Source: Gemmobacter lanyuensis | Lineage (GTDB): Bacteria; Pseudomonadota; Alphaproteobacteria; Rhodobacterales; Rhodobacteraceae | Length of the DNA: 64,000 nt | Direction: 5' to 3' | Assembly (NCBI RefSeq): GCF_014652355.1 | Contig: NZ_BMYQ01000017.1 | Span: forward strand, 401 to 64,400 | Shown: in pieces, positions 1 through 64,000 of the stretch | How the letters are laid out: the number at the start of each line of letters is the position of its first letter | How positions within the stretch are numbered: the stretch's first letter is position 1 | Program-made: the position numbers and the translations under genes | Notes under the pieces: model-generated | What the model was told of the DNA's origin: nothing | The model's input: only the letters and a program-made list of their open reading frames with translations | Database searches by the model: none

Positions 1-111
1 CGGGTTCATCGACATCTTCACATTCGCAAGATCAACCCCGCTCCCGTCCGCCTTCACGCGAACCTTCACGTTGTAGTCAATCACGCGCTTCACAGGCACC
101 AATACCTTCAT
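1..111 (-). CDS. etfB: Electron transfer flavoprotein beta subunit, N-terminal fragment
   Basis: Only the first 37 codons are present; the gene runs off the left edge. The N-terminus reads [20 protein letters not shown], the standard opening of bacterial EtfB, and continues with VKMSMNP, also typical of the family. EtfB pairs with EtfA and FAD/AMP to pass electrons from acyl-CoA, sarcosine or dimethylglycine dehydrogenases to ETF-quinone oxidoreductase. The start is supported by a GGAG element about 9 bases upstream. It would be transcribed leftward out of the window. The identification rests on a short but diagnostic stretch. Confidence 0.9.
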
Positions 112-652
112 AAGGCGGTCTCCACAGCTAGGGTGTCAGGGGTACGCCACATAGAGCATGTAGCTTCGCGGCGGGTTAGAGTTGCTCGCAAAAGCGCTTG
201 ACCCGTTGAAGGGCGGTGTCGCTTCGAGGTGCGATTTTGAACGGGCGGCAAATGCGCCAGATGGCCGGTTTGTCTTGCAGCCTCTGACGCAAAGCCCCGG
301 CGACCTGGCCGCGACAAACAAATCCTGCCTGATGATAGCCTCGGCACACACAATAAACCCCTTCCGGGCTTTGACGATTGCCCAAGCCAAGGACTTTCTT
401 TCAGGTCGTCTGACAGCAGCGAAATCATGGCAGTAAATTCGGACAGTGGCGATGCGAGGTCATTTACAGGGGCAACCCGAATCTTCGGGCTTCGTCGTGA
501 TGATCTATCGGATAAAGACACTATGGTCAATGAAGTAAACACAAGTGTCTATTTTCCGTTCGGATAGATTCAGACTGCCACCCGCCTTGCATATTTCGGC
601 GCGATTGCGACATTGAAGATGACGAGGTCTGCGGTGATGCACAAATGACAAA
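112..652. other. Gene-free, compositionally odd stretch upstream of etfB
   Basis: About 540 bases without a reading frame that looks like a protein. Open frames exist on both strands but overlap each other, have no ribosome binding site and give low-complexity Ser/Arg/Pro translations. Positions about 500-650 are visibly more AT-rich than the surrounding genes. The stretch must hold the etfB promoter on the minus strand; the rest may be a decayed gene or a dispersed element. No inverted terminal repeats or transposase fragment could be recognised. Confidence 0.4.
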
Positions 653-670
653 GCCGCCCCGGAGGGCGGC
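653..670 (-). terminator. Second (backup) rho-independent terminator after the MFS gene
   Basis: A 7-bp GCCGCCC/GGGCGGC stem with a 4-base loop. Read on the minus strand it is followed by a T-rich run (TTTGTCATTTGT), so it fits a backup terminator for leftward transcription from the permease gene. Confidence 0.6.
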
Positions 671-692
671 CGATAGCAGGCCCAGAAAAACC

Positions 693-716
693 AACGGCGG
701 GGAAGCCCCCGCCGTT
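693..716 (-). terminator. Rho-independent terminator of the MFS permease gene
   Basis: A 10-bp stem (AACGGCGGGG against CCCCGCCGTT) with a 4-base loop, 12 bases past the permease stop codon; on the minus strand it is followed by GGTTTTTC. Strong, correctly placed terminator. Confidence 0.8.
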
Positions 717-727
717 TCAGATCTTTC

Positions 728-2020
728 TCAGGTGAGACGGACGCCCGACATTTCGGGTATCTTTCGCAGGGCCAGAAGCGTCGCTACACAGCAGACGATC
801 ACATACCACGCCGGGGCGAGGGGATCGCCGGTCGCGGCAATCAGCCAGGTCACGATGAACTGCCCGAAACCGCCGAACACCGCGACACCCAGGGCATAGA
901 CCAGCGACATGCCGGTGGCGCGCACCTCGACCGGGAAGATTTCCGCAACCGTCAGGATCACCGGCGCCGCACCACCTGCGTTCAGCGCACCCAGCACGAC
1001 AACCACGGTCAGCAGGGTGCCGACCGTCGGCACGGCATTCAGCATCAGGAAGCCCGGCCAGATCAGCAGCGCGAGAAGGGCGTAGCTGACCCCGATCACC
1101 GTGCGGCGGCCCAGCCGATCCGACAGCATGCCTGCAATCGGCGACACAAGGAAGGTCACGCAGCCGGCGGTAATCCCGGCCATCAGCGCGGTGGTCGGCG
1201 CCATGCCGAGTTGACGGATCGCATAGGTCGACATGTAGAGCACCACCACCGCATTCGCCGCGGTGCCACCAATGATCAGCGTTGTCCCAAGGGTGATTTT
1301 GCCCAGATGCGACCGCAGGGCGAGGCCGAGCGAGCTCACCTCGCGGGTCTTGGGCTGTGTTTCATTGGCATGGGTTTCCTTCAGGGCGCGGCGCAGCCAC
1401 AGCCCAACCGGCACGATCATCACACCCAGAAGGAAAGGCACGCGCCAGCCCCAGGATTGCAACTGTTCCGTGGAGAGGCTGGTGTTGAGCGTCAGCGCAA
1501 GACCAGCCGCAAGCATCACCGCGGCACCTTGGCTGGCCATCTGCCAGCTGCCGAAGAAGCCGCGTTCCTGCGGCGGCGCATATTCTGCCAGCAGGGTCGT
1601 CGAAGCACCGATCTCACCCCCGGCCGAGAAGCCTTGGATCAGGCGGCCCAGAACCAACATGACCGGTCCGAAAAGCCCGATCTGGTCATACGTCGGGGCA
1701 AGACCGATCATGCCGGTACCAATGGCCATCAGGAACAGGGTCAAAAGCGTGGCCGATTTGCGTCCCCGCCGATCAGCGTAAGAGCCGAGGATCATCCCCC
1801 CGAGCGGGCGCAGGAAAAAGCCTACGCCGTAGGTCGCAAAGGACAACAGTAGCTGCACCGTCGGATCCTGTGCCGGAAAGAACAGGGCACCGATGGTGGC
1901 CGCAAAGAAGCTGTAGATCACGAAATCGTAGAATTCGAGCGCATTGCCGATGGTGCAGGCGCTGATAAGGCGCAGGCGTCCCACGGCGGGTGCCGATTTG
2001 GCGCCGATCGTCGTCGTCAT
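728..2020 (-). CDS. MFS transporter, metabolite:H+ symporter (MHS) family
   Basis: 430 residues with about 12 hydrophobic segments. The loop 2-3 signature GSYADRRGRK is at residues 79-88, and the MHS-typical stretch RLIQGFSAGGEIGAS lies near 126-140, followed by LLAEYAPPQERG. This subfamily (ShiA, KgtP, ProP, CitA) imports carboxylates, betaines or shikimate with protons; the substrate cannot be read from the sequence. The start is supported by GGGAGGG about 7 bases upstream. It follows the LysR gene at 2237-3151 on the same strand, but a terminator lies between them, so it is probably monocistronic with its own AT-rich promoter and tandem terminators. Confidence 0.85.
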   Translation of the reverse strand: MTTTIGAKSAPAVGRLRLISACTIGNALEFYDFVIYSFFAATIGALFFPAQDPTVQLLLSFATYGVGFFLRPLGGMILGSYADRRGRKSATLLTLFLMAIGTGMIGLAPTYDQIGLFGPVMLVLGRLIQGFSAGGEIGASTTLLAEYAPPQERGFFGSWQMASQGAAVMLAAGLALTLNTSLSTEQLQSWGWRVPFLLGVMIVPVGLWLRRALKETHANETQPKTREVSSLGLALRSHLGKITLGTTLIIGGTAANAVVVLYMSTYAIRQLGMAPTTALMAGITAGCVTFLVSPIAGMLSDRLGRRTVIGVSYALLALLIWPGFLMLNAVPTVGTLLTVVVVLGALNAGGAAPVILTVAEIFPVEVRATGMSLVYALGVAVFGGFGQFIVTWLIAATGDPLAPAWYVIVCCVATLLALRKIPEMSGVRLT

Positions 2021-2071
2021 GGTATATCCCTCCCGCGCGGCAACGTCCTCCTGACCTGCCGCCTGACCAAA

Positions 2072-2103
2072 TTGTTACTTTCAATAGTATTATTTTGCAA
2101 CAA
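2072..2103 (-). promoter_or_regulatory. AT-rich promoter/operator region of the MFS gene
   Basis: This 32-base AT-rich island is bounded by TTGTTAC and GCAACAA arms in opposite orientation with a spacer of about 18 bases. It lies 52-83 bases upstream of the permease start. The shape suggests a dimeric regulator site near the promoter. No regulator can be assigned. Confidence 0.35.
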
Positions 2104-2171
2104 ATTCATTTAGCGACTGTTGCGCGGATTTCCATCGCAGGAAAGACCAAAAGATCAAAGAGTTAACTGAA

Positions 2172-2199
2172 CTCCGGGCGGGGGATCGCCCCGCCGGAG
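2172..2199 (-). terminator. Terminator of the OxyR-like regulator gene
   Basis: A GC-rich hairpin (CTCCGG and CGGGG arms against CCCCG and CCGGAG) sits about 38 bases past the stop of the LysR gene. On the minus strand it is followed by a T-rich but interrupted tract. Confidence 0.6.
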
Positions 2200-2236
2200 G
2201 GGAACAGACACAGCCGCACTTCGGCACGAATCTGTT

Positions 2237-3151
2237 TCAACCCGCCAAGGGTTGCAGCCCGAAAGAGGCCGCCGCACGCCGCAACGCCTCGGTCAACTGG
2301 GCAAAGCCCGCCTCCTCATCGGTGCCGACCGGAAAAAGCAGGGCGATATCCCGATGAGCATCGACCATCCGCAGCGGCGCAACCACCACCTCTTCGCGGT
2401 AGATCGCCTGCCTGCGGGCGAAAAGTTCGGGCAGGACGGCAACGCCTGTGCCCGTCGCCGCCATCAGAAGAATGGAATCGAGGCTTGTGCCTTCATAATC
2501 GTCCGACACCACGCCGCCACAAGCCGCAGCCAAGGCGTAGACGATCCGTGACAGCCGATGGCCGCGGTCAAGCGTCAGCAAACGGCGCCCCGTCAGCGCT
2601 TCGGGGCCGATTTCGGCCTGCCCGGCCAGCGGATCGTCCGTTGCCACGGCAACCCAGAGCTTTTCGTTGAAAAGCCGCTTCTGAATGGTGTTGGGATGGT
2701 CTTCGGGCGTGGAAATGATCGCGTCGAGACGCCCGGTCTTCAGACCGTCTTCAAGATTGCGGGTGTTTTCTTCGCGCACCAGAATACGCAGGTCAGGCAG
2801 GGTGCCGTGCAACCGTTGCACCACTTGCGGCAGAAGATAAGGCCCGATCGAGGGCAGAACCCCAAGCCGAAGCCGCCCCGCAAAGGGCAGGGCCGAAGTC
2901 ATCGCGCCCCGAAGATTTTCAACCTCGGCGAGAATGCGCTGCGCGCGGCGGACAAATTCCTCGCCCTTGGCAGTCGCTACGGCGCCTGCGCGCCCGCGCT
3001 CAAAAAGCCGAACGCCAAGATCAGCCTCAACCTGGGCAATCTGCGCCGAAAGGCTGGGCTGGCTGACATGCAGGACTTCGGCGGCCAGACTGAACCGGCC
3101 GAGACGATGAACCGTGACGACATATTCAAGCTGCCGAAGGCTAGGCCGCAT
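2237..3151 (-). CDS. OxyR-like LysR-family regulator lacking the peroxidatic cysteine
   Basis: 304 residues. The N-terminal winged helix-turn-helix (about 5-64) includes SQPSLSAQI as recognition helix. The effector domain contains GVLPSIGPYLLP (about 98-109), closely matching E. coli OxyR GLIPTVGPYLLP. At the position of OxyR Cys199 (motif GHC) this protein has GHR, with Arg199, and its only cysteine is Cys211, close to OxyR Cys208. A peroxide-driven disulfide switch is therefore impossible in the classical form. The gene is divergent from a bicarbonate-permease gene; the intergenic region holds two ATAG...CTAT motifs, the nearer one beginning 3 bases from this start codon, so autoregulation is likely. 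The ligand is unknown; metabolic or inorganic-carbon sensing is a possibility. Confidence 0.85.
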   Translation of the reverse strand: MRPSLRQLEYVVTVHRLGRFSLAAEVLHVSQPSLSAQIAQVEADLGVRLFERGRAGAVATAKGEEFVRRAQRILAEVENLRGAMTSALPFAGRLRLGVLPSIGPYLLPQVVQRLHGTLPDLRILVREENTRNLEDGLKTGRLDAIISTPEDHPNTIQKRLFNEKLWVAVATDDPLAGQAEIGPEALTGRRLLTLDRGHRLSRIVYALAAACGGVVSDDYEGTSLDSILLMAATGTGVAVLPELFARRQAIYREEVVVAPLRMVDAHRDIALLFPVGTDEEAGFAQLTEALRRAAASFGLQPLAG

Positions 3152-3153
3152 CT

Positions 3154-3199
3154 ATAGTTTTATCCTATATTTTATGGCTGGTGATAGTATTTATCCTAT
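3154..3199. promoter_or_regulatory. Tandem ATAG-N7/8-CTAT operator between the OxyR-like gene and the sbtA-like gene
   Basis: ATAG-N7-CTAT lies at 3154-3168 and ATAG-N8-CTAT at 3184-3199. Within them TTTATCCTAT is repeated exactly with a 31-base offset, close to three helical turns. ATAG-N7-CTAT is the half-site form of the known OxyR consensus, although the classical spacing between half-sites is 7 rather than 15 bases. Position and match to the neighbouring OxyR-like regulator make this the likely shared operator. Confidence 0.65.
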
Positions 3200-3245
3200 G
3201 GCCAAATTTGGGGCAACAGCACGCCAACCGTTTAGGAGTGCGCAA

Positions 3246-4211
3246 ATGCCCAATGCTCTCGACATGTTGGCGGGGAACCTTCTGGTCCCGACCATCCTGT
3301 TTTTCGTTCTCGGCCTGCTGGCCGCCCTTATCCGCAGCGACCTGTCCATTCCCGAAGGCGCGGCCCGGTTCATGTCGCTTTACCTGCTGCTGTCGATCGG
3401 GTTCAAAGGTGGACACAGCCTTGCCGATCATGGGCTGAAGCCCGATCTCTTCGCGGCCATCGGCGTGGGGGTGCTGCTTTCCTTTGCCATTCCCTTCATT
3501 GCCTTCGCGCTGCTGCGGATCATGACGCAGCTTGACCGCACCAATGCCGCCGCCGTCGCGGCGCATTACGGATCGGTGTCGATCGTGACCTTCGTTGCCG
3601 CGACCAGCCTCCTGGATCTGCGGGGGATCGCCTCGGATGGATATATGGTCGCCGTTGCCGCCGCGATGGAGGTTCCGGCCATCCTGTCCGGACTCTGGAT
3701 CGCCCACCGGGTTGCGGGGCAGGGGAAAAGCGGTTCGGTGCCGATGCGCGAACTTCTAGCAAATGGTTCGATCCTGCTGCTTCTGGGCGCATTTGCCATC
3801 GGCTTCGTTACCCAGGACAAGGGCATGAAGATGATCGCGCCCTTCGTCGTCACACCGTTCACCGGCATCCTTTGCCTTTTCCTGCTCGACATGGGGCTTT
3901 CCGCCGGGCGCAGCCTTCTGAAGAACCGCCATCTGCTGACGCCCGGCCTGTTCGGGTTCGGCGTGGTCATGCCGCTGACCGGCGGGCTTATGGGCTGCGC
4001 GGCCGGGCATCTGATCGGGCTGCAACCGGGAAGCCTGTTCCTGCTGACCGTTCTGGCTGCGTCTGCCTCTTACATCGCGGTTCCGGCGGCCATGCGGATC
4101 GCCCTGCCGCAGGCGCAGCCGGGGGTCTATCTGACCCTTTCGCTGGGGGTGACTTTCCCCTTCAACATCACATTCGGCCTGCCACTCTACCTTACGCTTG
4201 CGGGGATGTGA
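3246..4211 (+). CDS. Sodium-dependent bicarbonate transport family permease (SbtA-like)
   Basis: 321 residues, about ten hydrophobic segments, no signal peptide. The sequence matches the SbtA/DUF897 family, with conserved stretches MSLYLLLSIGFKGG, AAHYGSVS and AASASYIAVPAAMR. Cyanobacterial SbtA is a high-affinity Na+/HCO3- symporter of the inner membrane; proteobacterial members are less well characterised. ATG at 3246 is chosen because AGGAG lies 7 bases upstream; an in-frame upstream extension has no binding site. It is divergent from and probably controlled by the OxyR-like regulator. No SbtB-like PII gene is adjacent. Confidence 0.85.
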   Translation: MPNALDMLAGNLLVPTILFFVLGLLAALIRSDLSIPEGAARFMSLYLLLSIGFKGGHSLADHGLKPDLFAAIGVGVLLSFAIPFIAFALLRIMTQLDRTNAAAVAAHYGSVSIVTFVAATSLLDLRGIASDGYMVAVAAAMEVPAILSGLWIAHRVAGQGKSGSVPMRELLANGSILLLLGAFAIGFVTQDKGMKMIAPFVVTPFTGILCLFLLDMGLSAGRSLLKNRHLLTPGLFGFGVVMPLTGGLMGCAAGHLIGLQPGSLFLLTVLAASASYIAVPAAMRIALPQAQPGVYLTLSLGVTFPFNITFGLPLYLTLAGM

Positions 4212-4349
4212 TCGCCATGGCTGGCCGGGCAGGGGCGCCGCTTCCTGCCCGGCCAGCTTGGTCGGACACCGTCGCAGTGCCACGACTATCTTATGGTTAT
4301 GATCCCCAACCCCGGGGTGACACAGGGCTGCGAAGCGATTACCGGAGGC

Positions 4350-4388
4350 ATGTTGTCTGCGCCCCGGCGGGCCAGACGTTCGGAGTAA
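4350..4388 (+). CDS. Possible 12-residue leader peptide upstream of the histidine kinase
   Basis: A very short ORF encoding MLSAPRRARRSE is preceded by CCGGAGG, a better ribosome binding site than that of the kinase. Its stop lies 17 bases before the kinase start, in a different frame. Five of twelve residues are arginine. It could be a translational leader or attenuator, or chance. No obvious competing hairpins were seen. Confidence 0.3.
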   Translation: MLSAPRRARRSE

Positions 4389-4405
4389 CAGAGGCCGAAG
4401 ACAGC

Positions 4406-6313
4406 ATGGCAGTTCCGGTGCGCAAAGCATTGGTCGCGGATCTTGAGCGCATCCTGCTGGCCCTGGCCTTCTGGCTCGGGCTGGCCGCCGGTCCGCTGCA
4501 GGCCGCCGATGACTGGATCGAGCGGCTCGGCCTGCTGCAAGATCCGGCCGCGAATTTTACACCCGATTCCGTCCGCGCCGGTCCTTTCCAATCCTATGAC
4601 CATCAGCTGGCCTTGGGGTTTTCGCGGGCCGCCCATTGGGTTCGGGTCGAATTGCGCCCCTCGGCCGTGCCCTTGCTGCTGTCGATCGAGATTCCGAACC
4701 TGGACCACGTCCGTCTCCTCCGGCGTGACAAGGCCGGTGTCTGGCACACCACCGAAAGCGGTGACACCGTCCCCTATGCCGAGCGGCCCTGGCGATCTCC
4801 GTTTCTGGCGTTCCGGATCGAGCCCGAGCAGACCGGCCAACCGCTTTATCTGCGGATCCTGACGACCGGAACCACGGGGATCAACATCGCCGCCCGTCCC
4901 ATTGAACAAGGGCTTTTGTCGGAACACCGGCACATGATCCTTGATGCGGCGATTTTCGGCTTGGTCCTGATGGCGATTGCGTTGTGCCTTTTGCTCTATG
5001 CCGTTTCGCGTCAGCGCATTTTTCTGGGCTTTTGCCTGACCCAAATGCTCTGGCTGGCGGAGGCAGTGACCTTCAACGGCTATACTTCGGTTCTGCTGCC
5101 GGGCACCCCGACGGACCGCATCTATTCAGTCCTCGGGTCAGCAAGCTTTCTTGTGGACATGTTCTTCCACATTGCGCTGGTCCGTCGGTTCCGTCCCGCC
5201 GCATGGGCCTTCTGGACCGCGACGGGGGTGGCGGTTCTGGGCCTTTTCGCCGTGCCGATCCTGTTTTTTCAGGACGTGATGCTGGCGATGCAGTTCCGCA
5301 CCATCCTGTCGGCGATCTTTGTCGTACTGATGGCCGTCATGGCTTGGACGGCAAAGGCGCCCTCGGTCGTATCGGTCGGCATGTTGCGCACGGTCTATAG
5401 CGCGCTCGTATTGTCCATTTGTATCTGGCTATTGCCCATGTTGGGCTGGACCGCGCCTCTGTCGATCTCATTTCAGGCCATCATGTTGCAAGGGACGGTG
5501 AACCTTGCGCTCATCATGGCGATGCTCGCCTATCAGACCCTGCGGGAACGGCGGCTGGCCGAGGTGGCGTCCGAACGCATGCGCGATGCGGAAACCGAAC
5601 GTCGCGTTCAAAGCCAGAGCCTCGAGGCGCAGCGCAATCTGACCTGGATGCTGTCGCATGAGGTGGGAACCTCGCTTGCCATCATCCGGCTTGCCCTGAC
5701 GCGCGAGACGATTTCCGATCGCAATGCCCGCCGCATCGACAAGGCAATCAATGGGCTGGATCGCGTGATCCGCCATTGCCTTGATACGGACCGCATTCAG
5801 GCCGGGCAGTTGGCAATCAGCCCCCGGAAGCTCGATTTGACAGAGGTTGTTCTGGGCCTGCGCGAACAGTTCCACGGCCAGCGCCGGATCGCGGATGACG
5901 GGCTGCAAGAGCCGATCTTCTTGACGACAGACCCCGACCTGATCCGGGTCACGCTGACGCATATCCTTGAAAACGCGATAAAATATTCACCAGAAGATAC
6001 CCCGATCCAGTTGCAGATCGCGCCCTTGGCCGATCGGGCGGGGGTCAGGATCACTGTCCGAAATGAACGGCTGGCCGGTCCTGCACCCGATGCCGGGCGC
6101 GTCTTCGACAAGTTCTACCGTGACCCGCATGTTCTTGCCACAAGCGGCAGCGGGCTGGGGCTGTTCATCGTGCGCCAGGTTGCAAAGGCTTTGGGCGGGT
6201 CTGCCAGGTTTCAGATCGAGGATGATTTCGCCATTCTGACACTGGACCTGCCGGATCTGACCGGAACACCGTCGGACTTGGCAGTTCCCCGTCTTCAGCG
6301 CGTTTCGGGCTGA
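4406..6313 (+). CDS. Sensor histidine kinase with 7TMR-DISM extracellular and membrane domains
   Basis: 635 residues. Order: signal peptide (about 1-34, ending LQAADD), a periplasmic DISM extracellular domain (about 35-175), seven hydrophobic segments (about 178-375), coiled linker, HisKA with H418 in MLSHEVGTS, and HATPase_c with N box HILENAIKYS and G box GSGLGLF. DISM domains are thought to bind carbohydrate-like or small ligands outside the cell. No response regulator is adjacent, so it is an orphan kinase here. The H-box reads SHEVGTSL instead of the common SHELRTPL, an unusual phosphorylation region. The ATG at 4406 is the first plausible start; GAGG is 11 bases upstream. Its 3' end overlaps mntR by 19 bases, convergently. 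Confidence 0.85.
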   Translation: MAVPVRKALVADLERILLALAFWLGLAAGPLQAADDWIERLGLLQDPAANFTPDSVRAGPFQSYDHQLALGFSRAAHWVRVELRPSAVPLLLSIEIPNLDHVRLLRRDKAGVWHTTESGDTVPYAERPWRSPFLAFRIEPEQTGQPLYLRILTTGTTGINIAARPIEQGLLSEHRHMILDAAIFGLVLMAIALCLLLYAVSRQRIFLGFCLTQMLWLAEAVTFNGYTSVLLPGTPTDRIYSVLGSASFLVDMFFHIALVRRFRPAAWAFWTATGVAVLGLFAVPILFFQDVMLAMQFRTILSAIFVVLMAVMAWTAKAPSVVSVGMLRTVYSALVLSICIWLLPMLGWTAPLSISFQAIMLQGTVNLALIMAMLAYQTLRERRLAEVASERMRDAETERRVQSQSLEAQRNLTWMLSHEVGTSLAIIRLALTRETISDRNARRIDKAINGLDRVIRHCLDTDRIQAGQLAISPRKLDLTEVVLGLREQFHGQRRIADDGLQEPIFLTTDPDLIRVTLTHILENAIKYSPEDTPIQLQIAPLADRAGVRITVRNERLAGPAPDAGRVFDKFYRDPHVLATSGSGLGLFIVRQVAKALGGSARFQIEDDFAILTLDLPDLTGTPSDLAVPRLQRVSG

Positions 6314-6765
6314 CCGCGCCTTTCGGCAAAGGCCGCAAACAGGGCCAGCGTCCGGGCGCTGACATGGTGCTCGATGCCCTCGGCATCCTGTTCCGCGGTT
6401 TCGGCATCCAGCCCAAGCCGGATCAGAAAGCGCACGACGATGTCATGGCGGACCCGACATTCCTCGGCCAGGGCGCGGCCCTGATCCGTCAGAAAGACCG
6501 AACGGTAGCGCGCGCGCATCACCAGCCCGTCCCGCGCCAGCCGGTCCAACGTCTTGGCCACCGTCGGCGCCGTCACGCCCAGCCGCGATGCGATGTCCAC
6601 CGGGCGGGCCTCGCCGAAATGGGCGATCAGCTCGGCGATCAGTTCGACGTAATCTTCGGCCAGCTCGCTCCGCCGGGCTTCGCGCACGGCCTGAAAGGCG
6701 CCAGCCTGCGTTTCGGCGCTCCGCAGATCGTCCTCGGCGGAAAGGGGGGCGGGAACTGGTTTCAT
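6295..6765 (-). CDS. mntR: Manganese-responsive DtxR-family transcriptional regulator MntR
   Basis: 156 residues. The winged helix is centred on ASRLGVTAPTVAKTLDRLARDGLV (about 59-82), followed by a metal-binding dimerisation domain with EECRVRHDIVVRFL and EGIEHHVSARTL, which carry the expected Glu/His/Cys ligands. As in other alphaproteobacterial and enterobacterial MntR proteins, there is no C-terminal SH3 domain. It represses mntH in the presence of Mn(II). CGGAG precedes the start. Divergent from mntH; a perfect 7-bp inverted repeat lies between them. Confidence 0.9.
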   Translation of the reverse strand: MKPVPAPLSAEDDLRSAETQAGAFQAVREARRSELAEDYVELIAELIAHFGEARPVDIASRLGVTAPTVAKTLDRLARDGLVMRARYRSVFLTDQGRALAEECRVRHDIVVRFLIRLGLDAETAEQDAEGIEHHVSARTLALFAAFAERRGQPETR

Positions 6766-6815
6766 GGCACACTCCGGTCGAAGAACACTCTTGACACGAA
6801 AGGGGGGGCGGTATC

Positions 6816-6835
6816 AAGTTAGCACCGTCTAACTT
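6816..6835. promoter_or_regulatory. MntR operator between mntR and mntH
   Basis: AAGTTAG-N6-CTAACTT is a perfect inverted repeat in the mntR/mntH divergent region. A TTGACA hexamer at 6791-6796 lies upstream on the plus strand, so the palindrome overlaps or follows the mntH -10 region, the right place for repression. MntR assignment rests on position and symmetry. Confidence 0.75.
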
Positions 6836-6884
6836 TTCATGCATCAACCAACAACTCGACCCATTGACGGGGGCACGATCCAAG

Positions 6885-8210
6885 ATGACCAGCAATGCCT
6901 GGCGGCAAAACCGCGACGAACCCTCCCTGTCCGAGGTGTTCCGCTCTGTCGTCGTTCCCAGTGGCGCCTCGCCCTTCCGCCGGTTTCTAGCCTTTGTCGG
7001 GCCGGGCTATCTGGTTGCGGTGGGCTATATGGACCCGGGCAACTGGGCCACGTCGCTCGCCGGGGGGGCGAAGTTTGGCTATACGTTGCTCTTTGTTGCG
7101 CTCTTGTCGAACATCATGGCGATCCTGCTGCAATCGCTTTGCGCGCGGCTGGCCATCGCCTCGGGGCGTGATCTGGCGCAAGCCTGCCGGGATGCCTATC
7201 CGCGCTGGGTGTCTTTCCCGCTCTGGATTTTTGCCGAGGCTGCGATCATTGCAACTGACCTGGCCGAGGTGATCGGCACCGCGATCGGCCTGAACCTGCT
7301 GTTCGGGATCCCGCTGGAAATCGGGGTTTTCATTACTGCGGCAGATGTGTTCCTGATCCTGTGGCTGCAAAATCGGGGCTTCCGCTATGTCGAGGCCTTC
7401 GTGATCGCGCTGCTGGGGGTGATAGCTGCCTGTTTCGTGGTGCAGATCGGGCTGGCAGATCCGGACTGGGGCGCCGTGATCCGCGGCTTTGCGCCCTCGG
7501 TCGAAATCGCCACCAACCCCGAGATGCTGTATCTCGCGCTGGGGATCATCGGGGCGACGGTCATGCCGCATAACCTCTATCTTCATTCCGGGATCGTGCA
7601 GACCCGGGCCTTCGGCACCCACCCCGACCAGAAACGCGATGCGCTGCGGATGGCCACCTGGGACAGCACGCTGGCGCTGATGCTGGCGCTGGGGGTCAAT
7701 GCCTCGATCCTGATCCTTGCGGCGGCGGCCTTTCACACCAGCGGCAATACCGAGATTGTCGAGATCGATCAGGCCCATGCGTTGCTTTCGCCCCTGCTGG
7801 GCGGAGGAATCGCGCCGATGATGTTCGGGGTGGCGCTGCTGGCCTGCGGGCTCAATGCCACGGTCACGGCAACCATGGCGGGCCAGATCGTGATGGAGGG
7901 CTTCATCGCCTTCCGCATCAGCCCGGTTCTGCGCCGCCTGATCACCCGCGTTCTGGCCATTGCCCCTGCGGTTGCGGTGATCCTGATCTATGGCAGCCAG
8001 GAAACCGGCAAGCTGTTGATCCTCAGCCAGGTCATCCTGTCGTTCCAGCTGCCCTTTGCCATCGTGCCACTGGTGATGTTCACCGCAAGCCGGGCGAAGA
8101 TGGGCGATATGGTGGCGCCGAAATGGCTGACGGCGGTCTGTGCGCTGGTCGCGCTGACCATCATCGGGCTGAACCTGAACCTGCTCAGTTCGATCATTTT
8201 GGGGGGCTGA
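6885..8210 (+). CDS. mntH: Nramp-family Mn(II)/H+ symporter MntH
   Basis: 441 residues with about 11 membrane segments. The Nramp hallmarks are present: MDPGNWATS in TM1 (the DPGN metal-binding motif) and [10 protein letters not shown] in TM6 (MPH motif). It imports Mn(II), and less specifically Fe(II), with protons across the inner membrane. ATG at 6885 is preferred over a TTG seven codons upstream. It is divergent from mntR and downstream of the palindrome, so it should be induced by Mn limitation. Confidence 0.93.
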
Positions 8211-8318
8211 CCCCATCGCCCCACAGTATTGTGGGATGCAGAGGGCGGACGATGCGGCGCAAGGGGGCAGACGGCAGGCATCGCCAATCACCCCTTGGCG
8301 CATCCGGACAAAAAAGAA

Positions 8319-8340
8319 CCGGCCCGCAAGAACGGGCCGG
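8319..8340 (-). terminator. Terminator of the NCS1 permease / hydantoinase operon
   Basis: A perfect 8-bp stem CCGGCCCG/CGGGCCGG with a 6-base loop, 39 bases past the permease stop, followed on the minus strand by TTCTTTTTTG. Confidence 0.85.
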
Positions 8341-8378
8341 AGTTGAACGCAGCCAGCGGGGAGCCTTGCTGCGTAGGG

Positions 8379-9881
8379 TCAGAGATCCTCGCGTCCGCCG
8401 TCGCCCAGACGCAGGCCGCAATCGACCCGGTCAAAGCGACCGCCACCCAGATGAACCCAGTCCTTGCCAACCGAAGCCGCGAGGAATTCATCCCCGGCCC
8501 CGCGGGCCAGTTCGGCCTGCGGATGGTGCGGCAGAACCAGCATGCGTGCCAGGATCAGATAAGCAACAAAACCACAGGGAAAACCGATGACGAAGGCATA
8601 TTGCGACCACATCGCCGCAAGCCCGCCCGCGATGACCCAGGCCAGCATCCCGGCCACGTTCACGCCGCCGGTATACCGGTATTGGCCCTGCGGATTGAAC
8701 AGTTCCGGCACATTCACCTTGCGGCCACGGATCACATAGTAATCCGCCACCATGATGCCGCCGATGGCCGACAGGAACGCGCCATAATAGCCGAGGAACA
8801 CAAAGAGGTTATCGAGGATCTCCCAAGGGAAGCAGAGTGTGCCGACAACCCCCGCCAGCGCGACGCCGGTCTTGTAGCTGACCGACCGCGGCGCGAGGTT
8901 GATGAAGGTCAGCGCCGCCGGGATCAGGTTGGCCGAATTGTTGGTGGACCATTGCGCGAGAACCACCAGTGCCAGCAGCACCACCAGCACAAGGCCCTGC
9001 GCATCGGCCTGGATCACCTCGATCGGGTTCCAGTTGCCGGTGGCAATGAATGAGACAGCCCCGATGCCCGCGATCATGGCCTGCGTCACCGGCAGCGCCA
9101 CCAGCTGCGCCGCAAAGATATTGCGGTTGCGCTGGAAGAAGCCGCGTTCATGCGTGCGGGTTTTGACAAAGCGGGTCAGGTTCGGGATGTCGATGGCCAT
9201 GGTGGACCAGAAGCCCATATTGGCGATGAACAGCACCAGCAGTGACATCTGCCCCTCGGCCCGGAAGGTCCAGATGTTCAGCCCCTTGGTCTGGGCGATG
9301 CCATCGAGCGAAAAATACATCCAGACCGAAATCGCGATGATCGCCGGGGCAGCCAGCGCGGCCAGCCGTTCGACCGACTTGATCCCCAGCATGGTATTGC
9401 CGATCTGCATCGCGCCGAAGGCCAGGTACCAGACGAACCAGTTGGAAAATCCGAAGAAATATTCCCCGATCCCGTTCAGCGCCAGCGCCCCCAGATAGGT
9501 CTGGATGCCGAACCACATTGCCGCCACGACCCCGCGTGACACGGCGGGAAGGTGGGTGCCGTAGATGCCGAAGGGCGCGCGCAGATAAACGGCAAAAGAC
9601 AGCCCGTGTTCGGTGCCGATATCGGCCGTCAGGATCATGAAGGCGCCAATGGCGAGGTTGGCCAGAAAGATGGTCAGGATGACGGTTGCCAGCGAAAAGC
9701 CCCCGCCGATGCCGGTGGCGCCCAGTGAATAGGTGGCGATGATCACGGCGATGCCCACCCAGATCCAGGCATAGCCCAGCCAGCCGATCGGACGCTGGCT
9801 GGCCCTTGTGGGCAGGATGCTGTCTTCGATCAGGGCGGTGCGGGCGCCGGCCCTCTCGCCGGTCTGTTCGATCACGGTCAT
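8379..9881 (-). CDS. NCS1-family nucleobase/hydantoin:cation symporter
   Basis: 500 residues, about 12 membrane segments. Family features include GWLGYAWIWVGIAV near TM1, RAPFGIYG, and WSTNNSANLIPAALTF in the second half. NCS1 members (CodB, PucI, Mhp1) move cytosine, allantoin or hydantoins with Na+ or H+. As last gene of an operon with N-carbamoylsarcosine amidase and HyuA/HyuB, the likely substrate is N-methylhydantoin, creatinine or a related hydantoin; this is inferred from context. It lies 111 bases downstream of hyuB, with a hairpin between them. Confidence 0.85.
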   Translation of the reverse strand: MTVIEQTGERAGARTALIEDSILPTRASQRPIGWLGYAWIWVGIAVIIATYSLGATGIGGGFSLATVILTIFLANLAIGAFMILTADIGTEHGLSFAVYLRAPFGIYGTHLPAVSRGVVAAMWFGIQTYLGALALNGIGEYFFGFSNWFVWYLAFGAMQIGNTMLGIKSVERLAALAAPAIIAISVWMYFSLDGIAQTKGLNIWTFRAEGQMSLLVLFIANMGFWSTMAIDIPNLTRFVKTRTHERGFFQRNRNIFAAQLVALPVTQAMIAGIGAVSFIATGNWNPIEVIQADAQGLVLVVLLALVVLAQWSTNNSANLIPAALTFINLAPRSVSYKTGVALAGVVGTLCFPWEILDNLFVFLGYYGAFLSAIGGIMVADYYVIRGRKVNVPELFNPQGQYRYTGGVNVAGMLAWVIAGGLAAMWSQYAFVIGFPCGFVAYLILARMLVLPHHPQAELARGAGDEFLAASVGKDWVHLGGGRFDRVDCGLRLGDGGREDL

Positions 9882-9960
9882 GTTGAAGTCCCTGTTGTTG
9901 GAATGAACGTCTTTGTCGTGCGCCCGTGGTTTCAGGCGCCCGCTTTCGTCCTTGGTATGG

Positions 9961-9984
9961 AAAGGGCCGCAGAAGCGGCCCTTT
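9961..9984 (-). terminator. Intercistronic hairpin between hyuB and the NCS1 permease
   Basis: A perfect 10-bp stem AAAGGGCCGC/GCGGCCCTTT with a 4-base loop, 9 bases past the hyuB stop. There is no long T-run on the minus strand, so it may reduce read-through or protect mRNA 3' ends rather than end all transcripts. Confidence 0.55.
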
Positions 9985-9992
9985 CGGTTTTG

Positions 9993-11786
9993 TCAGCGAT
10001 GTTTCCGCAGGTTGGCGCGCAGTTTTTCCGTCGCGGCCATGTCCACAGTTTCCGCGTCAAGATCGATGGCCACGCCATAGACCTCGCGCGCGTGGGACAG
10101 GGTGCAGAACCCGTCCAGCACGTCTTCCAGCACCTTGATCGGCGGGCGGTTCAGCGGATCGCCATAGCCGCCGCCATTGGGGCTGTAATAGGTCATCACA
10201 TCATCCGCCTGCACGGCGAGACCCGAGAATTTTGAGGGCATCTCGCGCAGCTCGCCGGGTTTGGCGGGATTGGTGATGGTGCAGCGCCCGACCACCCCGT
10301 CATGGCCACCAAAAATACCCCATGGCGCATCGGTATGGCGTTCGGATTCATGGGTGATGAAGGCGGGCGTCAGCACCCGCTGCGCCTTGACCACCCCGAT
10401 CCCGCCCCGAAACTCGCCCGCACCCGGCGGCAGGTCGTCGCGCAGCTCATACCGATCGCAGATCATGGGGATATGCATCGCCAGGTCTTCCAGCGGGTTG
10501 TTGCGGGTATTGGCCATCAGGTTGTCGATGCAATCGGGCCCGTCCGACCGCGGTCGGCCGCCATAGGCGCCCTCATTCACCTCAAGGAAAACCCAGTAAT
10601 CGCCCGAGGGTCGCACCCCCGAATAGGCCGCAAAGCTGATCGAGGCCGAAGAGCCCGCGATCACCCGATCGGGCATCACCGGCGCCAGCGCCCGGAGGAT
10701 CAGGTCGATCATGCGGTTGCACTGGGTAAAACGGGCCTCGGCGCTGGCGGGGGCCTTGGGGTTGAAGATCGACCCCAGCGGCGCCGTCACCTTGATCGGG
10801 CGGAAGGACCCTTCGTTCGATGGCACCCGCGTGTCCGAGGTCGCGGCATCGAGCAGCAGCTTGCGGAAGCCCGCATAGGCGGCCACCTTGGTCGACCCTT
10901 CAAACGGCACGTTATAGGCGGTGGGTGTCTGGTCGGCCGATCCGGTCAGATCGACCTCCACCTCATCGCCGCGCACGCGGACAGTGACCTTGACCTTCAG
11001 CTGCTTGTCGCGGTTGCGGCCATCATCATCCAGCCAGCCTTCGGCCACATAATCGCCGTCGGGGATTTCGCTGATCCGCTGCCGGGTCATGCGTTCGGCA
11101 TAGTCCATCAGCTGATTGGCGGCGGCAAAGACCATGTCCTCGCCGTATTTCTCCAGCAATTCGACAAAGCGTTTCGCCCCCAGGCGGGCCGAGGCGACCT
11201 GTGCCTCGATATCGGCCACCAGCTGCTGCGCCGCGCGGCTGTTGCGGCGGATGTAGTTCCACATCGAGGTATTGGGCTGGCCCTTGCGGTAAAGCTTGGT
11301 CCCGGCAAAAAGCATCCCTTCGGCATAGACATCGGGGACATCGATGATCAGGCCCGGTGTCGCCGCCCCGATATCGACATGGTGGGCGGTGTTCCCGGCA
11401 AAGCCCACGAGCCGCCCCTGAAAGAAGACCGGCACGACGATGGCGAGGTCCGGCGTATGCGAGGCGCCGTAATAGGGGTGGTTATGCACCACCACATCGC
11501 CTTCGTACCATTCGTCATCCTCAAGCGTCTGGGCGATGCCGCGCAGATAGCCGGGGATCGATCCGATGTGCATCGGCGTCGATTCCGATTCACACAGCGT
11601 GTTGAAGTTCACATCGAACAGGCCCGCGCCCAGATCCTGGCTTTCGCGGATGATCGACGAAAAGGACATGCGATAGAGCACATGGCCCATCTCCTCAGCG
11701 ATGGTTTCAAAACTGCCGCGGATCACCTGCAGGGTGATGGGATCGACGGTGACGGCGGCGGCGGCGGGGTTGGTCATCAGGTTCAT
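9993..11786 (-). CDS. hyuB: Hydantoinase B / N-methylhydantoinase beta subunit
   Basis: 597 residues, full family length. Typical HyuB features: DPITLQVIRGSFETIAEEMG at the N-terminus, LFDVNFNTL, HTPDLAIVVPVF, and SSASISFAAYSG. HyuB acts with HyuA as an ATP-dependent ring-opening amidohydrolase (hydantoinase/oxoprolinase superfamily). The gene starts 14 bases after hyuA. Given the downstream-pathway amidase gene in the operon, ATP-dependent hydrolysis of N-methylhydantoin to N-carbamoylsarcosine is the best guess; 5-oxoproline or other hydantoins are alternatives. ATG at 11777 is a second possible start. Confidence 0.87.
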   Translation of the reverse strand: MNLMTNPAAAAVTVDPITLQVIRGSFETIAEEMGHVLYRMSFSSIIRESQDLGAGLFDVNFNTLCESESTPMHIGSIPGYLRGIAQTLEDDEWYEGDVVVHNHPYYGASHTPDLAIVVPVFFQGRLVGFAGNTAHHVDIGAATPGLIIDVPDVYAEGMLFAGTKLYRKGQPNTSMWNYIRRNSRAAQQLVADIEAQVASARLGAKRFVELLEKYGEDMVFAAANQLMDYAERMTRQRISEIPDGDYVAEGWLDDDGRNRDKQLKVKVTVRVRGDEVEVDLTGSADQTPTAYNVPFEGSTKVAAYAGFRKLLLDAATSDTRVPSNEGSFRPIKVTAPLGSIFNPKAPASAEARFTQCNRMIDLILRALAPVMPDRVIAGSSASISFAAYSGVRPSGDYWVFLEVNEGAYGGRPRSDGPDCIDNLMANTRNNPLEDLAMHIPMICDRYELRDDLPPGAGEFRGGIGVVKAQRVLTPAFITHESERHTDAPWGIFGGHDGVVGRCTITNPAKPGELREMPSKFSGLAVQADDVMTYYSPNGGGYGDPLNRPPIKVLEDVLDGFCTLSHAREVYGVAIDLDAETVDMAATEKLRANLRKHR

Positions 11787-11800
11787 GGTCTGTCCCTTCC

Positions 11801-13879
11801 TTACGCGCCGACCGGGCGGATGCGGGTATTGCCGTAGTCCAGCGTCTCGGCCACATAGCCGGGCGGCACGAGGGTCGTGGCATTGTGCTGGTGCAGAAGT
11901 GCCGGACCCGGCACCCGATCCCCCGCGAACAGCTTGGTGCGGTCATAGCGCGGGGTTTCCAGCGTGCGGCCGTCGTCGAAGGTGGTGGGGCGCACGAACA
12001 TCAGGGCGCGGTCGATGCTGCTGCCATCGGTGGGGGCGATGGTCGGGATCTCGATCCGCCGCACCGCGGCCGAACCAATGGCGCGCAGCGTGATCAGCTC
12101 CACCTCGGCCGTGCGATAGCTGTAGCCGTAATCCTGCTGATGCTGGTCGTGGAAACTGTCGGTGATGACATGGCGGTTTTCGGACGTGACCGGACCTTCG
12201 GGCATGGCGGCGCGCAGTTCGAACCCCTGACCGTGATAGCGGCATTCCGCAATGACGGTGATGGTCTGCTGATCGCGCGGGATGTCATCGCCATCCAGTT
12301 CCGCCTGCACCCGGTCGCGCAGCGTGGCCACGGCGGCGTTGATGCGGGCGTAATCAGCCGGGCCTGCCTTCATCAATTCGACGATGACGGCCTCGGTATG
12401 TTCATATTGCAGGTCGGTCTTCAGAAGGCCCACGGCGGCAGTGATGCCCGGCGCCACCGGCACGATGACATCCTTGCAAGACATTGCCTCGGCCAGGGCC
12501 ACGCCATGCAGGGGACCTGCGCCGCCAAAAGGCATGATGGAGAATTCGCGCGGGTCGATGCCGCGGGCCACCGAATTCGACCGGATCGCCAGCGCCATGT
12601 TGTTGTTGATGATCTTGATGATCCCCAGCGCCGCTTCCTTGACGGTCATGCCCAGCGGGCGGGCGATCTTTTCTTCGATGGCCTTGTGCGACAGCGCCGC
12701 ATCCAGTTTGAGGTCGCCCCCCAGTGCCATGTCGGGGTCAAGCCGCCCCAGCACGATCTGCGCATCGGTGACGGTGGGTTCGGTGCCGCCACGGCCATAG
12801 CAGGCCGGTCCCGGCTCGGACCCGGCCGACCGCGGGCCGACGTGGAAGGCCCCGGCCTCATCGATATAGGCGACCGACCCGCCGCCCGCGCCGATGGTGA
12901 CCAGATCAATCATCGGTGTCAGCACCGGATGGCCCGAGACATAGGTATCGCGCGGGTTCATGATCTTCACGCTGCCGCCCGGAATGGTCGAGATATCGGC
13001 CGAAGTGCCGCCGATATCGACAGTGATGATGTTCGCCTCGCCGGCCATGGCGCCTTCCGAGGCCCCGCCGATCACACCCCCTGCAGGCCCTGACATCAGG
13101 ATGCGGATCGGGCGTTTGGCGCAGGCTTCAACGGTCGAAACACCGCCATTCGACTGCATGATCCGCAGCTTGGAGGTAACCCCGGCCTCACGCAGGCGGG
13201 CATCCAGATCGCGCAGGTAGAAGGCCGTTTTCGGCCCGACATAGGAATTCATCGCCGCGGTCGAGAAGCGTTCATACTCGCGCATGACCTTGGCCACCTC
13301 GGACGAGAGGGTGACATAGGCGTCGGGCATCTCTTCCAGCACGATTTCCTTGGCGCGGCGTTCATGGGCATCGTTCAGGAAGGCGAACATAAAGCCGATG
13401 ACGACCGAATTGATCCCGCGCTTGCGGAACAGGGCGCAGGCATCGCGCACCGCCTGTTCATCCAGCGGCGTTGCCACATCGCCCGACGGCGGCAGGATGC
13501 GTTCGGACACCGAGATGCGGTTGCGGCGTTTCACAAGCGGCTGGCTCTGCCAGGGCACGTCGAAATGCAGCGAGAAATTATAGGGGCGCTTGTGCCGCCC
13601 GATATGCAGGATGTCGCGGAAGCCTTCAGAGGTGATCATTCCGCATTCGGCACCATTATGTTCAATGGTGATATTGGTGGCCGTGGTGGTGCCATGCACG
13701 ATGGTCTCCACCTCGGAGGGGGCGATCCCGGCCTTGCGGCAGATGCCCTGCACCCCGTCAACCACCCCGATCGACTGGTTTTTCAGCGTGGTCGGAACTT
13801 TGTGGTAGAACACCCCCTTCGCACATTCCAGCACGAGGTCGGTATTCGTTCCCCCCACATCGACGCCAATTCTGGCCAT
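11801..13879 (-). CDS. hyuA: Hydantoinase A / N-methylhydantoinase alpha subunit (ATP-dependent)
   Basis: 692 residues. The N-terminus RIGVDVGGTNTDLVLE is the phosphate-binding motif of the ASKHA-type ATPase fold, followed by VHGTTTATNITIEHNG. ITVDIGGTSADIS and GAGGGSVAYID are conserved in the centre. The subunit activates the cyclic amide by ATP-dependent phosphorylation before hydrolysis with HyuB. The start at 13879 is chosen because GGAGAG lies about 6 bases upstream; an ATG two codons earlier abuts the binding site. It lies 80 bases after the N-carbamoylsarcosine amidase gene, separated by a GC hairpin. Confidence 0.88.
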   Translation of the reverse strand: MARIGVDVGGTNTDLVLECAKGVFYHKVPTTLKNQSIGVVDGVQGICRKAGIAPSEVETIVHGTTTATNITIEHNGAECGMITSEGFRDILHIGRHKRPYNFSLHFDVPWQSQPLVKRRNRISVSERILPPSGDVATPLDEQAVRDACALFRKRGINSVVIGFMFAFLNDAHERRAKEIVLEEMPDAYVTLSSEVAKVMREYERFSTAAMNSYVGPKTAFYLRDLDARLREAGVTSKLRIMQSNGGVSTVEACAKRPIRILMSGPAGGVIGGASEGAMAGEANIITVDIGGTSADISTIPGGSVKIMNPRDTYVSGHPVLTPMIDLVTIGAGGGSVAYIDEAGAFHVGPRSAGSEPGPACYGRGGTEPTVTDAQIVLGRLDPDMALGGDLKLDAALSHKAIEEKIARPLGMTVKEAALGIIKIINNNMALAIRSNSVARGIDPREFSIMPFGGAGPLHGVALAEAMSCKDVIVPVAPGITAAVGLLKTDLQYEHTEAVIVELMKAGPADYARINAAVATLRDRVQAELDGDDIPRDQQTITVIAECRYHGQGFELRAAMPEGPVTSENRHVITDSFHDQHQQDYGYSYRTAEVELITLRAIGSAAVRRIEIPTIAPTDGSSIDRALMFVRPTTFDDGRTLETPRYDRTKLFAGDRVPGPALLHQHNATTLVPPGYVAETLDYGNTRIRPVGA

Positions 13880-13926
13880 TGTCATCTCTCCTGTTGGCGA
13901 TCCGCCTCTGACGGGCGGAATGAAGG

Positions 13927-13952
13927 GGCCGGGCCCGGTGACAGGCCCGGCC
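13927..13952 (-). other. Hairpin between the N-carbamoylsarcosine amidase gene and hyuA
   Basis: Nine perfect base pairs GGCCGGGCC/GGCCCGGCC around an 8-base loop, immediately after the amidase stop and before the hyuA ribosome binding site. No T-run follows. It may tune downstream expression or stabilise the mRNA. Confidence 0.5.
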
Positions 13953-13959
13953 GGAAGGC

Positions 13960-14682
13960 TTATTCCGCAGCGATCTTCTGCGCGGCGAGGCTGTCGATAT
14001 AGGCCACGCATTCATCGACGGTGTGGACGTCGCCGAATTTGGCGTCGATGTCGAAGAGGTTCCAGGCCACGGCGCCCGGCACGCGGTCGCCGATGCATTC
14101 CTTGACAGCGATGGTGCGGAAGCCGTCGGCGATGCCGTCACAGATCGTCTGGCGCACGCAGGCGCAGGCGGTGACGCCCGTCACAAGGATGGTGTCCACG
14201 TTGTTCGCGCGCAGGATGCCCGCCAGTTCGGTGCCGTGGAAGGACGAGGCGCGCTTTTTCAGCAGCGTGTATTCGCCCTCCACCGGGGCGATGCGGCTGT
14301 CGATGGCCCAGAGATCCTTGTTCTTCAGATCGACCACATCCACCGGGATCTTGTTGTGCCACAGACCCATGTCGGTGAAATCGGCGTTGCGGTCGGTGAT
14401 CTCATAGGCGGTGGTCACATGCACCACCGGCAGATGCGCCGCGCGGAAGGCCTTGAGCAGCTTCTGCATGCCGGGGATGATTTCGTTGTCCATCTTCTCC
14501 TGATCGCAGGTGAAGGGGTTGCCCGGACGGGTCCAGGCATTGGCCAGATCGACGCTGACCAGTGCCGGACGCTTGCCGAACCCGACCCGGCGCTGGAAGC
14601 CGCGCTGCTGATAGAGCTTGCTTGCGGTATCAAAGGCCTCTTGCAGCAGCCGGTCCAGTTCCTTGGTGTCGACGTCGCTCAT
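13960..14682 (-). CDS. N-carbamoylsarcosine amidohydrolase (isochorismatase-like cysteine hydrolase)
   Basis: 240 residues with the isochorismatase-like fold. The predicted triad is Asp45 (VSVDLANAW), Lys142 or Lys143 (KKRASSFHGT) and Cys175 (TACACVRQT), as in the crystallised Arthrobacter N-carbamoylsarcosine amidase. It hydrolyses N-carbamoylsarcosine to sarcosine, CO2 and ammonia, the last step of creatinine breakdown through N-methylhydantoin. First gene of the operon, with AGGAG upstream of the start. Other carbamoyl-amino-acid amidases share this fold, so substrate is inferred from the HyuA/HyuB/NCS1 partners. No creatinine deaminase gene is in the window. Confidence 0.8.
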   Translation of the reverse strand: MSDVDTKELDRLLQEAFDTASKLYQQRGFQRRVGFGKRPALVSVDLANAWTRPGNPFTCDQEKMDNEIIPGMQKLLKAFRAAHLPVVHVTTAYEITDRNADFTDMGLWHNKIPVDVVDLKNKDLWAIDSRIAPVEGEYTLLKKRASSFHGTELAGILRANNVDTILVTGVTACACVRQTICDGIADGFRTIAVKECIGDRVPGAVAWNLFDIDAKFGDVHTVDECVAYIDSLAAQKIAAE

Positions 14683-14829
14683 TTCGTTCTCCTGTCCTTG
14701 TCTATTGCAGCGCCGTCCATGCGAAGCGCCTGCGATGCGAGCGCCCGTCCGTGCCTTTTCTACAAGGGTTTGGGGCGGCTCTGTCAGGAAATCTGCCTGC
14801 AGAATTGACCAAGGGGAAATGGCGTGTCA

Positions 14830-14852
14830 GCAATTATTATTGCGCCTGGCGC
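14830..14852. promoter_or_regulatory. Candidate LysR operator of the hydantoinase operon
   Basis: Two small palindromes abut here: GCAAT-N4-ATTGC at 14830-14843 and GCGCC-T-GGCGC at 14842-14852. They lie 25-47 bases upstream of the LysR start in the divergent region of about 195 bases. LysR sites are often short dyads in this location, so this is a candidate autoregulatory and operon-control site. Confidence 0.4.
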
Positions 14853-14876
14853 ATCAATCAAAAAGGACGAAAAACG

Positions 14877-15791
14877 GTGAGAAACCTGCCGGGCCTTGAG
14901 AATGTGCAGACCTTTTTGGCGCTTGCCCAGGAATTGAACTTCCGTCGCACGGCAGACCGGCTGAACCTTGACCAATCGGCGCTGACGCGACGGATTCAGA
15001 AGCTGGAACAGAGCCTTGGTTTCCGGCTTCTGGAACGCACCACGCGCGAGGTTTCGTTGACCCAGGCGGGGCAGCAGTTCTACCACGACAATGCCCATCT
15101 GATGCGCGGCTATGAGGAGGCGGTTCTTTCCGCCCGCCGCATTGCCGAAGGCAAGTCGGGCGTGCTGCGCGTGGCCTATATGGCCTTTGCCGCGACCGAG
15201 CTGATGCCCTCGGCCATGACGCGATTCCGCCACAGCCACCCCCATATCGACGTGAAGCTGCAATATATCCGCACGCAGGGCCAGAAGATCGCGCTAGCCA
15301 ATGGCGAAGTCGATATCGGCTATATGATCGGCCCCTTCGACCACCCCGATTTCCAGACGCTGCAACTGTCGTCCGAGCCGCTTTATGTCGTGACGCCGCG
15401 CAACCACCCGCTGCTTTTGCGCCCCAAGGTCAGCCCCGCCGATCTGGCCGATCAGGACATCATCCTGGGCGACATGCGCGAATGGGAGGAATATCGCTGG
15501 CGTCTGAACGACATGTTCTCGGGCGAAGGTATCGCCCTGCGCGTGGCGCTTGAGGCGTCAAACACGCTCGCGCTGCTGGGGCTGGTCGCGGCGGGCCTGG
15601 GCGTGACGATCTACCCCGAAAGCCTGATCGGCTTTCTGGGCCGCAATGTCGAGGTCCGCCAGATCATGCACCCCGGCTTTCGGAGCAAGACCATTCTGGC
15701 CTGGAAGCGGTCGAACCGGTCGCCGCAGGTCAAGGCCTTTGTCGAGGTCGCCAAGCAGGTCGGATCACGCCATATGCCGCCAAGCCGTTAG
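14877..15791 (+). CDS. LysR-family regulator of the N-methylhydantoin operon
   Basis: 304 residues. The N-terminal helix-turn-helix contains NFRRTADRLNLDQSALTRRIQKLE (about 20-43), followed by an effector-binding domain with IGYMIGPFDHPDF and LLGLVAAGLGVTIYPESLI. Subfamily resembles BenM/CatM-type regulators. The start is a GTG at 14877 preceded by AAGGACG; upstream in-frame sequence has no binding site and poor protein character. Divergent from the amidase/hydantoinase operon, hence its likely activator. The stop codon directly abuts a transposase relic. Confidence 0.82.
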   Translation: MRNLPGLENVQTFLALAQELNFRRTADRLNLDQSALTRRIQKLEQSLGFRLLERTTREVSLTQAGQQFYHDNAHLMRGYEEAVLSARRIAEGKSGVLRVAYMAFAATELMPSAMTRFRHSHPHIDVKLQYIRTQGQKIALANGEVDIGYMIGPFDHPDFQTLQLSSEPLYVVTPRNHPLLLRPKVSPADLADQDIILGDMREWEEYRWRLNDMFSGEGIALRVALEASNTLALLGLVAAGLGVTIYPESLIGFLGRNVEVRQIMHPGFRSKTILAWKRSNRSPQVKAFVEVAKQVGSRHMPPSR

Positions 15792-15809
15792 CGCAGAGCT
15801 GCAAGGGCG

Positions 15810-15956
15810 GACACCACCGCGATCGCGCGCCTGAACAAGGTCAAGCGGCGCTCCGATGTCGTCGGGATCTTCCCCCACGAGGCCCCGATCATGCGCCTGA
15901 TCGGCGCGGTGCTGTTCGAAGCCAACGATGAATGGCACATTTGCGCCGCGCGATGA
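15810..15956 (+). pseudogene. C-terminal relic of an IS256-family transposase
   Basis: The plus-strand frame encodes TAIARLNKVKRRSDVVGIFP, then HEAPIMRLIGAVLFEANDEW and HICAAR before a stop. This matches the C-terminus typical of IS256-group transposases (RLNKVKRRSDVVGIFPN...IRLIGAVL.EQNDEW). Only about 48 codons remain, without start codon, catalytic DDE region or recognisable terminal repeats. It starts 19 bases after the LysR stop and ends against the torT stop, marking an old insertion or deletion boundary between two operons. Confidence 0.8.
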
Positions 15957-16961
15957 TCAATCAAGGTCTGGAAAGTAGTTGGATGGCGACAGGGAGAGGC
16001 CCTCCGCCGCGATGCCAGCCGTAAAGACGGTGATCTGAGGACCGATCTGTGGCTGTCCGAGGCTGCCGGCGATCGCCCTGTGCGCGGCGTCAACAGCGAG
16101 CCGCCCTTGTTCGATGGGGTCATCGAAGGGCGCGGCCAGGACCTTGCCCCCCACCAGCCCCCTTGCGACGCTGTGGCTCATATATGTTGCAGCAAGGGCC
16201 GGGGGGTGGGGGGCTGCGCGAAACAGCGCCATGGCCCCTTCGATTGCCGGGGCACTGCCGATGACCAGATCGGTCTGCGGATGTTCGGCCCAGGCCTGTT
16301 CCAGAAGCCGCAACTGTTCAGCTGTGCCTGTATCGGCGCCATAGGTGGCTGTGATCGTGATCGCAGACCCGTCGAGGCCTGCGCGTAGACCTTGTTCGGT
16401 GGGTGCAACCCAGCCGGCTTCGGCAGGACCTGACAGCAGGATTGCCTGCTGCATCGGCCCACCCGCCGGGAACCGCGCCGCCAGACTCTGGCCCAGCAAA
16501 CGCCCCATCTCGGCCCAATCGACCCCGATGCGCGCGACCAGCGCATCGGAATGCAGCTCATTCACCAGACCAATCACCGGATGCGCCTCGGCCGCGCGGT
16601 CGAGCGCGACCAAAAGCGCGGGTGCATCGGACGACACGGCCCCGATCAGGATGGCGCCGGGATCAAGATCGGCGCATTCCGACAGCTGCGTGACCTGCGT
16701 TTGCAGCGCGTCGTAACCGCCCGCTTCGAAAAACCGCAGCGAAAGGCCCAACTCGGCTGCCCGTTGTTCGAGGCCATAGGCCACACTTAGCCAGTATTCA
16801 TCCTTGAAATGCGGGACCAGCACGCAAAGCAAATCGGCTTGCGCAGCTGCCGCACCCGCTGACAGGCCCCCCAGCGCAACGATTGCTGCGCCGAGAAAGC
16901 GGCGGTAGACAGGGGCTATGCACCCCAGACGGTTCGACAAGCAGCTGCAATCGGTCTTCAT
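15957..16961 (-). CDS. torT: TorT-like periplasmic sensor protein of the TMAO respiratory regulon
   Basis: 334 residues: a leader with basic n-region and hydrophobic core (YRRFLGAAIVALGGLSAG) ending near AAAAQA at residue 42, then a periplasmic-binding-protein type 1 fold beginning LLCVLVPHFKDEYWLSVAYGLEQRA, as in TorT/LacI-type sugar binders. TorT binds TMAO and presents it to TorS. ATG at 16961 has GGAGAGG upstream, but then the gene overlaps the divergent torS by 44 bases at their 5' ends. A shorter start would require a rare codon. The assignment relies on fold and on torS/torR neighbours. Confidence 0.8.
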   Translation of the reverse strand: MKTDCSCLSNRLGCIAPVYRRFLGAAIVALGGLSAGAAAAQADLLCVLVPHFKDEYWLSVAYGLEQRAAELGLSLRFFEAGGYDALQTQVTQLSECADLDPGAILIGAVSSDAPALLVALDRAAEAHPVIGLVNELHSDALVARIGVDWAEMGRLLGQSLAARFPAGGPMQQAILLSGPAEAGWVAPTEQGLRAGLDGSAITITATYGADTGTAEQLRLLEQAWAEHPQTDLVIGSAPAIEGAMALFRAAPHPPALAATYMSHSVARGLVGGKVLAAPFDDPIEQGRLAVDAAHRAIAGSLGQPQIGPQITVFTAGIAAEGLSLSPSNYFPDLD

Positions 16962-19689
16962 GGTCCTCTCCGGCCTGATGGTGGTTGTCGGCCTCGTATC
17001 GTTCGGCGTCAATCGCTTCCTTGCCCAAAGCCAGCAGCATGTCTTGGCCGCCAGCATCGCCGTGATCGAACGGACCGAACGGGTGGCGCAGGATGCAGAT
17101 TTCGCGGCTTCGCTTGCGGCGCAGTTGGCAGCGGCAGAGAGCGGCGCGCAGGCCCGGACGGTCGCAGCGGCGCTGGGACAGCGGCTTGACCAAATCACAG
17201 AAGACATGGCCGCAATGCGCGTCTTTCTGGGGCGGCCGAGTGGGCCGGAGGCCACGGGTGGCTCAGCGGCGCTGATCCGCCAGATGGAGGACACTGTCCG
17301 CCAATTGATTGCGGCGGATATAGCCTTGCAGCATGAGGCCGCGCACCTGGCAGATGCGGATGCGCGCCTTGCCACCCTGATCTCCACCGAGGCCGATCTG
17401 GCCCGACTGCGGATCACGGCGGGTATCTGGGATCTCTATGCCCTGCCGGCGGGTCACGACCCGCGACCCGGACTTGATCGTTTGGCAGATGCCGATTTCT
17501 TTGCCTACGAACGTCTTGCCGAGATGGCTGAGGCCGTTGCCGCACTGGACCGTCTGCTGCCCCGTATCGCAACGGCCACAGACCCGAAAGAGCTAGCCGC
17601 CTTGCAGACCGAGTTTGAGGCGGCGCTGGCCCTTGCCCGGGATCGGGTCGGGTTCATGCTTTCCAAAACCGCGCAGAGCCGGGCAGGCGATGAGGTGAAC
17701 CAGCTGGCACAAGCCCTTGCACCCAATGGGATCTTTGCCAGCCGTCTTGCCGCGGTCGCGGCACGGACGCGGCTCGATGGTCTGTTTGCCCAGTTGGATC
17801 TCGCGTTGCAGCAGCTTATCACCGAGGCGCGGCTGGGGCGTGACGAAACGCGGGCGCGGATGCAGCTGGGCGTCGCCTCGGCCGGGTGGCAGGCTACCGT
17901 GTTGTCGCTGGCATTGGCAGGGTTCATCCTGCTGGTTTTGCTGATCGGGGCGCTGGTCTGGGCACGGACACGACGAAAGGTCGTGTTCCGGCTCGGGCAT
18001 GTGGCCGAACGCATGGTTGCGGTCGCCGAGGGGGATTTTGGTCCGCAGATGCCTATCAGCGGGCAGGATGAAATCGGCGGTCTCGAGCAGGCGCTGAACA
18101 TCTTGCGCGCCCGCGCGATTGAGGCTGCCGACCTGCGGAACCGGCTGGAGGCGGCGGTTCTGGATCGCACCGCCGATGTGGTGGCCGAGATGCAATCGGC
18201 CAATGCCGCCCGCGCCGACGCCGAAGCGCAAAGTCGCGCCAAGACCCATTTCCTCGCCCGCATGAGCCACGAGATCCGCACGCCCCTCAACGGCTTGATC
18301 GGGCTGCTGGATCTGCTGGCGGGCGACGAAAGGGATGCGAAGCGCAGGGCGCGCCTCGAGGTGGCGCTGACCTCGGCGCGCGATCTCCAAGCGATGACCG
18401 AGGATATTCTGGCCTTTTCGGTCACAGAAGACGGACAGGACCAGGCAGAGCGTGATCCGTTCGATCCGGTGGCCCTTGCCCGTGGTCTGGGTGCCCATCT
18501 TGAGGTTCTGGCCGCAAACAAGGGGCTTCGGGCCGAGGTCGAAATTGACCCCGCGCTGCCGCCCGCACTTTTGGGTGCGGCGCCGAAAATCCGGCAGGTG
18601 ATGATGAACCTGCTGTCGAATGCGGTGAAATACACGGCTCAGGGTGGTGTCACATTGTCTGTGACCGCGCATCCTGCCCCGGATGGCCAACATGAGATCG
18701 CCTTTGCCGTCCGCGACACCGGCCCAGGCATGACCGCCGAGGAAACCCGGCATGCCTTTGACATCTACGGGCGCAGCCGGAGCGCGCGGCAGAATGGGGT
18801 GGTCGGGGTGGGTCTGGGTCTGGCCATCGTGCGACAGCTGACCGATGCCATGGGGGGCGCGCTGCATGTTTCGACCCGGCCGGGGCAGGGCAGTTGCTTC
18901 ACGCTTGTCCTGCGACTGGCTGAAGCCTCTCTGGCCGAGATTTCGATGCCACAGCCGATGTTGCAGCCGGGCAGCGGCAAGCGCGTGTTGGTGGTGGATG
19001 ACCATCCTGTCAACCGTTTGGTGGCGCGGGGGTATCTGGAACGGTTGGGCTGCAGCGTCACCGAAACTGAAACCGGGCAGGCCGCGCTTGATGTTGCCGG
19101 GCAGAGCAGATTTGACGCGCTGCTGATCGATCTGGGCCTTCCCGATCTGGATGGAGAGGAGGTCGCGCAGCGCATCAACCGCAAGGGCGCCAGGGTGGCC
19201 ATCCTCACCGCCGATCTGGTGCGCGACGATGCCGGAACCCGCTCTCGGTTCGGGGTGGACCGCATCCTGAACAAGCCGATCTCTCCCCGTGCGTTGGCGG
19301 ATTTCCTGTTCGGTTCTGCGCAGCCCGCGTCTCCTCTGCCGCCCCTGGCCCAAGGCATAGCGGCTGTGCTGCGGGATGACATGGAGGTGATGGGCGCAGA
19401 CCAGACTGCCGAGATCGTGCTGGCCTTGCTGGCAGATCTGGAAACTGCGGTGCCGGACCTGCGGGCTGCAACAGACCCTGTGCTGCGCCGCAAACTGGCC
19501 CATCGGCTGAAGGGCGCCGCGTCGAATTTCGGGCTCAGCACGTTCTGCGCCCTGATGCAGCGGGTGCAGGAAGACGACCTTTCCGCCCTTTCCGATCTGG
19601 AAGCGGTGGCCGCAGAGGTAATGCTTGCGCTGCGGGCGGGCGCCGAGGAGGCAGGTTTTGGCCCTCAGCTTTCTGCGGCGAAGCAGTAA
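16918..19689 (+). CDS. torS: TorS-like hybrid sensor histidine kinase
   Basis: 923 residues. Order: TM1 (about 14-34), large alpha-helical periplasmic sensor (35-325), TM2 (about 330-350), HAMP, HisKA with His451 (MSHEIRTPLNG), HATPase_c (GVGLGLAIVRQL), receiver domain with Asp738 (LIDLGLPD) and C-terminal HPt domain with His862 (AHRLKGAASNFG). This is the complete TorS four-step phosphorelay layout. It senses TMAO through TorT and phosphorylates TorR. AGGGG lies just before ATG 16918. The 3' end overlaps torR convergently by 25 bases. Confidence 0.9.
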   Translation: MHPRRFDKQLQSVFMVLSGLMVVVGLVSFGVNRFLAQSQQHVLAASIAVIERTERVAQDADFAASLAAQLAAAESGAQARTVAAALGQRLDQITEDMAAMRVFLGRPSGPEATGGSAALIRQMEDTVRQLIAADIALQHEAAHLADADARLATLISTEADLARLRITAGIWDLYALPAGHDPRPGLDRLADADFFAYERLAEMAEAVAALDRLLPRIATATDPKELAALQTEFEAALALARDRVGFMLSKTAQSRAGDEVNQLAQALAPNGIFASRLAAVAARTRLDGLFAQLDLALQQLITEARLGRDETRARMQLGVASAGWQATVLSLALAGFILLVLLIGALVWARTRRKVVFRLGHVAERMVAVAEGDFGPQMPISGQDEIGGLEQALNILRARAIEAADLRNRLEAAVLDRTADVVAEMQSANAARADAEAQSRAKTHFLARMSHEIRTPLNGLIGLLDLLAGDERDAKRRARLEVALTSARDLQAMTEDILAFSVTEDGQDQAERDPFDPVALARGLGAHLEVLAANKGLRAEVEIDPALPPALLGAAPKIRQVMMNLLSNAVKYTAQGGVTLSVTAHPAPDGQHEIAFAVRDTGPGMTAEETRHAFDIYGRSRSARQNGVVGVGLGLAIVRQLTDAMGGALHVSTRPGQGSCFTLVLRLAEASLAEISMPQPMLQPGSGKRVLVVDDHPVNRLVARGYLERLGCSVTETETGQAALDVAGQSRFDALLIDLGLPDLDGEEVAQRINRKGARVAILTADLVRDDAGTRSRFGVDRILNKPISPRALADFLFGSAQPASPLPPLAQGIAAVLRDDMEVMGADQTAEIVLALLADLETAVPDLRAATDPVLRRKLAHRLKGAASNFGLSTFCALMQRVQEDDLSALSDLEAVAAEVMLALRAGAEEAGFGPQLSAAKQ

Positions 19690-20363
19690 CCTTCACCCGT
19701 GCGGGTCAGGATGTGGTCGGGCTTAGTTGGGTCCGCCTCGATCTTCTTGCGGAGACGGCCGATCAGCACATCGATGGTGCGGTCCCCCGGCCGCAAATCA
19801 CCGCGGCCGATGATCTCGCTCAGCCGCGGGCGTCCGAAGGTCACGCCGGGGTTGCGGGTCAGCACATCCAGCAGATCGAATTCCTGCGCGCTGAGCGTTT
19901 CGATCCGTGCGGCAGAAACCAGACGGCGGCGGATGCGGTCGAAATGCCATGGCCCGAAATCCTCGACCGCATCCGTGACCGGGGCGCTGCGGCCAATGTC
20001 AGTGATGCGGAAGAGCAGGTTCTTGATCCGTGCCGCCAATTCGCGCCGATCATAGGGTTTTGTCACGTAGTCGTCGGCCCCCATTTCCAGCCCGACGATC
20101 CGGTCCACCTGTTCATCGCGTGAGGTCAGCAGGATGATCCCCACGCGCGATTTCGCCCGCTGTTCGCGGGTGATCGTCAGACCATCCTTGCCCTCAAGCC
20201 CGATGTCCAGAACCAGCACCTCGGGGGGATCGATATCGATGACCTCTTGCATGGCCTCGGCATCGCCGACCTCGGTCACGCGGTGGCCCAGACTGCGGAG
20301 ATACCCCGCGAGCCGCATTCGCGTCACGCGGTCGTCTTCGACGATGAGGATATGCGCGCTCAT
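19665..20363 (-). CDS. torR: TorR/DorR-type OmpR-family response regulator
   Basis: 232 residues: receiver domain with phosphoacceptor Asp53 (VLDIGLEG), conserved Thr/Lys region LLTSRDEQ and VTKPYDRREL, then an OmpR-type winged helix ending RTIDVLIGRLRKKIEADP and HILTRTGEGYCF. It accepts phosphate from TorS and activates the reductase operon. It is divergent from torA with 114 bases between starts, containing decameric repeats. Confidence 0.9.
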   Translation of the reverse strand: MSAHILIVEDDRVTRMRLAGYLRSLGHRVTEVGDAEAMQEVIDIDPPEVLVLDIGLEGKDGLTITREQRAKSRVGIILLTSRDEQVDRIVGLEMGADDYVTKPYDRRELAARIKNLLFRITDIGRSAPVTDAVEDFGPWHFDRIRRRLVSAARIETLSAQEFDLLDVLTRNPGVTFGRPRLSEIIGRGDLRPGDRTIDVLIGRLRKKIEADPTKPDHILTRTGEGYCFAAES

Positions 20364-20370
20364 GGCTGGC

Positions 20371-20400
20371 GACCTTTACATCTCTTTACACTTCTTCACC
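20371..20400. promoter_or_regulatory. Decameric direct repeats (tor/dor box candidates)
   Basis: Three successive 10-base units read GACCTTTACA, TCTCTTTACA and CTTCTTCACC; CTTTACA recurs at exactly 10-base spacing. Helically phased decamers between torR and torA are the arrangement expected for TorR/DorR binding. The E. coli consensus CTGTTCATAT is only loosely matched. Confidence 0.55.
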
Positions 20401-20477
20401 GTCTGCGTTGACGGCTGTCAAGTCGCCGAATGTCGCGGAGGCGCATGGTGCGGGCGCAAACAAGACGGAGGTCCGCC

Positions 20478-23165
20478 ATGAACATGATCAATCCGACCAG
20501 ACGGGGATTCCTGACGGGCGGTGCCGCCCTTCTGGGGTCCGGCTGGCTTTTGAACTCGACGGCGCTGGCCGCCGTTGACCCGAATTCCTTTGGCGGGCGC
20601 ATTTTCAGCGCCAGCCATTATGGCCCCTTCGAGGCGGTGGTGCGCGATGGCAAGATCGTCGGCATTTCCCCCATGATCGAGCTTGACCAGCGCCCGACCG
20701 AACTTCTGACCTATGGCCTGCTGGACCGCGTCTATGACAAGACGCGCATCGATTATCCCATGGTCCGCAAATCCTATCTGGAGAACTGGAAGACCGGAGA
20801 TGTGAAGCCCGAACTACGCGGGAAAGAGGAATATGTCCGCGTCGATTGGGATACCGCCCTGAAGCTGACCGCCAAGGCGATCACCGATACGGTGGCGAAT
20901 TTCGGCAACCAGTCGATCCTGTCGACCTCTTATGGTGGTTGGAGCCATGCCGGGATCATGCGGCCCAATGTGTTGCAGGGCAAATTCTTCAACATGATCG
21001 GCGGCTGCACCAATACGGTGGGCGACTGGTCCGGCGGCGCCAGCCAGATCTCGCTGCCGCATGTCATCGGCGACATGGAGGTCTATTCGGCACAAACCTC
21101 TTGGGAGGTGATCCGCGACAATACCGAAGTGTTCGTCCTGGTCGGCTGTGACCCGGTCAAGAACAACCGCGTCGAATACACCGTGGCCGACCACGGCATG
21201 TATACGCCATGGGAACAGATCCGCGACAACGGCACGAAATTCATCTCGATCAACCCGCAGCGGACCGCCTCGGATACCGTGCTGCGGTCGGACTGGATCA
21301 GGATCATCCCCAACACCGACGTGGCGCTGTTCCTCGGCATGGCCTACCACGTGATCGAGGCAGGTCTGGACGACAAGGATTACCTTGCGAAATATACCGT
21401 CGGGTCCGACAAGTGGATTGCCTATGTGAAGGGCGAGGGCGACGACAAGACGCCCAAAACCCCGGAATGGGCGGCCGCCATCACCGGCATCGACGCGGCC
21501 AAGATCCGCGAACTGGCAGAACTGCTGGCCAAGTCACGCACCGAAATTGCCGGGGCCTGGTCGCTGCAGCGCGCCCACCACGGCGAAATGACCCACTGGG
21601 CCATCATCAACTTCGCCGCACTGACCGGCAAGATCGGCAAACCGGGCCAGGGTGTCGGCTTCTCATGGCATTATGGCAGCGGCGGGATGCCGCAATCGGG
21701 CGGCAAGACGCCCGCAGGGCTGAGTCAGGGCAAGAACTTTGTCACGGAATATGTTGTGCCGGCTTCGCGCCTGACCGAGGCGCTGGAAAACCCTGGGGCT
21801 GAGGTGGTCTATAACGGCAACGTCCGCAAATACCCGGACGTGCAGATGATCTACAACGCCGGCAACAACTTCATGTCCCACCAGCAGGACACGAACCGGC
21901 TGATCAAGGCGCTGCAAAAGGTCAAGACCATCGTCAGCCAGGATGTCTGGTGGACGGCCGCGACCCGCTGGGCCGATATCGTGCTGCCCGCGTCTTCGCC
22001 TTTGGAACGTGATGACATTTCGGTCGGCGGGACCTATTCCAATGACCGCATCTACGCGATGAAGAAGGTGATCGAGCCGCTGGGGGAAAGCCGCAGCGAT
22101 TTCGAAATCTTCGCCGGGCTGGCGGACCTGTTCTATCGTCAGTCGCAATTCATCGAAGATCAGGCCTACCCGGAATATATCGACATCATCAAAAAGGCCT
22201 ACAACGGCACCACCGCCGCTGAAACCACGCCCTTCGAGGACTTCTGGGAACGCGGCTACGCCTTCCAGCCCATTCCGAAAGAGGCCCGCGCCTGGGTGCG
22301 GCATGGCGATTTCTACACCGACCCCGAGGCGAACCATCTGCATACCAAATCGGGCAAGATCGAGATGTTCTGCGACACCATCGCGAACATGGGTCTGGAA
22401 GACTGCCCCGGCATGCCCATGTGGCTGGAACCGGCAGAATACCTTGGCAATGCCAAGGACGGGCAGCTGCATGTCGTCAGCCCCCACCCGTGGTTCCGCC
22501 TGCACAGCCAGATGGACCAATCGGCCTCGCTGCGCGATCTCTACAAAGTGCAGGGGCGCGAACCGGTGCGGATCAACAGCGAAGACGCCGCCAAGCGCGG
22601 CATCGCCGATGGCGATCTGGTGGAAATCTACAACGACCGCGGCACCGTCATTGCCGGGGCTGTCGTGTCGGATGACATCATGCCGGGCGTGATCTCGATC
22701 TATGAGGGGTGCTGGCCCAGCCTTGACAGCAAGGGGCGGTGCAACTCGGGTCTGGTGAACTTCCTGACCTCGACGCAGAAATCTTCGGGGCTCAGCCAGG
22801 CGACGACGGCCAATACCTGCCTTGCCTCGATCCGCAAATGCGAAGATCCCGAAGGACCGAATATGGCCTATGAAAAGCCGCCGATCCTGGAAGGGGTCGA
22901 ACTGGCTGCGATCGATGATGCCGATCTGGGGCTGGATCGTCTGGATGCGGTGATCGAGGCGCTTTATGCCGAGATGAGCCCGGGCGAAAAGCTGTTCTAC
23001 GAACGCTGCACCGTCTGCCATGGTCCGCGCGATGTCAGCGCCTTTACCCAGCTGCAATGGAAGGCGATCACGCCCTCGATGTTCCCGCGCGCGGGTCTCG
23101 ATGACGCCGAGGCCGCAACGATCATGGACTTCCTGATGGCGAACGCTTCCGACGCCAAGAAGTGA
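20478..23165 (+). CDS. torA: TMAO/DMSO reductase-type molybdoenzyme (TorA-like) with fused C-terminal haem c domain
   Basis: 895 residues; classical TorA/DorA proteins have about 820-850. A Tat signal [11 protein letters not shown] (residues 5-15) directs folded export. The catalytic domain contains [10 protein letters not shown], matching the TorA active-site region with its Mo-ligand serine, and no N-terminal 4Fe-4S cysteine motif, as in type III DMSO reductases. After the usual C-terminus, about 60 extra residues carry CTVCH, a covalent haem c site, with a possible Met ligand in [13 protein letters not shown] lies 7 bases before ATG 20478. No torC/dorC multihaem gene or torD chaperone is adjacent, so the fused haem may replace part of the electron donor chain. 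Confidence 0.9.
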
Positions 23166-23175
23166 CACGAACTGT

Positions 23176-23201
23176 CTGCGGCCGGTCTGATCCGGCCGCA
23201 G
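23176..23201 (+). terminator. Hairpin after torA
   Basis: A perfect 10-bp stem CTGCGGCCGG/CCGGCCGCAG with a 6-base loop, 11 bases past the torA stop, followed by ATCCCCCTTTG. The T-run is weak, so partial termination that lowers moa expression relative to torA is more likely than full termination. Confidence 0.6.
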
Positions 23202-23225
23202 ATCCCCCTTTGAAAGACCCGACTC

Positions 23226-23312
23226 ATGACAGCCCAGCCGATATCCCGACCCTTGATTGGCTTTACCATGCGCCACTCTGCCCGCGCCTGGCGGAGGGCT
23301 GTGCAATGCTGA
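23226..23312 (+). CDS. Possible 28-residue ORF overlapping the moaA start
   Basis: ATG at 23226 opens a frame encoding [20 protein letters not shown] followed by AWRRAVQC, whose stop overlaps the moaA start codon (ATGCTGA). The overlap geometry would allow translational coupling into moaA. The initiation signal is weak and no family is recognised. The N-terminus faintly recalls MarR-type proteins, so a decayed regulator is another reading. Confidence 0.25.
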
Positions 23313-24352
23313 ACGCCCCGTCTGATTTTCGCGCCACGGCCCAGCCTGTCTGTGGCCCGCTGATGGATGGGTTCTGTCGGTCTGTGCGTTATCTGCGCGT
23401 GTCGGTCACCGACCGCTGCGATTTTCGCTGCAGCTATTGCATGGCAGAGCGGGTGCAATTCCTGCCGCGCAAGGATCTGCTGACCCTTGAAGAGCTTGAT
23501 CGCCTGTGTTCCGCCTTCATCGGCCTTGGCGTGACCAAGCTGCGCGTCACAGGGGGCGAGCCGCTGGTGCGGCGCGACATCATGGGCTTTTTCCGCGCGA
23601 TGTCCCGTCATCTGGAAACGGGGGCGCTGCGGGAACTGACGCTGACCACAAATGGCAGCCAATTGGCCCGCCATGCGGCGGATCTGGCGGCCTGCGGGGT
23701 CCGGCGCGTCAATGTTTCGCTCGATACGCTGGATGCCTCGCGCTTTGCCGCGCTTACGCGCCGCGGCCAGATTGCCCCTGTGTTGGAGGGGATCCGCGCC
23801 GCACAGGCCGCGGGTCTGCGGGTCAAGATCAACACCGTCGCCCTGCGGGGCCTGACTGAAACCGAGCTTTTCCCGCTTGTCGATTGGTGCACCGCCGAGG
23901 GGCATGAACTGACGTTCATCGAGCTGATGCCAATGGGTGAGGAGGGCGCTGAAGCACGGATCGGGCAATTCCTGCCCCTGTCCGATCTCCGCACGCGTCT
24001 GGCTGCCCGCTTCACCCTGCAGCCGCTGGCCGAGACGACCGGCGGCCCGGCCCGCTATGTCCGACTGGAGGAAAGCGGCCAGAAGATCGGCTTTATCACG
24101 CCCCTGAGCCATAATTTCTGCGAAAGCTGCAACCGCGTGCGGCTGACCTGCACCGGCGAGCTTTACCCCTGTCTGGGGCAAGAGGGCGCAAGCGATCTGC
24201 GCCATGTGCTGCGCGCGCCAGAGAGTGGCGTCCCGCTCGAACAGGCCATCCGAGCGGCCATCGCGAAAAAACCGCGTGGTCACGATTTTGATTACACCCG
24301 CGGCATCCCCAAAGGGGTGATGTCGCGTGGCATGAACCACACGGGGGGCTGA
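23306..24352 (+). CDS. moaA: GTP 3',8-cyclase MoaA (radical SAM, molybdenum cofactor biosynthesis)
   Basis: 348 residues. The radical-SAM cluster motif CDFRCSYC is near residues 33-40, the GGEPL SAM-binding motif follows, and the second 4Fe-4S site uses [11 protein letters not shown] plus a later Cys. The protein ends in Gly-Gly, required in E. coli MoaA. It converts GTP to 3',8-cyclo-GTP for cyclic pyranopterin monophosphate synthesis with MoaC. ATG 23306 is preceded by GGAGGG at good spacing. First gene of a tight moaA-moaD-moeB-moaC cluster, presumably supplying cofactor to the upstream TorA-like enzyme. Confidence 0.93.
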
Positions 24353-24355
24353 GCG

Positions 24356-24610
24356 ATGGCAACGGTAGAGATCCTGTATTTTGCCTGGCTGCGCGAACGC
24401 ATCGACGCGCCGCGCGAGCGGGTGGAAACAGCGGCGGTGACGGTTGCCGATCTGGTGGCCGAACTCGTCACCCGCAGCGACCGCCACGCCGCGGCCTTTG
24501 CCGACCCGACTTCGGTCCGGGTGGCGTTGGATCAGGTGCTGTCGTGCTTTGACGCACCTTTGGCCGGGGTAGCCGAGGTGGCCTTCTTTCCACCGATGAC
24601 GGGAGGCTGA
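24356..24610 (+). CDS. moaD: Molybdopterin synthase sulfur carrier subunit MoaD
   Basis: 84 residues with a ubiquitin-like beta-grasp pattern and the essential C-terminal Gly-Gly (FPPMTGG). The terminal glycine is adenylated by MoeB and carries thiocarboxylate sulfur into molybdopterin with MoaE. The gene starts 3 bases after moaA. No moaE is found in the window, so MoaE must be encoded elsewhere. Confidence 0.9.
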   Translation: MATVEILYFAWLRERIDAPRERVETAAVTVADLVAELVTRSDRHAAAFADPTSVRVALDQVLSCFDAPLAGVAEVAFFPPMTGG

Positions 24611-24614
24611 GGTG

Positions 24615-25406
24615 ATGCCGACGTCAAAGCCGCTTTACGCGCCCGATGAACTGCCCCGCTATGCCCGCCATATCGCGCTGCGCGAAATCGGCGGTCCGGG
24701 GCAAGGGCGATTGAAACGGGCCTCGGTTCTTGTGGTGGGGGCCGGTGGGTTGGGGGCACCGATCCTCATGTATCTTGCGGCAGCCGGGGTCGGGCAGATT
24801 ACCGTGGTCGATGATGACACGGTCTCGCTGTCGAACCTGCAGCGGCAGGTGATCCATCACCAGGACCGGCTGGGCATGGCCAAGGTCACGTCGGCAGAGA
24901 TTACGCTGGCCGGGATCAACCCTTTCGTGCAGGTCACGGGGATTGCCACACGGTTGGGGGCCGAGGATGCGCGCGCGCTTGTCGCAGGGCAAACCGTGGT
25001 TCTGGACGCAACCGACAACCTGCCCACGCGGCATCTTCTGAACACGGCCTGCGTCGCGGCGGGTGTGCCGCTTTTGTCGGGTGCCATCAGCCAGTGGGAA
25101 GGCCAGATCACGGTCTATGATCCGGCGCGCGGCGCGCCCTGTCTGGCCTGCCTGTTCCCGACCATCCCCGCCGATGATCTCGCACCGGATTGTGCCCGCG
25201 CGGGCGTGATGGGCGCCCTGCCGGGCATCATCGGGTCGATGATGGCGGCCGAGGCGATCAAGCTGATCACCGGGGCGGGGCGCAGCCTGCGGGGGCGGCT
25301 GATCCTGCAAGATGTCCTTTGGGGCGAAACCCGCGAAATCGCCGTGCATCGCCGGAGGGATTGCCCTGTCTGTCACAGCCTGAAGGAAGACACCCCATGC
25401 AATTGA
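24615..25406 (+). CDS. moeB: MoaD adenylyltransferase MoeB (HesA/MoeB/ThiF family)
   Basis: 263 residues, lacking the C-terminal rhodanese domain found in eukaryotic relatives. Nucleotide-binding [11 protein letters not shown] is at about 38-48, followed by [23 protein letters not shown] and two CxxC zinc motifs (CLAC, CPVC). It activates the C-terminus of MoaD with ATP. ATG 24615 is chosen because GGAGG lies 8 bases upstream; GTG 24612 is also possible. ThiF is an alternative, but moaD next door favours MoeB. Confidence 0.85.
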
Positions 25407-25879
25407 CCCATTTCGACGCCGCGGGGCATGCCCATATGGTGGATGTCTCGGACAAGCCCGTGACGCCGCGCATCGCCATTGCCGAGGCCGTGGTGCGGAT
25501 GCAGGCCAAAACGCTTGCCCTTGTGACCGAAGGCCGGGCCAAAAAGGGCGATGTGCTGGCAGTGGCCCGCCTTGCCGGGATTATGGCGGCCAAACGAACG
25601 GCTGATCTTGTCCCGCTCTGCCATCCGCTTCCTCTGACCCATGCCGCGCTGGATCTGGACACCGACCCCGCACTGCCCGGCGTGCGCATCCGCGCCACAG
25701 TGCAGACGACCGGCACAACCGGGGTTGAAATGGAGGCGCTGACGGCCGCAACCGTGGCTGCCCTGACCGTTTATGACATGCTGAAAGCAGTCGAGAAGTC
25801 GATGGTGATCGACGCGGTCCACCTGCGCGTCAAGGATGGCGGAAAATCAGGGCGGTATGAGGCCGGGGTGACGCCATGA
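25397..25879 (+). CDS. moaC: Cyclic pyranopterin monophosphate synthase MoaC
   Basis: 160 residues, full length. Family motifs: [33 protein letters not shown] and [23 protein letters not shown], with [10 protein letters not shown] near the C-terminus. It converts 3',8-cyclo-GTP from MoaA into cPMP. The start overlaps the moeB end by 10 bases. Confidence 0.95.
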
Positions 25880-26394
25880 CACTTGCCCATGTCAGTATCG
25901 CCGGACGCGGTGAAACCAACCGCTTCCTTGCCGTCGTGGCGGAGAGCCTGCAAGCCTCGGGTCTGCGCCTTGCCGGAACGGTTCAAACCAATATCGCCCG
26001 CGCGGATCGGCGCAAATGCGACATGGACCTGCGCGTCCTGCCGGATGGTCCTGTGATCCGCATCAGTGAGGACCGCGGGGCGCTGGCGCGGGGCTGCATG
26101 CTGGATCACGGCGCATTGGCCGATACCGTGGCCGAGGTCGCCCGGCGCCTGGATGGGGCCGATCTCTTGATCGTCAACAAATTCGGCAAGGCCGAGGCCG
26201 AGGGGCAGGGGTTGATCCCGGTGATTTCCGAGGCACTTGGCCGGGGCATCCGGGTGCTCGTGGGCGTGAACGGGCTGAACCTGCCGCAATATCTTGCCTT
26301 TGCAGACGGCCTTTCGCTGACGTTGCCTGCCGACCCACGCGCAGTTTCCAACTGGTGCCTTGCGGGCACTGGACCACTCTCTGATCTGACCTGA
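25876..26394 (+). CDS. DUF2478 protein, possible molybdenum-linked NTPase
   Basis: 172 residues, no signal peptide. The sequence matches the DUF2478 family: opening [21 protein letters not shown] and a central [14 protein letters not shown], with [19 protein letters not shown] resembling the Walker-B/NKxG part of THEP1-like NTPases. The canonical P-loop is degenerate (AGRGETN). DUF2478 genes often lie beside molybdate transport or cofactor genes, but the function is not known. It overlaps moaC by ATGA, so it is translationally coupled within the Moco operon. Confidence 0.75.
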
Positions 26395-26405
26395 AGGAGA
26401 CCAAC

Positions 26406-26816
26406 ATGCTGAAATCCGCAGTCGCGAGCTTCGCCCTTGCCCTGACCGTCGCGTCCGCCGTCCAAGCGGGTGATGCAGCCGTCGGCGCGACCGAGTTCAA
26501 GAAATGCAAGGCCTGCCACTCGATCATCGCCGCAGACGGCACCGAGATCGTCAAGGGCGGCAAGACGGGGCCCAACCTCTATGGCGTGATCGGGCGAAAA
26601 GTCGGCAGTGCCGATTTCAAGGGTTACGGGCCTGCGATCACCGCCATCGGGGCCAAGGGCACGCAATGGGACGAAGCTTCGCTTGCGGCCTATGTCGCAG
26701 ATCCCACCGCCTGGGTGCAGGCTGCCTCCGGGGATGCAGGCGCCAGATCGAAAATGACCTTCAAGCTCGCCAAGGGCGGCGCTGATGTCGCGGCTTACCT
26801 TGCCAGTGTGAAGTGA
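26406..26816 (+). CDS. Class I c-type cytochrome, cytochrome c2 type
   Basis: 136 residues with a Sec signal (SFALALTVASAVQA), haem motif CKACH, and cytochrome c2 features TGPNLYGVIGRK, DFKGYG, WDEASLAAYVADPTAW and SKMTFKL with the axial Met. R. sphaeroides CycA shows the same segments. It is a soluble periplasmic electron carrier. AAGGAG lies upstream and the gene is 11 bases behind the DUF2478 gene, so it belongs to the torA-moa unit and may exchange electrons with the haem domain of the TorA-like enzyme. Confidence 0.9.
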   Translation: MLKSAVASFALALTVASAVQAGDAAVGATEFKKCKACHSIIAADGTEIVKGGKTGPNLYGVIGRKVGSADFKGYGPAITAIGAKGTQWDEASLAAYVADPTAWVQAASGDAGARSKMTFKLAKGGADVAAYLASVK

Positions 26817-26825
26817 ACGGGGGCA

Positions 26826-26861
26826 GGGGCGACCTCGGCCTCAGGCCGTCCGGTCGTCCCC
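26826..26861. terminator. Bidirectional hairpin between convergent genes
   Basis: Nested dyads GGGGCGACC/GGTCGTCCCC and CGGCCT/AGGCCG form a long hairpin just after the cytochrome stop, overlapping the 3' end of the opposite gene. There is no T-run; it probably blocks read-through in both directions. Confidence 0.5.
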
Positions 26862-28190
26862 GCCCGTCTCAAGTGTCATAGTGCCTGCCACGTCAAGCCG
26901 CAGGCGGCCTCGCGCGATCCGCTCCAACCGCAGCGGGGCCTGTTTTTCTTCAAGACGGCGACGCAAGAGCAAGAGCCGGGTTTCCAGATTGTCCTTGAAG
27001 TCGGGCATCCGGCTTCCGGCGGCAAGACGCAGCTCCCGGTTGGTAAATTCGCGCCGCCCCTCGGTCAGCTGCCAATCGACCATCAGACGCAACAAAGCCC
27101 CGGCGACCCCCTTCACGATATAGACGCCATCGACAAAGACGCTGTCGTCATAGCAATGATGCACGACGCGGACGTCGGCCATCGAAACCGGGGCGGGCCT
27201 GCCAAGGGGGGCCCCCGGCTCGGCCTCGGCCTCCTCCATTTCGCTGGCGCGGAGCGCCGCCGCGGCCTGCCCTGCCAGAATTGAAAGCGCGGCCTCATCT
27301 TCTTCCCGAAAGGCGAGCCGTCGCAGGCTTTCGACGAACAGCACCCCGACGACGGCCCCGCGCGCGATCATCGGCACGGCGATCTGGCTCATCGCAGCGG
27401 GCAGATGCGGAAAGGCTACGGTGCGCGTGACGTTTTCTGCGCCGGGGCCTTCGGGTCGGATGGCCTCGCCCAGACGGCGGACGCGGCTCATGTCGCTGAC
27501 CTTGATCGTTTGGCGGCTGATGGCGGCAGCACCGATCAAACCATCGCCAAGTGCGATCTCTGATCCAAGGCCCGAGGGCGCATAGCCGAGGCTTCCTGTC
27601 GTGGTCAGACAGCCGCGGGCTTGATCATGGTCAAGCACCAGCGCGTGATCATAGCCCAAGACGGATCGGACAGCCTGCAACAGCGTCTCGATAATCTCTT
27701 CGGCGCCAGGCTGTCGATCCATCGCGGCCAGCACATTTGCCAGGGCGCAGAGGTCCGGCGCGGGTGTGGGGGCGGATGTCGGGGTTTCGCAGGGCGAGGG
27801 CACCCGTTCTATCGCGCAAACCCGAAATATATCAGCACTTTTCAGGCGCATCACCTCGGCCATGCCGACCTGCGCGCTGCTGGCTTTCAGCTGCAGAGCG
27901 ATCCGATCGAACAGGGGCCCGGCATCGACCGAACGCACAAAGCGGATATCGAGCAGGAATTGCGCGCCCGTCACCCCATCCACCAAGATCAGCGTGACTT
28001 GCGGATTGGCCCGCACATTCGCGGCGGTCTTGGCAAAGAACTGGTTTGAAAGCGCGACGTGATCGTCATCAACGCGCACCACATGCGACAGGTAAGAGAC
28101 ATTGGGCATCCCGTCTGCCGCGGCGGTTGCGATGATCGAGGGGATTACCCCTTCGAAACATGGGGCCAGATCTGAAAGGCGCCAGGTCAT
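26841..28190 (-). CDS. Putative one-component regulator: PNPOx split barrel, GAF and winged-helix domains
   Basis: 449 residues. Residues about 1-130 resemble the pyridoxamine-phosphate-oxidase flavin split barrel (IATAAADGMPNVSYLS, FFAKTAANVRANPQVTLILVD). Residues about 150-315 are GAF-like (GDGLIGAAAISRQTIKVSD; AVPMIARGAVVGVLFVES). The C-terminus (about 345-437) reads like an OmpR-type winged helix (FTNRELRLAAG, LETRLLLLRRRLEE, LERIARGRLRLDV). I know no named protein with this order. The start overlaps the preceding PNPOx gene by ATGA. A flavin, haem or other redox cofactor in the barrel is plausible; DNA binding is inferred. Confidence 0.7.
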   Translation of the reverse strand: MTWRLSDLAPCFEGVIPSIIATAAADGMPNVSYLSHVVRVDDDHVALSNQFFAKTAANVRANPQVTLILVDGVTGAQFLLDIRFVRSVDAGPLFDRIALQLKASSAQVGMAEVMRLKSADIFRVCAIERVPSPCETPTSAPTPAPDLCALANVLAAMDRQPGAEEIIETLLQAVRSVLGYDHALVLDHDQARGCLTTTGSLGYAPSGLGSEIALGDGLIGAAAISRQTIKVSDMSRVRRLGEAIRPEGPGAENVTRTVAFPHLPAAMSQIAVPMIARGAVVGVLFVESLRRLAFREEDEAALSILAGQAAAALRASEMEEAEAEPGAPLGRPAPVSMADVRVVHHCYDDSVFVDGVYIVKGVAGALLRLMVDWQLTEGRREFTNRELRLAAGSRMPDFKDNLETRLLLLRRRLEEKQAPLRLERIARGRLRLDVAGTMTLETGGDDRTA

Positions 28191-28663
28191 CCTGCGGCGG
28201 CCCCCGCCAGCATCCCGGCCAGCGGGCCGGGCGTCTGGACATAAATCTCCGAAATCCGCAGGCGGGCCACCCGCGGCTCCTGCGGGCAAAGCCAGGGCAT
28301 AATCACGCCGCGCGGCACCCCCAGCCCCTCAAGCTCGGTCATGGCGGCGGCGATGAAGCGGTCCGCCTCTGCCACGTCGCGGGCCTCGGTGGGCCGCAGG
28401 CTGGCACTGCCCTTGATCTGAAAGCTCACGTAATCTGCGGGGCTGACGAAGGTGACGGCCAGCTTGCCGCGCTCGGCAATGGCTGCGACAAGGCCCGGCC
28501 ACTGCCAGCCCGAAAAGATCACATCCATGCCTTCGCGATCCTCCATCAGGTGAAAGCCGATGCCGCGGCCAGCGGCCGGTTTGCCGCAGGCGTCCGTCGC
28601 GGCGATGATGCTCATCAAGGGTCGGTGGAAGAAGGCGACCAGCCTTTCGTCGATCCGCATCAT
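28187..28663 (-). CDS. PNPOx-family flavin split-barrel protein
   Basis: 158 residues, cytoplasmic. The fold pattern RLVAFFHRPLMSIIAATDACGKPAAGRG, followed by WPGLVAAIAERGKLAVTFVSPADYVSFQIKGSA, is that of pyridoxamine-5'-phosphate-oxidase-like proteins, which bind FMN, F420, haem or biliverdin. It lacks features specific for PdxH. GAGG precedes the start. It overlaps the downstream PNPOx-GAF-wHTH gene, so the two proteins are probably made in equal amounts and may form a heteromeric sensor. Divergent from nat. Confidence 0.75.
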   Translation of the reverse strand: MMRIDERLVAFFHRPLMSIIAATDACGKPAAGRGIGFHLMEDREGMDVIFSGWQWPGLVAAIAERGKLAVTFVSPADYVSFQIKGSASLRPTEARDVAEADRFIAAAMTELEGLGVPRGVIMPWLCPQEPRVARLRISEIYVQTPGPLAGMLAGAAAG

Positions 28664-28700
28664 TTTCCTCTGCCATCGCCGCGTGGCGGGTTTAACAACC

Positions 28701-28739
28701 TTTTAGGATATCTGGCACCGTTTTTACATCCATTTAGGA
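28701..28739. promoter_or_regulatory. TTTAGGA direct repeats in the PNPOx/nat divergent region
   Basis: TTTTAGGA at 28701-28708 and ATTTAGGA at 28732-28739 repeat with a 31-base offset, about three helical turns, in the only AT-rich part of the 248-base divergent region. This is a candidate operator for the adjacent putative regulator. Confidence 0.4.
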
Positions 28740-28911
28740 ACGCGCATTTTCGGGGCGGGCTATACCGGGGTCACACCGGCGGCAACGCCCAACCCCTCTG
28801 ACAGACCGCCGGACGGCACATGCCATCAGGCTGCAATCCATGCCACCCCGACACATCGGGGGGGGCCGGAGAGGGTTTGCGCGCGGCTGCCCCTAAATCG
28901 GAGACAGACCC

Positions 28912-29736
28912 ATGCAAGCCACACCCCTGACCCAGGATCAGCTGGAGGCTTATCTCGCCCGAATTGGCCAAGACCGGCCCCGGCGGATCGACCGTGAAAG
29001 CCTGACGGCGCTGCACCGCGCCCATCTTCTGTCCTTCACCTGGGAGGCGCTGGATGCCTTCATGGGATGGCCGCAAGGCTTTGGCCCGGAAGCGGCCTTT
29101 GCCAAGATGGTCACTGGCCGTCGCGGCGGCTGGTGCTATGAGATGAATGGCCTTTTCGGGGCTGCACTTTCGGCCCTGGGGTTCCGGGTGACCCGCCTTT
29201 GCGGCGGCGTGAACCGCGAAGTCCTGGGCGATCTGGCCATCGGCAACCATCTGACGCTGCGCGTCGACCTGGACCGCCCCTATCTGGCAGAGGTCGGTGT
29301 GGCCGATGCCATCATCGCGCCTGTGCCGATGGAACCGGGCCCGATCTGCCAGCGTGGGTTCGACTTTGCGATTGGGGCGGCCGATCAGGGCTGGATGCGC
29401 TTTCGCAACCACGCACTGGGTGTCGCCAGAAGTTTCGATTTTCGCCCCGATCACAGTGACGAGACTGCATTGGCCGCCGCACAAGGCTGGCTGCTGCAAG
29501 ACGCGGGATCGCCCTTCACCGGGGCGCTTGCCATCATGCGGCACACCGAAGACGGCTATGTTGCGCTGCAAAATGACAGCCTGCGCCATGTGACGGCGGG
29601 AAGCCTGGATCAACATCAGATCACGGGCGCCGATCATCTGGCCGATATTCTGCACACCACCTTCCAGATCGACGTGCCGCGCCCGGATGCCATCTGGGAT
29701 CGCATCGAGACCCTGCGTCAAAGCCGGGCCGCCTGA
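28912..29736 (+). CDS. nat: Arylamine N-acetyltransferase
   Basis: 274 residues. The nucleophile Cys75 sits in RRGGWCYEMN and the catalytic His113 in GNHLTLRVDL, as in bacterial NATs. At the third triad position the usual DVGFG is replaced by EVGVAD, putting Glu127 where Asp is expected. NATs transfer acetyl from acetyl-CoA to arylamines or hydrazines, and some make specific secondary metabolites. The start has GGAGA about 11 bases upstream. It heads a short unit with the yceI-type gene, divergent from the PNPOx pair. Confidence 0.87.
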   Translation: MQATPLTQDQLEAYLARIGQDRPRRIDRESLTALHRAHLLSFTWEALDAFMGWPQGFGPEAAFAKMVTGRRGGWCYEMNGLFGAALSALGFRVTRLCGGVNREVLGDLAIGNHLTLRVDLDRPYLAEVGVADAIIAPVPMEPGPICQRGFDFAIGAADQGWMRFRNHALGVARSFDFRPDHSDETALAAAQGWLLQDAGSPFTGALAIMRHTEDGYVALQNDSLRHVTAGSLDQHQITGADHLADILHTTFQIDVPRPDAIWDRIETLRQSRAA

Positions 29737-29763
29737 CCCTTCTGATACAACAAGGAATTGACC

Positions 29764-30378
29764 ATGCTTCGTTTGATCGCTTCACTTCTGTTTCTTTCGT
29801 GCGCCGGCGCTGCCCATGCAATTGCCACCGATCCAGCCCCCGGCGGCGCCTACAAGACCGATCCTTCCCATTCCAGCCTGGTCTGGTCGCTCAATCACTC
29901 GGGCCTGTCGCGCTATACGGCGCGCTTTACCGGCGTCTATGCCCGGCTCGACTGGAAACCGGAGAAGCCCGAGCAGTCTGCCCTGACAGTGACCATCGAC
30001 CCGCTGTCTGTGCGGACGGATTTTCCCTGGGCCGAGATGGGCGATTTCGATGCCGAAATCGGGGGTGGTGAAAATTTCCTCGACGCACAACCGATGACGT
30101 TCGTGTCGCAGTCCATTCGCGTCACCGGCCCGAACACCGGCGTCGTTGAAGGTCTTCTGACCATCCTTGGCCAGACCCATCCGGCGCGGCTGGATGTCAC
30201 CTTCAACGGATCGATGGCCGAACATCCGATGATGGGCGTGGCAAAGATCGGCTTTTCAGCCACGGGCGTCATTCGCCGCAGCGACTGGGGGCTGGACTAT
30301 GGCATCCCCGAGCTTGGCGATGAGGTCACGTTCAGCGTGGAAACCCAGATGGTTCCGGCGGATTTCGTCTTTCCCTGA
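29764..30378 (+). CDS. YceI-family periplasmic lipid/quinone-binding protein
   Basis: 204 residues with a Sec signal (LRLIASLLFLSCAGAAHA). The YceI lipocalin-like fold is shown by YKTDPSHSSLVWSLNHSGLSRYTARFTG, WKPEKPEQSALTVTIDPLSVRTD and GVIRRSDWGLDYGIPELGDEVTF. Members bind polyprenyl chains such as ubiquinone precursors in the periplasm. AAGGA lies 7 bases before ATG 29764. It is 27 bases behind nat and likely co-transcribed. Confidence 0.88.
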   Translation: MLRLIASLLFLSCAGAAHAIATDPAPGGAYKTDPSHSSLVWSLNHSGLSRYTARFTGVYARLDWKPEKPEQSALTVTIDPLSVRTDFPWAEMGDFDAEIGGGENFLDAQPMTFVSQSIRVTGPNTGVVEGLLTILGQTHPARLDVTFNGSMAEHPMMGVAKIGFSATGVIRRSDWGLDYGIPELGDEVTFSVETQMVPADFVFP

Positions 30379-30393
30379 TCGCTGACCACGCGG

Positions 30394-30420
30394 ATGCGGG
30401 CCGCTTTTTGCGGCCCGCAT
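30394..30420. terminator. Bidirectional hairpin between the yceI-type gene and the channel gene
   Basis: A perfect 11-bp stem ATGCGGGCCGC/GCGGCCCGCAT with a five-T loop between two convergent genes. No T-run outside the stem, so efficiency is uncertain. Confidence 0.6.
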
Positions 30421-30438
30421 TGCCCCGGGGAGCCGCCC

Positions 30439-31200
30439 TCAATCCTCGCCTTCATTCACGATGTGCAGCAGGCGACCGCAGGCCTTGCAATGCACCGCAT
30501 CCTGTTCATGACGGTTGAGGCCACAGCCGGGGCATTCGAATTCGACCTTGCGGGGACGGAACAGCACCTGCACCAGACGCAGAAACAGCGAAACGCCGAA
30601 AATCATGATCAGCACAGAGATCAGCTTGCCCGCCGATCCGTTCAGGGTGACGTCGCCAAAGCCCGTCGTTGTCAGCGTGGTGACAGTGAAATAAAGCGCG
30701 TCGACATAGTTCTGGATCTTGTCATTGGTCTGGTGCTGCGTCTCATAGACCAGCGCCGTCATCACAAAGACGAAAACTGCAAGATTGGTGACGGCGACGA
30801 TGGTCTGTTCATTCCGACGAAAGAACGCGAAATCCTGTCGCAGGCGCGAAAGTAACCGATAGGACCGAAGCAGCCGCAGCATGCGCGCGACACGCAGGAA
30901 GGCCAGCCCCTCACCCGCCAGGGGCGCAAGCAGAGAGGCGATCACCACCAGATCGGCCACCCCCGCAGGATGGAGCAGTTCCCCAAGGCGGTTCCGGCTG
31001 ATCCAAAGCCGCGCGGTGAAATCTGCCACGATTGCCAGTCCGATCACCGCATCTGCAATCTCGACCGCAAGCCCGTGATGGGTGAAGGATGACCCGACCA
31101 AGAACAGGATGGTCGTGATATCGAATATCAGCAGGGCATAGCGGAAGCGCACGCCGCGCGGGGTCTCCCCTTCATAAAGCTCGATCAGCCGCTCTTTCAT
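30439..31200 (-). CDS. Voltage-sensor potassium channel with C-terminal zinc ribbon
   Basis: 253 residues. S1-S4 (about 20-125) include an arginine-rich S4, FLRVARMLRLLRSYRLLSRLRQ. The pore loop contains TTTGFGDVT, the K+-filter form TxGFGD, between S5 and S6. The last about 35 residues form CPGC...CKAC, a rubredoxin-like zinc ribbon. It should be a K+-selective inner-membrane channel whose gating could depend on voltage and the cytoplasmic zinc-binding tail. The start at 31200 is preceded by GGAGGCAGC; the longer upstream frame lacks membrane character. Confidence 0.85.
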   Translation of the reverse strand: MKERLIELYEGETPRGVRFRYALLIFDITTILFLVGSSFTHHGLAVEIADAVIGLAIVADFTARLWISRNRLGELLHPAGVADLVVIASLLAPLAGEGLAFLRVARMLRLLRSYRLLSRLRQDFAFFRRNEQTIVAVTNLAVFVFVMTALVYETQHQTNDKIQNYVDALYFTVTTLTTTGFGDVTLNGSAGKLISVLIMIFGVSLFLRLVQVLFRPRKVEFECPGCGLNRHEQDAVHCKACGRLLHIVNEGED

Positions 31201-31312
31201 GCTGCCTCCGCAGATGTATAGCCTGCACCATAAATGGCCACACCGGCGCTGCAACGCGGATTTGATCGCATACAGGGGCCACCGGATGGGCGGCCCCCGA
31301 TCGACCAATGCC

Positions 31313-31927
31313 TCAGGCGGCTTCGCCCAGCAGGCCCTCGGCGCGCATTGCGGCCACCACGGCGGGGCGTGCGGCGACGCGGGCGCGCCAGGCGTTTAGA
31401 TACGGGAAAGGCGACAGGTCATGGCCGATATAGGCCGACCAGTTGGTCACCGTGAAAAGATAGGCGTCGGCGGGCGAATATTCGTCGCCAAGGACCCAGT
31501 CACGCCCATCTGCCAGCCGCGCTTCGACCAGTGCCAGACGCGCATTCAGCAGGGCGACCTGCGCGTCGCGTGCCTCGCCCGAAATCCCGCGGAAAAAGGG
31601 CACATAGGATTGATGCAGCTCGGTCGAGACGAAGTTCAGCATCTCTTGCAGGCGGGCGCGGGCCAGCGTGCCTTGAGCGGGCAGCACGCCCGGCGTCAGG
31701 TGATCTACGACATATTGCATGATCGCCACGCCCTCGGTCAGCACTTCGCCGCTTTCAAGCTGAAGCGCAGGCACCGCGGCACGGGGGGTGATGGTGCTGT
31801 AATCGGCGCCGGTTTCGGTGGTCTTGCTGCGCAGATCTGCACGTTCGATTGCAAAGGCCGAGCCGGTTTCGGCCAGGGTAATGTGACAGGCCAGCGAACA
31901 GGCTCCGGGCGAGTAGAAAAGCTTCAT
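31313..31927 (-). CDS. Glutathione S-transferase (beta class-like)
   Basis: 204 residues. Thioredoxin-like N-terminus MKLFYSPGACSLACHITLAE has the Cys10 region typical of bacterial beta GSTs, followed by AVPALQLESGEVLTEGVAIMQYV, the cis-Pro and SNAIL-equivalent glutathione sites. The alpha-helical C-domain ends with WVLGDEYSPADAYLFTV. Soluble, conjugates or reduces electrophiles with glutathione. No operon partner. Confidence 0.9.
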   Translation of the reverse strand: MKLFYSPGACSLACHITLAETGSAFAIERADLRSKTTETGADYSTITPRAAVPALQLESGEVLTEGVAIMQYVVDHLTPGVLPAQGTLARARLQEMLNFVSTELHQSYVPFFRGISGEARDAQVALLNARLALVEARLADGRDWVLGDEYSPADAYLFTVTNWSAYIGHDLSPFPYLNAWRARVAARPAVVAAMRAEGLLGEAA

Positions 31928-32147
31928 GACATCTCCGAAGAAGGACAGCGGATCAGGTCCGCACATGCGGCGCGAAGCTAACATCTGCGCCGCGATTGTC
32001 AGCCGGCACCAACCGCGCATCCCCGCGCAGAAGCTGTGCGTCGCTGCGCGGGTGAAAGCTGGCGGCCTTTGCCTCTCGCGGGCTTCCAGCCATAAAATCA
32101 GCTGGATACACCCGAACCACGCCGGATCTGCCGAAGGTCGGCGGGCG

Positions 32148-33098
32148 TCAGGCCGTTTCGGTTTCGGAAAAGTGGCCCGTCCCCGTCACTGTTCCGTCGC
32201 GCCGGATGAAAAGCGCGCTCAGCCCCTGTGCCTCGGCCAATACCCGGCCGCGATCCGGCCCAAAAACCATCAGCGCGGTCGCCATGGCGTCGGCCATCAT
32301 GCAGCTCTGCGCCATGACTGTGACAGAAGCCGGGGCCTCGAGCAGCGGGGCCTGGGTCAACGGGTTGATCGTATGGGACAGACGCGTCCCGCGCACCTCG
32401 ACAAAGTGGCGATAGTCGCCCGAGGTGGCAACAGCCCCATCTTCCAGCATCAGGATGGAATGGCTGCCGCGCCGGTGCCCGGCATCAGGAGCATCAATCC
32501 CGACACACCAGGGGCTGTCGTCAGCCCGCCGTCCCAGGGCGCGAACCTCACCGTCAATCGAACAGAGTGCCCGCGTAAGGCCATGTCCAAGCGCGGTTTC
32601 CGCCAGTCGATCGACACCATAGCCTTTGGCAATCCCGGACAGGTCCAATGTCAGGGGCGCCGCTTTGCGGGCCAGGCCTGCCGCCGGATTAAGCGTCAGC
32701 GCATCGGCGGCACGCACCGGCGCGGCGGCACTGGCCTGACGAATGGCCGCAAGGTTTATGGCATCCGGTCCGAACCCCCAGGCGCGCACCGCCGCGCCGA
32801 CATTCATCTCGAAGGCCTGTCCGCTCAGGGCGCTGACTGCGAGGCCAGCCTCAAGCACGGTCATCAAGGGCGCGGGCAGGGGATGCCATTCATCGCAGGG
32901 TGCTGCATTGAAGCGCATGAGGGCGCTTTGCCTGTTCCAAGTGGACATCTGCTGATCAACCTCACCCACCGCGGCCTGAAATGCGGCTGTCAGGCTGTGG
33001 CGCTCTTCAGCCGCCAGCGGGGTGTCAAGCCGGACTTGCCAGAAGGTCCCCATCGTTCTGCCGGACAGGGTGAAGGCGTCAATAGGTGTCTTCGGCAT
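32148..33098 (-). CDS. apbE: FAD:protein FMN transferase (ApbE family)
   Basis: 316 residues. Family motifs: GRTMGTFWQV at the N-terminus, LDLSGIAKGYGVDRLAE, CSIDGEVRALG, VATSGDYRHF, and SHTINPLTQAP with a Mg/FAD-binding Asp in MMADAMATALMV. ApbE attaches FMN to Thr/Ser of target proteins, usually outside the cytoplasm. This protein has no signal peptide or lipobox, so its compartment is unclear. The start overlaps the upstream PepSY-reductase gene by 20 bases. The probable target is the DUF2271 protein in the same operon. Confidence 0.88.
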   Translation of the reverse strand: MPKTPIDAFTLSGRTMGTFWQVRLDTPLAAEERHSLTAAFQAAVGEVDQQMSTWNRQSALMRFNAAPCDEWHPLPAPLMTVLEAGLAVSALSGQAFEMNVGAAVRAWGFGPDAINLAAIRQASAAAPVRAADALTLNPAAGLARKAAPLTLDLSGIAKGYGVDRLAETALGHGLTRALCSIDGEVRALGRRADDSPWCVGIDAPDAGHRRGSHSILMLEDGAVATSGDYRHFVEVRGTRLSHTINPLTQAPLLEAPASVTVMAQSCMMADAMATALMVFGPDRGRVLAEAQGLSALFIRRDGTVTGTGHFSETETA

Positions 33099-35286
33099 AG
33101 CGCCCTCCTGCCCGGAGCTGATCGGGACAAAGCCCGAGAGGTGCAAGGATCTCGGCCAGTGTTTCACGAACGCCGGTTGCCATGTCGCGGCCGCCGCACA
33201 CCATGATCCGCGCACCCTGTCCGACCAGATGGCGGACGCGGTCGGCATCGGTACGCAGGCGGTCCTGCACATGCTGGCGCGCTGCCGTGCGCGAAAATGC
33301 CGTGTTCAGCGATGCGAGGTGGCCCTGGCTGGACCAGCCCTCAAGCGCATCCGCATAAAGGAAATCCGCCTGCGGATGCCGCGCACCGAACCAAAGATGG
33401 ATGGGACGCTTGCCCCTGTTGGCCCGAATGAAGCCTGCAAGAGGCCCAATGCCTGTTCCGGCGCCGATCAGAAGAAGCGGCGCTTTGCTGCGGTCAGGGC
33501 GAAAGCCGGGATTCGGTTTGATGAAGGCCCGTACCATTTGGCCCGGTTCCAGATCCATCAGCTGACCTGAACAAAGGCCCCCCGACTGTTTTTTCACCAC
33601 GATTTCGACAAACCCATCGGCAGTTCCCGAAGCAAGCGAATAGAACCGCGGGATTGCGCTGCCCACCGGCAGGATGCCAAGAAGGTCACCCGCGTGAAAG
33701 CGCGAAAACCCCCGTCCGGCCAGTCGGTCCCGCAGTGAAACCTGCGGCAGGGCGAAGGTCAGGATTGCGGTTGGGGCTTGCAGCGCCTCGCCATAATCCT
33801 GGCGCGACACAAGCCGCAGCGGGGTGCTGCGCGGCATTTCGGGCTGGTGGAGGATGTCGAGCGGATAGCCGATCACCTGTCCCAGATCGCGCGACCAGCG
33901 GGCAAAGGCCTGCGCGGATTGCCGGTCGATCCGTTCCAGCGGCAAGAGCATCGACCAACCTGCCTGACGGGCCGCATGATCCAGCCGCTCGGCAAAGGCA
34001 CAGAAGGCCGGAAAGCTGCGATCGCCAAAGCCCAGAATGGCCATTTTGGCGCGCGGGTGGGGTGGCGTTGCCGCCAGCCGTGCGTCGAGGCCGCGGGCAG
34101 CGACAGGGGCATCGCCATTGCCCCAGGTGGCGGCAAGGACAAGCACCTGTTTTGCGGCCGCATATCGGTCTGGCGCATAGGCGGCAAGTGGGGCGAGATG
34201 AACGCTGCCGCCGACTTCTTGCAACGCAAGGCCGAGTGCGCGGGCAAATCCAAGGGTGCTGCCGCTTTCGCTGGCGACAAGAAGGATGGTTTCCGCATGT
34301 TCGGCGTGAACCATACCGGGCAGGGACAGACGGGCCTTGCGACCCTTGAGCCAGACCTGAATTCCTGTAATCGCCAGTGCCGGAATGGACAGCGTCAGCA
34401 GGCCGAGGATCAATCCCCAAAGGGCTGCCCCCTCACCCGTATGCATCAGGTAGATCCACTCGCCGGCCCGTGTCCAGGGACCTGACGCCTGCCAGGCCAG
34501 CAGGGTACCGGTCCCTTGATCGACATAGCCCATCCCGGCGGTGGTGGTCAGGGTGAAGACATCCGTCGTGTCCCCAGCATAGGGAAAGGTCAGGTCCCGC
34601 AGCGCCGTTACGGGAACTGCGGCCAAGGCGGACATATCGCCCGGCGCAAGTCCAACCAGACCGCTGGTTTCGGCGGGCAGGGCAGGGCTCGCCTCGTCGA
34701 CGGGCAAGAGCTCAAAGGTTGCCGCCGTCATCCACAGCGCCGTTCCCGAGGACAAGACCAGCGACACGACCGCCACACGCGCCAACTCTCCATGCCATCG
34801 TCCGGCAGTGGGTCCCCGCATGCGCGAGAACCACAAGGACCATCCGCCCTGTCGCTGTGCAATCAGCGCCGCCCCGGTCAGGGCAACCACCAGAAGCGCC
34901 AAGGCGGCCGCCGCCGTGATCCAGCGCCCCAAATCCTGCAGAAACAGGGCGCGGTGCAGGTCGGTCAGCCACCCCTGAAGCGCGGATGGATCGGCATTTC
35001 CTGTCGCAAGGCCGGTGGCCGGGTCGATCACCGCCGCGCCGGGGGTGTTGCCATCGAACCAGTACGCCGTGATCTTGCCCGATGGTGCCCGACGGATCTG
35101 TTCGACACCGGGGTAGGCCGCGATCACCTTGCCCGCGAGATCCGCGACCGTCTGCCCCGCCACAGGGGCAGGGGCGGTGGTCCTTTCCACCGCCGGGAAA
35201 ACCGACAGGATCGTGCCGCTGACCGCCAGCACGAGCAGAAGAACAGTGGCCAGAAGCGCGGGCCAGCGATGGAATAGCCGGATCAT
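33079..35286 (-). CDS. PepSY-TM / flavodoxin / FNR fusion membrane reductase
   Basis: 735 residues. The N-terminal half has four membrane segments (about 8-28, 118-142, 170-190, 285-312) with PepSY segments (LAGKVIAAYPGVEQIRRA). A flavodoxin domain follows (LLVASESGSTLGFA, AATWGNGDAP), then an FNR domain with FAD site RFYSLASG and NAD(P)H site LLIGAGTGIGPLAGF and CGGRDMATGV. This is a CPR/SiR-like cytoplasmic reductase joined to a membrane anchor, suited to move electrons from NAD(P)H through FAD and FMN across the inner membrane. Similar PepSY reductases reduce ferric chelates or feed flavinylated periplasmic carriers. No haem is evident. Confidence 0.85.
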   Translation of the reverse strand: MIRLFHRWPALLATVLLLVLAVSGTILSVFPAVERTTAPAPVAGQTVADLAGKVIAAYPGVEQIRRAPSGKITAYWFDGNTPGAAVIDPATGLATGNADPSALQGWLTDLHRALFLQDLGRWITAAAALALLVVALTGAALIAQRQGGWSLWFSRMRGPTAGRWHGELARVAVVSLVLSSGTALWMTAATFELLPVDEASPALPAETSGLVGLAPGDMSALAAVPVTALRDLTFPYAGDTTDVFTLTTTAGMGYVDQGTGTLLAWQASGPWTRAGEWIYLMHTGEGAALWGLILGLLTLSIPALAITGIQVWLKGRKARLSLPGMVHAEHAETILLVASESGSTLGFARALGLALQEVGGSVHLAPLAAYAPDRYAAAKQVLVLAATWGNGDAPVAARGLDARLAATPPHPRAKMAILGFGDRSFPAFCAFAERLDHAARQAGWSMLLPLERIDRQSAQAFARWSRDLGQVIGYPLDILHQPEMPRSTPLRLVSRQDYGEALQAPTAILTFALPQVSLRDRLAGRGFSRFHAGDLLGILPVGSAIPRFYSLASGTADGFVEIVVKKQSGGLCSGQLMDLEPGQMVRAFIKPNPGFRPDRSKAPLLLIGAGTGIGPLAGFIRANRGKRPIHLWFGARHPQADFLYADALEGWSSQGHLASLNTAFSRTAARQHVQDRLRTDADRVRHLVGQGARIMVCGGRDMATGVRETLAEILAPLGLCPDQLRAGGRYAEDTY

Positions 35287-35297
35287 GCGGGGACCTG

Positions 35298-35771
35298 TCA
35301 GAAGGTGTAGGTAAGATCGGCGATGTAGCGACGTCCCCGAACCGGCTGTCCGGCACCTTCGCTGGTCAGGGGCATGGCAATCTCATTGGGGCTGTCGCGC
35401 ATATCCTCGACCGCCGCGTCGACATGCAGGGTATAGCCTGCATCGAACAGCGCATCCGCAAGGTCCATCGTCAGTTCAAGATTGCGCCCGGCGCCGACGC
35501 TGGCGCCGGTGATGCCGTCCACCTGCGACACATCCCCGCCCGTGAACTTTGCCCAGTCAGAGAGATGCTTGTAATACTTGGATTTTCCACCTGCCATCCA
35601 CAGGCTACCCGCGTAGGCGCCCGATGGATCGGTGACATAGAGTGCGAGATATGCGCCTTGTCCGCCATATTGTGACAGATTGACCGTCAGGGTGACGGGG
35701 CGGGCAAGGGCCAATCCGGGCGCAATCAGGGCTGTGGTCAGGGCCAAGGTGGCGATTATGCGTTTCATCAC
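35298..35771 (-). CDS. DUF2271 periplasmic protein with a flavinylation-like motif
   Basis: 157 residues with a Sec signal ending LALA (residues 1-23), followed by a DUF2271 beta-rich domain. Residues 85-91 read DGITGAS, resembling the Dxx(S/T)GA(T/S) motif that ApbE modifies with FMN in NqrC/RnfG-type proteins; Ser91 would carry the flavin. The gene sits 11 bases before the PepSY reductase, with apbE downstream. A periplasmic flavin carrier receiving electrons from the reductase is the most economical reading, but unproven. Confidence 0.75.
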   Translation of the reverse strand: MMKRIIATLALTTALIAPGLALARPVTLTVNLSQYGGQGAYLALYVTDPSGAYAGSLWMAGGKSKYYKHLSDWAKFTGGDVSQVDGITGASVGAGRNLELTMDLADALFDAGYTLHVDAAVEDMRDSPNEIAMPLTSEGAGQPVRGRRYIADLTYTF

Positions 35772-35780
35772 GCGCTCCTG

Positions 35781-36164
<384 letters not shown>

Positions 36165-36190
36165 AATCTTCTCCAGTTCGTTTGTCGGGA

Positions 36191-36484
36191 TCAGTCGTCA
36201 TCCGCGTCGCTGTCCTCATCCTCGAACTCCATTTCGAGGATGGTCAGCGTCGCAGGATCCAGCTTCACTTCGATCGGCCGCCCGCTGGCATCCCGACCGT
36301 TCACCTCATAACAGCCGTCGTCCAGCCGGATGCGGCCCACGTGCCACCCCTTGGCGATGGCAAATTGCTCGACAGCGTCGCGCGGCTGCCAATCGGCCAT
36401 CGGCACGCTGCAATCGTCATCCGCACGGGCGGGTGCGGCGGAAAGCAGGCAGGCAATGAGAAGGCTTGTTGACATGCGGACCAT
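36191..36484 (-). CDS. Small secreted PepSY-domain protein with acidic tail
   Basis: 97 residues from ATG 36484 (CGGAG upstream at suitable spacing). A Sec signal (MSTSLLIACLLSAAPARA) precedes a single PepSY-like domain: WQPRDAVEQFAIAKGWHVGRIRLDDGCYEVNGRDASGRPIEVKLDPAT. The last 13 residues are nearly all Asp/Glu. First gene of the reductase operon, divergent from the OmpR-type regulator. Soluble PepSY proteins often accompany PepSY-TM reductases. The acidic tail shared with the next gene suggests cation binding. Confidence 0.75.
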   Translation of the reverse strand: MVRMSTSLLIACLLSAAPARADDDCSVPMADWQPRDAVEQFAIAKGWHVGRIRLDDGCYEVNGRDASGRPIEVKLDPATLTILEMEFEDEDSDADDD

Positions 36485-36566
36485 GCGTGACACTCCGTCG
36501 TGCTTCTGATGTTGTCTTTCTGCGCGGCAAAGCTGACGCCTGCCTGAAGCGGTGCCAGAATCTGGT

Positions 36567-36583
36567 TCAGGTCCGCGTCAGGT
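36567..36583. promoter_or_regulatory. Direct repeat operator of the OmpR-type regulator
   Basis: TCAGGT-N5-TCAGGT (period 11 bases) lies in the 145-base divergent region between the PepSY operon and the response regulator gene, 47 bases before the regulator start. Direct repeats of this geometry are typical OmpR/PmrA-family sites. Confidence 0.55.
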
Positions 36584-36629
36584 TGGGGCTGTAGGGCAAG
36601 GGCGGGTGAAACCGAGAGGACGGTCCGGA

Positions 36630-37289
36630 ATGCGGATTCTGCTGGTCGAAGATGATCGTGTCATCGCAGCTGCGGTGCGCGAACAGGCCGAGGGCGAGGG
36701 CCATTCGGTCGATCACGCCGCCCGGCTGGACACTGCGGAAGATGCACTTGCGACGGCACATTTCGATCTGATCCTGCTGGATCTGATGCTGCCTGACGGG
36801 CGCGGGTTGCCGTTTCTGCGCCGACTGCGGGCCAAGGGCAATACGACCCCGGTCATCATCATGACGGCCCTCGACCAGATTTCAGACCGGATCGACGGAT
36901 TGAATGCCGGTGCCGATGATTATCTGGTCAAGCCCTTTGATCTGAGCGAACTTTCCGCCCGCATCGGGGCGGTCTCGCGCCGCTATGCCGGGAACCCAAA
37001 TCCGCGCGTGACCTTGGGGGATTTGTCCATAGATATCGCGGCGCGCAGTCTGACGCGGGCGGGCAAGTCGGTGCCGCTGACGGCGCGGGAATGGGTTTTG
37101 CTTGAGGCCTTTCTGCAAAAACCCGGTCAACTTTTGTCGAAAGCTGTGCTCGAAGAGCGGCTTTATTCCTTTGACGCCGAGGTCGAAAGCAACACGATCG
37201 AAGTGCACATCAGCCGCCTGCGAAAAAAGCTCGGCGCGGATGTGATCGCGACGGAGCGGGGCCTCGGCTACCGGTTGGTCCGGCCGTGA
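36630..37289 (+). CDS. OmpR-family response regulator of the PepSY-reductase locus
   Basis: 219 residues: receiver with Asp51 (LILLDLMLPDG), MTALDQIS and VKPFDLSELSARI, then an OmpR-type winged helix ending SNTIEVHISRLRKKLGADVIATERGLGYRL. Closest in type to QseB/PmrA/TctD regulators. ATG 36630 has GGACGGTCCGGA upstream. It overlaps the kinase gene by GTGA and is divergent from the PepSY/reductase/apbE operon, which it probably controls through the TCAGGT repeat. Confidence 0.9.
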   Translation: MRILLVEDDRVIAAAVREQAEGEGHSVDHAARLDTAEDALATAHFDLILLDLMLPDGRGLPFLRRLRAKGNTTPVIIMTALDQISDRIDGLNAGADDYLVKPFDLSELSARIGAVSRRYAGNPNPRVTLGDLSIDIAARSLTRAGKSVPLTAREWVLLEAFLQKPGQLLSKAVLEERLYSFDAEVESNTIEVHISRLRKKLGADVIATERGLGYRLVRP

Positions 37290-38626
37290 AGGGGAACTCC
37301 ATCCGGCTGCGCTCTGCCTTCCTGCTGTCGGGGATCGTGACCCTGCTCTGGCTTGGCACTGCCATGGCCACGCTGCGCCTTGTCTCCGAAGAGATGGCCG
37401 AGGTCTTCGACTCTGCCCTGCAGGAAACGGGTCAGCGCATCCTGCAGCTGGCTGTGGTCGATGTGCTGAACCGCGATGAAGAGGGAGTGAACCGCCGAGT
37501 GACCGGGCTCGCGGAACATGAGGAGCATTTCACTTATGTGGTCCGCGATCCTGAGGGGCGTCTTTTGTTGACCTCGCACCGCGCGCGGCCGGAAGATTTT
37601 CCACTTTTTCCCGACTCCGGCTTTCATGATACCGGCGACATGCGCTTTTACCAGGAAATGGCGGTCCGCGGCACCGTGATCCTGACCATTGCCGAGCCGC
37701 TGTCGCATCGTCGCGAAGCGGTAGTCAACATGGCGCTTTCGCTCGCTCTGCCCCTGCTGGTCACGGTCCCCCTCAGCCTGATCGCGATTTTCTATGGTCT
37801 CGGTTTCGGTCTGCGCCCGTTGAACCGGCTGCGCGACCAGCTGGCCCAACGGGGCGCGACCCGGCTTGCCCCGCTTGTCCGTACCGGTGTTCCGTCAGAG
37901 CTTGGTCCCATTGTAGATACCATCAACGATCTTCTCATGCGGCTGGAGCGGGCCTTTGCCGCCGAACGCAGCTTTGCAGCCAACGCCGCGCATGAACTGC
38001 GCACACCCCTGGCAGGGGCTTTGGGGCAACTGCAGCGTTTGCGGCATCAGTCGCAAGACCCCGAAACCCGAAGACGTGCTGATGAGGTGGAACATACGCT
38101 GCGACGCCTGATCCGCCTCTCGGAAAAGCTGATGCAGTTGGCCCGTGCCGAAGGTGCGCGTCTGTTGACAGATGCAGCCGCCGATATCCGGCCCGTTCTG
38201 GATATGGTCGTTCGGGATTTTGCCCATGCCGCCAGTGCTCGAGAGATACGTCTTGACCTGCCAGACCAGCCGGTGCTGGCGCGCGTCGATCTGGATGCCA
38301 TTGCCATTGTGGCGCGCAACCTGATCGAGAACGCCATCCGCCATGGCGATGGCGGTACCATTTCCGTAAGGCTGGATGCAGACGCGACCCTGACGGTCGA
38401 GAACAGCGGCCCGACCGTGCCCGCCGATCGGATGTTGTCGTTGACCGACAGGTTCGTGCGCGGAAACAGTGTCGACGATGGCAGCGGGCTTGGCCTTGCC
38501 ATCGTCCAGACCATCGCCGGTCGCATCGGCTCGCAGTTGGTTCTGCATTCGCCTGTCCCCGGCCGAGCCGATGGTTTCCAGGCCTCTCTCTCCTTCCTCC
38601 CCCAAATCCCCCAACTGACGGACTGA
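37286..38626 (+). CDS. Sensor histidine kinase of the PepSY-reductase locus
   Basis: 446 residues: TM1 (about 8-28), a periplasmic sensor of about 125 residues, TM2 (about 150-175), HAMP-like linker, HisKA with His236 (NAAHELRTPLAG), and HATPase_c with NLIENAIRHG and GSGLGLAIV. The QseC/TctE-like layout suits detection of metal ions or small organic acids. Start GTG 37286 is coupled to the response regulator. The VIT-family transporter begins 3 bases after it, so the three genes form one operon. Confidence 0.88.
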   Translation: MKGNSIRLRSAFLLSGIVTLLWLGTAMATLRLVSEEMAEVFDSALQETGQRILQLAVVDVLNRDEEGVNRRVTGLAEHEEHFTYVVRDPEGRLLLTSHRARPEDFPLFPDSGFHDTGDMRFYQEMAVRGTVILTIAEPLSHRREAVVNMALSLALPLLVTVPLSLIAIFYGLGFGLRPLNRLRDQLAQRGATRLAPLVRTGVPSELGPIVDTINDLLMRLERAFAAERSFAANAAHELRTPLAGALGQLQRLRHQSQDPETRRRADEVEHTLRRLIRLSEKLMQLARAEGARLLTDAAADIRPVLDMVVRDFAHAASAREIRLDLPDQPVLARVDLDAIAIVARNLIENAIRHGDGGTISVRLDADATLTVENSGPTVPADRMLSLTDRFVRGNSVDDGSGLGLAIVQTIAGRIGSQLVLHSPVPGRADGFQASLSFLPQIPQLTD

Positions 38627-38629
38627 ACC

Positions 38630-39337
38630 ATGAGCTTGCCCTACGAATCCGCCCATGAGGAACTGCATTATCTGGATCGCGCGGGCTGGCTCCGCGCCGC
38701 GGTGCTGGGCGCGAATGACGGGATTGTTTCCGTCTCATCCCTCATTGTGGGGGTGGCCGCCGCCGATCCCAGCCGCATCTCCATCCTGGTCGCGGGGGCA
38801 GCTGGCCTCGCTGCCGGGGCCATGTCGATGGCCGCGGGGGAATATGTCTCTGTCAGCTCACAATCCGATGTGGAACGCGCCGATATCGCCCGGGAACGCC
38901 AGGCGTTGATCGACACACCCTTGGCCGAAGAACGCGAGCTGGCCTCAATCTACGAATCGCGTGGGCTGTCACCGCAGACCGCTGCGCTGGTCGCGCGGGA
39001 ACTGACCGAAAAAGATGCGCTTGCGGCCCATGTCCGGGATGAACTGGGTCTTTCCGAGGTCCATGCCGCGAACCCGTTGCAGGCGGCGCTGGCCTCGGGG
39101 CTGACCTTCACAGCTGCTGCCGCGGTTCCGCTCGCCGCCGCGGCCCTGGCGCCCGATGGCATGATCGTCCCGACCGTGGTGATCGCCACCCTGGGTAGCC
39201 TTGCGGGCCTTGGTGCACTGGGCGCCCATGCGGGCGGGGCGCCGAAACTGCGGGCGACATCCCGCGTTCTGTTTTGGGGAGCGGCCGCCATGGCCATTAC
39301 CGCAGGGGTCGGGCGGCTTTTCGGCGTTTCGGTCTAG
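38630..39337 (+). CDS. VIT1/CCC1-family Fe(II)/Mn(II) transporter
   Basis: 235 residues with about five membrane segments. The family hallmark WLRAAVLGANDGIVSVSSLIVGVAAA and AAGAMSMAAGEYVSVSSQSDVERADIARER, an amphipathic cytoplasmic metal-binding segment, are present. VIT/CCC1 proteins export Fe(II) or Mn(II) from the cytoplasm by H+ antiport. There is no ferritin-like N-domain, unlike MbfA. Being in the kinase operon suggests the two-component system responds to iron, manganese or their redox state. Confidence 0.9.
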   Translation: MSLPYESAHEELHYLDRAGWLRAAVLGANDGIVSVSSLIVGVAAADPSRISILVAGAAGLAAGAMSMAAGEYVSVSSQSDVERADIARERQALIDTPLAEERELASIYESRGLSPQTAALVARELTEKDALAAHVRDELGLSEVHAANPLQAALASGLTFTAAAAVPLAAAALAPDGMIVPTVVIATLGSLAGLGALGAHAGGAPKLRATSRVLFWGAAAMAITAGVGRLFGVSV

Positions 39338-39346
39338 GGGGAAGAT

Positions 39347-39362
39347 CGGGGCCCTGGCCCCG
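39347..39362 (+). terminator. GC-rich hairpin after the VIT gene
   Basis: Palindrome CGGGGCC-CT-GGCCCCG starts 9 bases after the VIT stop; no T-run follows. The rest of 39363-39581 shows no gene or further clear signal. Confidence 0.4.
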
Positions 39363-39581
39363 CCCCCGCCGCGCGACCGATCATCGGCCCCGGAACCCCA
39401 CTGCGGCGGAGTCCTCTCTGGGGACGACAAGGCACAGAACGCAGCGTGCCTGAGTGTGTGCGTCATTCGCCCCGATCCTGCTCAAGGCGCGTGCGCTTTC
39501 TTTGGGTCTTGTGATCCTTCAGCGCCCCGGTCGGTGCCTTGGCGCGCTTGATCCATCAGCCCCTTGAGGTCATGCGAAAAA

Positions 39582-39602
39582 GCCGCGCAGCATCTGCGCG
39601 GC
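39582..39602 (-). terminator. Rho-independent terminator of the urt operon
   Basis: A perfect 9-bp stem GCCGCGCAG/CTGCGCGGC with a 3-base loop, 24 bases after the urtE stop, followed on the minus strand by TTTTTCG. Confidence 0.88.
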
Positions 39603-39626
39603 CCGGGGTCCCTTCGGGGAAGAAGA

Positions 39627-40322
39627 TCAGACCGACACCTCGGCCCGCAATTCGGCCTGGGTCAATTCGCTGCGGCTGCCCTGCATCGCCACCGTCCCGC
39701 GCCGCAAGACGTAGAACCGGTCGGCCAGCCCATAGGCAAAGTCGAAATATTGTTCGACCAGCACGATCGCGATGTCGCCCCGCGATTTCAGATAGGTGAT
39801 GACCCTGCCGATCTGCTGGATGATATTGGGCTGGATCCCCTCGGTCGGTTCATCGAGCAGCAGCACTTTGGGACGCATGAGCATGGCCCGTGCGATGGCC
39901 AGCTGCTGCTGTTGCCCGCCCGACAGATCGCCGCCGCGCCGCCGCGACATGTCTTTCAGCACGGGGAAGAGGTCATAGATTTCATCCGGGATGCAATGCT
40001 CGGATTTCGGCAGTACCGCATAGGCGGTTTCCAGATTTTCCTGCACGGTCAGCAGGGGAAAGATCATCCGGCCCTGCGGCACCACGGCAAGTCCGCGCGC
40101 GGCCATTTCTTGTGGTGGCAGCCGGGGCAGCACCCGGCCATCAAGCACAATCTCTCCGCCCGAGCGAGGATGCGTCCCCGCCAATGCCTTGAGAAACGAC
40201 GTTTTTCCTACGCCGTTGGTGCCCATGATGCAGGTCACTTCGCCTGCCGCCGCCATGAAATCAATCCCGTGAAGGATCTGGCTGCCGCCATAATGCAGGG
40301 TCAGCCCCTTGGTTTCGATCAT
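39627..40322 (-). CDS. urtE: Urea ABC transporter ATP-binding protein UrtE
   Basis: 231 residues. Walker A GTNGVGKTS (Asn replacing the usual Gly-Pro style), signature LSGGQQQQLAIARAM and Walker B VLLLDEPTEGIQPNI. These match UrtE/LivF-type ATPases. Last gene of urtABCDE, 11 bases after urtD. Urea uptake feeds urease or urea amidolyase, neither of which is in the window. Confidence 0.92.
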   Translation of the reverse strand: MIETKGLTLHYGGSQILHGIDFMAAAGEVTCIMGTNGVGKTSFLKALAGTHPRSGGEIVLDGRVLPRLPPQEMAARGLAVVPQGRMIFPLLTVQENLETAYAVLPKSEHCIPDEIYDLFPVLKDMSRRRGGDLSGGQQQQLAIARAMLMRPKVLLLDEPTEGIQPNIIQQIGRVITYLKSRGDIAIVLVEQYFDFAYGLADRFYVLRRGTVAMQGSRSELTQAELRAEVSV

Positions 40323-40333
40323 CCGCCCGCTCC

Positions 40334-41077
40334 TTATCCGCGTCCGAGATAGACTTCGATGACGGCTGGATTGCGCGTCACATGGTCGAGCGATCCTTCC
40401 GCCAGAACCGCCCCCTCATGCAGCACCGTGACCCGGCAATTCAGCCGCCGGACAAATTCCATGTCATGTTCCACCACCACCACGGCGCGGGTGCGCGCAA
40501 TCCCGACCAGCATCGCGGTGGTCTGTTCCCGTTCGGCCAGCGTCATGCCCGCAGCGGGTTCATCAATCAGCAGCAGCCTGGGTTCCTGCGCCAGCAGCAT
40601 GGCGATTTCGAGCCATTGTTTCTGACCATGCGAAAGCTCGCCCGCCTTGCGTGCAAGATGCGCCCCGAGCCCCACCTGCGCCGCCAGGGCGGCCACCCGC
40701 GCGCGCCCTTCGCCAGTCAGCACGAAGGCCAGCGCAGCAAAGGGGTTACGGGGCGATTTCAGAGCAAGGATCAGGTTTTCGGCAACGGTCTGGTCCTCGA
40801 ACACCGTCGGGCGCTGGAATTTCCGCCCGATCCCGATGCGCGCAATGGCGGCCTCGGACAGATTGAGAAGCGAAATCGCGCGCTCCCCCCAGGTCACGCT
40901 GCCGCTGTCAGGGCGGGTCTTCCCGGTGATGATGTCCATGAAGGTGGTCTTGCCCGCCCCGTTGGGGCCGATGATGGCGCGCAGTTCGGCCGCCCCGATC
41001 GAGAAAGACAGGTTGTTGATGGCGCGGAACCCGTCAAAGCTGACCGAGACGCCAGAAACTTCGAGAAGGGCAGTCAT
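40334..41077 (-). CDS. urtD: Urea ABC transporter ATP-binding protein UrtD
   Basis: 247 residues. Walker A GPNGAGKTTFMDIITGKTRPD, signature LSHGQKQWLEIAMLL and Walker B LLLIDEPAAGMT are those of UrtD/LivG-type ATPases. The start overlaps the urtC stop (ATGA). The long upstream in-frame extension belongs to urtC sequence and is ignored. Confidence 0.92.
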   Translation of the reverse strand: MTALLEVSGVSVSFDGFRAINNLSFSIGAAELRAIIGPNGAGKTTFMDIITGKTRPDSGSVTWGERAISLLNLSEAAIARIGIGRKFQRPTVFEDQTVAENLILALKSPRNPFAALAFVLTGEGRARVAALAAQVGLGAHLARKAGELSHGQKQWLEIAMLLAQEPRLLLIDEPAAGMTLAEREQTTAMLVGIARTRAVVVVEHDMEFVRRLNCRVTVLHEGAVLAEGSLDHVTRNPAVIEVYLGRG

Positions 41078-42354
41078 TCCACGGCCTCGCTTTCCTGGAG
41101 TGATCCGGCATCCGGACCCAGGGGCTGTCCCTTGCGGTCGGGGCTGTGCAGGCCCTGGAACCGGTCGAACACTCCGCCGATCCCCTTTGGCGCCCAAAGT
41201 GTTACCGCCACGAAGGACAGACCGAGCAGCACCTGCCACCAATCGACCCAGTCGATGGTATAGACCCCGAGCGGGATGGATGGTGCCCGCCCGCCTGTGA
41301 ACCAGCTCGACAACAGCGACACGAAGGCTGCCCCGATCACGGCCCCGTAAAGCCTGCCGCGCCCGCCGATCGCCACCCAGACCGCAAGATAGATCGAGGC
41401 GATGGGAGCAAGCTCGGCCGGGTTGATGATCCCCGCTTGCGGGTAGTAGAGCGCCCCGGCGATGCCACAGAGGATCGCCGTCACGACGAAGACGAACAGC
41501 TTGTAGCCCTCGACCGGGTAACCAAGGAAACGGACCCGCGCCTCATCGTCGCGGATGGCCCGCAGCACCGAACCCATTTTGCCCGAAACCACGGCAGACA
41601 GCAGCAGATAAGCCAGCGCCAGCATCAGCGCCGAGGCCCAGAAGAACCAGACCGACAGGAAATCCTGGGACACATCGGCAAGACCGGGCAGGTTCTGCAG
41701 CCCCGACAGGCCGTTGTTGCCGCGCAGGCCGCTGTCGTTCTGGAACAGGTACAGCGACAGTGCGAGCGTCATGGCTTGCGTCAGGATGGACAGGTAGACG
41801 CCGGTCACGCGGCTGCGAAAGGCAAGCCATCCGAAGATCAGAGCCAGCAGCCCCGGCACCAGCACCACCAGCGCAAGCTGCAGGGGCAGGGAATGGGCAA
41901 ATCCCCAGATCAGCGGAATGTCCGACCCGCCGACCACGCCAAAGATCTGGCTGCCTACGCCTTGCGCAATCTCTTCGGCCGTGGGGGGCAGGGGGCCTGC
42001 GACAAGCGATTGCAGGACGATTTCCTGCGTCCGTGCATACATCAGCCACTGCCCGATCATGTAACCGCCCAGTGCGAAAAACGCCATGTGGCCCAGCGAC
42101 AGGATGCCGGTGTAGCCCCAAACGATATCCATCGCGAGGGCGGCGAGACAGAGACACAGCGTCTTGCCCAATGTCTTGACGAAGGATGTGCTGATCCCGC
42201 CCCCGCCATAGGCCGGGCTGAGCAGCGTCACCGCCAGCGTCAGCACCGCAAGGCCCAGCAGGAACCAAAGTACCGAAGGATTGCGGCGCAGATAACCGGA
42301 CGGATGCAGGATGTTGGCCGGGGCCGTCACCGGGTTTTGGGTGGTTTCGGTCAT
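41074..42354 (-). CDS. urtC: Urea ABC transporter permease UrtC
   Basis: 426 residues, about 10 hydrophobic segments. Conserved UrtC/LivM stretches: DIVWGYTGILSLGHMAFFALGGYMIG, RSRVTGVYLSILTQAMTLAL, and GRGRLYGAVIGAAFVSLLSS. Forms the membrane channel with UrtB. ATG 42354 is one base downstream of the urtB stop; an ATG 11 codons earlier lies inside urtB. Confidence 0.92.
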   Translation of the reverse strand: MTETTQNPVTAPANILHPSGYLRRNPSVLWFLLGLAVLTLAVTLLSPAYGGGGISTSFVKTLGKTLCLCLAALAMDIVWGYTGILSLGHMAFFALGGYMIGQWLMYARTQEIVLQSLVAGPLPPTAEEIAQGVGSQIFGVVGGSDIPLIWGFAHSLPLQLALVVLVPGLLALIFGWLAFRSRVTGVYLSILTQAMTLALSLYLFQNDSGLRGNNGLSGLQNLPGLADVSQDFLSVWFFWASALMLALAYLLLSAVVSGKMGSVLRAIRDDEARVRFLGYPVEGYKLFVFVVTAILCGIAGALYYPQAGIINPAELAPIASIYLAVWVAIGGRGRLYGAVIGAAFVSLLSSWFTGGRAPSIPLGVYTIDWVDWWQVLLGLSFVAVTLWAPKGIGGVFDRFQGLHSPDRKGQPLGPDAGSLQESEAVE

Positions 42355-42355
42355 G

Positions 42356-44305
42356 TCAGTCACCTGCCGCACGGCCCCTGAGCGCAATGATCCCGCGGGG
42401 GCGGAATTGGATGAAGAGGATGATGAAGATGATCATGTAGGTCTGTGCGGCCAGCGTGTTCGAGGGGTTCAGCCACTCGATCGCCTTCTGAAGCCCGCCG
42501 ATCATCCCCGCACCGGCGAGTGCGCCCCAGATATTGCCCACGCCGCCCACGACCACGGTCATGAAGCTCTGGACGATGTAGTCGCTGCCAAGTTCGGATG
42601 TGACCTTGGCGTAAAGCCCGATCGACACGCCAGCGATACCCGCGATGCCCGAACCAAGACCGAAAGTCAGCATGTTGATGCGGTCGGGATTGATCCCCAT
42701 GCTGGCTGCCATCGCCGGATTTTGGGTGACGGCGCGCACCTCAAGGCCAAGACGCGTGCGTTTCATGAGATAGAGAAAGAACCCCAGGAACAGCAGCGCC
42801 AGCACGATGATGGCAAGACGGATGTAGCTGATCGAAATGACATCATTCAGCGTGAGCGCCCCACCCAGCCAATCCGGTGCTGTCAGTGGCCGGGCCTGCG
42901 TGCCGAAGATGTTCTTGAAGATCTGTTGCAGCGCGATCGAGATGCCGAACGTCGCCAGCAGCGTTTCCAGAGGCCGCTTGTAGAGATGGCGGATCACCAG
43001 CCGCTCCATGCCGACCCCGGCGGCGAAAGTGACGGCGAAGGCAAGCGGGAAGGCCACCAGCAGCGAAGCGGTGTATCCCGGCACGATTTGCTGCACCACA
43101 TAACCCGTGTAGGCCCCCATGGTGATAAATTCGCCATGGGCCATGTTGATGACGCCCATCACGCCAAAGGTGATTGCAAGGCCGATCGCGGCAAGGAAGT
43201 AGATTGCAGCAAGGCTCAGCCCGTCCAACGACAGATCAGCCGCCTGCATAGCGGCCACCTTCAGCGCAATCCGGTCAAGCGCGCTGCGGGCAGCCGCTGT
43301 GACGGTCGCATCCGCTTCGGTGTAAACGTCGTAAAATCCATGTGCGGCGATGGCCTTGGCCACCTCGTCGTCGGTTGCGGCAGACGGCACCTGCCCCGCG
43401 GCTTCAAGTGCGGTATAGGCACGGTCGCGGGTTGCCTGATCACCCAGTTCAGACAGCGGAACCCCGGCAACCTGCCCCGCGGCGATATGGGCGGCCAGGG
43501 CCTGTTTCTGGTCCTCGCGGGTGATGCGGGCCGGCGCGGCCCCGCTTGTCACCAAAAGTGCATAGGCATCGGCCGCGGAAAGATCCGTGCCCACCGTCAG
43601 GCTGCGCGCGATATTCGCGCCTTCGGGACGGGTGACTGCCGCGATGCGTGTGGTGGCAAGCAACGGCGTCAGTGCCGCGCGCAGGTCAAGGCCTGCGTCT
43701 GCACCAAACCCTTCGATAGCGGCGACGCGCGCCTTCGGGTCGGGATCAAAGCGCAGCGTCAGCAACCGTTCCAGTCGCAGCTTGCGCGCCAACAAGGCCG
43801 GATCGGTTTCGTTTGCGGTCGCGCCCCGCAGGGCGGCCAGCGCTTCGACATTGGGGTCTTTGGCGATGGAATTCAGCGCCTCGGCCCGTTTTGCCGGGTC
43901 GGGGTCCGACAGGGTAAATTGCACCAGCGCTGCCGCAATCAGCCCCCGCACCCCGGCGTTGGGTTTCAGCACCGTGATCTCGGCATTGGCCGCAATACCG
44001 GCAGATGCGCCTTGCAGATCGGTCAAGGCATAGCCCGCCGCGTCCGGCGCCAGCAGGAAGATGGCGCCATCCGATTTGCGTTTGCCCAGAAGCTTGCCGC
44101 CCCAGGCCTCAAGCAGCCGGGCGGCCATCGGATCGCCCGAACCGGCAAGATCCGCAATCACCGGCCCGATGGTCTGACGGGACGGTTTTTCAATGTCGCG
44201 GGCATGTGTGGCGACAATCTTCGCCACGGTTTCGGCCAGCACTGGCCCGACATGGGCGGTCAGGCCCAGGAAGGCCATCGCCAGCCCCAGAAGAAAGGCG
44301 CGCAT
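42356..44305 (-). CDS. urtB: Urea ABC transporter permease UrtB with long N-terminal extension
   Basis: 649 residues. After a signal-like segment (AFLLGLAMAFLGLTAHVGPVLA), about 300 residues of Ala-rich, HEAT-like helical repeats precede the LivH-type permease domain (LAAIYFLAAIGLAITFGVMGVINMAHGEF; GLGSGIAGIAGVSIGL). UrtB proteins usually carry a periplasmic N-domain, but this one is at the long end. It pairs with UrtC. The region may help dock UrtA. It lies 57 bases after urtA. Confidence 0.9.
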   Translation of the reverse strand: MRAFLLGLAMAFLGLTAHVGPVLAETVAKIVATHARDIEKPSRQTIGPVIADLAGSGDPMAARLLEAWGGKLLGKRKSDGAIFLLAPDAAGYALTDLQGASAGIAANAEITVLKPNAGVRGLIAAALVQFTLSDPDPAKRAEALNSIAKDPNVEALAALRGATANETDPALLARKLRLERLLTLRFDPDPKARVAAIEGFGADAGLDLRAALTPLLATTRIAAVTRPEGANIARSLTVGTDLSAADAYALLVTSGAAPARITREDQKQALAAHIAAGQVAGVPLSELGDQATRDRAYTALEAAGQVPSAATDDEVAKAIAAHGFYDVYTEADATVTAAARSALDRIALKVAAMQAADLSLDGLSLAAIYFLAAIGLAITFGVMGVINMAHGEFITMGAYTGYVVQQIVPGYTASLLVAFPLAFAVTFAAGVGMERLVIRHLYKRPLETLLATFGISIALQQIFKNIFGTQARPLTAPDWLGGALTLNDVISISYIRLAIIVLALLFLGFFLYLMKRTRLGLEVRAVTQNPAMAASMGINPDRINMLTFGLGSGIAGIAGVSIGLYAKVTSELGSDYIVQSFMTVVVGGVGNIWGALAGAGMIGGLQKAIEWLNPSNTLAAQTYMIIFIILFIQFRPRGIIALRGRAAGD

Positions 44306-44362
44306 GGGGATTCCACTTCGGAAGGGGCAGGAGGGACCGGCAGGCCCCCCCTGATTGGTGGA

Positions 44363-45658
44363 TCAATAGTTCGATTTCAACTGCACGCAGGTCTTGGTGT
44401 CCTTGTTGTACATGCCGCATTTGAGATCTTTCCAATCCGCTTCCAGCACCGCCGATTCCGGCAGGTAGTCGGTCCAGGCATCGCCGGGGACGGGGTCGGT
44501 CTGGCTGATGATGTCGAACTGGCCATCTGCGCGAATTTCGCCGATCAGCACCGGCTTGGTCAGGTGGTGGTTGGGCAACAGTTCGGCCATGCCGCCGGTC
44601 AGGTTGGGGAATTTCTGACCCACCAACGCATCCAGAACGGCATCAACCTCGGTCGTTCCCGCTGCGGTCACGGCATTCACCCACATGTTGAAGCCGATGT
44701 AATGCGCCTCCATCGGGTCATTGGTGGTGCGCTTGTCATCCTTGATGAAGGCATGCCACTGGTCGATGAATGCCTTGTTTTCCGGCGTTTCGGCGCTTTG
44801 GAAATAGTTCCAAGCCGCGAGATGCCCCACGAGGTTCGATGTATCGAGGCCCGAAAGCTCTTCCTCGCCGACCGAGAAGGCCACCACGGGCAGCTTGTCG
44901 GCGGTCACACCGGCTGCCGCCAGCTCTTTGTAGAAGCCCACATTGGCATCGCCGTTGATGGTGGAAATAACGCCCACCTTCTTTCCATCGGCCCCCAGGG
45001 CCACGACATCGGCCACGATCTTGGCCCAGTCGGAATGGCCGAAGGGGGTGTAGTTCACGAAGATGTCTTCAGCCGGGATGCCCTTCGATTTCAGATAGGC
45101 TTCCAGAATGTTGTTGGTCGTGCGGGGATAGACGTAATCGGTGCCCAGAAGTGCAAATTTCTGGATGCCCAGTTCGTTCAGGAAGTAATCCGTTGCCGGG
45201 ATGGCCTGCTGGTTCGGGGCGGCGCCCGTATAGATCACGTTCTTCGAAGATTCCTCGCCTTCGTATTGAACAGGATAGAACAGCAGGCCGTTCAGTTCCT
45301 CGATCACGGGCAGCACCGATTTACGACTGACCGAGGTCCAGCACCCGAACATCGCCGCCACCTTGTCCACGGTCAGAAGCTCGCGCGCCTTTTCGGCGAA
45401 CAGCGGCCAGTCCGAAGCGGGGTCAACCACCACCGCCTCAAGCTTTTTGCCCAGCAGGCCGCCCTTGGCATTCTGCGCCTCGATCAGCATCAGCATGGTG
45501 TCTTTCAGCGTGGTCTCCGAAATGGCCATGGTGCCAGAGAGCGAATGCAGGATGCCGACCTTGATCGTGTCTTCGGCAGCAAAGACCGGACGGTTCAAAA
45601 GCGGGGCCGCAATCGAGGCGACGCCTCCGGCCAGAATCATGCGACGCGTAAGCTTCAT
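44363..45658 (-). CDS. urtA: Urea ABC transporter substrate-binding protein UrtA
   Basis: 431 residues. N-terminus MKLTRRMILAGGVASIAAP resembles a Tat signal (TRRMIL), followed by the type I periplasmic binding fold IKVGILHSLSGTMAISETTLKD, FGCWTSVSRKSVLPV, FYPVQYEGEESS and NVGFYKELAAAG, all typical of UrtA/FmdD. AGGGG precedes ATG 45658. First gene of the urea operon; FmdD-type amide binding is a less likely alternative given the urtBCDE order. Confidence 0.93.
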   Translation of the reverse strand: MKLTRRMILAGGVASIAAPLLNRPVFAAEDTIKVGILHSLSGTMAISETTLKDTMLMLIEAQNAKGGLLGKKLEAVVVDPASDWPLFAEKARELLTVDKVAAMFGCWTSVSRKSVLPVIEELNGLLFYPVQYEGEESSKNVIYTGAAPNQQAIPATDYFLNELGIQKFALLGTDYVYPRTTNNILEAYLKSKGIPAEDIFVNYTPFGHSDWAKIVADVVALGADGKKVGVISTINGDANVGFYKELAAAGVTADKLPVVAFSVGEEELSGLDTSNLVGHLAAWNYFQSAETPENKAFIDQWHAFIKDDKRTTNDPMEAHYIGFNMWVNAVTAAGTTEVDAVLDALVGQKFPNLTGGMAELLPNHHLTKPVLIGEIRADGQFDIISQTDPVPGDAWTDYLPESAVLEADWKDLKCGMYNKDTKTCVQLKSNY

Positions 45659-46131
45659 TCTTTTTCCCCTGTCAGAGCGGCCTTCGGGCTCTTCCCTGTC
45701 GGGAATGAACCACCCATATTGGGCAGGCAGCCATTGGTTGCACCCGTGCGGTGGTGATCGGCTTGGACACTTGTCGCCACCGCACAATCCGAAGATTTCC
45801 CCGGACAGAGAAAGCTGGCGGCAGCAGGTCGCGGCACGCAACGGCGCCGCTGACAGGATGCCTCGGACCGCTATGTTTTGCCGGAAAATGGGGCGGATTC
45901 TTCTGCCGCAGCGCAGAAAAGAGGCGTTATCTGCGACGAATCCCGACCAACAATCGGGCAAATGCGACATGGGCAGGCAAGCCGGGCCTGCAAGTCTTGG
46001 GTGATTTTGATGCTATGGGCACAAATTCGGGTTGTCGTGAATTCAGCCTTGGCTGCGCGGCGTCGGCTTTCATCGACCGCATGCCGGATAATCGATTTTG
46101 CGCCATCGCGCCCCCGCGCTAGACTGCGGCC
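45659..46131. other. 473-base divergent region upstream of urtA
   Basis: No convincing gene: the open frames on both strands lack binding sites and give atypical translations. The region must carry the urtA promoter (minus strand) and that of the GcvA-like LysR gene (plus strand). A small dyad CCCGACC...AATCGGG lies near 45942-45957. I found no good sigma-54 -24/-12 pair or NtrC-type palindrome. Its length suggests nitrogen-control sites or a small RNA, but nothing specific can be defended. Confidence 0.4.
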
Positions 46132-47028
46132 ATGACACGGCGCCATTACAATCTGCCCTCGCTGAACGCGCTGGCGGCCTTTGAGGCCGTGGCGCGACAT
46201 CTGAACCTGACCCGTGCCGCGGAAGAGTTGAACGTGACGCCGGGGGCCGTCTCCAAGCAGATCCGTCATCTTGAAGACGAATTGGGCCATCAACTTTTGC
46301 GCCGCCATTCCAATGGCGTATCGCTGACAACCGAGGGCGAGGCGGTGGCCACCAGCCTGCATGACGCCTTTGACCGCATCTCTGCCACATTGAAGAGTGT
46401 GCGGGCGGCGGGGGAAAAGGCGCCGGTATCGATTGTCACCACCATGGCCACGATGCAGCTTTGGCTGATGCCGAGGTTGGGGTCTTTCTGGGCGGAACAT
46501 CAGGACATCGTGGTCGAACATATCATCTCGGACCGCCTGCAGGATGTGCCGCGCCCCGATATCGATCTGCGCATCCGTTATGGCGATGGGCATTGGCCGG
46601 GCGAGGTGGCCGAGAAAATTCAGGGCGACAGCGTGGTTGCGGTGGCGTCTCCGCAATTCCTTGCCCGGCAGCCGATCACATCGGTTGCCGACCTTGCCGC
46701 GGCGCCGCTTTTGTCGGTCGAAGGGGCCGATTGGGTCTGGATGACCTGGGCCCGCTTCTTGACCGAAGCCGGGGCAATGTTCCGCAAGCTCAATGTGCGG
46801 CGCTTCAACAGCTATGTCATCGCCTTGCAGGCGGCCCGCGATGGACAGGGTATCGCCCTGGGCTGGATGAGCCTCGTGGCCCCGCTGCTGGCGTCCGGCG
46901 CCCTTCAGCAGGTGACGGATGCCCAGCTTGCCGACCCGAATTCTTTCTACGTGACCTGGCCCGAGCGCCGCCCGCCCAGCCGTGAGGCGCAGATCCTGAA
47001 GGATTGGCTGCTGGCCCAGGCGCGTTGA
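46132..47028 (+). CDS. GcvA-like LysR-family regulator
   Basis: 298 residues. Opening LPSLNALAAFEAVARHLNLTRAAEELNVTPGAVSKQIRHLEDELG is characteristic of GcvA/AmpR-type regulators, and the effector domain shows DIDLRIRYGDG and GQGIALGWMSLVAPLLASGAL. It heads the group of MDR oxidoreductase, enolase-superfamily enzyme and ProX on the same strand, so it may regulate them; the 150-base gap before the next gene would hold their promoter. Control of urtA on the other side is also possible. Confidence 0.85.
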   Translation: MTRRHYNLPSLNALAAFEAVARHLNLTRAAEELNVTPGAVSKQIRHLEDELGHQLLRRHSNGVSLTTEGEAVATSLHDAFDRISATLKSVRAAGEKAPVSIVTTMATMQLWLMPRLGSFWAEHQDIVVEHIISDRLQDVPRPDIDLRIRYGDGHWPGEVAEKIQGDSVVAVASPQFLARQPITSVADLAAAPLLSVEGADWVWMTWARFLTEAGAMFRKLNVRRFNSYVIALQAARDGQGIALGWMSLVAPLLASGALQQVTDAQLADPNSFYVTWPERRPPSREAQILKDWLLAQAR

Positions 47029-47178
47029 GTTTTCCTCAAGGCGCGGCGGCAACTTGTTCGCTTGATCGAAACGGTCTGACGGGGTCCATTGGGGGTGTCC
47101 GATGACGGTTCGGCACGCCCTGCACGGGGCAGAAACACCGCCCGTCTTGCGGCAAGAACAAGAGAAAACGAGCCTGAA

Positions 47179-48273
47179 ATGACTTCCGAAACCATGGCTG
47201 CCGTGCTCCTGACCGGGCATGGGGATTTTGATGTGCTGTCTTACCGCACCGATGTGCCGCGGCCCGCGCCGCGGGACAACGAGGTGCTGATCCAGGTCGC
47301 GGCCGCAGGGATCAACAATACCGATATCAATACCCGGATCGGGTGGTATTCCAAAAAGGTTGATGCTGCGACGGAACAGGGCGGGGCTTCGGGCTTTGCC
47401 CAGGTTGATGACGCCGATGCAACCTGGTCGGGCGTTGCCATGCAGTTTCCGCGCATCCAGGGTGCAGATGTCTGCGGCCGCATCGTGGCCGTGGGCCGGA
47501 ATGTCGATCCGGCCCGCATCGGCGAACGCGTGATCGTGCGCAACATGCTGCGCAGCTACGTCGATTACCGGCCCTATGAATGCTGGACCTTCGGCAGTGA
47601 GATCGACGGGGGTTTTGCTCAGTTCGCCGTGGCCCCTGCGCGTGAGACGCTGGCCGTGCGTTGCGATTGGACCGATGCCGAGCTTGCCTCTGTTCCCTGC
47701 GCCTACTCGACGGCTGAAAACATGCTGCACCGGGCTGGCGTCGGGGCCGAGCGCGTGCTGATCACCGGCGCCTCGGGCGGGGTGGGGTCGGCCGCGGTGC
47801 AATTGGCCAAACGCCGCGGCGCCGAAGTCGTTGCCATCTGCGCCCCGTCCAAGGCAGATGAGGTGCGCGGCCTTGGCGCTGACCGCACCCTTGATCGCAA
47901 CGCGGATCTGGTGGCCACCCTTGGCCGCAATGCGGTGGATGTGGTGATCGACATCGTGGCGGGGCCGGTCTGGCCTGCGCTGCTTGATTTGCTGCGCCTT
48001 GGCGGGCGCTATGCCTGTGCGGGTGCCATCGCTGGGCCGATCACCGAACTGGATGTGCGCACGCTCTACCTCAAGGATCTGACGCTCTTTGGCTGCACCT
48101 TCCAGGAGGACGCGGTCTTTGAAAACCTTGTCCGCTACATCGAGGCCGGTGAAATCCGCCCCGTGGTCGCCAAGACCTATCCGCTGGACCAGATCGCGCA
48201 GGCACAGCGCGACTTCCTGTCAAAATCCCACACCGGGAAACTGGTGCTGATCCCGCCGCAGGTGACGGAATGA
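47179..48273 (+). CDS. Zinc-independent MDR (quinone oxidoreductase-like) dehydrogenase
   Basis: 364 residues. GroES-like N-domain (AAAGINNTDINTRIGWYS; IQGADVCGRIVAVGRNVDPARIGERV) and a Rossmann domain with GASGGVGSAAVQLAKRRGAEVVA. Catalytic zinc ligands are not obvious, which points to the QOR/acryloyl-CoA-reductase side of the MDR family. It uses NAD(P)H; substrate unknown. ATG 47179 is chosen as the first Met after an upstream region lacking protein character. Its stop overlaps the start of the next gene by 4 bases. Confidence 0.85.
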   Translation: MTSETMAAVLLTGHGDFDVLSYRTDVPRPAPRDNEVLIQVAAAGINNTDINTRIGWYSKKVDAATEQGGASGFAQVDDADATWSGVAMQFPRIQGADVCGRIVAVGRNVDPARIGERVIVRNMLRSYVDYRPYECWTFGSEIDGGFAQFAVAPARETLAVRCDWTDAELASVPCAYSTAENMLHRAGVGAERVLITGASGGVGSAAVQLAKRRGAEVVAICAPSKADEVRGLGADRTLDRNADLVATLGRNAVDVVIDIVAGPVWPALLDLLRLGGRYACAGAIAGPITELDVRTLYLKDLTLFGCTFQEDAVFENLVRYIEAGEIRPVVAKTYPLDQIAQAQRDFLSKSHTGKLVLIPPQVTE

Positions 48274-49394
48274 AAATCAAGACGATCGAGCTGTTTCAGG
48301 TAGAACTGCCCTATTCCGGGGGGGTCTATCTGCTGTCGGGTGGCCGTGAATATCGCGCGTTTGAGGCGTCGATCGTGCGGATCGAAACCGATACCGGGAT
48401 CGAAGGCTGGGGCGAAAGCACCCCATTCGGATCGACCTACATCGCCTCGCATGCCAAGGGCGCCCGCGCCGGGATCGAGGAGATTGCGCCCTATCTGCTG
48501 GGGCGTGATCCCCGGCAGGTGGACCGCATCAATGACGCCATGGATGAGGCGCTGGTCGGCCACCATCACGCGAAGACCGCCCTCGACATCGCTTGTTGGG
48601 ATGCCTTTGGCAAATCGGTGAATATGCCGGTCTGCGAATTGCTGGGCGGGACGACCGGGTTCCGGATGCCGACGATCTCGTCCATTTACGCCGGCACGCC
48701 CGAAGATATGCGATCCCGCGTGGCGCGGCACCGGCAGATGGGTTATCGAGGGCACTCGGTCAAGATCGGTGCGCTGGATAGCGAAGGCGGCCCTGCGCTT
48801 GATGCCGAACGGATTGCGGCTTGTCTCGCAGATCGCAAGCCGGGGGAATATTTCATCGTTGATGCCAATGGGGGGATGCTGCCCGAAACCGCCCTGCGGA
48901 TGCTGCGGATGTTGCCCGATGGCATGGATTTCGTGCTTGAGGCGCCCTGTGCCAGCTGGCGCGAGACGGCAAGCCTGCGCAAGCGGTGCCCTGTGCCGAT
49001 CATCATGGATGAGCTGGCCGAACTTGATGCCGACATCAGCCGGATCGTGGCCGAGGATATTGCGGATGGCATCGGCCTCAAGGTGTCGAAGGCCGGCGGT
49101 CTGACACGTGGGCGGCGCCACCGCGACATCTGTCGCGCCGCAGGGCTGACGATCAGCGTGCAGGACACGGTCGGGTCGGCCATCGCCTTTGCCGGAATCG
49201 TGCATCTGGGGGCGACGGTGCCGGAACGGTTCCTGCGCTGTATCCTCGATTGTCGCGACATGGTGACCTTGGTCACCGCCGATTTCGATGCCCCGGTTCG
49301 CGATGGCGGTGTGCTTGCGCCCCGCGCACCCGGCCTTGGCATCACCGTCCGGCGCGACGTTCTGGGCGACCCCGTCGCCCGGTGGACCGCCTGA
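48270..49394 (+). CDS. Enolase-superfamily enzyme, cis-3-hydroxyproline dehydratase / hydroxyproline-betaine epimerase-like
   Basis: 374 residues with MLE/mandelate-racemase capping and barrel domains. GHHHAKTALDIACWDAFGK, metal ligands in DANGG, LEAPC and DELAE, and the C-terminal base region LKVSKAGG are visible. The usual KxK motif reads SVK, with Ser replacing the first Lys. This resembles cis-3-hydroxy-L-proline dehydratases and hydroxyproline-betaine 2-epimerases of Rhodobacterales. The exact reaction is not decided by sequence. The betaine-type ProX gene 98 bases downstream supports a proline/betaine substrate. Confidence 0.72.
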   Translation: MKIKTIELFQVELPYSGGVYLLSGGREYRAFEASIVRIETDTGIEGWGESTPFGSTYIASHAKGARAGIEEIAPYLLGRDPRQVDRINDAMDEALVGHHHAKTALDIACWDAFGKSVNMPVCELLGGTTGFRMPTISSIYAGTPEDMRSRVARHRQMGYRGHSVKIGALDSEGGPALDAERIAACLADRKPGEYFIVDANGGMLPETALRMLRMLPDGMDFVLEAPCASWRETASLRKRCPVPIIMDELAELDADISRIVAEDIADGIGLKVSKAGGLTRGRRHRDICRAAGLTISVQDTVGSAIAFAGIVHLGATVPERFLRCILDCRDMVTLVTADFDAPVRDGGVLAPRAPGLGITVRRDVLGDPVARWTA

Positions 49395-49492
49395 TCCACA
49401 GACAAGGCGGGTCGCCCCGCGGGGCGGCCCCCATTGACCAGAGGTGCGGCAAACGCACCCGTTTTGTAACCAAGTCCAACCAGGAGACCCCA

Positions 49493-50476
49493 ATGAAACA
49501 CCTGACCCTCACCACCGCGATGGCGATCCTTCTGGCCTCGCCCGTGCTGGCCAATGATACGCCCGGCGCAGGCGTGACCGTGCGCCCCGTCATCCAGCCG
49601 CTGATGGAAGAGATGTTCCAGTCGCGCGTCCTGATGCGCGCGCTTGGCGATCTTGGCTATACGGTCGCCGAGCCACAAGAGGCCACTGCCCAGACCGCCC
49701 ATATGGCCGTGGGCGCAGGGGACGCAGATTTCTTCCCTTCGAGCTGGAACACCCTGCACGACGCTTTCGTCAAGGAATCTGGTGGCGACGCCGTGATGAC
49801 CAAGGTCGGAACGCTGATCAACGGGGCCCTGCAGGGGTATCTTGTTGACAAGGCCAGCTACGATGCGGGGATTACCAACCTCGGCGATCTGAAGGATCCT
49901 GCCAAGGCTGCGCGTTTTGACCTGGATGGCAACGGCACCGCCGATCTGGCCGGCTGCGTCCCCGGCTGGGGCTGCGAGCGCGTGATTGAACATCACCTGA
50001 CCGAATATGGCCTGCGCGATACTGTCACCCATAACCAGGGTGAATATAACGCGATCATTGCCGATACCATTGCCCGCCAACGGAATGGGGATGCCGTGCT
50101 CTACTACACCTGGACGCCTTATTGGGTGTCCGGCGCCCTCGTTCCGGGCAAGGATGTGGAATGGCTCTCGGTGCCTTACACCTCGCTTCCCGACGGGGGA
50201 ACCGGCGTCACCGAATTCGAAGGCAAGAACCTTGGCTTCGCGGTGGATTCGATCCGCGTCGTGGCGCGCAAAGATTTCCTTGAAGCCAACCCGGCCGCGG
50301 CCAAGCTTTTTGAAGTGGCCACCATCGACATCAACGATGTCTCGGCTGAAAACAAGCTGATCGCAGACGGCGAAGATACGTCTGAGGCGATCGACAAACA
50401 TGTCGCTGACTGGATCGCCGCGCACCAGGCCCAATATGACGGCTGGCTGGCCGAGGCCCGCAAGGCCGCTGAATAG
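49493..50476 (+). CDS. proX: ProX-type glycine betaine/proline betaine binding protein
   Basis: 327 residues with Sec signal (LTLTTAMAILLASPVLA). OpuAC/ProX fold with tryptophans and tyrosines suited to an aromatic cage: FPSSWNTLHD, VPGWGCERVIEHH and YYTWTPYWVSG. Binds quaternary amines in the periplasm. AGGAG precedes ATG 49493. There is no proV/proW gene next to it, so it must work with a permease encoded elsewhere or serve a specialised ligand linked to the adjacent enolase-superfamily enzyme. A strong terminator follows. Confidence 0.88.
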   Translation: MKHLTLTTAMAILLASPVLANDTPGAGVTVRPVIQPLMEEMFQSRVLMRALGDLGYTVAEPQEATAQTAHMAVGAGDADFFPSSWNTLHDAFVKESGGDAVMTKVGTLINGALQGYLVDKASYDAGITNLGDLKDPAKAARFDLDGNGTADLAGCVPGWGCERVIEHHLTEYGLRDTVTHNQGEYNAIIADTIARQRNGDAVLYYTWTPYWVSGALVPGKDVEWLSVPYTSLPDGGTGVTEFEGKNLGFAVDSIRVVARKDFLEANPAAAKLFEVATIDINDVSAENKLIADGEDTSEAIDKHVADWIAAHQAQYDGWLAEARKAAE

Positions 50477-50510
50477 GACCTTCCTGATGGGCTTTTGCCT
50501 GTCTTACCTT

Positions 50511-50540
50511 GGGCATCCCGCAAAGCGGGGTGCCCTTTTT
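50511..50540 (+). terminator. Rho-independent terminator after proX
   Basis: An 11-bp stem (one T-G wobble) GGGCATCCCGC/GCGGGGTGCCC with a 3-base loop, followed by TTTTT. Strong. Confidence 0.92.
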
Positions 50541-50642
50541 ACCGTCGAGAGACGCGCGGCACCCTTGGGCGCAAGTCGCGTTTCCGCGCTGTCGGGCCGT
50601 TTTCCGCGTTGACCCGTCGGCGCAACTCCGTCACTTTGAACC

Positions 50643-50835
50643 GGATGGTCCTGACCAAGCAAAGCGCGGTCGGGTGAAAAGGGAATACGGTGAGGAAGAG
50701 CCGCAACGGCGCCAAATCCGTGACTGCCCCCGCAACTGTAAGCGGTGAGCGACCCCCGATGCCACTGGCCCTTTCAGGCCGGGAAGGCGGGGAGAGCCAC
50801 GACCCGCGAGTCAGGAGACCTGCCGTCATCACACA
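50643..50835 (+). ncRNA. Cobalamin riboswitch
   Basis: The sequence carries the conserved elements in order: GGTGAAAAGGGAATACGGTG (from about 50673), the B12-box-like core with CCCCCGCAACTGTAAGCGG (about 50730-50748), GCCACTGG (50761-50768), GGGAAGGC and the terminal ACCCGCGAGTCAGGAGACC. It lies about 38 bases before the start of the ABC-ATPase gene, so ligand binding likely blocks translation initiation or transcription of the importer operon when adenosylcobalamin is plentiful. Confidence 0.95.
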
Positions 50836-50872
50836 GACCACACCGGGCGGGGTGCCCCGGAAGGAGCTTTTG

Positions 50873-51697
50873 ATGATGATCACACGATGGCGGTTCGGCA
50901 CTGCCTCTCCCTGCCATGCCATTGCCCGTCCGGCGCGGGCGGCCTTGCTGGTTCTGGACCAGGTATCCTGGGCGCCGCGTGGGGGGGCGACCGTCCTGCA
51001 GGGCATCAGTCTTGCCATTCCCGAAGGACAGGTTGTGGGGATTTGCGGGGCGAACGGCGCGGGCAAATCCTCGCTTCTGCGTTTGATCTACCGCTATCAG
51101 CGTCCCATTTCAGGAACGGTGCGGCTGCTTGGGCAGGACATCTGGGCGCTCGACGGCCCTGAAGTCGCCCGCAGGATCGCGGCCGTTTTGCAGGAACAGC
51201 CCAGCGATCTGGAACTGACGGTCGAACAGATCGTGGGCCTTGGGCGTCTGCCGCATCAGCGGGGCCCGCGCATATCACAGCGGGACCATGAGATCTGCGC
51301 CAAGGCGATGGAGCAGATGGGGCTGGCCGCGCTGGCAAAGCGGAAGCTTGCGACGCTGTCGGGCGGAGAACGTCAACGCGCCATGGTGGCCCGGGCGCTC
51401 GCGCAAGAGCCGGAAATCCTGGTGCTGGATGAACCGACGAACCATCTCGACATCCGCCATCAGCTTGAACTCCTGGCGCTGCTGCGCACACTGGGCCTGA
51501 CGGTCATCACCACGCTGCATGATCTCTCGATGGCGGCGGGCTTTGCAGATCGGATCATCCTGCTGCACCGCGGGATGGTATTGGCGGACGGACCCCCCGA
51601 GACAGTGATGACCGCCGAACATCTGTCCACCGCCTTTGACATCTGCGCCCACGTCGACGCCACAGGTGCGCGACCGCGCTTTGATTTCCATCTCTGA
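50873..51697 (+). CDS. btuD: Cobalamin-type ABC importer ATP-binding protein
   Basis: 274 residues. Walker A GANGAGKSSLLRLIYRYQRP, signature LSGGERQRAMVARAL, Walker B ILVLDEPTNHLDI and H-loop TLHDLSMA. These fit FepC/BtuD-type importers. ATG 50873 has AAGGAG upstream; the open frame into the riboswitch is not translated sequence. First gene of the riboswitch-controlled operon, followed by the binding protein and the permease. Cobinamide or cobalt complexes are alternative ligands to B12. Confidence 0.88.
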   Translation: MMITRWRFGTASPCHAIARPARAALLVLDQVSWAPRGGATVLQGISLAIPEGQVVGICGANGAGKSSLLRLIYRYQRPISGTVRLLGQDIWALDGPEVARRIAAVLQEQPSDLELTVEQIVGLGRLPHQRGPRISQRDHEICAKAMEQMGLAALAKRKLATLSGGERQRAMVARALAQEPEILVLDEPTNHLDIRHQLELLALLRTLGLTVITTLHDLSMAAGFADRIILLHRGMVLADGPPETVMTAEHLSTAFDICAHVDATGARPRFDFHL

Positions 51698-51709
51698 GGA
51701 CCCGTCACC

Positions 51710-52636
51710 ATGCTGAAACTTGCCGCTGCCTTCATGATGTTGGCGAGCGCCGCCTCGGCCTATCCCGTCACGATCCAGAGCTGCAACCGCAGCGTCACCT
51801 TCGATGCTGCGCCCCGCCGGGCTGTCTCGAATGACATCAACCTGACCGACATGATGCTGGCGCTTGGCCTGCAGGATCATATGATCGGCTACACGGGTCT
51901 TTCGGGCTATGATTATGCCAAGGATGCCCAGCTGTCAGATGAGGCGCGCGGGCTGGCCGATTTGTCGCCCGACTATCCGACGAAGGAAATCCTGGCCGGG
52001 GCCGAGGCCGACTTCCTTTTTGCTGGCTGGAACTATGGACTCACCCCCGGTGGCGAGGTCACGCCCGAAACCTTGGAACCCCTCGGCATCAAAACCTATG
52101 AGCTGTCCGAAAGCTGCATCTTCACCGGGCCGAAGGCGCGTGCATCGATGGAGGATCTTTACACCGACATCCGCAATCTTGGTGCCATCTTCGGTGTGCC
52201 TGACCGGGCAGAGACCTTGATCCGCGGGTGGAAGGCCGAACTTGCCGCCTTGCCCCCCGGGCCAGTGACGCCGCTGCGGGTCTTTGTCTATGACTCGGGC
52301 ATGGAAAAGCCCTTTACCGCCGGCGAATATGCCATGCCCACGGCCCTGATCGAAGCCGCAGGTGGCCGCAACATCATGGATGATCTTGGTAAATCCTGGG
52401 CTGAAGTCGGTTGGGAGCCGGTGGTTGAGCGCGACCCGGAGGTGATCGTCATCGTCAACTATGGCGCGCAGACCGCCCAGCAGAAGATCGCCAGCCTGCA
52501 GGAAAATCCTGCCCTTGCCGGGGTGACGGCCATCCGCGAAGGGCGTTTCGTCGTGCTGGATTATGTCGAAGCCACACCCGGCCCCCGCAATATCGGCGCC
52601 ATTGTCAAGTTGGTCGCGGGCTTTGCTGCGCCATGA
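51710..52636 (+). CDS. btuF: Cobalamin-type periplasmic binding protein
   Basis: 308 residues with a Sec signal (LAAAFMMLASAASA) and a TroA/BtuF-type class III binding fold: FDAAPRRAVSNDINLTDMMLALGL, ILAGAEADFLFAGWNYG, and AVPTALIEAAGG-like TALIEAAGGRNIMDD. It delivers the ligand to the downstream permease. B12 preference is inferred from the riboswitch. It overlaps the permease gene by ATGA. Confidence 0.82.
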   Translation: MLKLAAAFMMLASAASAYPVTIQSCNRSVTFDAAPRRAVSNDINLTDMMLALGLQDHMIGYTGLSGYDYAKDAQLSDEARGLADLSPDYPTKEILAGAEADFLFAGWNYGLTPGGEVTPETLEPLGIKTYELSESCIFTGPKARASMEDLYTDIRNLGAIFGVPDRAETLIRGWKAELAALPPGPVTPLRVFVYDSGMEKPFTAGEYAMPTALIEAAGGRNIMDDLGKSWAEVGWEPVVERDPEVIVIVNYGAQTAQQKIASLQENPALAGVTAIREGRFVVLDYVEATPGPRNIGAIVKLVAGFAAP

Positions 52637-53625
52637 AATTGGCGCTGGGGCTTGCGGTCCTGATCCTGTCGGTCGGGCTGGCCGTGTCGGTTGGGGCGGT
52701 GTCGATCCCGTTGGGCACGGTCGGGCGTATTGCGGCGCATCATCTGTTCGGCTGGGGTGGGGTGGACTGGTCAGCCGGGCGGGAAAACATCGTCTGGCAA
52801 ATCCGTTTCCCCCGCGTGCTGCTGGCGGGCGTTGTCGGGGCCGGGCTGGCGACGGTGGGTGCCGCGCTTCAGTCGGTGACGCGCAATCCGCTGGCCGATC
52901 CACATCTTCTGGGGATTTCGTCGGGCGGTGCCTTTGGCGCGATCTTTGCGCTGATGCATACGGGGATGGTCCTTGGCCCGCTGACGGTGCCCGCCTTTGC
53001 CTTCGTAGGCGCGCTGGGGGCGACACTGCTGGTGCTGGGCCTTGCGCAGATGGCGCGGCTGAAATCGGCTGACCGGCTGGTGCTGGCAGGGGTGGCGGTC
53101 AGCTTCGTGATCATGGCCGCGGCAAATCTCTTGCTGTTTCTGGGCGACCCGCGGGCCTCGCATACCGTGGTGTTCTGGATGCTGGGCGGGCTGGGCCTTG
53201 CACAATGGTCGCATCTGATATGGCCGCTCGCGGTGCTTGTGCCGTGCGGGGTGTGGCTTTGGCGGCAGTCGCGGGCGCTGGATGCGATGTCGCTGGGCGA
53301 TGAAACCGCGGCGACACTTGGTCTTAATCCCGGACGATTCCGTCTTTCTGTCTTTGTCGCGGCCGCGCTGATGACCGGGGTGATGGTCGCCTTTTCCGGC
53401 CTGATCGGGTTCGTAGGGTTGATGGTGCCGCATCTGGTGCGCCTTGGGCTGGGTCATGCCAATGCGCGGGTTCTGCCGGGCGCAGCCGTGCTGGGGGCTT
53501 TGCTCCTCATCTGGTCGGACACGGCCGCGCGCCTGGTTATCGCGCCCGAGGATCTTCCGGTCGGTGTCGTCACCGGGCTGGCGGGAGGGGTGTTTTTCCT
53601 GTGGCTGATGGCCCGCCGCGACTGA
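52633..53625 (+). CDS. btuC: FecCD-family permease of the cobalamin-type importer
   Basis: 330 residues, about 9-10 membrane segments. FecCD/BtuC signatures: IRFPRVLLAGVVGAGLATVGAALQSVTRNPLADPHLLGISSGGAFGA, and GLIGFVGLMVPHLVRLGLGHAN with the conserved Gly near the coupling helix. Forms the homodimeric channel with the ATPase gene upstream. Last gene of the riboswitch operon. Confidence 0.9.
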   Translation: MKLALGLAVLILSVGLAVSVGAVSIPLGTVGRIAAHHLFGWGGVDWSAGRENIVWQIRFPRVLLAGVVGAGLATVGAALQSVTRNPLADPHLLGISSGGAFGAIFALMHTGMVLGPLTVPAFAFVGALGATLLVLGLAQMARLKSADRLVLAGVAVSFVIMAAANLLLFLGDPRASHTVVFWMLGGLGLAQWSHLIWPLAVLVPCGVWLWRQSRALDAMSLGDETAATLGLNPGRFRLSVFVAAALMTGVMVAFSGLIGFVGLMVPHLVRLGLGHANARVLPGAAVLGALLLIWSDTAARLVIAPEDLPVGVVTGLAGGVFFLWLMARRD

Positions 53626-53778
53626 ACCGATTGTTATCACGGGACGAAATTATGATCAAATGATAGCGATCTCGCGACCTGTGGGCAGCTTTCCCCGCCA
53701 CAGCCACAGGGTAAGGTGGCGACGCCTTCCCAAGGTGAAACGCCAACTTGCCGTTCCAAACGCGCCTTGGGCAACTTT

Positions 53779-53810
53779 GCCACGCCAGTTTTGGCGTGGC
53801 GTCTTTGTTT
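53779..53810 (+). terminator. Terminator of the cobalamin importer operon
   Basis: A 9-bp stem GCCACGCCA/TGGCGTGGC with a 4-base loop followed by GTCTTTGTTT, 154 bases past the permease stop and just before the convergent LysR gene. Confidence 0.7.
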
Positions 53811-53823
53811 CTGACCCTGGCCG

Positions 53824-54714
53824 TCAATCACCCGTCCGCATTTGGCCCCGTTGTGGCGCTGATCTGGCGAAGCTGCCGGCGATGTAATCCTCAAGCCGGA
53901 ACAGGGCCTCGGATTTGCTGGCCATGCCACGGTGCAGGCGCAGCTCCAGTTGTCCCAGTGCGGGCAGGCCCTCGCGTTCGGACAGGATCTTGGTGCCGGG
54001 CGGAATGGTGCTGCCCGCCATGACGGTAACGCCGATCCCGGCCTGCACGGCCGCCGAAATCCCGTTGTAGCTGGAGCTGAGATAGACGATCCGGCAGGAC
54101 CGCCCCATCTGGTTCAGACCATTCAGCATCCGGGTGCGGTAAATGCAGGGCGGGGGGGCCAAGACCAGCGGCAAGGGGGTCCGCAGATGGCCTGAATGGT
54201 CCTCGCTGCCGACCCAGACCAGCGGCTCTGTATGGATTGAGCGGCCGCCTTCCGCGGTCGCACCATCGTGCAGCGCGATCACCAGATCGAACTCTCCGGC
54301 CTGCTGGCGGCGCAACAGATTCTTGCTCAGGTCGCTCGTCACCTCAAGCATCACGTTCGGGTGCGACTGTGCGAACTTGCCCAGAAAGTCAGGCAGCAGC
54401 GAGGCGGTGTATTCATGCGGCGCGCCTAGCCGAACCCTGCCTGCAACGTTGGGTTGCCGCAGGCTGGAGAGGATCTCGTCGTTCAGCGCCAGAATCCGGC
54501 GGGCATGCTGCGCCATCATCCGGCCTTCCGCCGTCAGCTGCAATTTATGTGCATCCCTCTGGAAAAGAACGGAATTCACCGTCTCTTCCAGCCGCTTGAT
54601 CTGCAGGCTGACGGCCGATGGCGTGCGCCCGACCGCCTCGGCCGCGCGGGTGAAACTGCCACTGTCGATCGCCTTCACAAAGGTGCGGAGCAAGTCCATC
54701 GGGATGTTTTGCAT
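53824..54714 (-). CDS. LysR-family regulator divergent from the glycine permease/gcv cluster
   Basis: 296 residues from ATG 54714 (other Met codons at 54741 and 54699 are possible). The helix-turn-helix SFTRAAEAVGRTPSAVSLQIKRLEE and an effector domain with GAPHEYTASLLPDFLGKFAQ and GIGVTVMAGSTIPPGTKIL resemble LrhA/PecT-type regulators. A perfect CATTTG-N14-CAAATG dyad lies 33 bases upstream. It is divergent from a glycine/D-alanine permease, and probably regulates amino-acid uptake and cleavage. Confidence 0.83.
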   Translation of the reverse strand: MQNIPMDLLRTFVKAIDSGSFTRAAEAVGRTPSAVSLQIKRLEETVNSVLFQRDAHKLQLTAEGRMMAQHARRILALNDEILSSLRQPNVAGRVRLGAPHEYTASLLPDFLGKFAQSHPNVMLEVTSDLSKNLLRRQQAGEFDLVIALHDGATAEGGRSIHTEPLVWVGSEDHSGHLRTPLPLVLAPPPCIYRTRMLNGLNQMGRSCRIVYLSSSYNGISAAVQAGIGVTVMAGSTIPPGTKILSEREGLPALGQLELRLHRGMASKSEALFRLEDYIAGSFARSAPQRGQMRTGD

Positions 54715-54746
54715 TGCAAGCCTATGTTTAACAAAACTCACAAAAG

Positions 54747-54772
54747 CATTTGAACTATGAAATTCACAAATG
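54747..54772. promoter_or_regulatory. Candidate LysR operator CATTTG-N14-CAAATG
   Basis: A perfect 6-bp inverted repeat with AT-rich spacer within the AT-rich part of the divergent region between the LysR gene and the permease gene. Position fits a regulatory site for one or both genes. Confidence 0.5.
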
Positions 54773-55005
54773 TCAAACGCGGCCTATGTTGACCTGGTCT
54801 GCAGGCAGGTCTGCGGCCGCTCTGCGAATCCGGCTTGGCGATCACAGGATCTATCCGCCGGATCAGCGGCCGCCCGCCCCATGCGGGCCGTCGAGGAGAG
54901 GCGACTGACACTTCAACAAAAACCATGGCGCAGGGAACGCCAGGGACCGGTGACGCATGCGTTGCCGGTGCACGGGGGACAATGAATGAGAGAGGAGACC
55001 AGAAC

Positions 55006-56454
55006 ATGACTACCTCACAGGGCCGCAACGGCCACGGGGGGGCGACCACAGGCGGCGACCATCTGGAGCGCAACCTGACCAACCGCCACATCCAGTTGAT
55101 TTCTATCGGCGGCGCCATCGGAACGGGCCTTTTCATGGGGTCGGGCAAGACCATCTCGCTGGCCGGGCCTTCGGTGCTGCTGGTCTATGCGATCATCGGG
55201 TTCTTCCTCTATTTCGTGATGCGGGCGATGGGCGAAATCCTGCTCTCGAACCTGCACTACAAATCCTTCGCTGATTTTGCCGCCGATCTGATCGGGCCAT
55301 GGGCGGGGTTCTTCGTGGGCTGGACCTACTGGTTCTGCTGGATCGTCACCGGGGTGGCCGATATCGTGGCGATCACCGGCTATATCGCCTTCTGGTGGCC
55401 CGATCTGGCGCTGTGGATTCCGGCGCTGGCCACGATCCTTCTGCTGCTCGTGTTGAACCTGCCTTCGGTCAAGGCCTTTGGCGAGCTGGAATTCTGGTTT
55501 GCCATCATCAAGATCGTCGCCATCGTGGCGCTGGTCATCGTGGGTCTGGCGATGGTGGCGCGCGGCTTCGTGGCACCGAACGGGGCCGTGGCGCAGGTGT
55601 CGAACCTGTGGAATGACGGCGGCATCTTCCCGACCGGCTTTACCGGCTTTGTCGCGGGCTTCCAGATCGCGGTCTTCGCCTTTGTCGGGATCGAGCTGGT
55701 CGGCACCACCGCGGCCGAGGCGAAAGACCCCGAAAAGACCCTGCCGCGCGCCATTCGCGCCATCCCGATCCGGGTCATGCTGTTCTACATCGGCGCGCTG
55801 GTTGCCATCATGATGGTGACGCCCTGGCGCGAAATGGTGCCGGGCCAAAGCCCCTTCGTGTCGATGTTCGCCCTGGCGGGTCTGGGCATTGCGGCCTCGG
55901 TCGTCAATTTCGTGGTGCTGACCTCGGCCACGTCCTCGGCCAACTCGGGGATCTATTCGACCTCGCGCATGGTCTATGGCCTGGCGCAAGAGGGCGACGC
56001 GCCGTCGCTGTTCGGGAAGCTGAGCCGCCGCCACGTGCCGGTCAATGCGCTGCTCTTTTCCTGCATGTTCCTACTGTCGTCGCTGTTCCTGCTGTTCTCG
56101 GGTGAAACGGTGCTGGCGGCCTTCACGCTGGTCACGACCATCTCGGCTCTGCTGTTCATGTTCGTCTGGACGATGATCCTCGTCAGCTACATCGCCTATC
56201 GCCGCAAGCGGCCGCACCTGCACGCGGCGTCGAAGTTCAAGATGCCGGGTGGCGTTGCGATGTGCTGGGTGGTGCTGGGCTTCTTCGGCTTCCTGATCTG
56301 GGCGCTGACCCAGCAGGCCGACACGCTGCAGGCGCTGATCGTGACCCCGGTCTGGTTCATCGCGCTGGGTCTGGCCTGGCTGGTGGTGCGCCGGCAGCCC
56401 CGTCACCTCAAGCAATACGAGGCCTTCCAGCACGAGCTGGCCGAAACCGAATGA
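55006..56454 (+). CDS. cycA: Glycine/D-alanine/D-serine permease (CycA-like APC transporter)
   Basis: 482 residues, 12 membrane segments. LERNLTNRHIQLISIGGAIGTGLFMGSGKTISLAGPS and FVGIELVGTTAAEAKDPEKTLPRAI are hallmarks of the amino acid transporter (AAT) family; overall similarity is to CycA. Na+-independent H+ symport of small neutral amino acids is expected. GAGGAG precedes ATG 55006. The lpdA-lipA-gcvTHP genes follow after 55 bases, making glycine the likely substrate. Confidence 0.87.
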   Translation: MTTSQGRNGHGGATTGGDHLERNLTNRHIQLISIGGAIGTGLFMGSGKTISLAGPSVLLVYAIIGFFLYFVMRAMGEILLSNLHYKSFADFAADLIGPWAGFFVGWTYWFCWIVTGVADIVAITGYIAFWWPDLALWIPALATILLLLVLNLPSVKAFGELEFWFAIIKIVAIVALVIVGLAMVARGFVAPNGAVAQVSNLWNDGGIFPTGFTGFVAGFQIAVFAFVGIELVGTTAAEAKDPEKTLPRAIRAIPIRVMLFYIGALVAIMMVTPWREMVPGQSPFVSMFALAGLGIAASVVNFVVLTSATSSANSGIYSTSRMVYGLAQEGDAPSLFGKLSRRHVPVNALLFSCMFLLSSLFLLFSGETVLAAFTLVTTISALLFMFVWTMILVSYIAYRRKRPHLHAASKFKMPGGVAMCWVVLGFFGFLIWALTQQADTLQALIVTPVWFIALGLAWLVVRRQPRHLKQYEAFQHELAETE

Positions 56455-56509
56455 TCCCGTCGGGGGCGGTGCGCCGCCCCCTTCTTCCCCGCCCCCTGAG
56501 GAGCCTGAA

Positions 56510-57898
56510 ATGCGGAATTTCGATCTTGTCGTCATCGGTGCCGGGCCCGGCGGCTATGTGGCCGCGATCCGCGCCGCGCAGCTTGGCCTGAGCGTGGCTT
56601 GCGTCGAGGAACGCGACACCCTGGGCGGCACCTGCCTGAATGTGGGCTGCATCCCGTCAAAGGCACTGCTGTCGTCCTCGGACCACTGGGCCGAGATGAA
56701 GCATCTGGCCGCCCACGGCATCACGCCCGGCGAGGCCCGCTTTGATCTTTCGGCCATGATGGCGCGCAAGGACAAGGTCGTGGGCGACCTGACAAAGGGG
56801 ATCGCGCATCTGTTCAAGAAGAACGGTGTCGAATGGCTGAACGGCCGCGGCACCATTCCGGCGCCGGGGCAGGTGCAGGTCGGCGCAGAGATCGTCGGTG
56901 CGAAAACCATCCTGATCGCCACCGGATCGGTCTCGGCCGGTCTGCCGGGCGTTGCGGTGGATGAAGAGGTGGTGCTGTCTTCGACCGGGGCGCTGGCGCT
57001 CTCCCGTGTGCCGGAACATCTCGTGGTGATCGGGGCGGGCGTGATCGGGCTGGAGCTGGGTCAGGTCTGGGCGCGGCTTGGGGCCAAGGTCACGGTCGTC
57101 GAATATCAGGACCGCATCCTGCCCGGTGCCGATGGCGAGATTGCGAAGACCGCGCAGCGCCTGCTGCAGCGGCAGGGGCTGGCCTTCCAGCTGGGCCGCA
57201 AGGTTGCCTCGGTTCTTCGCGAGGGGGACCGGGCCACCGTGACCGTGGAACGCCGCGACAACGGCAAGGTGGACACGCTTGAGGCCGATGCCGTGCTGGT
57301 AGCGATTGGGCGCCGCCCGAATACCGCGGGGCTGGGACTTGAGGCGCTTGGCGTTGCGATGGACGCGCGCGGCTTCGTCAGCGTGGACGCGCAGTTCCGC
57401 ACCAATGTTTCGGGCATTCTGGCGATCGGCGATGCCGTGCCCGGCCCGATGCTGGCACACAAGGCCGAAGAGGATGGCATCGCCGCGGTCGAGGCGCTGG
57501 CGGGCCATCCCCATGCCGCGCCCGATTATGCGCTGGTGCCGGGCGTCGTTTATACTGCGCCGGAAATCGCAAGCCTCGGCGCTACGGAAGAGGCGCTGAA
57601 AGAGGCGGATCGCCCGCATGTGGTGGGCAAGTTCCAGTTCATCGCCAATGGCCGCGCCCGCGCGATGGGGGCGACGGATGGTCTGGTCAAGGTGCTGCGC
57701 TGCCCCGACACGGACCGCATCCTTGGTGCGCATATCCTTGGCCGCACCGCGGGCGAGCTGATCCAACCGCTGGTTCTGGCCATGTCCACCGGGGCCACGC
57801 TGGCGCAGGTCGCCGCATCGTCGCACGCGCATCCGGGCATGGGCGAGGCGGTGAAGGAAGCCTGCCTCGCCGCCCTTGGCAAACCCCTGCACGCCTGA
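56510..57898 (+). CDS. lpdA: Dihydrolipoyl dehydrogenase (L-protein)
   Basis: 462 residues. N-terminal FAD motif [19 protein letters not shown], redox-active [19 protein letters not shown] motif [19 protein letters not shown], second FAD site [20 protein letters not shown], and C-terminal catalytic base in [14 protein letters not shown]. It reoxidises the dihydrolipoyl group on GcvH with NAD+. Placement at the head of the gcv genes indicates a dedicated copy rather than the pyruvate-dehydrogenase one. Confidence 0.93.
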
Positions 57899-57909
57899 GG
57901 AGGCCCGAG

Positions 57910-58869
57910 ATGAAGGATTTCGTCGAAAAGCCGCGCCACCCCGAAAAGGCGCATCGTCCCGCGCAGGAAACCCTGCGCAAGCCCAAATGGATCCGCGTGT
58001 CGCGTGCGGGCAGCGCCGAATTCGGCGCGACGCGGCAGATCCTAAAGGACAATGCGCTCTCCACCGTCTGCGAGGAAGCGGCCTGCCCGAACCGGGGCGA
58101 ATGCTGGTCGCAGCGCCATGCGACCATGATGATCATGGGCGACACCTGCACCCGCGGCTGCTCTTTCTGCAACGTGGCCACCGGGCGCCCCGATGCGCTG
58201 GATGCCTTTGAACCGGGCCGGGTGGCGCAGGCCGTGGCCAAGCTTGGCCTGCGGCATGTGGTGATCACCAGCGTGGACCGTGATGATCTGGCCGATGGGG
58301 GGGCTGCCCATTTCGCCCAGACCATCCGCGCCGTGCGCCATCAGAACCCCGCCACCACCATCGAGGTTCTGGTCCCCGATTTCCTGCACAAAGGAACCGC
58401 CTGGCAGCAGGTGGTCGAGGCGGGCCCCGATGTGTTCAACCACAATCTTGAATGTGTGCCGCGGCTTTACCCCTCGGTCCGGCCGGGCGCGCGCTATTAC
58501 CAGTCGCTCCGCCTTCTGGATGAGGCCAAGTGCCATCGCCCCGAGATTTTCACCAAATCCGGCCTGATGGTCGGTCTGGGCGAAACCCTGGAAGAGCTGC
58601 GGCAGGTCATGGATGACATGCGCGTTGCCGGTGTCGATTTCATCACCGTGGGTCAATATCTGCAGCCCACTCCCCAGCATCACAAGATCGACCGCTTTCT
58701 CACCCCGGATGAATTCCAGCGGATCGCGGACATGGCCCATGGCAAGGGCTTTCTTGCCGTCTCGGCCACGCCGATGACGCGGTCATCCTTCCATGCGGGC
58801 GACGATTTCGCCCGCCTTCAGGCCAGCCGCAAGGCCGCCGCCCAACCCGAGGACACCCCCCATGCGTGA
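57910..58869 (+). CDS. lipA: Lipoyl synthase
   Basis: 319 residues. Radical-SAM motif CTRGCSFC and auxiliary cluster motif [12 protein letters not shown] are intact, with the C-terminal [11 protein letters not shown] supplying the cluster serine (RSS). It inserts two sulfur atoms into octanoyl-lysine on lipoyl domains, here probably GcvH. It overlaps the gcvT start by 8 bases. Encoding LipA within a glycine-cleavage operon suggests on-demand lipoylation. Confidence 0.95.
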
Positions 58870-60004
58870 CGAAACCGCCACCCTGAAACAGACCCCGCTG
58901 ACCGCGCTGAACATTGAGCTCGGCGGCAAGATGGTGGGTTTTGCGGGCTATGAGATGCCCGTGCAATTCCCGCTGGGCGTGATGAAAGAACATCTGCACA
59001 CCCGTGAAAAGGCGGGGCTTTTTGACGTGAGCCACATGGGTCAGGTGATCCTGCGCGCGCGCTCGGGCCGGGTCGAAGATGCCGCACTGGCGCTGGAACG
59101 GCTGGTGCCGGTCGATATTCTTGGGCTGAAGCCGGGCCGGCAGCGCTATGCCCTGTTCACCGATCCGCAGGGCGGCATTCTGGATGACCTGATGGTCGCA
59201 AACCGGGGTGACCATCTGTTCGTCGTGGTGAACGCCGCCTGCAAGGCGCAGGACGTGGCGCATATGACGGCGCATCTGTCAGACCTCTGCGAAGTCACCG
59301 AGCTGACCGACCGCGCGCTGATCGCGCTGCAAGGCCCGGCGGCCGAGGCGGCGCTGGCCCGCTTTGCCCCCGAGGTCGCCGGGATGGCCTTCATGGATGT
59401 GCGGGATGTGACGATCCTTTCGGCCGATTGCATCGTGTCGCGGTCGGGTTATTCCGGCGAGGACGGGTTTGAGATTTCGGTTCCCGCGCGCGCCGCTGTG
59501 GCGGTGACACGGGCGCTTTTGTCGGACCCGGCGGTCGAACCGGTCGGCCTTGGCGCGCGTGACAGCCTGCGGCTGGAGGCCGGGCTGTGCCTTTATGGCA
59601 ATGACATCGACACCACCACCACGCCTGTGGCCGCCGCCCTGGAATGGGCGGTGCAGAAGGTGCGCCGCAGCGGCGGCGCGCGGGCGGGCGGCTTCCCCGG
59701 TGCGGATGTCATTCTGCCGGAATTCGAACAGGGCGCCGCGCGCCGCCGCGTGGGCATCGCCCCCGAGGGCCGCGCGCCGATCCGGGCGGGCAGCGCGCTT
59801 TACCTCTCGGAAACCGCGACCGAGGCCGTGGGCCAGATCACCTCGGGCGGGTTCGGCCCCACGGTCGAGGCCCCCGTCGCCATGGGCTATGTCCCCCGGT
59901 CGCTGTCCGAAATCGGCACGCGGCTTTTTGCCGATCTGCGCGGCAAACGCCTGCCGGTCACGGTCGCGGACCTTCCCTTCATCACCCCCCGCTACAAGCG
60001 CTAA
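58862..60004 (+). CDS. gcvT: Aminomethyltransferase (glycine cleavage T protein)
   Basis: 380 residues. [37 protein letters not shown] and [25 protein letters not shown] and [15 protein letters not shown] are conserved GcvT stretches that bind tetrahydrofolate. It releases ammonia and forms 5,10-methylene-THF from the aminomethyl-lipoyl GcvH. Sarcosine or dimethylglycine dehydrogenase C-domains are related, but the operon fixes its role. ATG 58862 lies within the lipA end. Confidence 0.93.
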
Positions 60005-60015
60005 GGAAACGCAAG

Positions 60016-60378
60016 ATGTTGAAATTCACGGATGATCATGAATGGCTGAACGTCGTGGACGGGATTGCCACGGTCGGCATTACCCATCACGCGGTGGAAC
60101 AGCTGGGCGATCTGGTCTTTGTCGATCTGCCCGAAGTGGGCGCCACCCTGGCCGCCGCCGATGCCGCAGCGACGGTGGAATCCGTCAAGGCGGCCTCTGA
60201 CGTGTATTGCCCGCTGGAAGGCGAGATCGTCGAGGTCAATGACGCCATCCGCAACGACCCCTCGATCGTCAATTCCGATCCGCAGGGCGCGGGCTGGTTC
60301 TTCAAGCTGAAGCTTGCCACCCCGGCCGAGGCCGAGGGTCTGATGGATGAGGGCGCCTATCTCGCCCTCGTCGGCTGA
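60016..60378 (+). CDS. gcvH: Glycine cleavage H protein
   Basis: 120 residues. KFTDDHEWL and [27 protein letters not shown] open the lipoyl-domain fold; lipoylated Lys is in [22 protein letters not shown] upstream. It shuttles the aminomethyl group between GcvP, GcvT and LpdA. Confidence 0.96.
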
Positions 60379-60390
60379 AGGGGGCCTGCG

Positions 60391-63237
60391 ATGACCTACA
60401 AGGAAACCGCCTACGCGCCCTATGATTTTGCCAATCGTCGGCACATCGGGCCGTCGCCTGCCGAAATGACCGAGATGCTGGAAGCCGTGGGGGCGCCCAG
60501 CCTTGATGCGCTGATCGACCAGATCGTGCCCGACGACATCCGTCTGAAAACCCCGATGACCTGGGGGAAGGCGCTGTCGGAACAGGGCGTGCTGGCCAAG
60601 CTGCGGTCGGTGGCTGACAAGAACCGCGTGATGACCTCGTTCATCGGGCAGGGCTATCACGGGACCGTCACCCCGCCGCCGATCCAGCGCAATATCTTTG
60701 AAAATCCGGCCTGGTATACCGCCTATACCCCCTATCAGCCGGAAATCAGCCAGGGCCGCCTTGAGGCGCTGCTGAATTATCAGACCATGATCGCCGATCT
60801 GACGGCGCTGGACGTGGCCAATGCCTCGCTTCTGGATGAGGGCACCGCGGCGGCCGAGGCCGTGGCCCTGTGCCAGCGGTCGGCCAAGTCGAAGGCCACG
60901 GCCTTCTTCGTCGATCAGGACTGCCACCCCCAAACCATCGCCGTGGTGAAAACCCGGGCCGAGGCCCTGGGCTGGACCGTGGTCACAGGCAATCCCTTTG
61001 CAGATCTGGACCCCGCCGCCGTCTTTGGCGCGCTGTTCCAGTATCCGGGGACCTATGGCCATGTCCATGACTTTACCGATGTCATCGCCAAGCTGCACGC
61101 GGCGGGCGCGCTGGCCTGCGTGGCGGCCGATCCGCTCGCGCTGACGGTGCTGAAGGCGCCGGGCGAGATGGGCGCCGATATTGCCATCGGCACCACCCAG
61201 CGTTTTGGCGTGCCGATGGGCTATGGCGGTCCGCACGCGGCCTATATGGCGGTGAAGGATGCGCTGAAGCGGAACATGCCGGGGCGCATTGTGGGCGTGT
61301 CGATCGATGCCCGGGGCAACCGCGCCTATCGCCTGTCGCTGCAAACGCGCGAACAGCATATCCGCCGCGAAAAGGCCACGTCGAACGTCTGCACCGCACA
61401 GGCGCTGCTGGCGGTCATGGCCAGCATGTATGCCGTGTTCCACGGACCCGAAGGTCTGAAGGCCATTGCCGAACGCATCCACCGCAAGACGGTGCGTCTG
61501 GCCAATGGCCTGGAAGCGGCCGGGTTCAAGGTGGAACCGGCGGCCTTCTTCGACACGATCACCATCGAGGTCGGGGCCGTGCAGGGCGCCATCCTGAAAT
61601 CCGCCGAGGCCGAGGGGATCAACCTGCGCCGCGTCGGCACCACGAAGATCGGCATCAGCCTTGATGAACGCGCCACCCGCGCGCACACCGAGGCCATCTG
61701 GCGCGCCTTCGGCATTGATCGCCGCGATGACGACCTGAGCCATGACTATCGCCTGCCGCAGGCGCTGGTGCGCAGCTCGGATTATCTGACGCATCCGGTG
61801 TTCCACATGAACCGGGCCGAGGCGGAAATGACGCGCTACATGCGCCGTCTAGCCGACCGGGATCTGGCGCTTGACCGCGCAATGATCCCGCTCGGCTCCT
61901 GCACCATGAAGCTCAATGCCACGGCCGAAATGATGGCGCTGAGCTGGCCGCAATTCGCCGATGTCCACCCCTTTGCCCCCGAGACGCAGACCGCAGGCTA
62001 TGCCGAAATGCTGCGCGATCTTGAGGCGAAGCTTTGCCTTGTCACCGGCTATAACGCGTTTTCCATGCAGCCCAACAGCGGCGCGCAGGGTGAATATGCG
62101 GGCCTTCTGACCATTCAGGCCTATCACCGTGCGCGGGGCGAGGGGCATCGTGATGTCTGCCTCATCCCGACCTCGGCCCATGGCACCAACCCGGCTTCGG
62201 CGCAGATGGTGGGCATGAAGGTCGTGGTCGTGCGCGTGGCCGACAATGGCGATATCGACCTTGACGATTTCCGCGCCAAGGCCGAGGCCCATGCCGCGAA
62301 CCTGGCCGCCTGCATGATCACCTATCCCTCGACCCACGGTGTCTTTGAAACCACCGTGCGCGAGATCTGCCAGATCACGCATCAGCACGGCGGGCAGGTC
62401 TATCTGGATGGCGCCAATATGAACGCCATGGTGGGCCTGTCGCGCCCCGGCGATATCGGGTCCGATGTCAGCCACCTGAACCTGCACAAGACCTTTGCCA
62501 TTCCGCATGGCGGCGGCGGTCCCGGCATGGGGCCGATCGGGGTGAAGGCGCATCTGGCGCCCTATCTGCCCGGAAATCCGATGCAGGCCGATGGTGGTGC
62601 GGTTTCGGCGGCGCCCTATGGGTCGGCCTCGATCCTGCTGATCAGCTGGGCCTATTGCCTGCTGATGGGCGGCGAGGGGCTGACGCAGGCCACCAAGGTG
62701 GCGATCCTGAACGCCAACTACATCGCCAGCCGCCTGAAGGCGGCCTATCCGATCCTCTATTCGGCCGGGGGCCGGGTGGCGCATGAATGCATCCTCGATA
62801 CCCGAGTGATGAAGGACCGCGCCGGGGTGACGGTGGATGATGTGGCCAAGCGTCTGGTCGATTGCGGCTTCCACGCCCCGACGATGAGCTGGCCTGTTGC
62901 AGGCACGCTGATGGTGGAACCCACCGAAAGCGAACCCAAGGCCGAACTCGACCGCTTCATCGCCGCCATGCTGGGCATCGCGGCCGAGGTCGAGGCGATC
63001 GTCGAGGGCAAGCTGGACGCCGAGGACAACCCACTGAAGCGCGCGCCGCATACGGTGGAAGACCTCGTGGGCGACTGGAACCGCCCCTACAGCCGCGAGG
63101 CCGCGTGCTTCCCCGCCGGGGCCTTCCGGGTGGATAAATACTGGTCGCCCGTGAACCGCGTGGACAATGTCTATGGCGACCGGCACCTGATCTGTTCCTG
63201 CCCGCCGCTGGAGAGCTATGCCGAGGCGGCGGAATAA
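60391..63237 (+). CDS. gcvP: Glycine dehydrogenase (decarboxylating), P protein
   Basis: 948 residues, the single-chain form with two homologous halves. N-terminal [11 protein letters not shown], and the PLP-binding lysine in [19 protein letters not shown] of the C-half; [21 protein letters not shown] follows. It decarboxylates glycine and loads aminomethyl onto GcvH. Together with gcvT, gcvH and lpdA it makes a complete cleavage system, here for glycine coming from the permease and from sarcosine. Confidence 0.97.
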
Positions 63238-63254
63238 CCCGCCCGGCGGATGAA

Positions 63255-63295
63255 AAGGGGGTGGCCCGCCCGGGCCGCCCCGCCACCTCCCCCTT
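63255..63295 (+). terminator. Imperfect hairpin after gcvP
   Basis: AAGGGGGTGGC pairs imperfectly with GCCACCTCCCCCTT around a GC-rich centre, 17 bases past the gcvP stop. No T-run; it also immediately precedes the next gene, so attenuation is possible. Confidence 0.4.
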
Positions 63296-63312
63296 CAAGG
63301 ATGCAGACCCCG

Positions 63313-64000
63313 ATGAACGCGCTGCTGCCCCGTTCATGCCGGCCCGGCGCGCTGCGGGCCACCCCGGCCCGCCCGCCGCGCCGTCAGGCGGGACTTGAGC
63401 TGGCCTTTGTCCTGCTGCCGGGTTTTGACCTGTTGGCACTGATGGCGGGGCTTGAACCCTTGCGGCTGGCCGACCGGCTTGGCCCGCGGGGGCAAGTCCA
63501 CACACGGCTTTTGTCGCTGGACCGGGCGGCGGTGATGTCGGCCCAGGGCGTGGCGATGCCGGTCGAAGGCAACCTTACCGACCATCCCGATGCCGATCTG
63601 ACGCTGGTCGTCGGCGGCGAGGGGATCTGCCCCCAGCTGCCCCAGACGCTGACCGGGGCGCTCCGCCGCCTCTGGCGGCAGGGCAGGCGGGTGGGCGCCG
63701 TGCATGGCGGCATCTTCGCGCTGGCGCAGGCAGGTATTCTGGGTGGGCACCGCTTTGCTGCACATCGCGACCATCTGCCGGTTCTGGCCGCGCAATGGCC
63801 CGATCTGGCGCCGGTGGCCACGCTTTATTGCATGGATCGCCGCGTCGTCACTTGTGCGGGCGGGATCGCGATGGCGGATCTGAGCCTGCGGCTGATCCAT
63901 GACAGCGTCGGTCAGGCCGCCGCGCATGAGGCGATGCATGCCTGCCTTGTCACCGCGCCGCGGGGCGAAGATACACCGCAGACCGCCTCGGTCGCGCCGC
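63313..64000 (+). CDS. GlxA-type AraC-family regulator, N-terminal part
   Basis: The frame is open from 63313 (or ATG 63301) to the window end, giving about 229 residues. It has the DJ-1/PfpI-like N-domain of GlxA/GbdR-type regulators: ELAFVLLPGFDLLALMAGLEPLR, VMSAQGVAM, GAVHGGIFALAQAGILGGHRF and VVTCAGGIAMADL. The cysteine of the nucleophile elbow is replaced by His, as is common in these non-catalytic sensors. The AraC helix-turn-helix lies beyond the edge. Relatives control glycine-betaine, dimethylglycine, carnitine or sarcosine catabolism, so control of the gcv cluster or one-carbon genes is likely. Confidence 0.85.
   Translation, partial: MNALLPRSCRPGALRATPARPPRRQAGLELAFVLLPGFDLLALMAGLEPLRLADRLGPRGQVHTRLLSLDRAAVMSAQGVAMPVEGNLTDHPDADLTLVVGGEGICPQLPQTLTGALRRLWRQGRRVGAVHGGIFALAQAGILGGHRFAAHRDHLPVLAAQWPDLAPVATLYCMDRRVVTCAGGIAMADLSLRLIHDSVGQAAAHEAMHACLVTAPRGEDTPQTASVAP

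What the first reader, a model, noticed from the sequence alone, without database searches (positions are those of the whole stretch)
32148..36484. Putative flavinylation-based transmembrane electron relay
A PepSY-TM/flavodoxin/FNR reductase, ApbE and a secreted DUF2271 protein with a DGITGAS motif (ApbE-site-like) form one operon with a small PepSY protein and an Asp-rich protein. Electrons from NAD(P)H could reach a covalently bound FMN in the periplasm and reduce metals or quinones. Related flavinylation systems exist, but this combination and control are not ones I recognise as characterised.
Basis: partly seen in the sequence, partly recalled or inferred. Interest (0 to 1): 0.75.

Follow-up and report, generated by a model that had tools for sequence, protein, structure and literature searches.

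The report
Metal-linked flavin electron relay cassette
These genes look like a known kind of bacterial wire that carries electrons from inside the cell to a flavin protein outside the inner membrane, probably to reduce metals such as iron; what looks new is its private switch and a small helper protein whose ending is kept while its body is swapped.

Summary
In detail: PepSY_2, Asp-rich protein, DUF2271 (GITGAS), PepSY_TM-flavodoxin-FNR reductase and ApbE form one minus-strand operon. The unit is larger than reported: a divergent two-component pair and a VIT1 transporter (36630-39337) belong to it. The core is the published "PepSY-like" flavinylation system (Meheust 2021, PMC8238504, passages). 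Four features go beyond the passages I read. (1) The protein upstream of DUF2271 has either an Asp-rich or a PepSY_2 body, but both end in the same C-terminal tail (76 of 80 relatives); two near-identical loci differ chiefly in that body. (2) A symmetric operator, CTGA-N7-CTGA...TCAG-N7-TCAG, lies between the divergent genes (48 of 56 distinct regions) and occurs in 42 of 47 reductase-bearing but 2 of 245 other Rhodobacterales genomes. (3) The ApbE shows no signal peptide in 77 of 77 relatives examined, although its presumed substrate has one. (4) Related cassettes lie on conjugative plasmids. Most likely an extracytoplasmic metal (probably ferric) reductase under its own switch; flavinylation, acceptor, tail docking and regulator binding are inferred. 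New variant of a known kind.

The parts
32148..33098 (-). ApbE-family FMN transferase without a visible signal peptide
   Evidence: Pfam ApbE E=1.6e-70; N-terminus
33079..35286 (-). PepSY_TM-flavodoxin-FNR reductase, 735 residues
   Evidence: Pfam, PDB profile search, alignment A2
34345..35274 (-). PepSY_TM half with invariant His 6, 111, 165, 282 (expected heme ligands)
   Evidence: Pfam residues 5-314; invariant in 24 and 33 aligned sequences; FoxB fold match
33166..34281 (-). Cytosolic diflavin half: flavodoxin (residues 336-457) and FAD/NAD-binding (542-707)
   Evidence: Pfam, CPR/CysJ-type PDB matches
35298..35771 (-). DUF2271 protein with Sec-like leader, presumed ApbE substrate
   Evidence: Pfam E=2.7e-33; GITGAS in 80 of 80 relatives
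35499..35501 (-). Ser codon of GITGAS, presumed flavinylation site (Ser90 from ATG, Ser91 from GTG)
   Evidence: Alignment A4; motif as in PMC8238504
35781..36164 (-). Asp-rich secreted protein, carrier of the conserved tail
   Evidence: Translation; relatives
35784..35867 (-). Codons of the conserved C-terminal tail (28 residues)
   Evidence: Tail alignment A1; profile counts
36191..36493 (-). Small secreted PepSY_2 protein, without tail
   Evidence: Pfam E=1.7e-24
36533..36581 (.). Double operator: CTGA-N7-CTGA (36533-36547) and TCAG-N7-TCAG (36567-36581)
36630..37289 (+). OmpR-type response regulator (ATG start chosen by eye; longest frame starts at 36552)
   Evidence: Pfam Response_reg and Trans_reg_C; best NCBIfam match PmrA, below cut-off
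37286..38626 (+). Sensor histidine kinase
   Evidence: Pfam HisKA, HATPase_c; best NCBIfam match QseC, below cut-off
38630..39337 (+). VIT1-family metal transporter, three bases after the kinase gene
   Evidence: Pfam VIT1 E=2.6e-62; VIT1 in 42 of 80 relatives

Best explanation
A self-contained extracytoplasmic metal-reductase cassette under its own two-component switch. Inferred path: NAD(P)H reduces the flavins of the cytosolic diflavin half; electrons cross the membrane through two b hemes held by His 6, 111, 165 and 282; they pass to an FMN that ApbE has attached to Ser90/91 of the exported DUF2271 protein; and from there to a metal ion, most likely Fe(III), held near the relay by an acidic partner. 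That partner (Asp-rich here, PepSY_2 elsewhere) is proposed to dock on DUF2271 or on the outer face of the reductase through its conserved C-terminal tail. The divergent kinase and regulator, perhaps gated by the first PepSY_2 protein, sense a metal or envelope signal and act through the double operator. VIT1 handles the reduced metal. Shown here: gene set, domains, fold match, invariant residues, tail conservation, body exchange, operator and its linkage to the cassette. Inferred: flavinylation, heme binding, electron flow, docking, metal identity, regulator binding.
For: Domains; diflavin PDB matches; FoxB fold match; four invariant His as in the heme sites described for PepSY_TM proteins (PMC11334425; PMC13038864; passages). 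GITGAS in 80 of 80 DUF2271. One DUF2271 was shown to be flavinylated, and PepSY-like clusters are tied to iron by Fur and VIT1 (PMC8238504, passages); in Caulobacter a related locus is Fur-regulated and insertions in it lower fitness in EDTA (PMC12004947, passages). VIT1 in 42 of 80 loci; P-type ATPase and VIT next to plasmid copies. Tail: 76 of 80 loci, 37 of 38 tail genomes have DUF2271 and reductase, body exchange. Operator.
Against: No experiment on this locus. The ApbE has no visible signal peptide, so the flavin step on an exported protein is unexplained. The FoxB superposition is loose (rmsd 9.0). Three of 80 loci have relay without tail (L007, L008, L064) and 10 of 47 reductase genomes miss the tail threshold, so the tail is not essential everywhere. 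VIT1 was not found in 38 of 80 loci, though some contigs are short. No Fur-type site was looked for. The kinase sensor shows no clear metal motif by eye.
Confidence: 0.6

Rival explanations
1. The same relay, but the acceptor is copper, another metal or a metal-siderophore complex rather than loosely held ferric iron, and the purpose is metal tolerance or enzyme assembly.
For: Another PepSY_TM protein, CrpH, is proposed as a copper reductase (PMC13038864, passages). Plasmid copies sit beside a heavy-metal P-type ATPase.
Against: VIT1 and published Fur links point to iron; no copper gene was identified beside the window operon in the stretch annotated.
Confidence: 0.25
2. The relay feeds electrons to a periplasmic enzyme or cytochrome rather than to a metal.
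For: Some relatives have a cytochrome b561 or a ferric-reductase-like flavoprotein inside the cassette.
Against: The window has neither between its genes, and I saw no acceptor enzyme shared by the loci inspected; the shared accessories are acidic proteins and metal transporters.
Confidence: 0.12
3. The leaderless operon ApbE modifies a cytosolic protein, while DUF2271 is flavinylated by one of the three other, export-signal-bearing ApbEs of the genome, or not at all.
For: No signal peptide in 77 of 77 operon ApbEs; three other ApbEs begin with RR-containing leaders by eye; a known leaderless ApbE serves a cytosolic fumarate reductase (PMC12052999, passages).
Against: ApbE is next to DUF2271 and reductase in 80 of 80 loci and GITGAS is kept in 80 of 80.
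Confidence: 0.2
4. The tail is not a docking element: it is inherited from a common ancestor and kept for protein stability, export or translation of the next gene, and the body exchange is neutral recombination.
For: The tail gene ends about 13-95 bases before DUF2271 in 69 of 76 loci, where translational coupling is plausible.
Against: Selection acts on the protein (pN/pS 0.34); in 7 of 76 loci the tail gene is about 0.8-0.9 kb away; two operator-bearing genomes without reductase have a decayed tail or none.
Confidence: 0.3

Closest known systems
PepSY-like flavinylation system (Meheust et al. 2021, PMC8238504)
   Same: PepSY_TM protein, DUF2271 with [S/T]GA[S/T], ApbE, often a NAD-binding domain, sometimes VIT1
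   Different: No signal peptide on ApbE; acidic or PepSY_2 partner with a conserved tail; own two-component pair and operator; no DUF4198 was recognised in the window cassette
FoxB siderophore reductase (PDB 7abw) and other PepSY_TM reductases
   Same: Fold of the membrane half; four conserved histidines
   Different: Fused to a cytosolic flavodoxin-FNR half and coupled to DUF2271
DbfQRS of Vibrio cholerae and PA2658/PA2659-BqsRS (PMC12714742)
   Same: Small secreted PepSY protein beside a two-component pair
   Different: Here the module controls a reductase operon; contact between PepSY_2 and this kinase is untested
Caulobacter CCNA_03155-03159 (PMC12004947)
   Same: PepSY-family membrane protein, DUF2271 and flavin-dependent reductase in one Fur-linked locus
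   Different: Has DUF4198; the passages read mention no tail and no divergent two-component pair

Membership tests
PepSY-like flavinylation system | PepSY_TM (PF03929) protein encoded in a flavinylation-associated cluster (the paper's operational definition) | tested here: met
   definition in passages
PepSY-like flavinylation system | DUF2271 substrate with [S/T]GA[S/T] motif and ApbE (frequent, not required) | tested here: met
PepSY-like flavinylation system | ApbE with export signal or lipidation (the survey's filter for extracytosolic genes; typical of, not defining for, the PepSY class) | tested here: not met
   No signal peptide by eye in the window and in 77 of 77 relatives; the substrate itself has a leader
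PepSY-like flavinylation system | Covalent FMN on DUF2271 | not testable with these tools
   Needs co-expression and mass spectrometry
FoxB-type PepSY_TM reductase | PepSY_TM fold with two bis-His heme sites | tested here: met
   Foldseek E=1.1e-8 to 7abw; four invariant His; heme itself not tested
FoxB-type PepSY_TM reductase | Ferrisiderophore reduction | not testable with these tools
   -
DbfQRS-like module | Small secreted PepSY protein within four genes of a kinase or regulator | tested here: met
   PepSY_2 at 36493-36191 next to the regulator at 36630
DbfQRS-like module | PepSY protein binds the kinase sensor | not testable with these tools
   No complex prediction available

The most novel reading that the evidence does not exclude
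A modular adaptor system: a C-terminal peptide of about 18-28 residues is a portable plug that fastens interchangeable metal-holding bodies (a PepSY_2 domain or a near-pure Asp run) onto a flavinylated electron relay, so that the relay's substrate can change by swapping the body while the plug is kept; related cassettes, with their own two-component switch, operator and metal transporters, move between genera on conjugative plasmids; and DUF2271 is flavinylated by a cytosolic ApbE before or during export.
Probability: 0.33. Interest if true: 0.78.

Novelty: new variant of a known kind. Interest (0 to 1): 0.57.

Why it matters
How DUF2271 relays meet their substrates, and how they are controlled, is open. 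If the tail is a plug, it names a missing partner and gives a sharp test: one short peptide, two natural bodies, and natural loci that have lost the relay and the intact tail. A leaderless ApbE beside an exported substrate asks directly where flavinylation happens. The operator marks the regulon and so helps to find the inducing signal.

Tried and rejected
A strict pattern found the tail in 66 of 80 loci. Ten more were found with a profile of 18 tails: L034, L039, L040, L075 and six of a looser rhizobial type (L047, L050, L051, L056, L061, L062). One tail of that looser type was itself a row of the profile, and other rows also came from these loci, so the count of 76 is partly circular.

That the Asp-rich protein is mere low-complexity chance was rejected because its tail is conserved and under purifying selection.

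PDB by sequence gave nothing credible for the PepSY_TM half alone (best E 0.57) or for DUF2271 (best E 0.046); a fold search with the DUF2271 model (pLDDT 83.7) had no match at E<=0.001.

A metal motif in the kinase sensor was looked for by eye in 48 sequences; conserved acidic, His and Tyr positions exist, but nothing specific to a metal can be claimed. A guess about the metal carried by the plasmid P-type ATPase was dropped; the literature listing did not settle it.

The operator pattern was read off the same intergenic regions on which it was then counted, so one search is not an independent test; the genome-wide search is. A single box with one mismatch in the window was at chance level (7 found, 4.25 expected); only the double operator is used.

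Rows left out of counts: three of 41 tail hits (G076, G168, G186; E 0.0068-0.0096), cut at E<=1e-5 after seeing the list; three of 80 loci without an ApbE frame of 200 residues (L033, L038, L075); 68 intergenic regions (window included) gave 56 distinct ones; tail selection used 65 loci, 49 distinct tail DNAs, and 60 sampled of 468 cross-type pairs for identities.
Full report
OBSERVATION. Pfam confirms PepSY_2, DUF2271, PepSY_TM + Flavodoxin_1 + NAD_binding_1 (FAD_binding_6 below cut-off) and ApbE; the Asp-rich protein has no family above cut-off. Divergently lie an OmpR-type response regulator, a histidine kinase and, three bases after the kinase, a VIT1-family transporter. The genome (4.03 Mb, 51 contigs) has one DUF2271, four ApbEs and two PepSY_2 genes.

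CONSERVATION. A scan of genome contigs with the reductase gave 272 confirmed relatives, of which the best 80 were kept, 56-71% identical, mostly Rhodobacterales and Hyphomicrobiales by record title. Reductase, DUF2271 and ApbE are together in 80 of 80; response regulator and PepSY_2 in 76; kinase in 74; all of them in 74. The six others end within about 2.2 kb upstream of the reductase frame. VIT1 was found in 42 of 80: on the kinase side, as in the window, in 6 and after ApbE in 36.

ELECTRON PATH. The C-terminal half matches P450 reductase, nitric oxide synthase and sulfite reductase flavoproteins by profile. The N-terminal 330 residues were modelled (33 rows, mean pLDDT 87.6; long helices 2-27, 117-146, 160-190 and 300-317). 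FoxB is the only PDB fold match at E<=0.001 (E=1.1e-8, TM 0.49/0.46, rmsd 9.0, 19% identity). His 6, 111, 165 and 282 are invariant in 24 and in 33 aligned sequences, as expected for the two bis-His hemes described for PepSY_TM proteins (PMC11334425, passages; PMC13038864, passages). GITGAS is in 80 of 80 DUF2271 proteins: [DN]GITGASV in 78, AGITGAS in L007 and L075. Meheust 2021 showed flavinylation of one DUF2271 at the [S/T]GA[S/T] motif and counted 3220 PepSY-like clusters, 2833 with DUF2271, 167 with VIT1, and 1077 PepSY-like genes with a NAD-binding domain (PMC8238504, passages). The relay core is therefore known.

LEADERLESS ApbE. In 77 of 77 relatives examined the ApbE shows no signal peptide. 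In 74 of them an in-frame stop lies 17-26 codons before its TMGT motif (TMGS, SMGT in a few), which leaves no room; in L002, L005 and L039, as in the window, the frame is open further back, but over the end of the reductase gene and without a leader-like stretch. This was judged by eye, not by a predictor. DUF2271 begins with a Sec-like leader. The three other ApbEs of the genome begin with RR-containing, export-like leaders (by eye). A 2025 review says most ApbEs seem to be secreted and cites a cytosolic one that serves a soluble fumarate reductase (PMC12052999, passages). Where this DUF2271 is flavinylated is open.

THE TAIL. The tail-bearing gene upstream of DUF2271 has an Asp-rich or a PepSY_2 body, and both end alike; in the window ...GNPAPAGTVAPPNNNLFTNGTAPAVKSN. 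With a profile of 18 diverse tails, 76 of 80 loci have one: 42 Asp-rich, 33 PepSY_2, and 1 (L075) not matched by either window protein but acidic. L007, L008 and L064 lack it; L033 is cut. None of 13,409 other ORF ends of the same loci reached the 10-bit threshold (best 6.9). In 69 of 76 the tail gene ends roughly 13-95 bases before DUF2271, in 7 roughly 0.8-0.9 kb. Between types, bodies are 19% and tails 74% identical; pN/pS of the tail is 0.34 over 1176 pairs and 0.38 across types. L009 (Salipiger) and L010 (Celeribacter) are 79-100% identical in DNA per 100-base window over about 6.7 kb, except three windows over the body at 34-63%; BLAST pieces stop at 9117 and resume at 9362 of L010, the same for L025 (97.2% before, 83.3% after). 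The body was exchanged and the tail kept. Diverged tails occur on acidic proteins in Methylocella, Xanthobacter and Rhizobium plasmids and on PepSY_2 proteins in Paraburkholderia and Klebsiella michiganensis plasmids.

TAIL AND RELAY GO TOGETHER. In 292 Rhodobacterales genomes, 38 have a tail at E<=1e-5, 49 DUF2271 and 47 the reductase; 37 of the 38 have both. The exception, G087, keeps regulator, kinase, two PepSY_2 genes and a cytochrome b561-like frame between them, but no reductase or DUF2271 was found, and its tail reads NGASGNG. G067 has the operator, no reductase, and a PepSY_2 ending in an Ala-Pro run. A second G048 cassette, in which no reductase was found, has NGHFGHG but keeps the last residues. 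Against this, 10 of the 47 reductase genomes do not reach the tail threshold; three of these have shorter or diverged tail-like ends (G018/L140, G006/L138, G215/L146), and for others no tail was seen. Exact-test p-values overstate the case because genomes are related.

CONTROL. Between the divergent genes lies CTGA-N7-CTGA followed by TCAG-N7-TCAG, start to start 34 or 35 bases in the 40 regions printed. Each box is in 52 and both are in 48 of 56 distinct regions; dinucleotide shuffles gave means of about 0.2 regions per box and never both in 200 rounds; other spacers of 2-15 gave 0-4. In the window the element is 36533-36581. Its exact form occurs at one place in the own genome and in 44 of 292 genomes, with no match of the reversed control in the rows shown. 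It is in 42 of 47 reductase genomes and 2 of 245 others (G067, G087). Many cassettes have a second copy, several of them before the tail-gene/DUF2271 unit; in L158 and L159 a copy lies just before the acidic tail gene. Not every relative has it: none was found in L141, L143, L150, L156 and others. An 11-base repeat period is typical of OmpR-family regulators (recalled). Binding is inferred. In DbfQRS a small PepSY protein acts on the neighbouring kinase (PMC12714742, passages); the first PepSY_2 here may do likewise.

MOBILITY. A cassette of the L010 type is in 59 plasmid records, in 48 with at least 80% of the query in one place; 50 of 59 are typed conjugative, and 38 of 59 are one genus, Pseudosulfitobacter. 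In Celeribacter ethanolicus and Roseovarius indicus plasmids the annotated order is kinase, regulator, PepSY_2, ferredoxin-reductase-family protein (Ferric_reduct by Pfam), tailed PepSY protein, DUF2271, reductase, ApbE, P-type ATPase, VIT. The window's version has only short DUF2271-region DNA matches in 7 plasmid records; nothing here shows that it is on a plasmid.

METAL. Iron is favoured by VIT1, by the Fur links cited by Meheust 2021 and by the Caulobacter locus whose mutants do poorly in EDTA (PMC12004947, passages). Copper is possible (CrpH, PMC13038864, passages).

NOVELTY. Searches of the open-access library for DUF2271 with flavinylation, DUF2271/PepSY/ApbE, PepSY with two-component and reductase terms, BqsR with PepSY, plasmid terms, ApbE localisation terms and two pieces of the tail (one unrelated paper) showed no description of the tail, the body exchange or the operator in the listings and passages seen. 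Most subscription papers are not in that library, and supplements were not read. I rate this a new variant of a known kind.

Noticed in passing
L086, 710-2296 (G000:C7 near 108241): A second PepSY_2 gene of the host, without tail, divergent from a response regulator and followed by a cytochrome b561-like frame; the double operator was not found there.
   Followed up: partly
L155, 4843-11045: Klebsiella michiganensis plasmid cassette with regulator, ferric-reductase-like protein, PepSY_2 with diverged tail, DUF2271, reductase and VIT1, but no ApbE in its gene table, which may be incomplete.
   Followed up: partly
L010, L011, L013, L014, L023, L055: About 15 kb with the cassette is 96-99.6% identical between genera (Celeribacter, Roseovarius, Actibacterium, Tropicibacter, Pseudooceanicola, an uncultured Rhodobacteraceae), which suggests recent transfer.
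   Followed up: partly
L021: A contig titled Enemella evansiae (an actinobacterium, recalled) carries the Rhodobacterales-type cassette at 97% identity; contamination seems likelier than transfer.
   Followed up: no
L176, 4593-5673 (G279:C28): A solitary copy of the double operator before a PepSY_2 and a cytochrome b561-like frame, without a regulator found nearby: a possible second regulon member.
   Followed up: partly
window 30439-31308 and 31313-32020: A putative ion channel (Ion_trans_2) and a glutathione S-transferase-like protein lie beyond ApbE on the same strand; no link to the cassette was seen.
   Followed up: no
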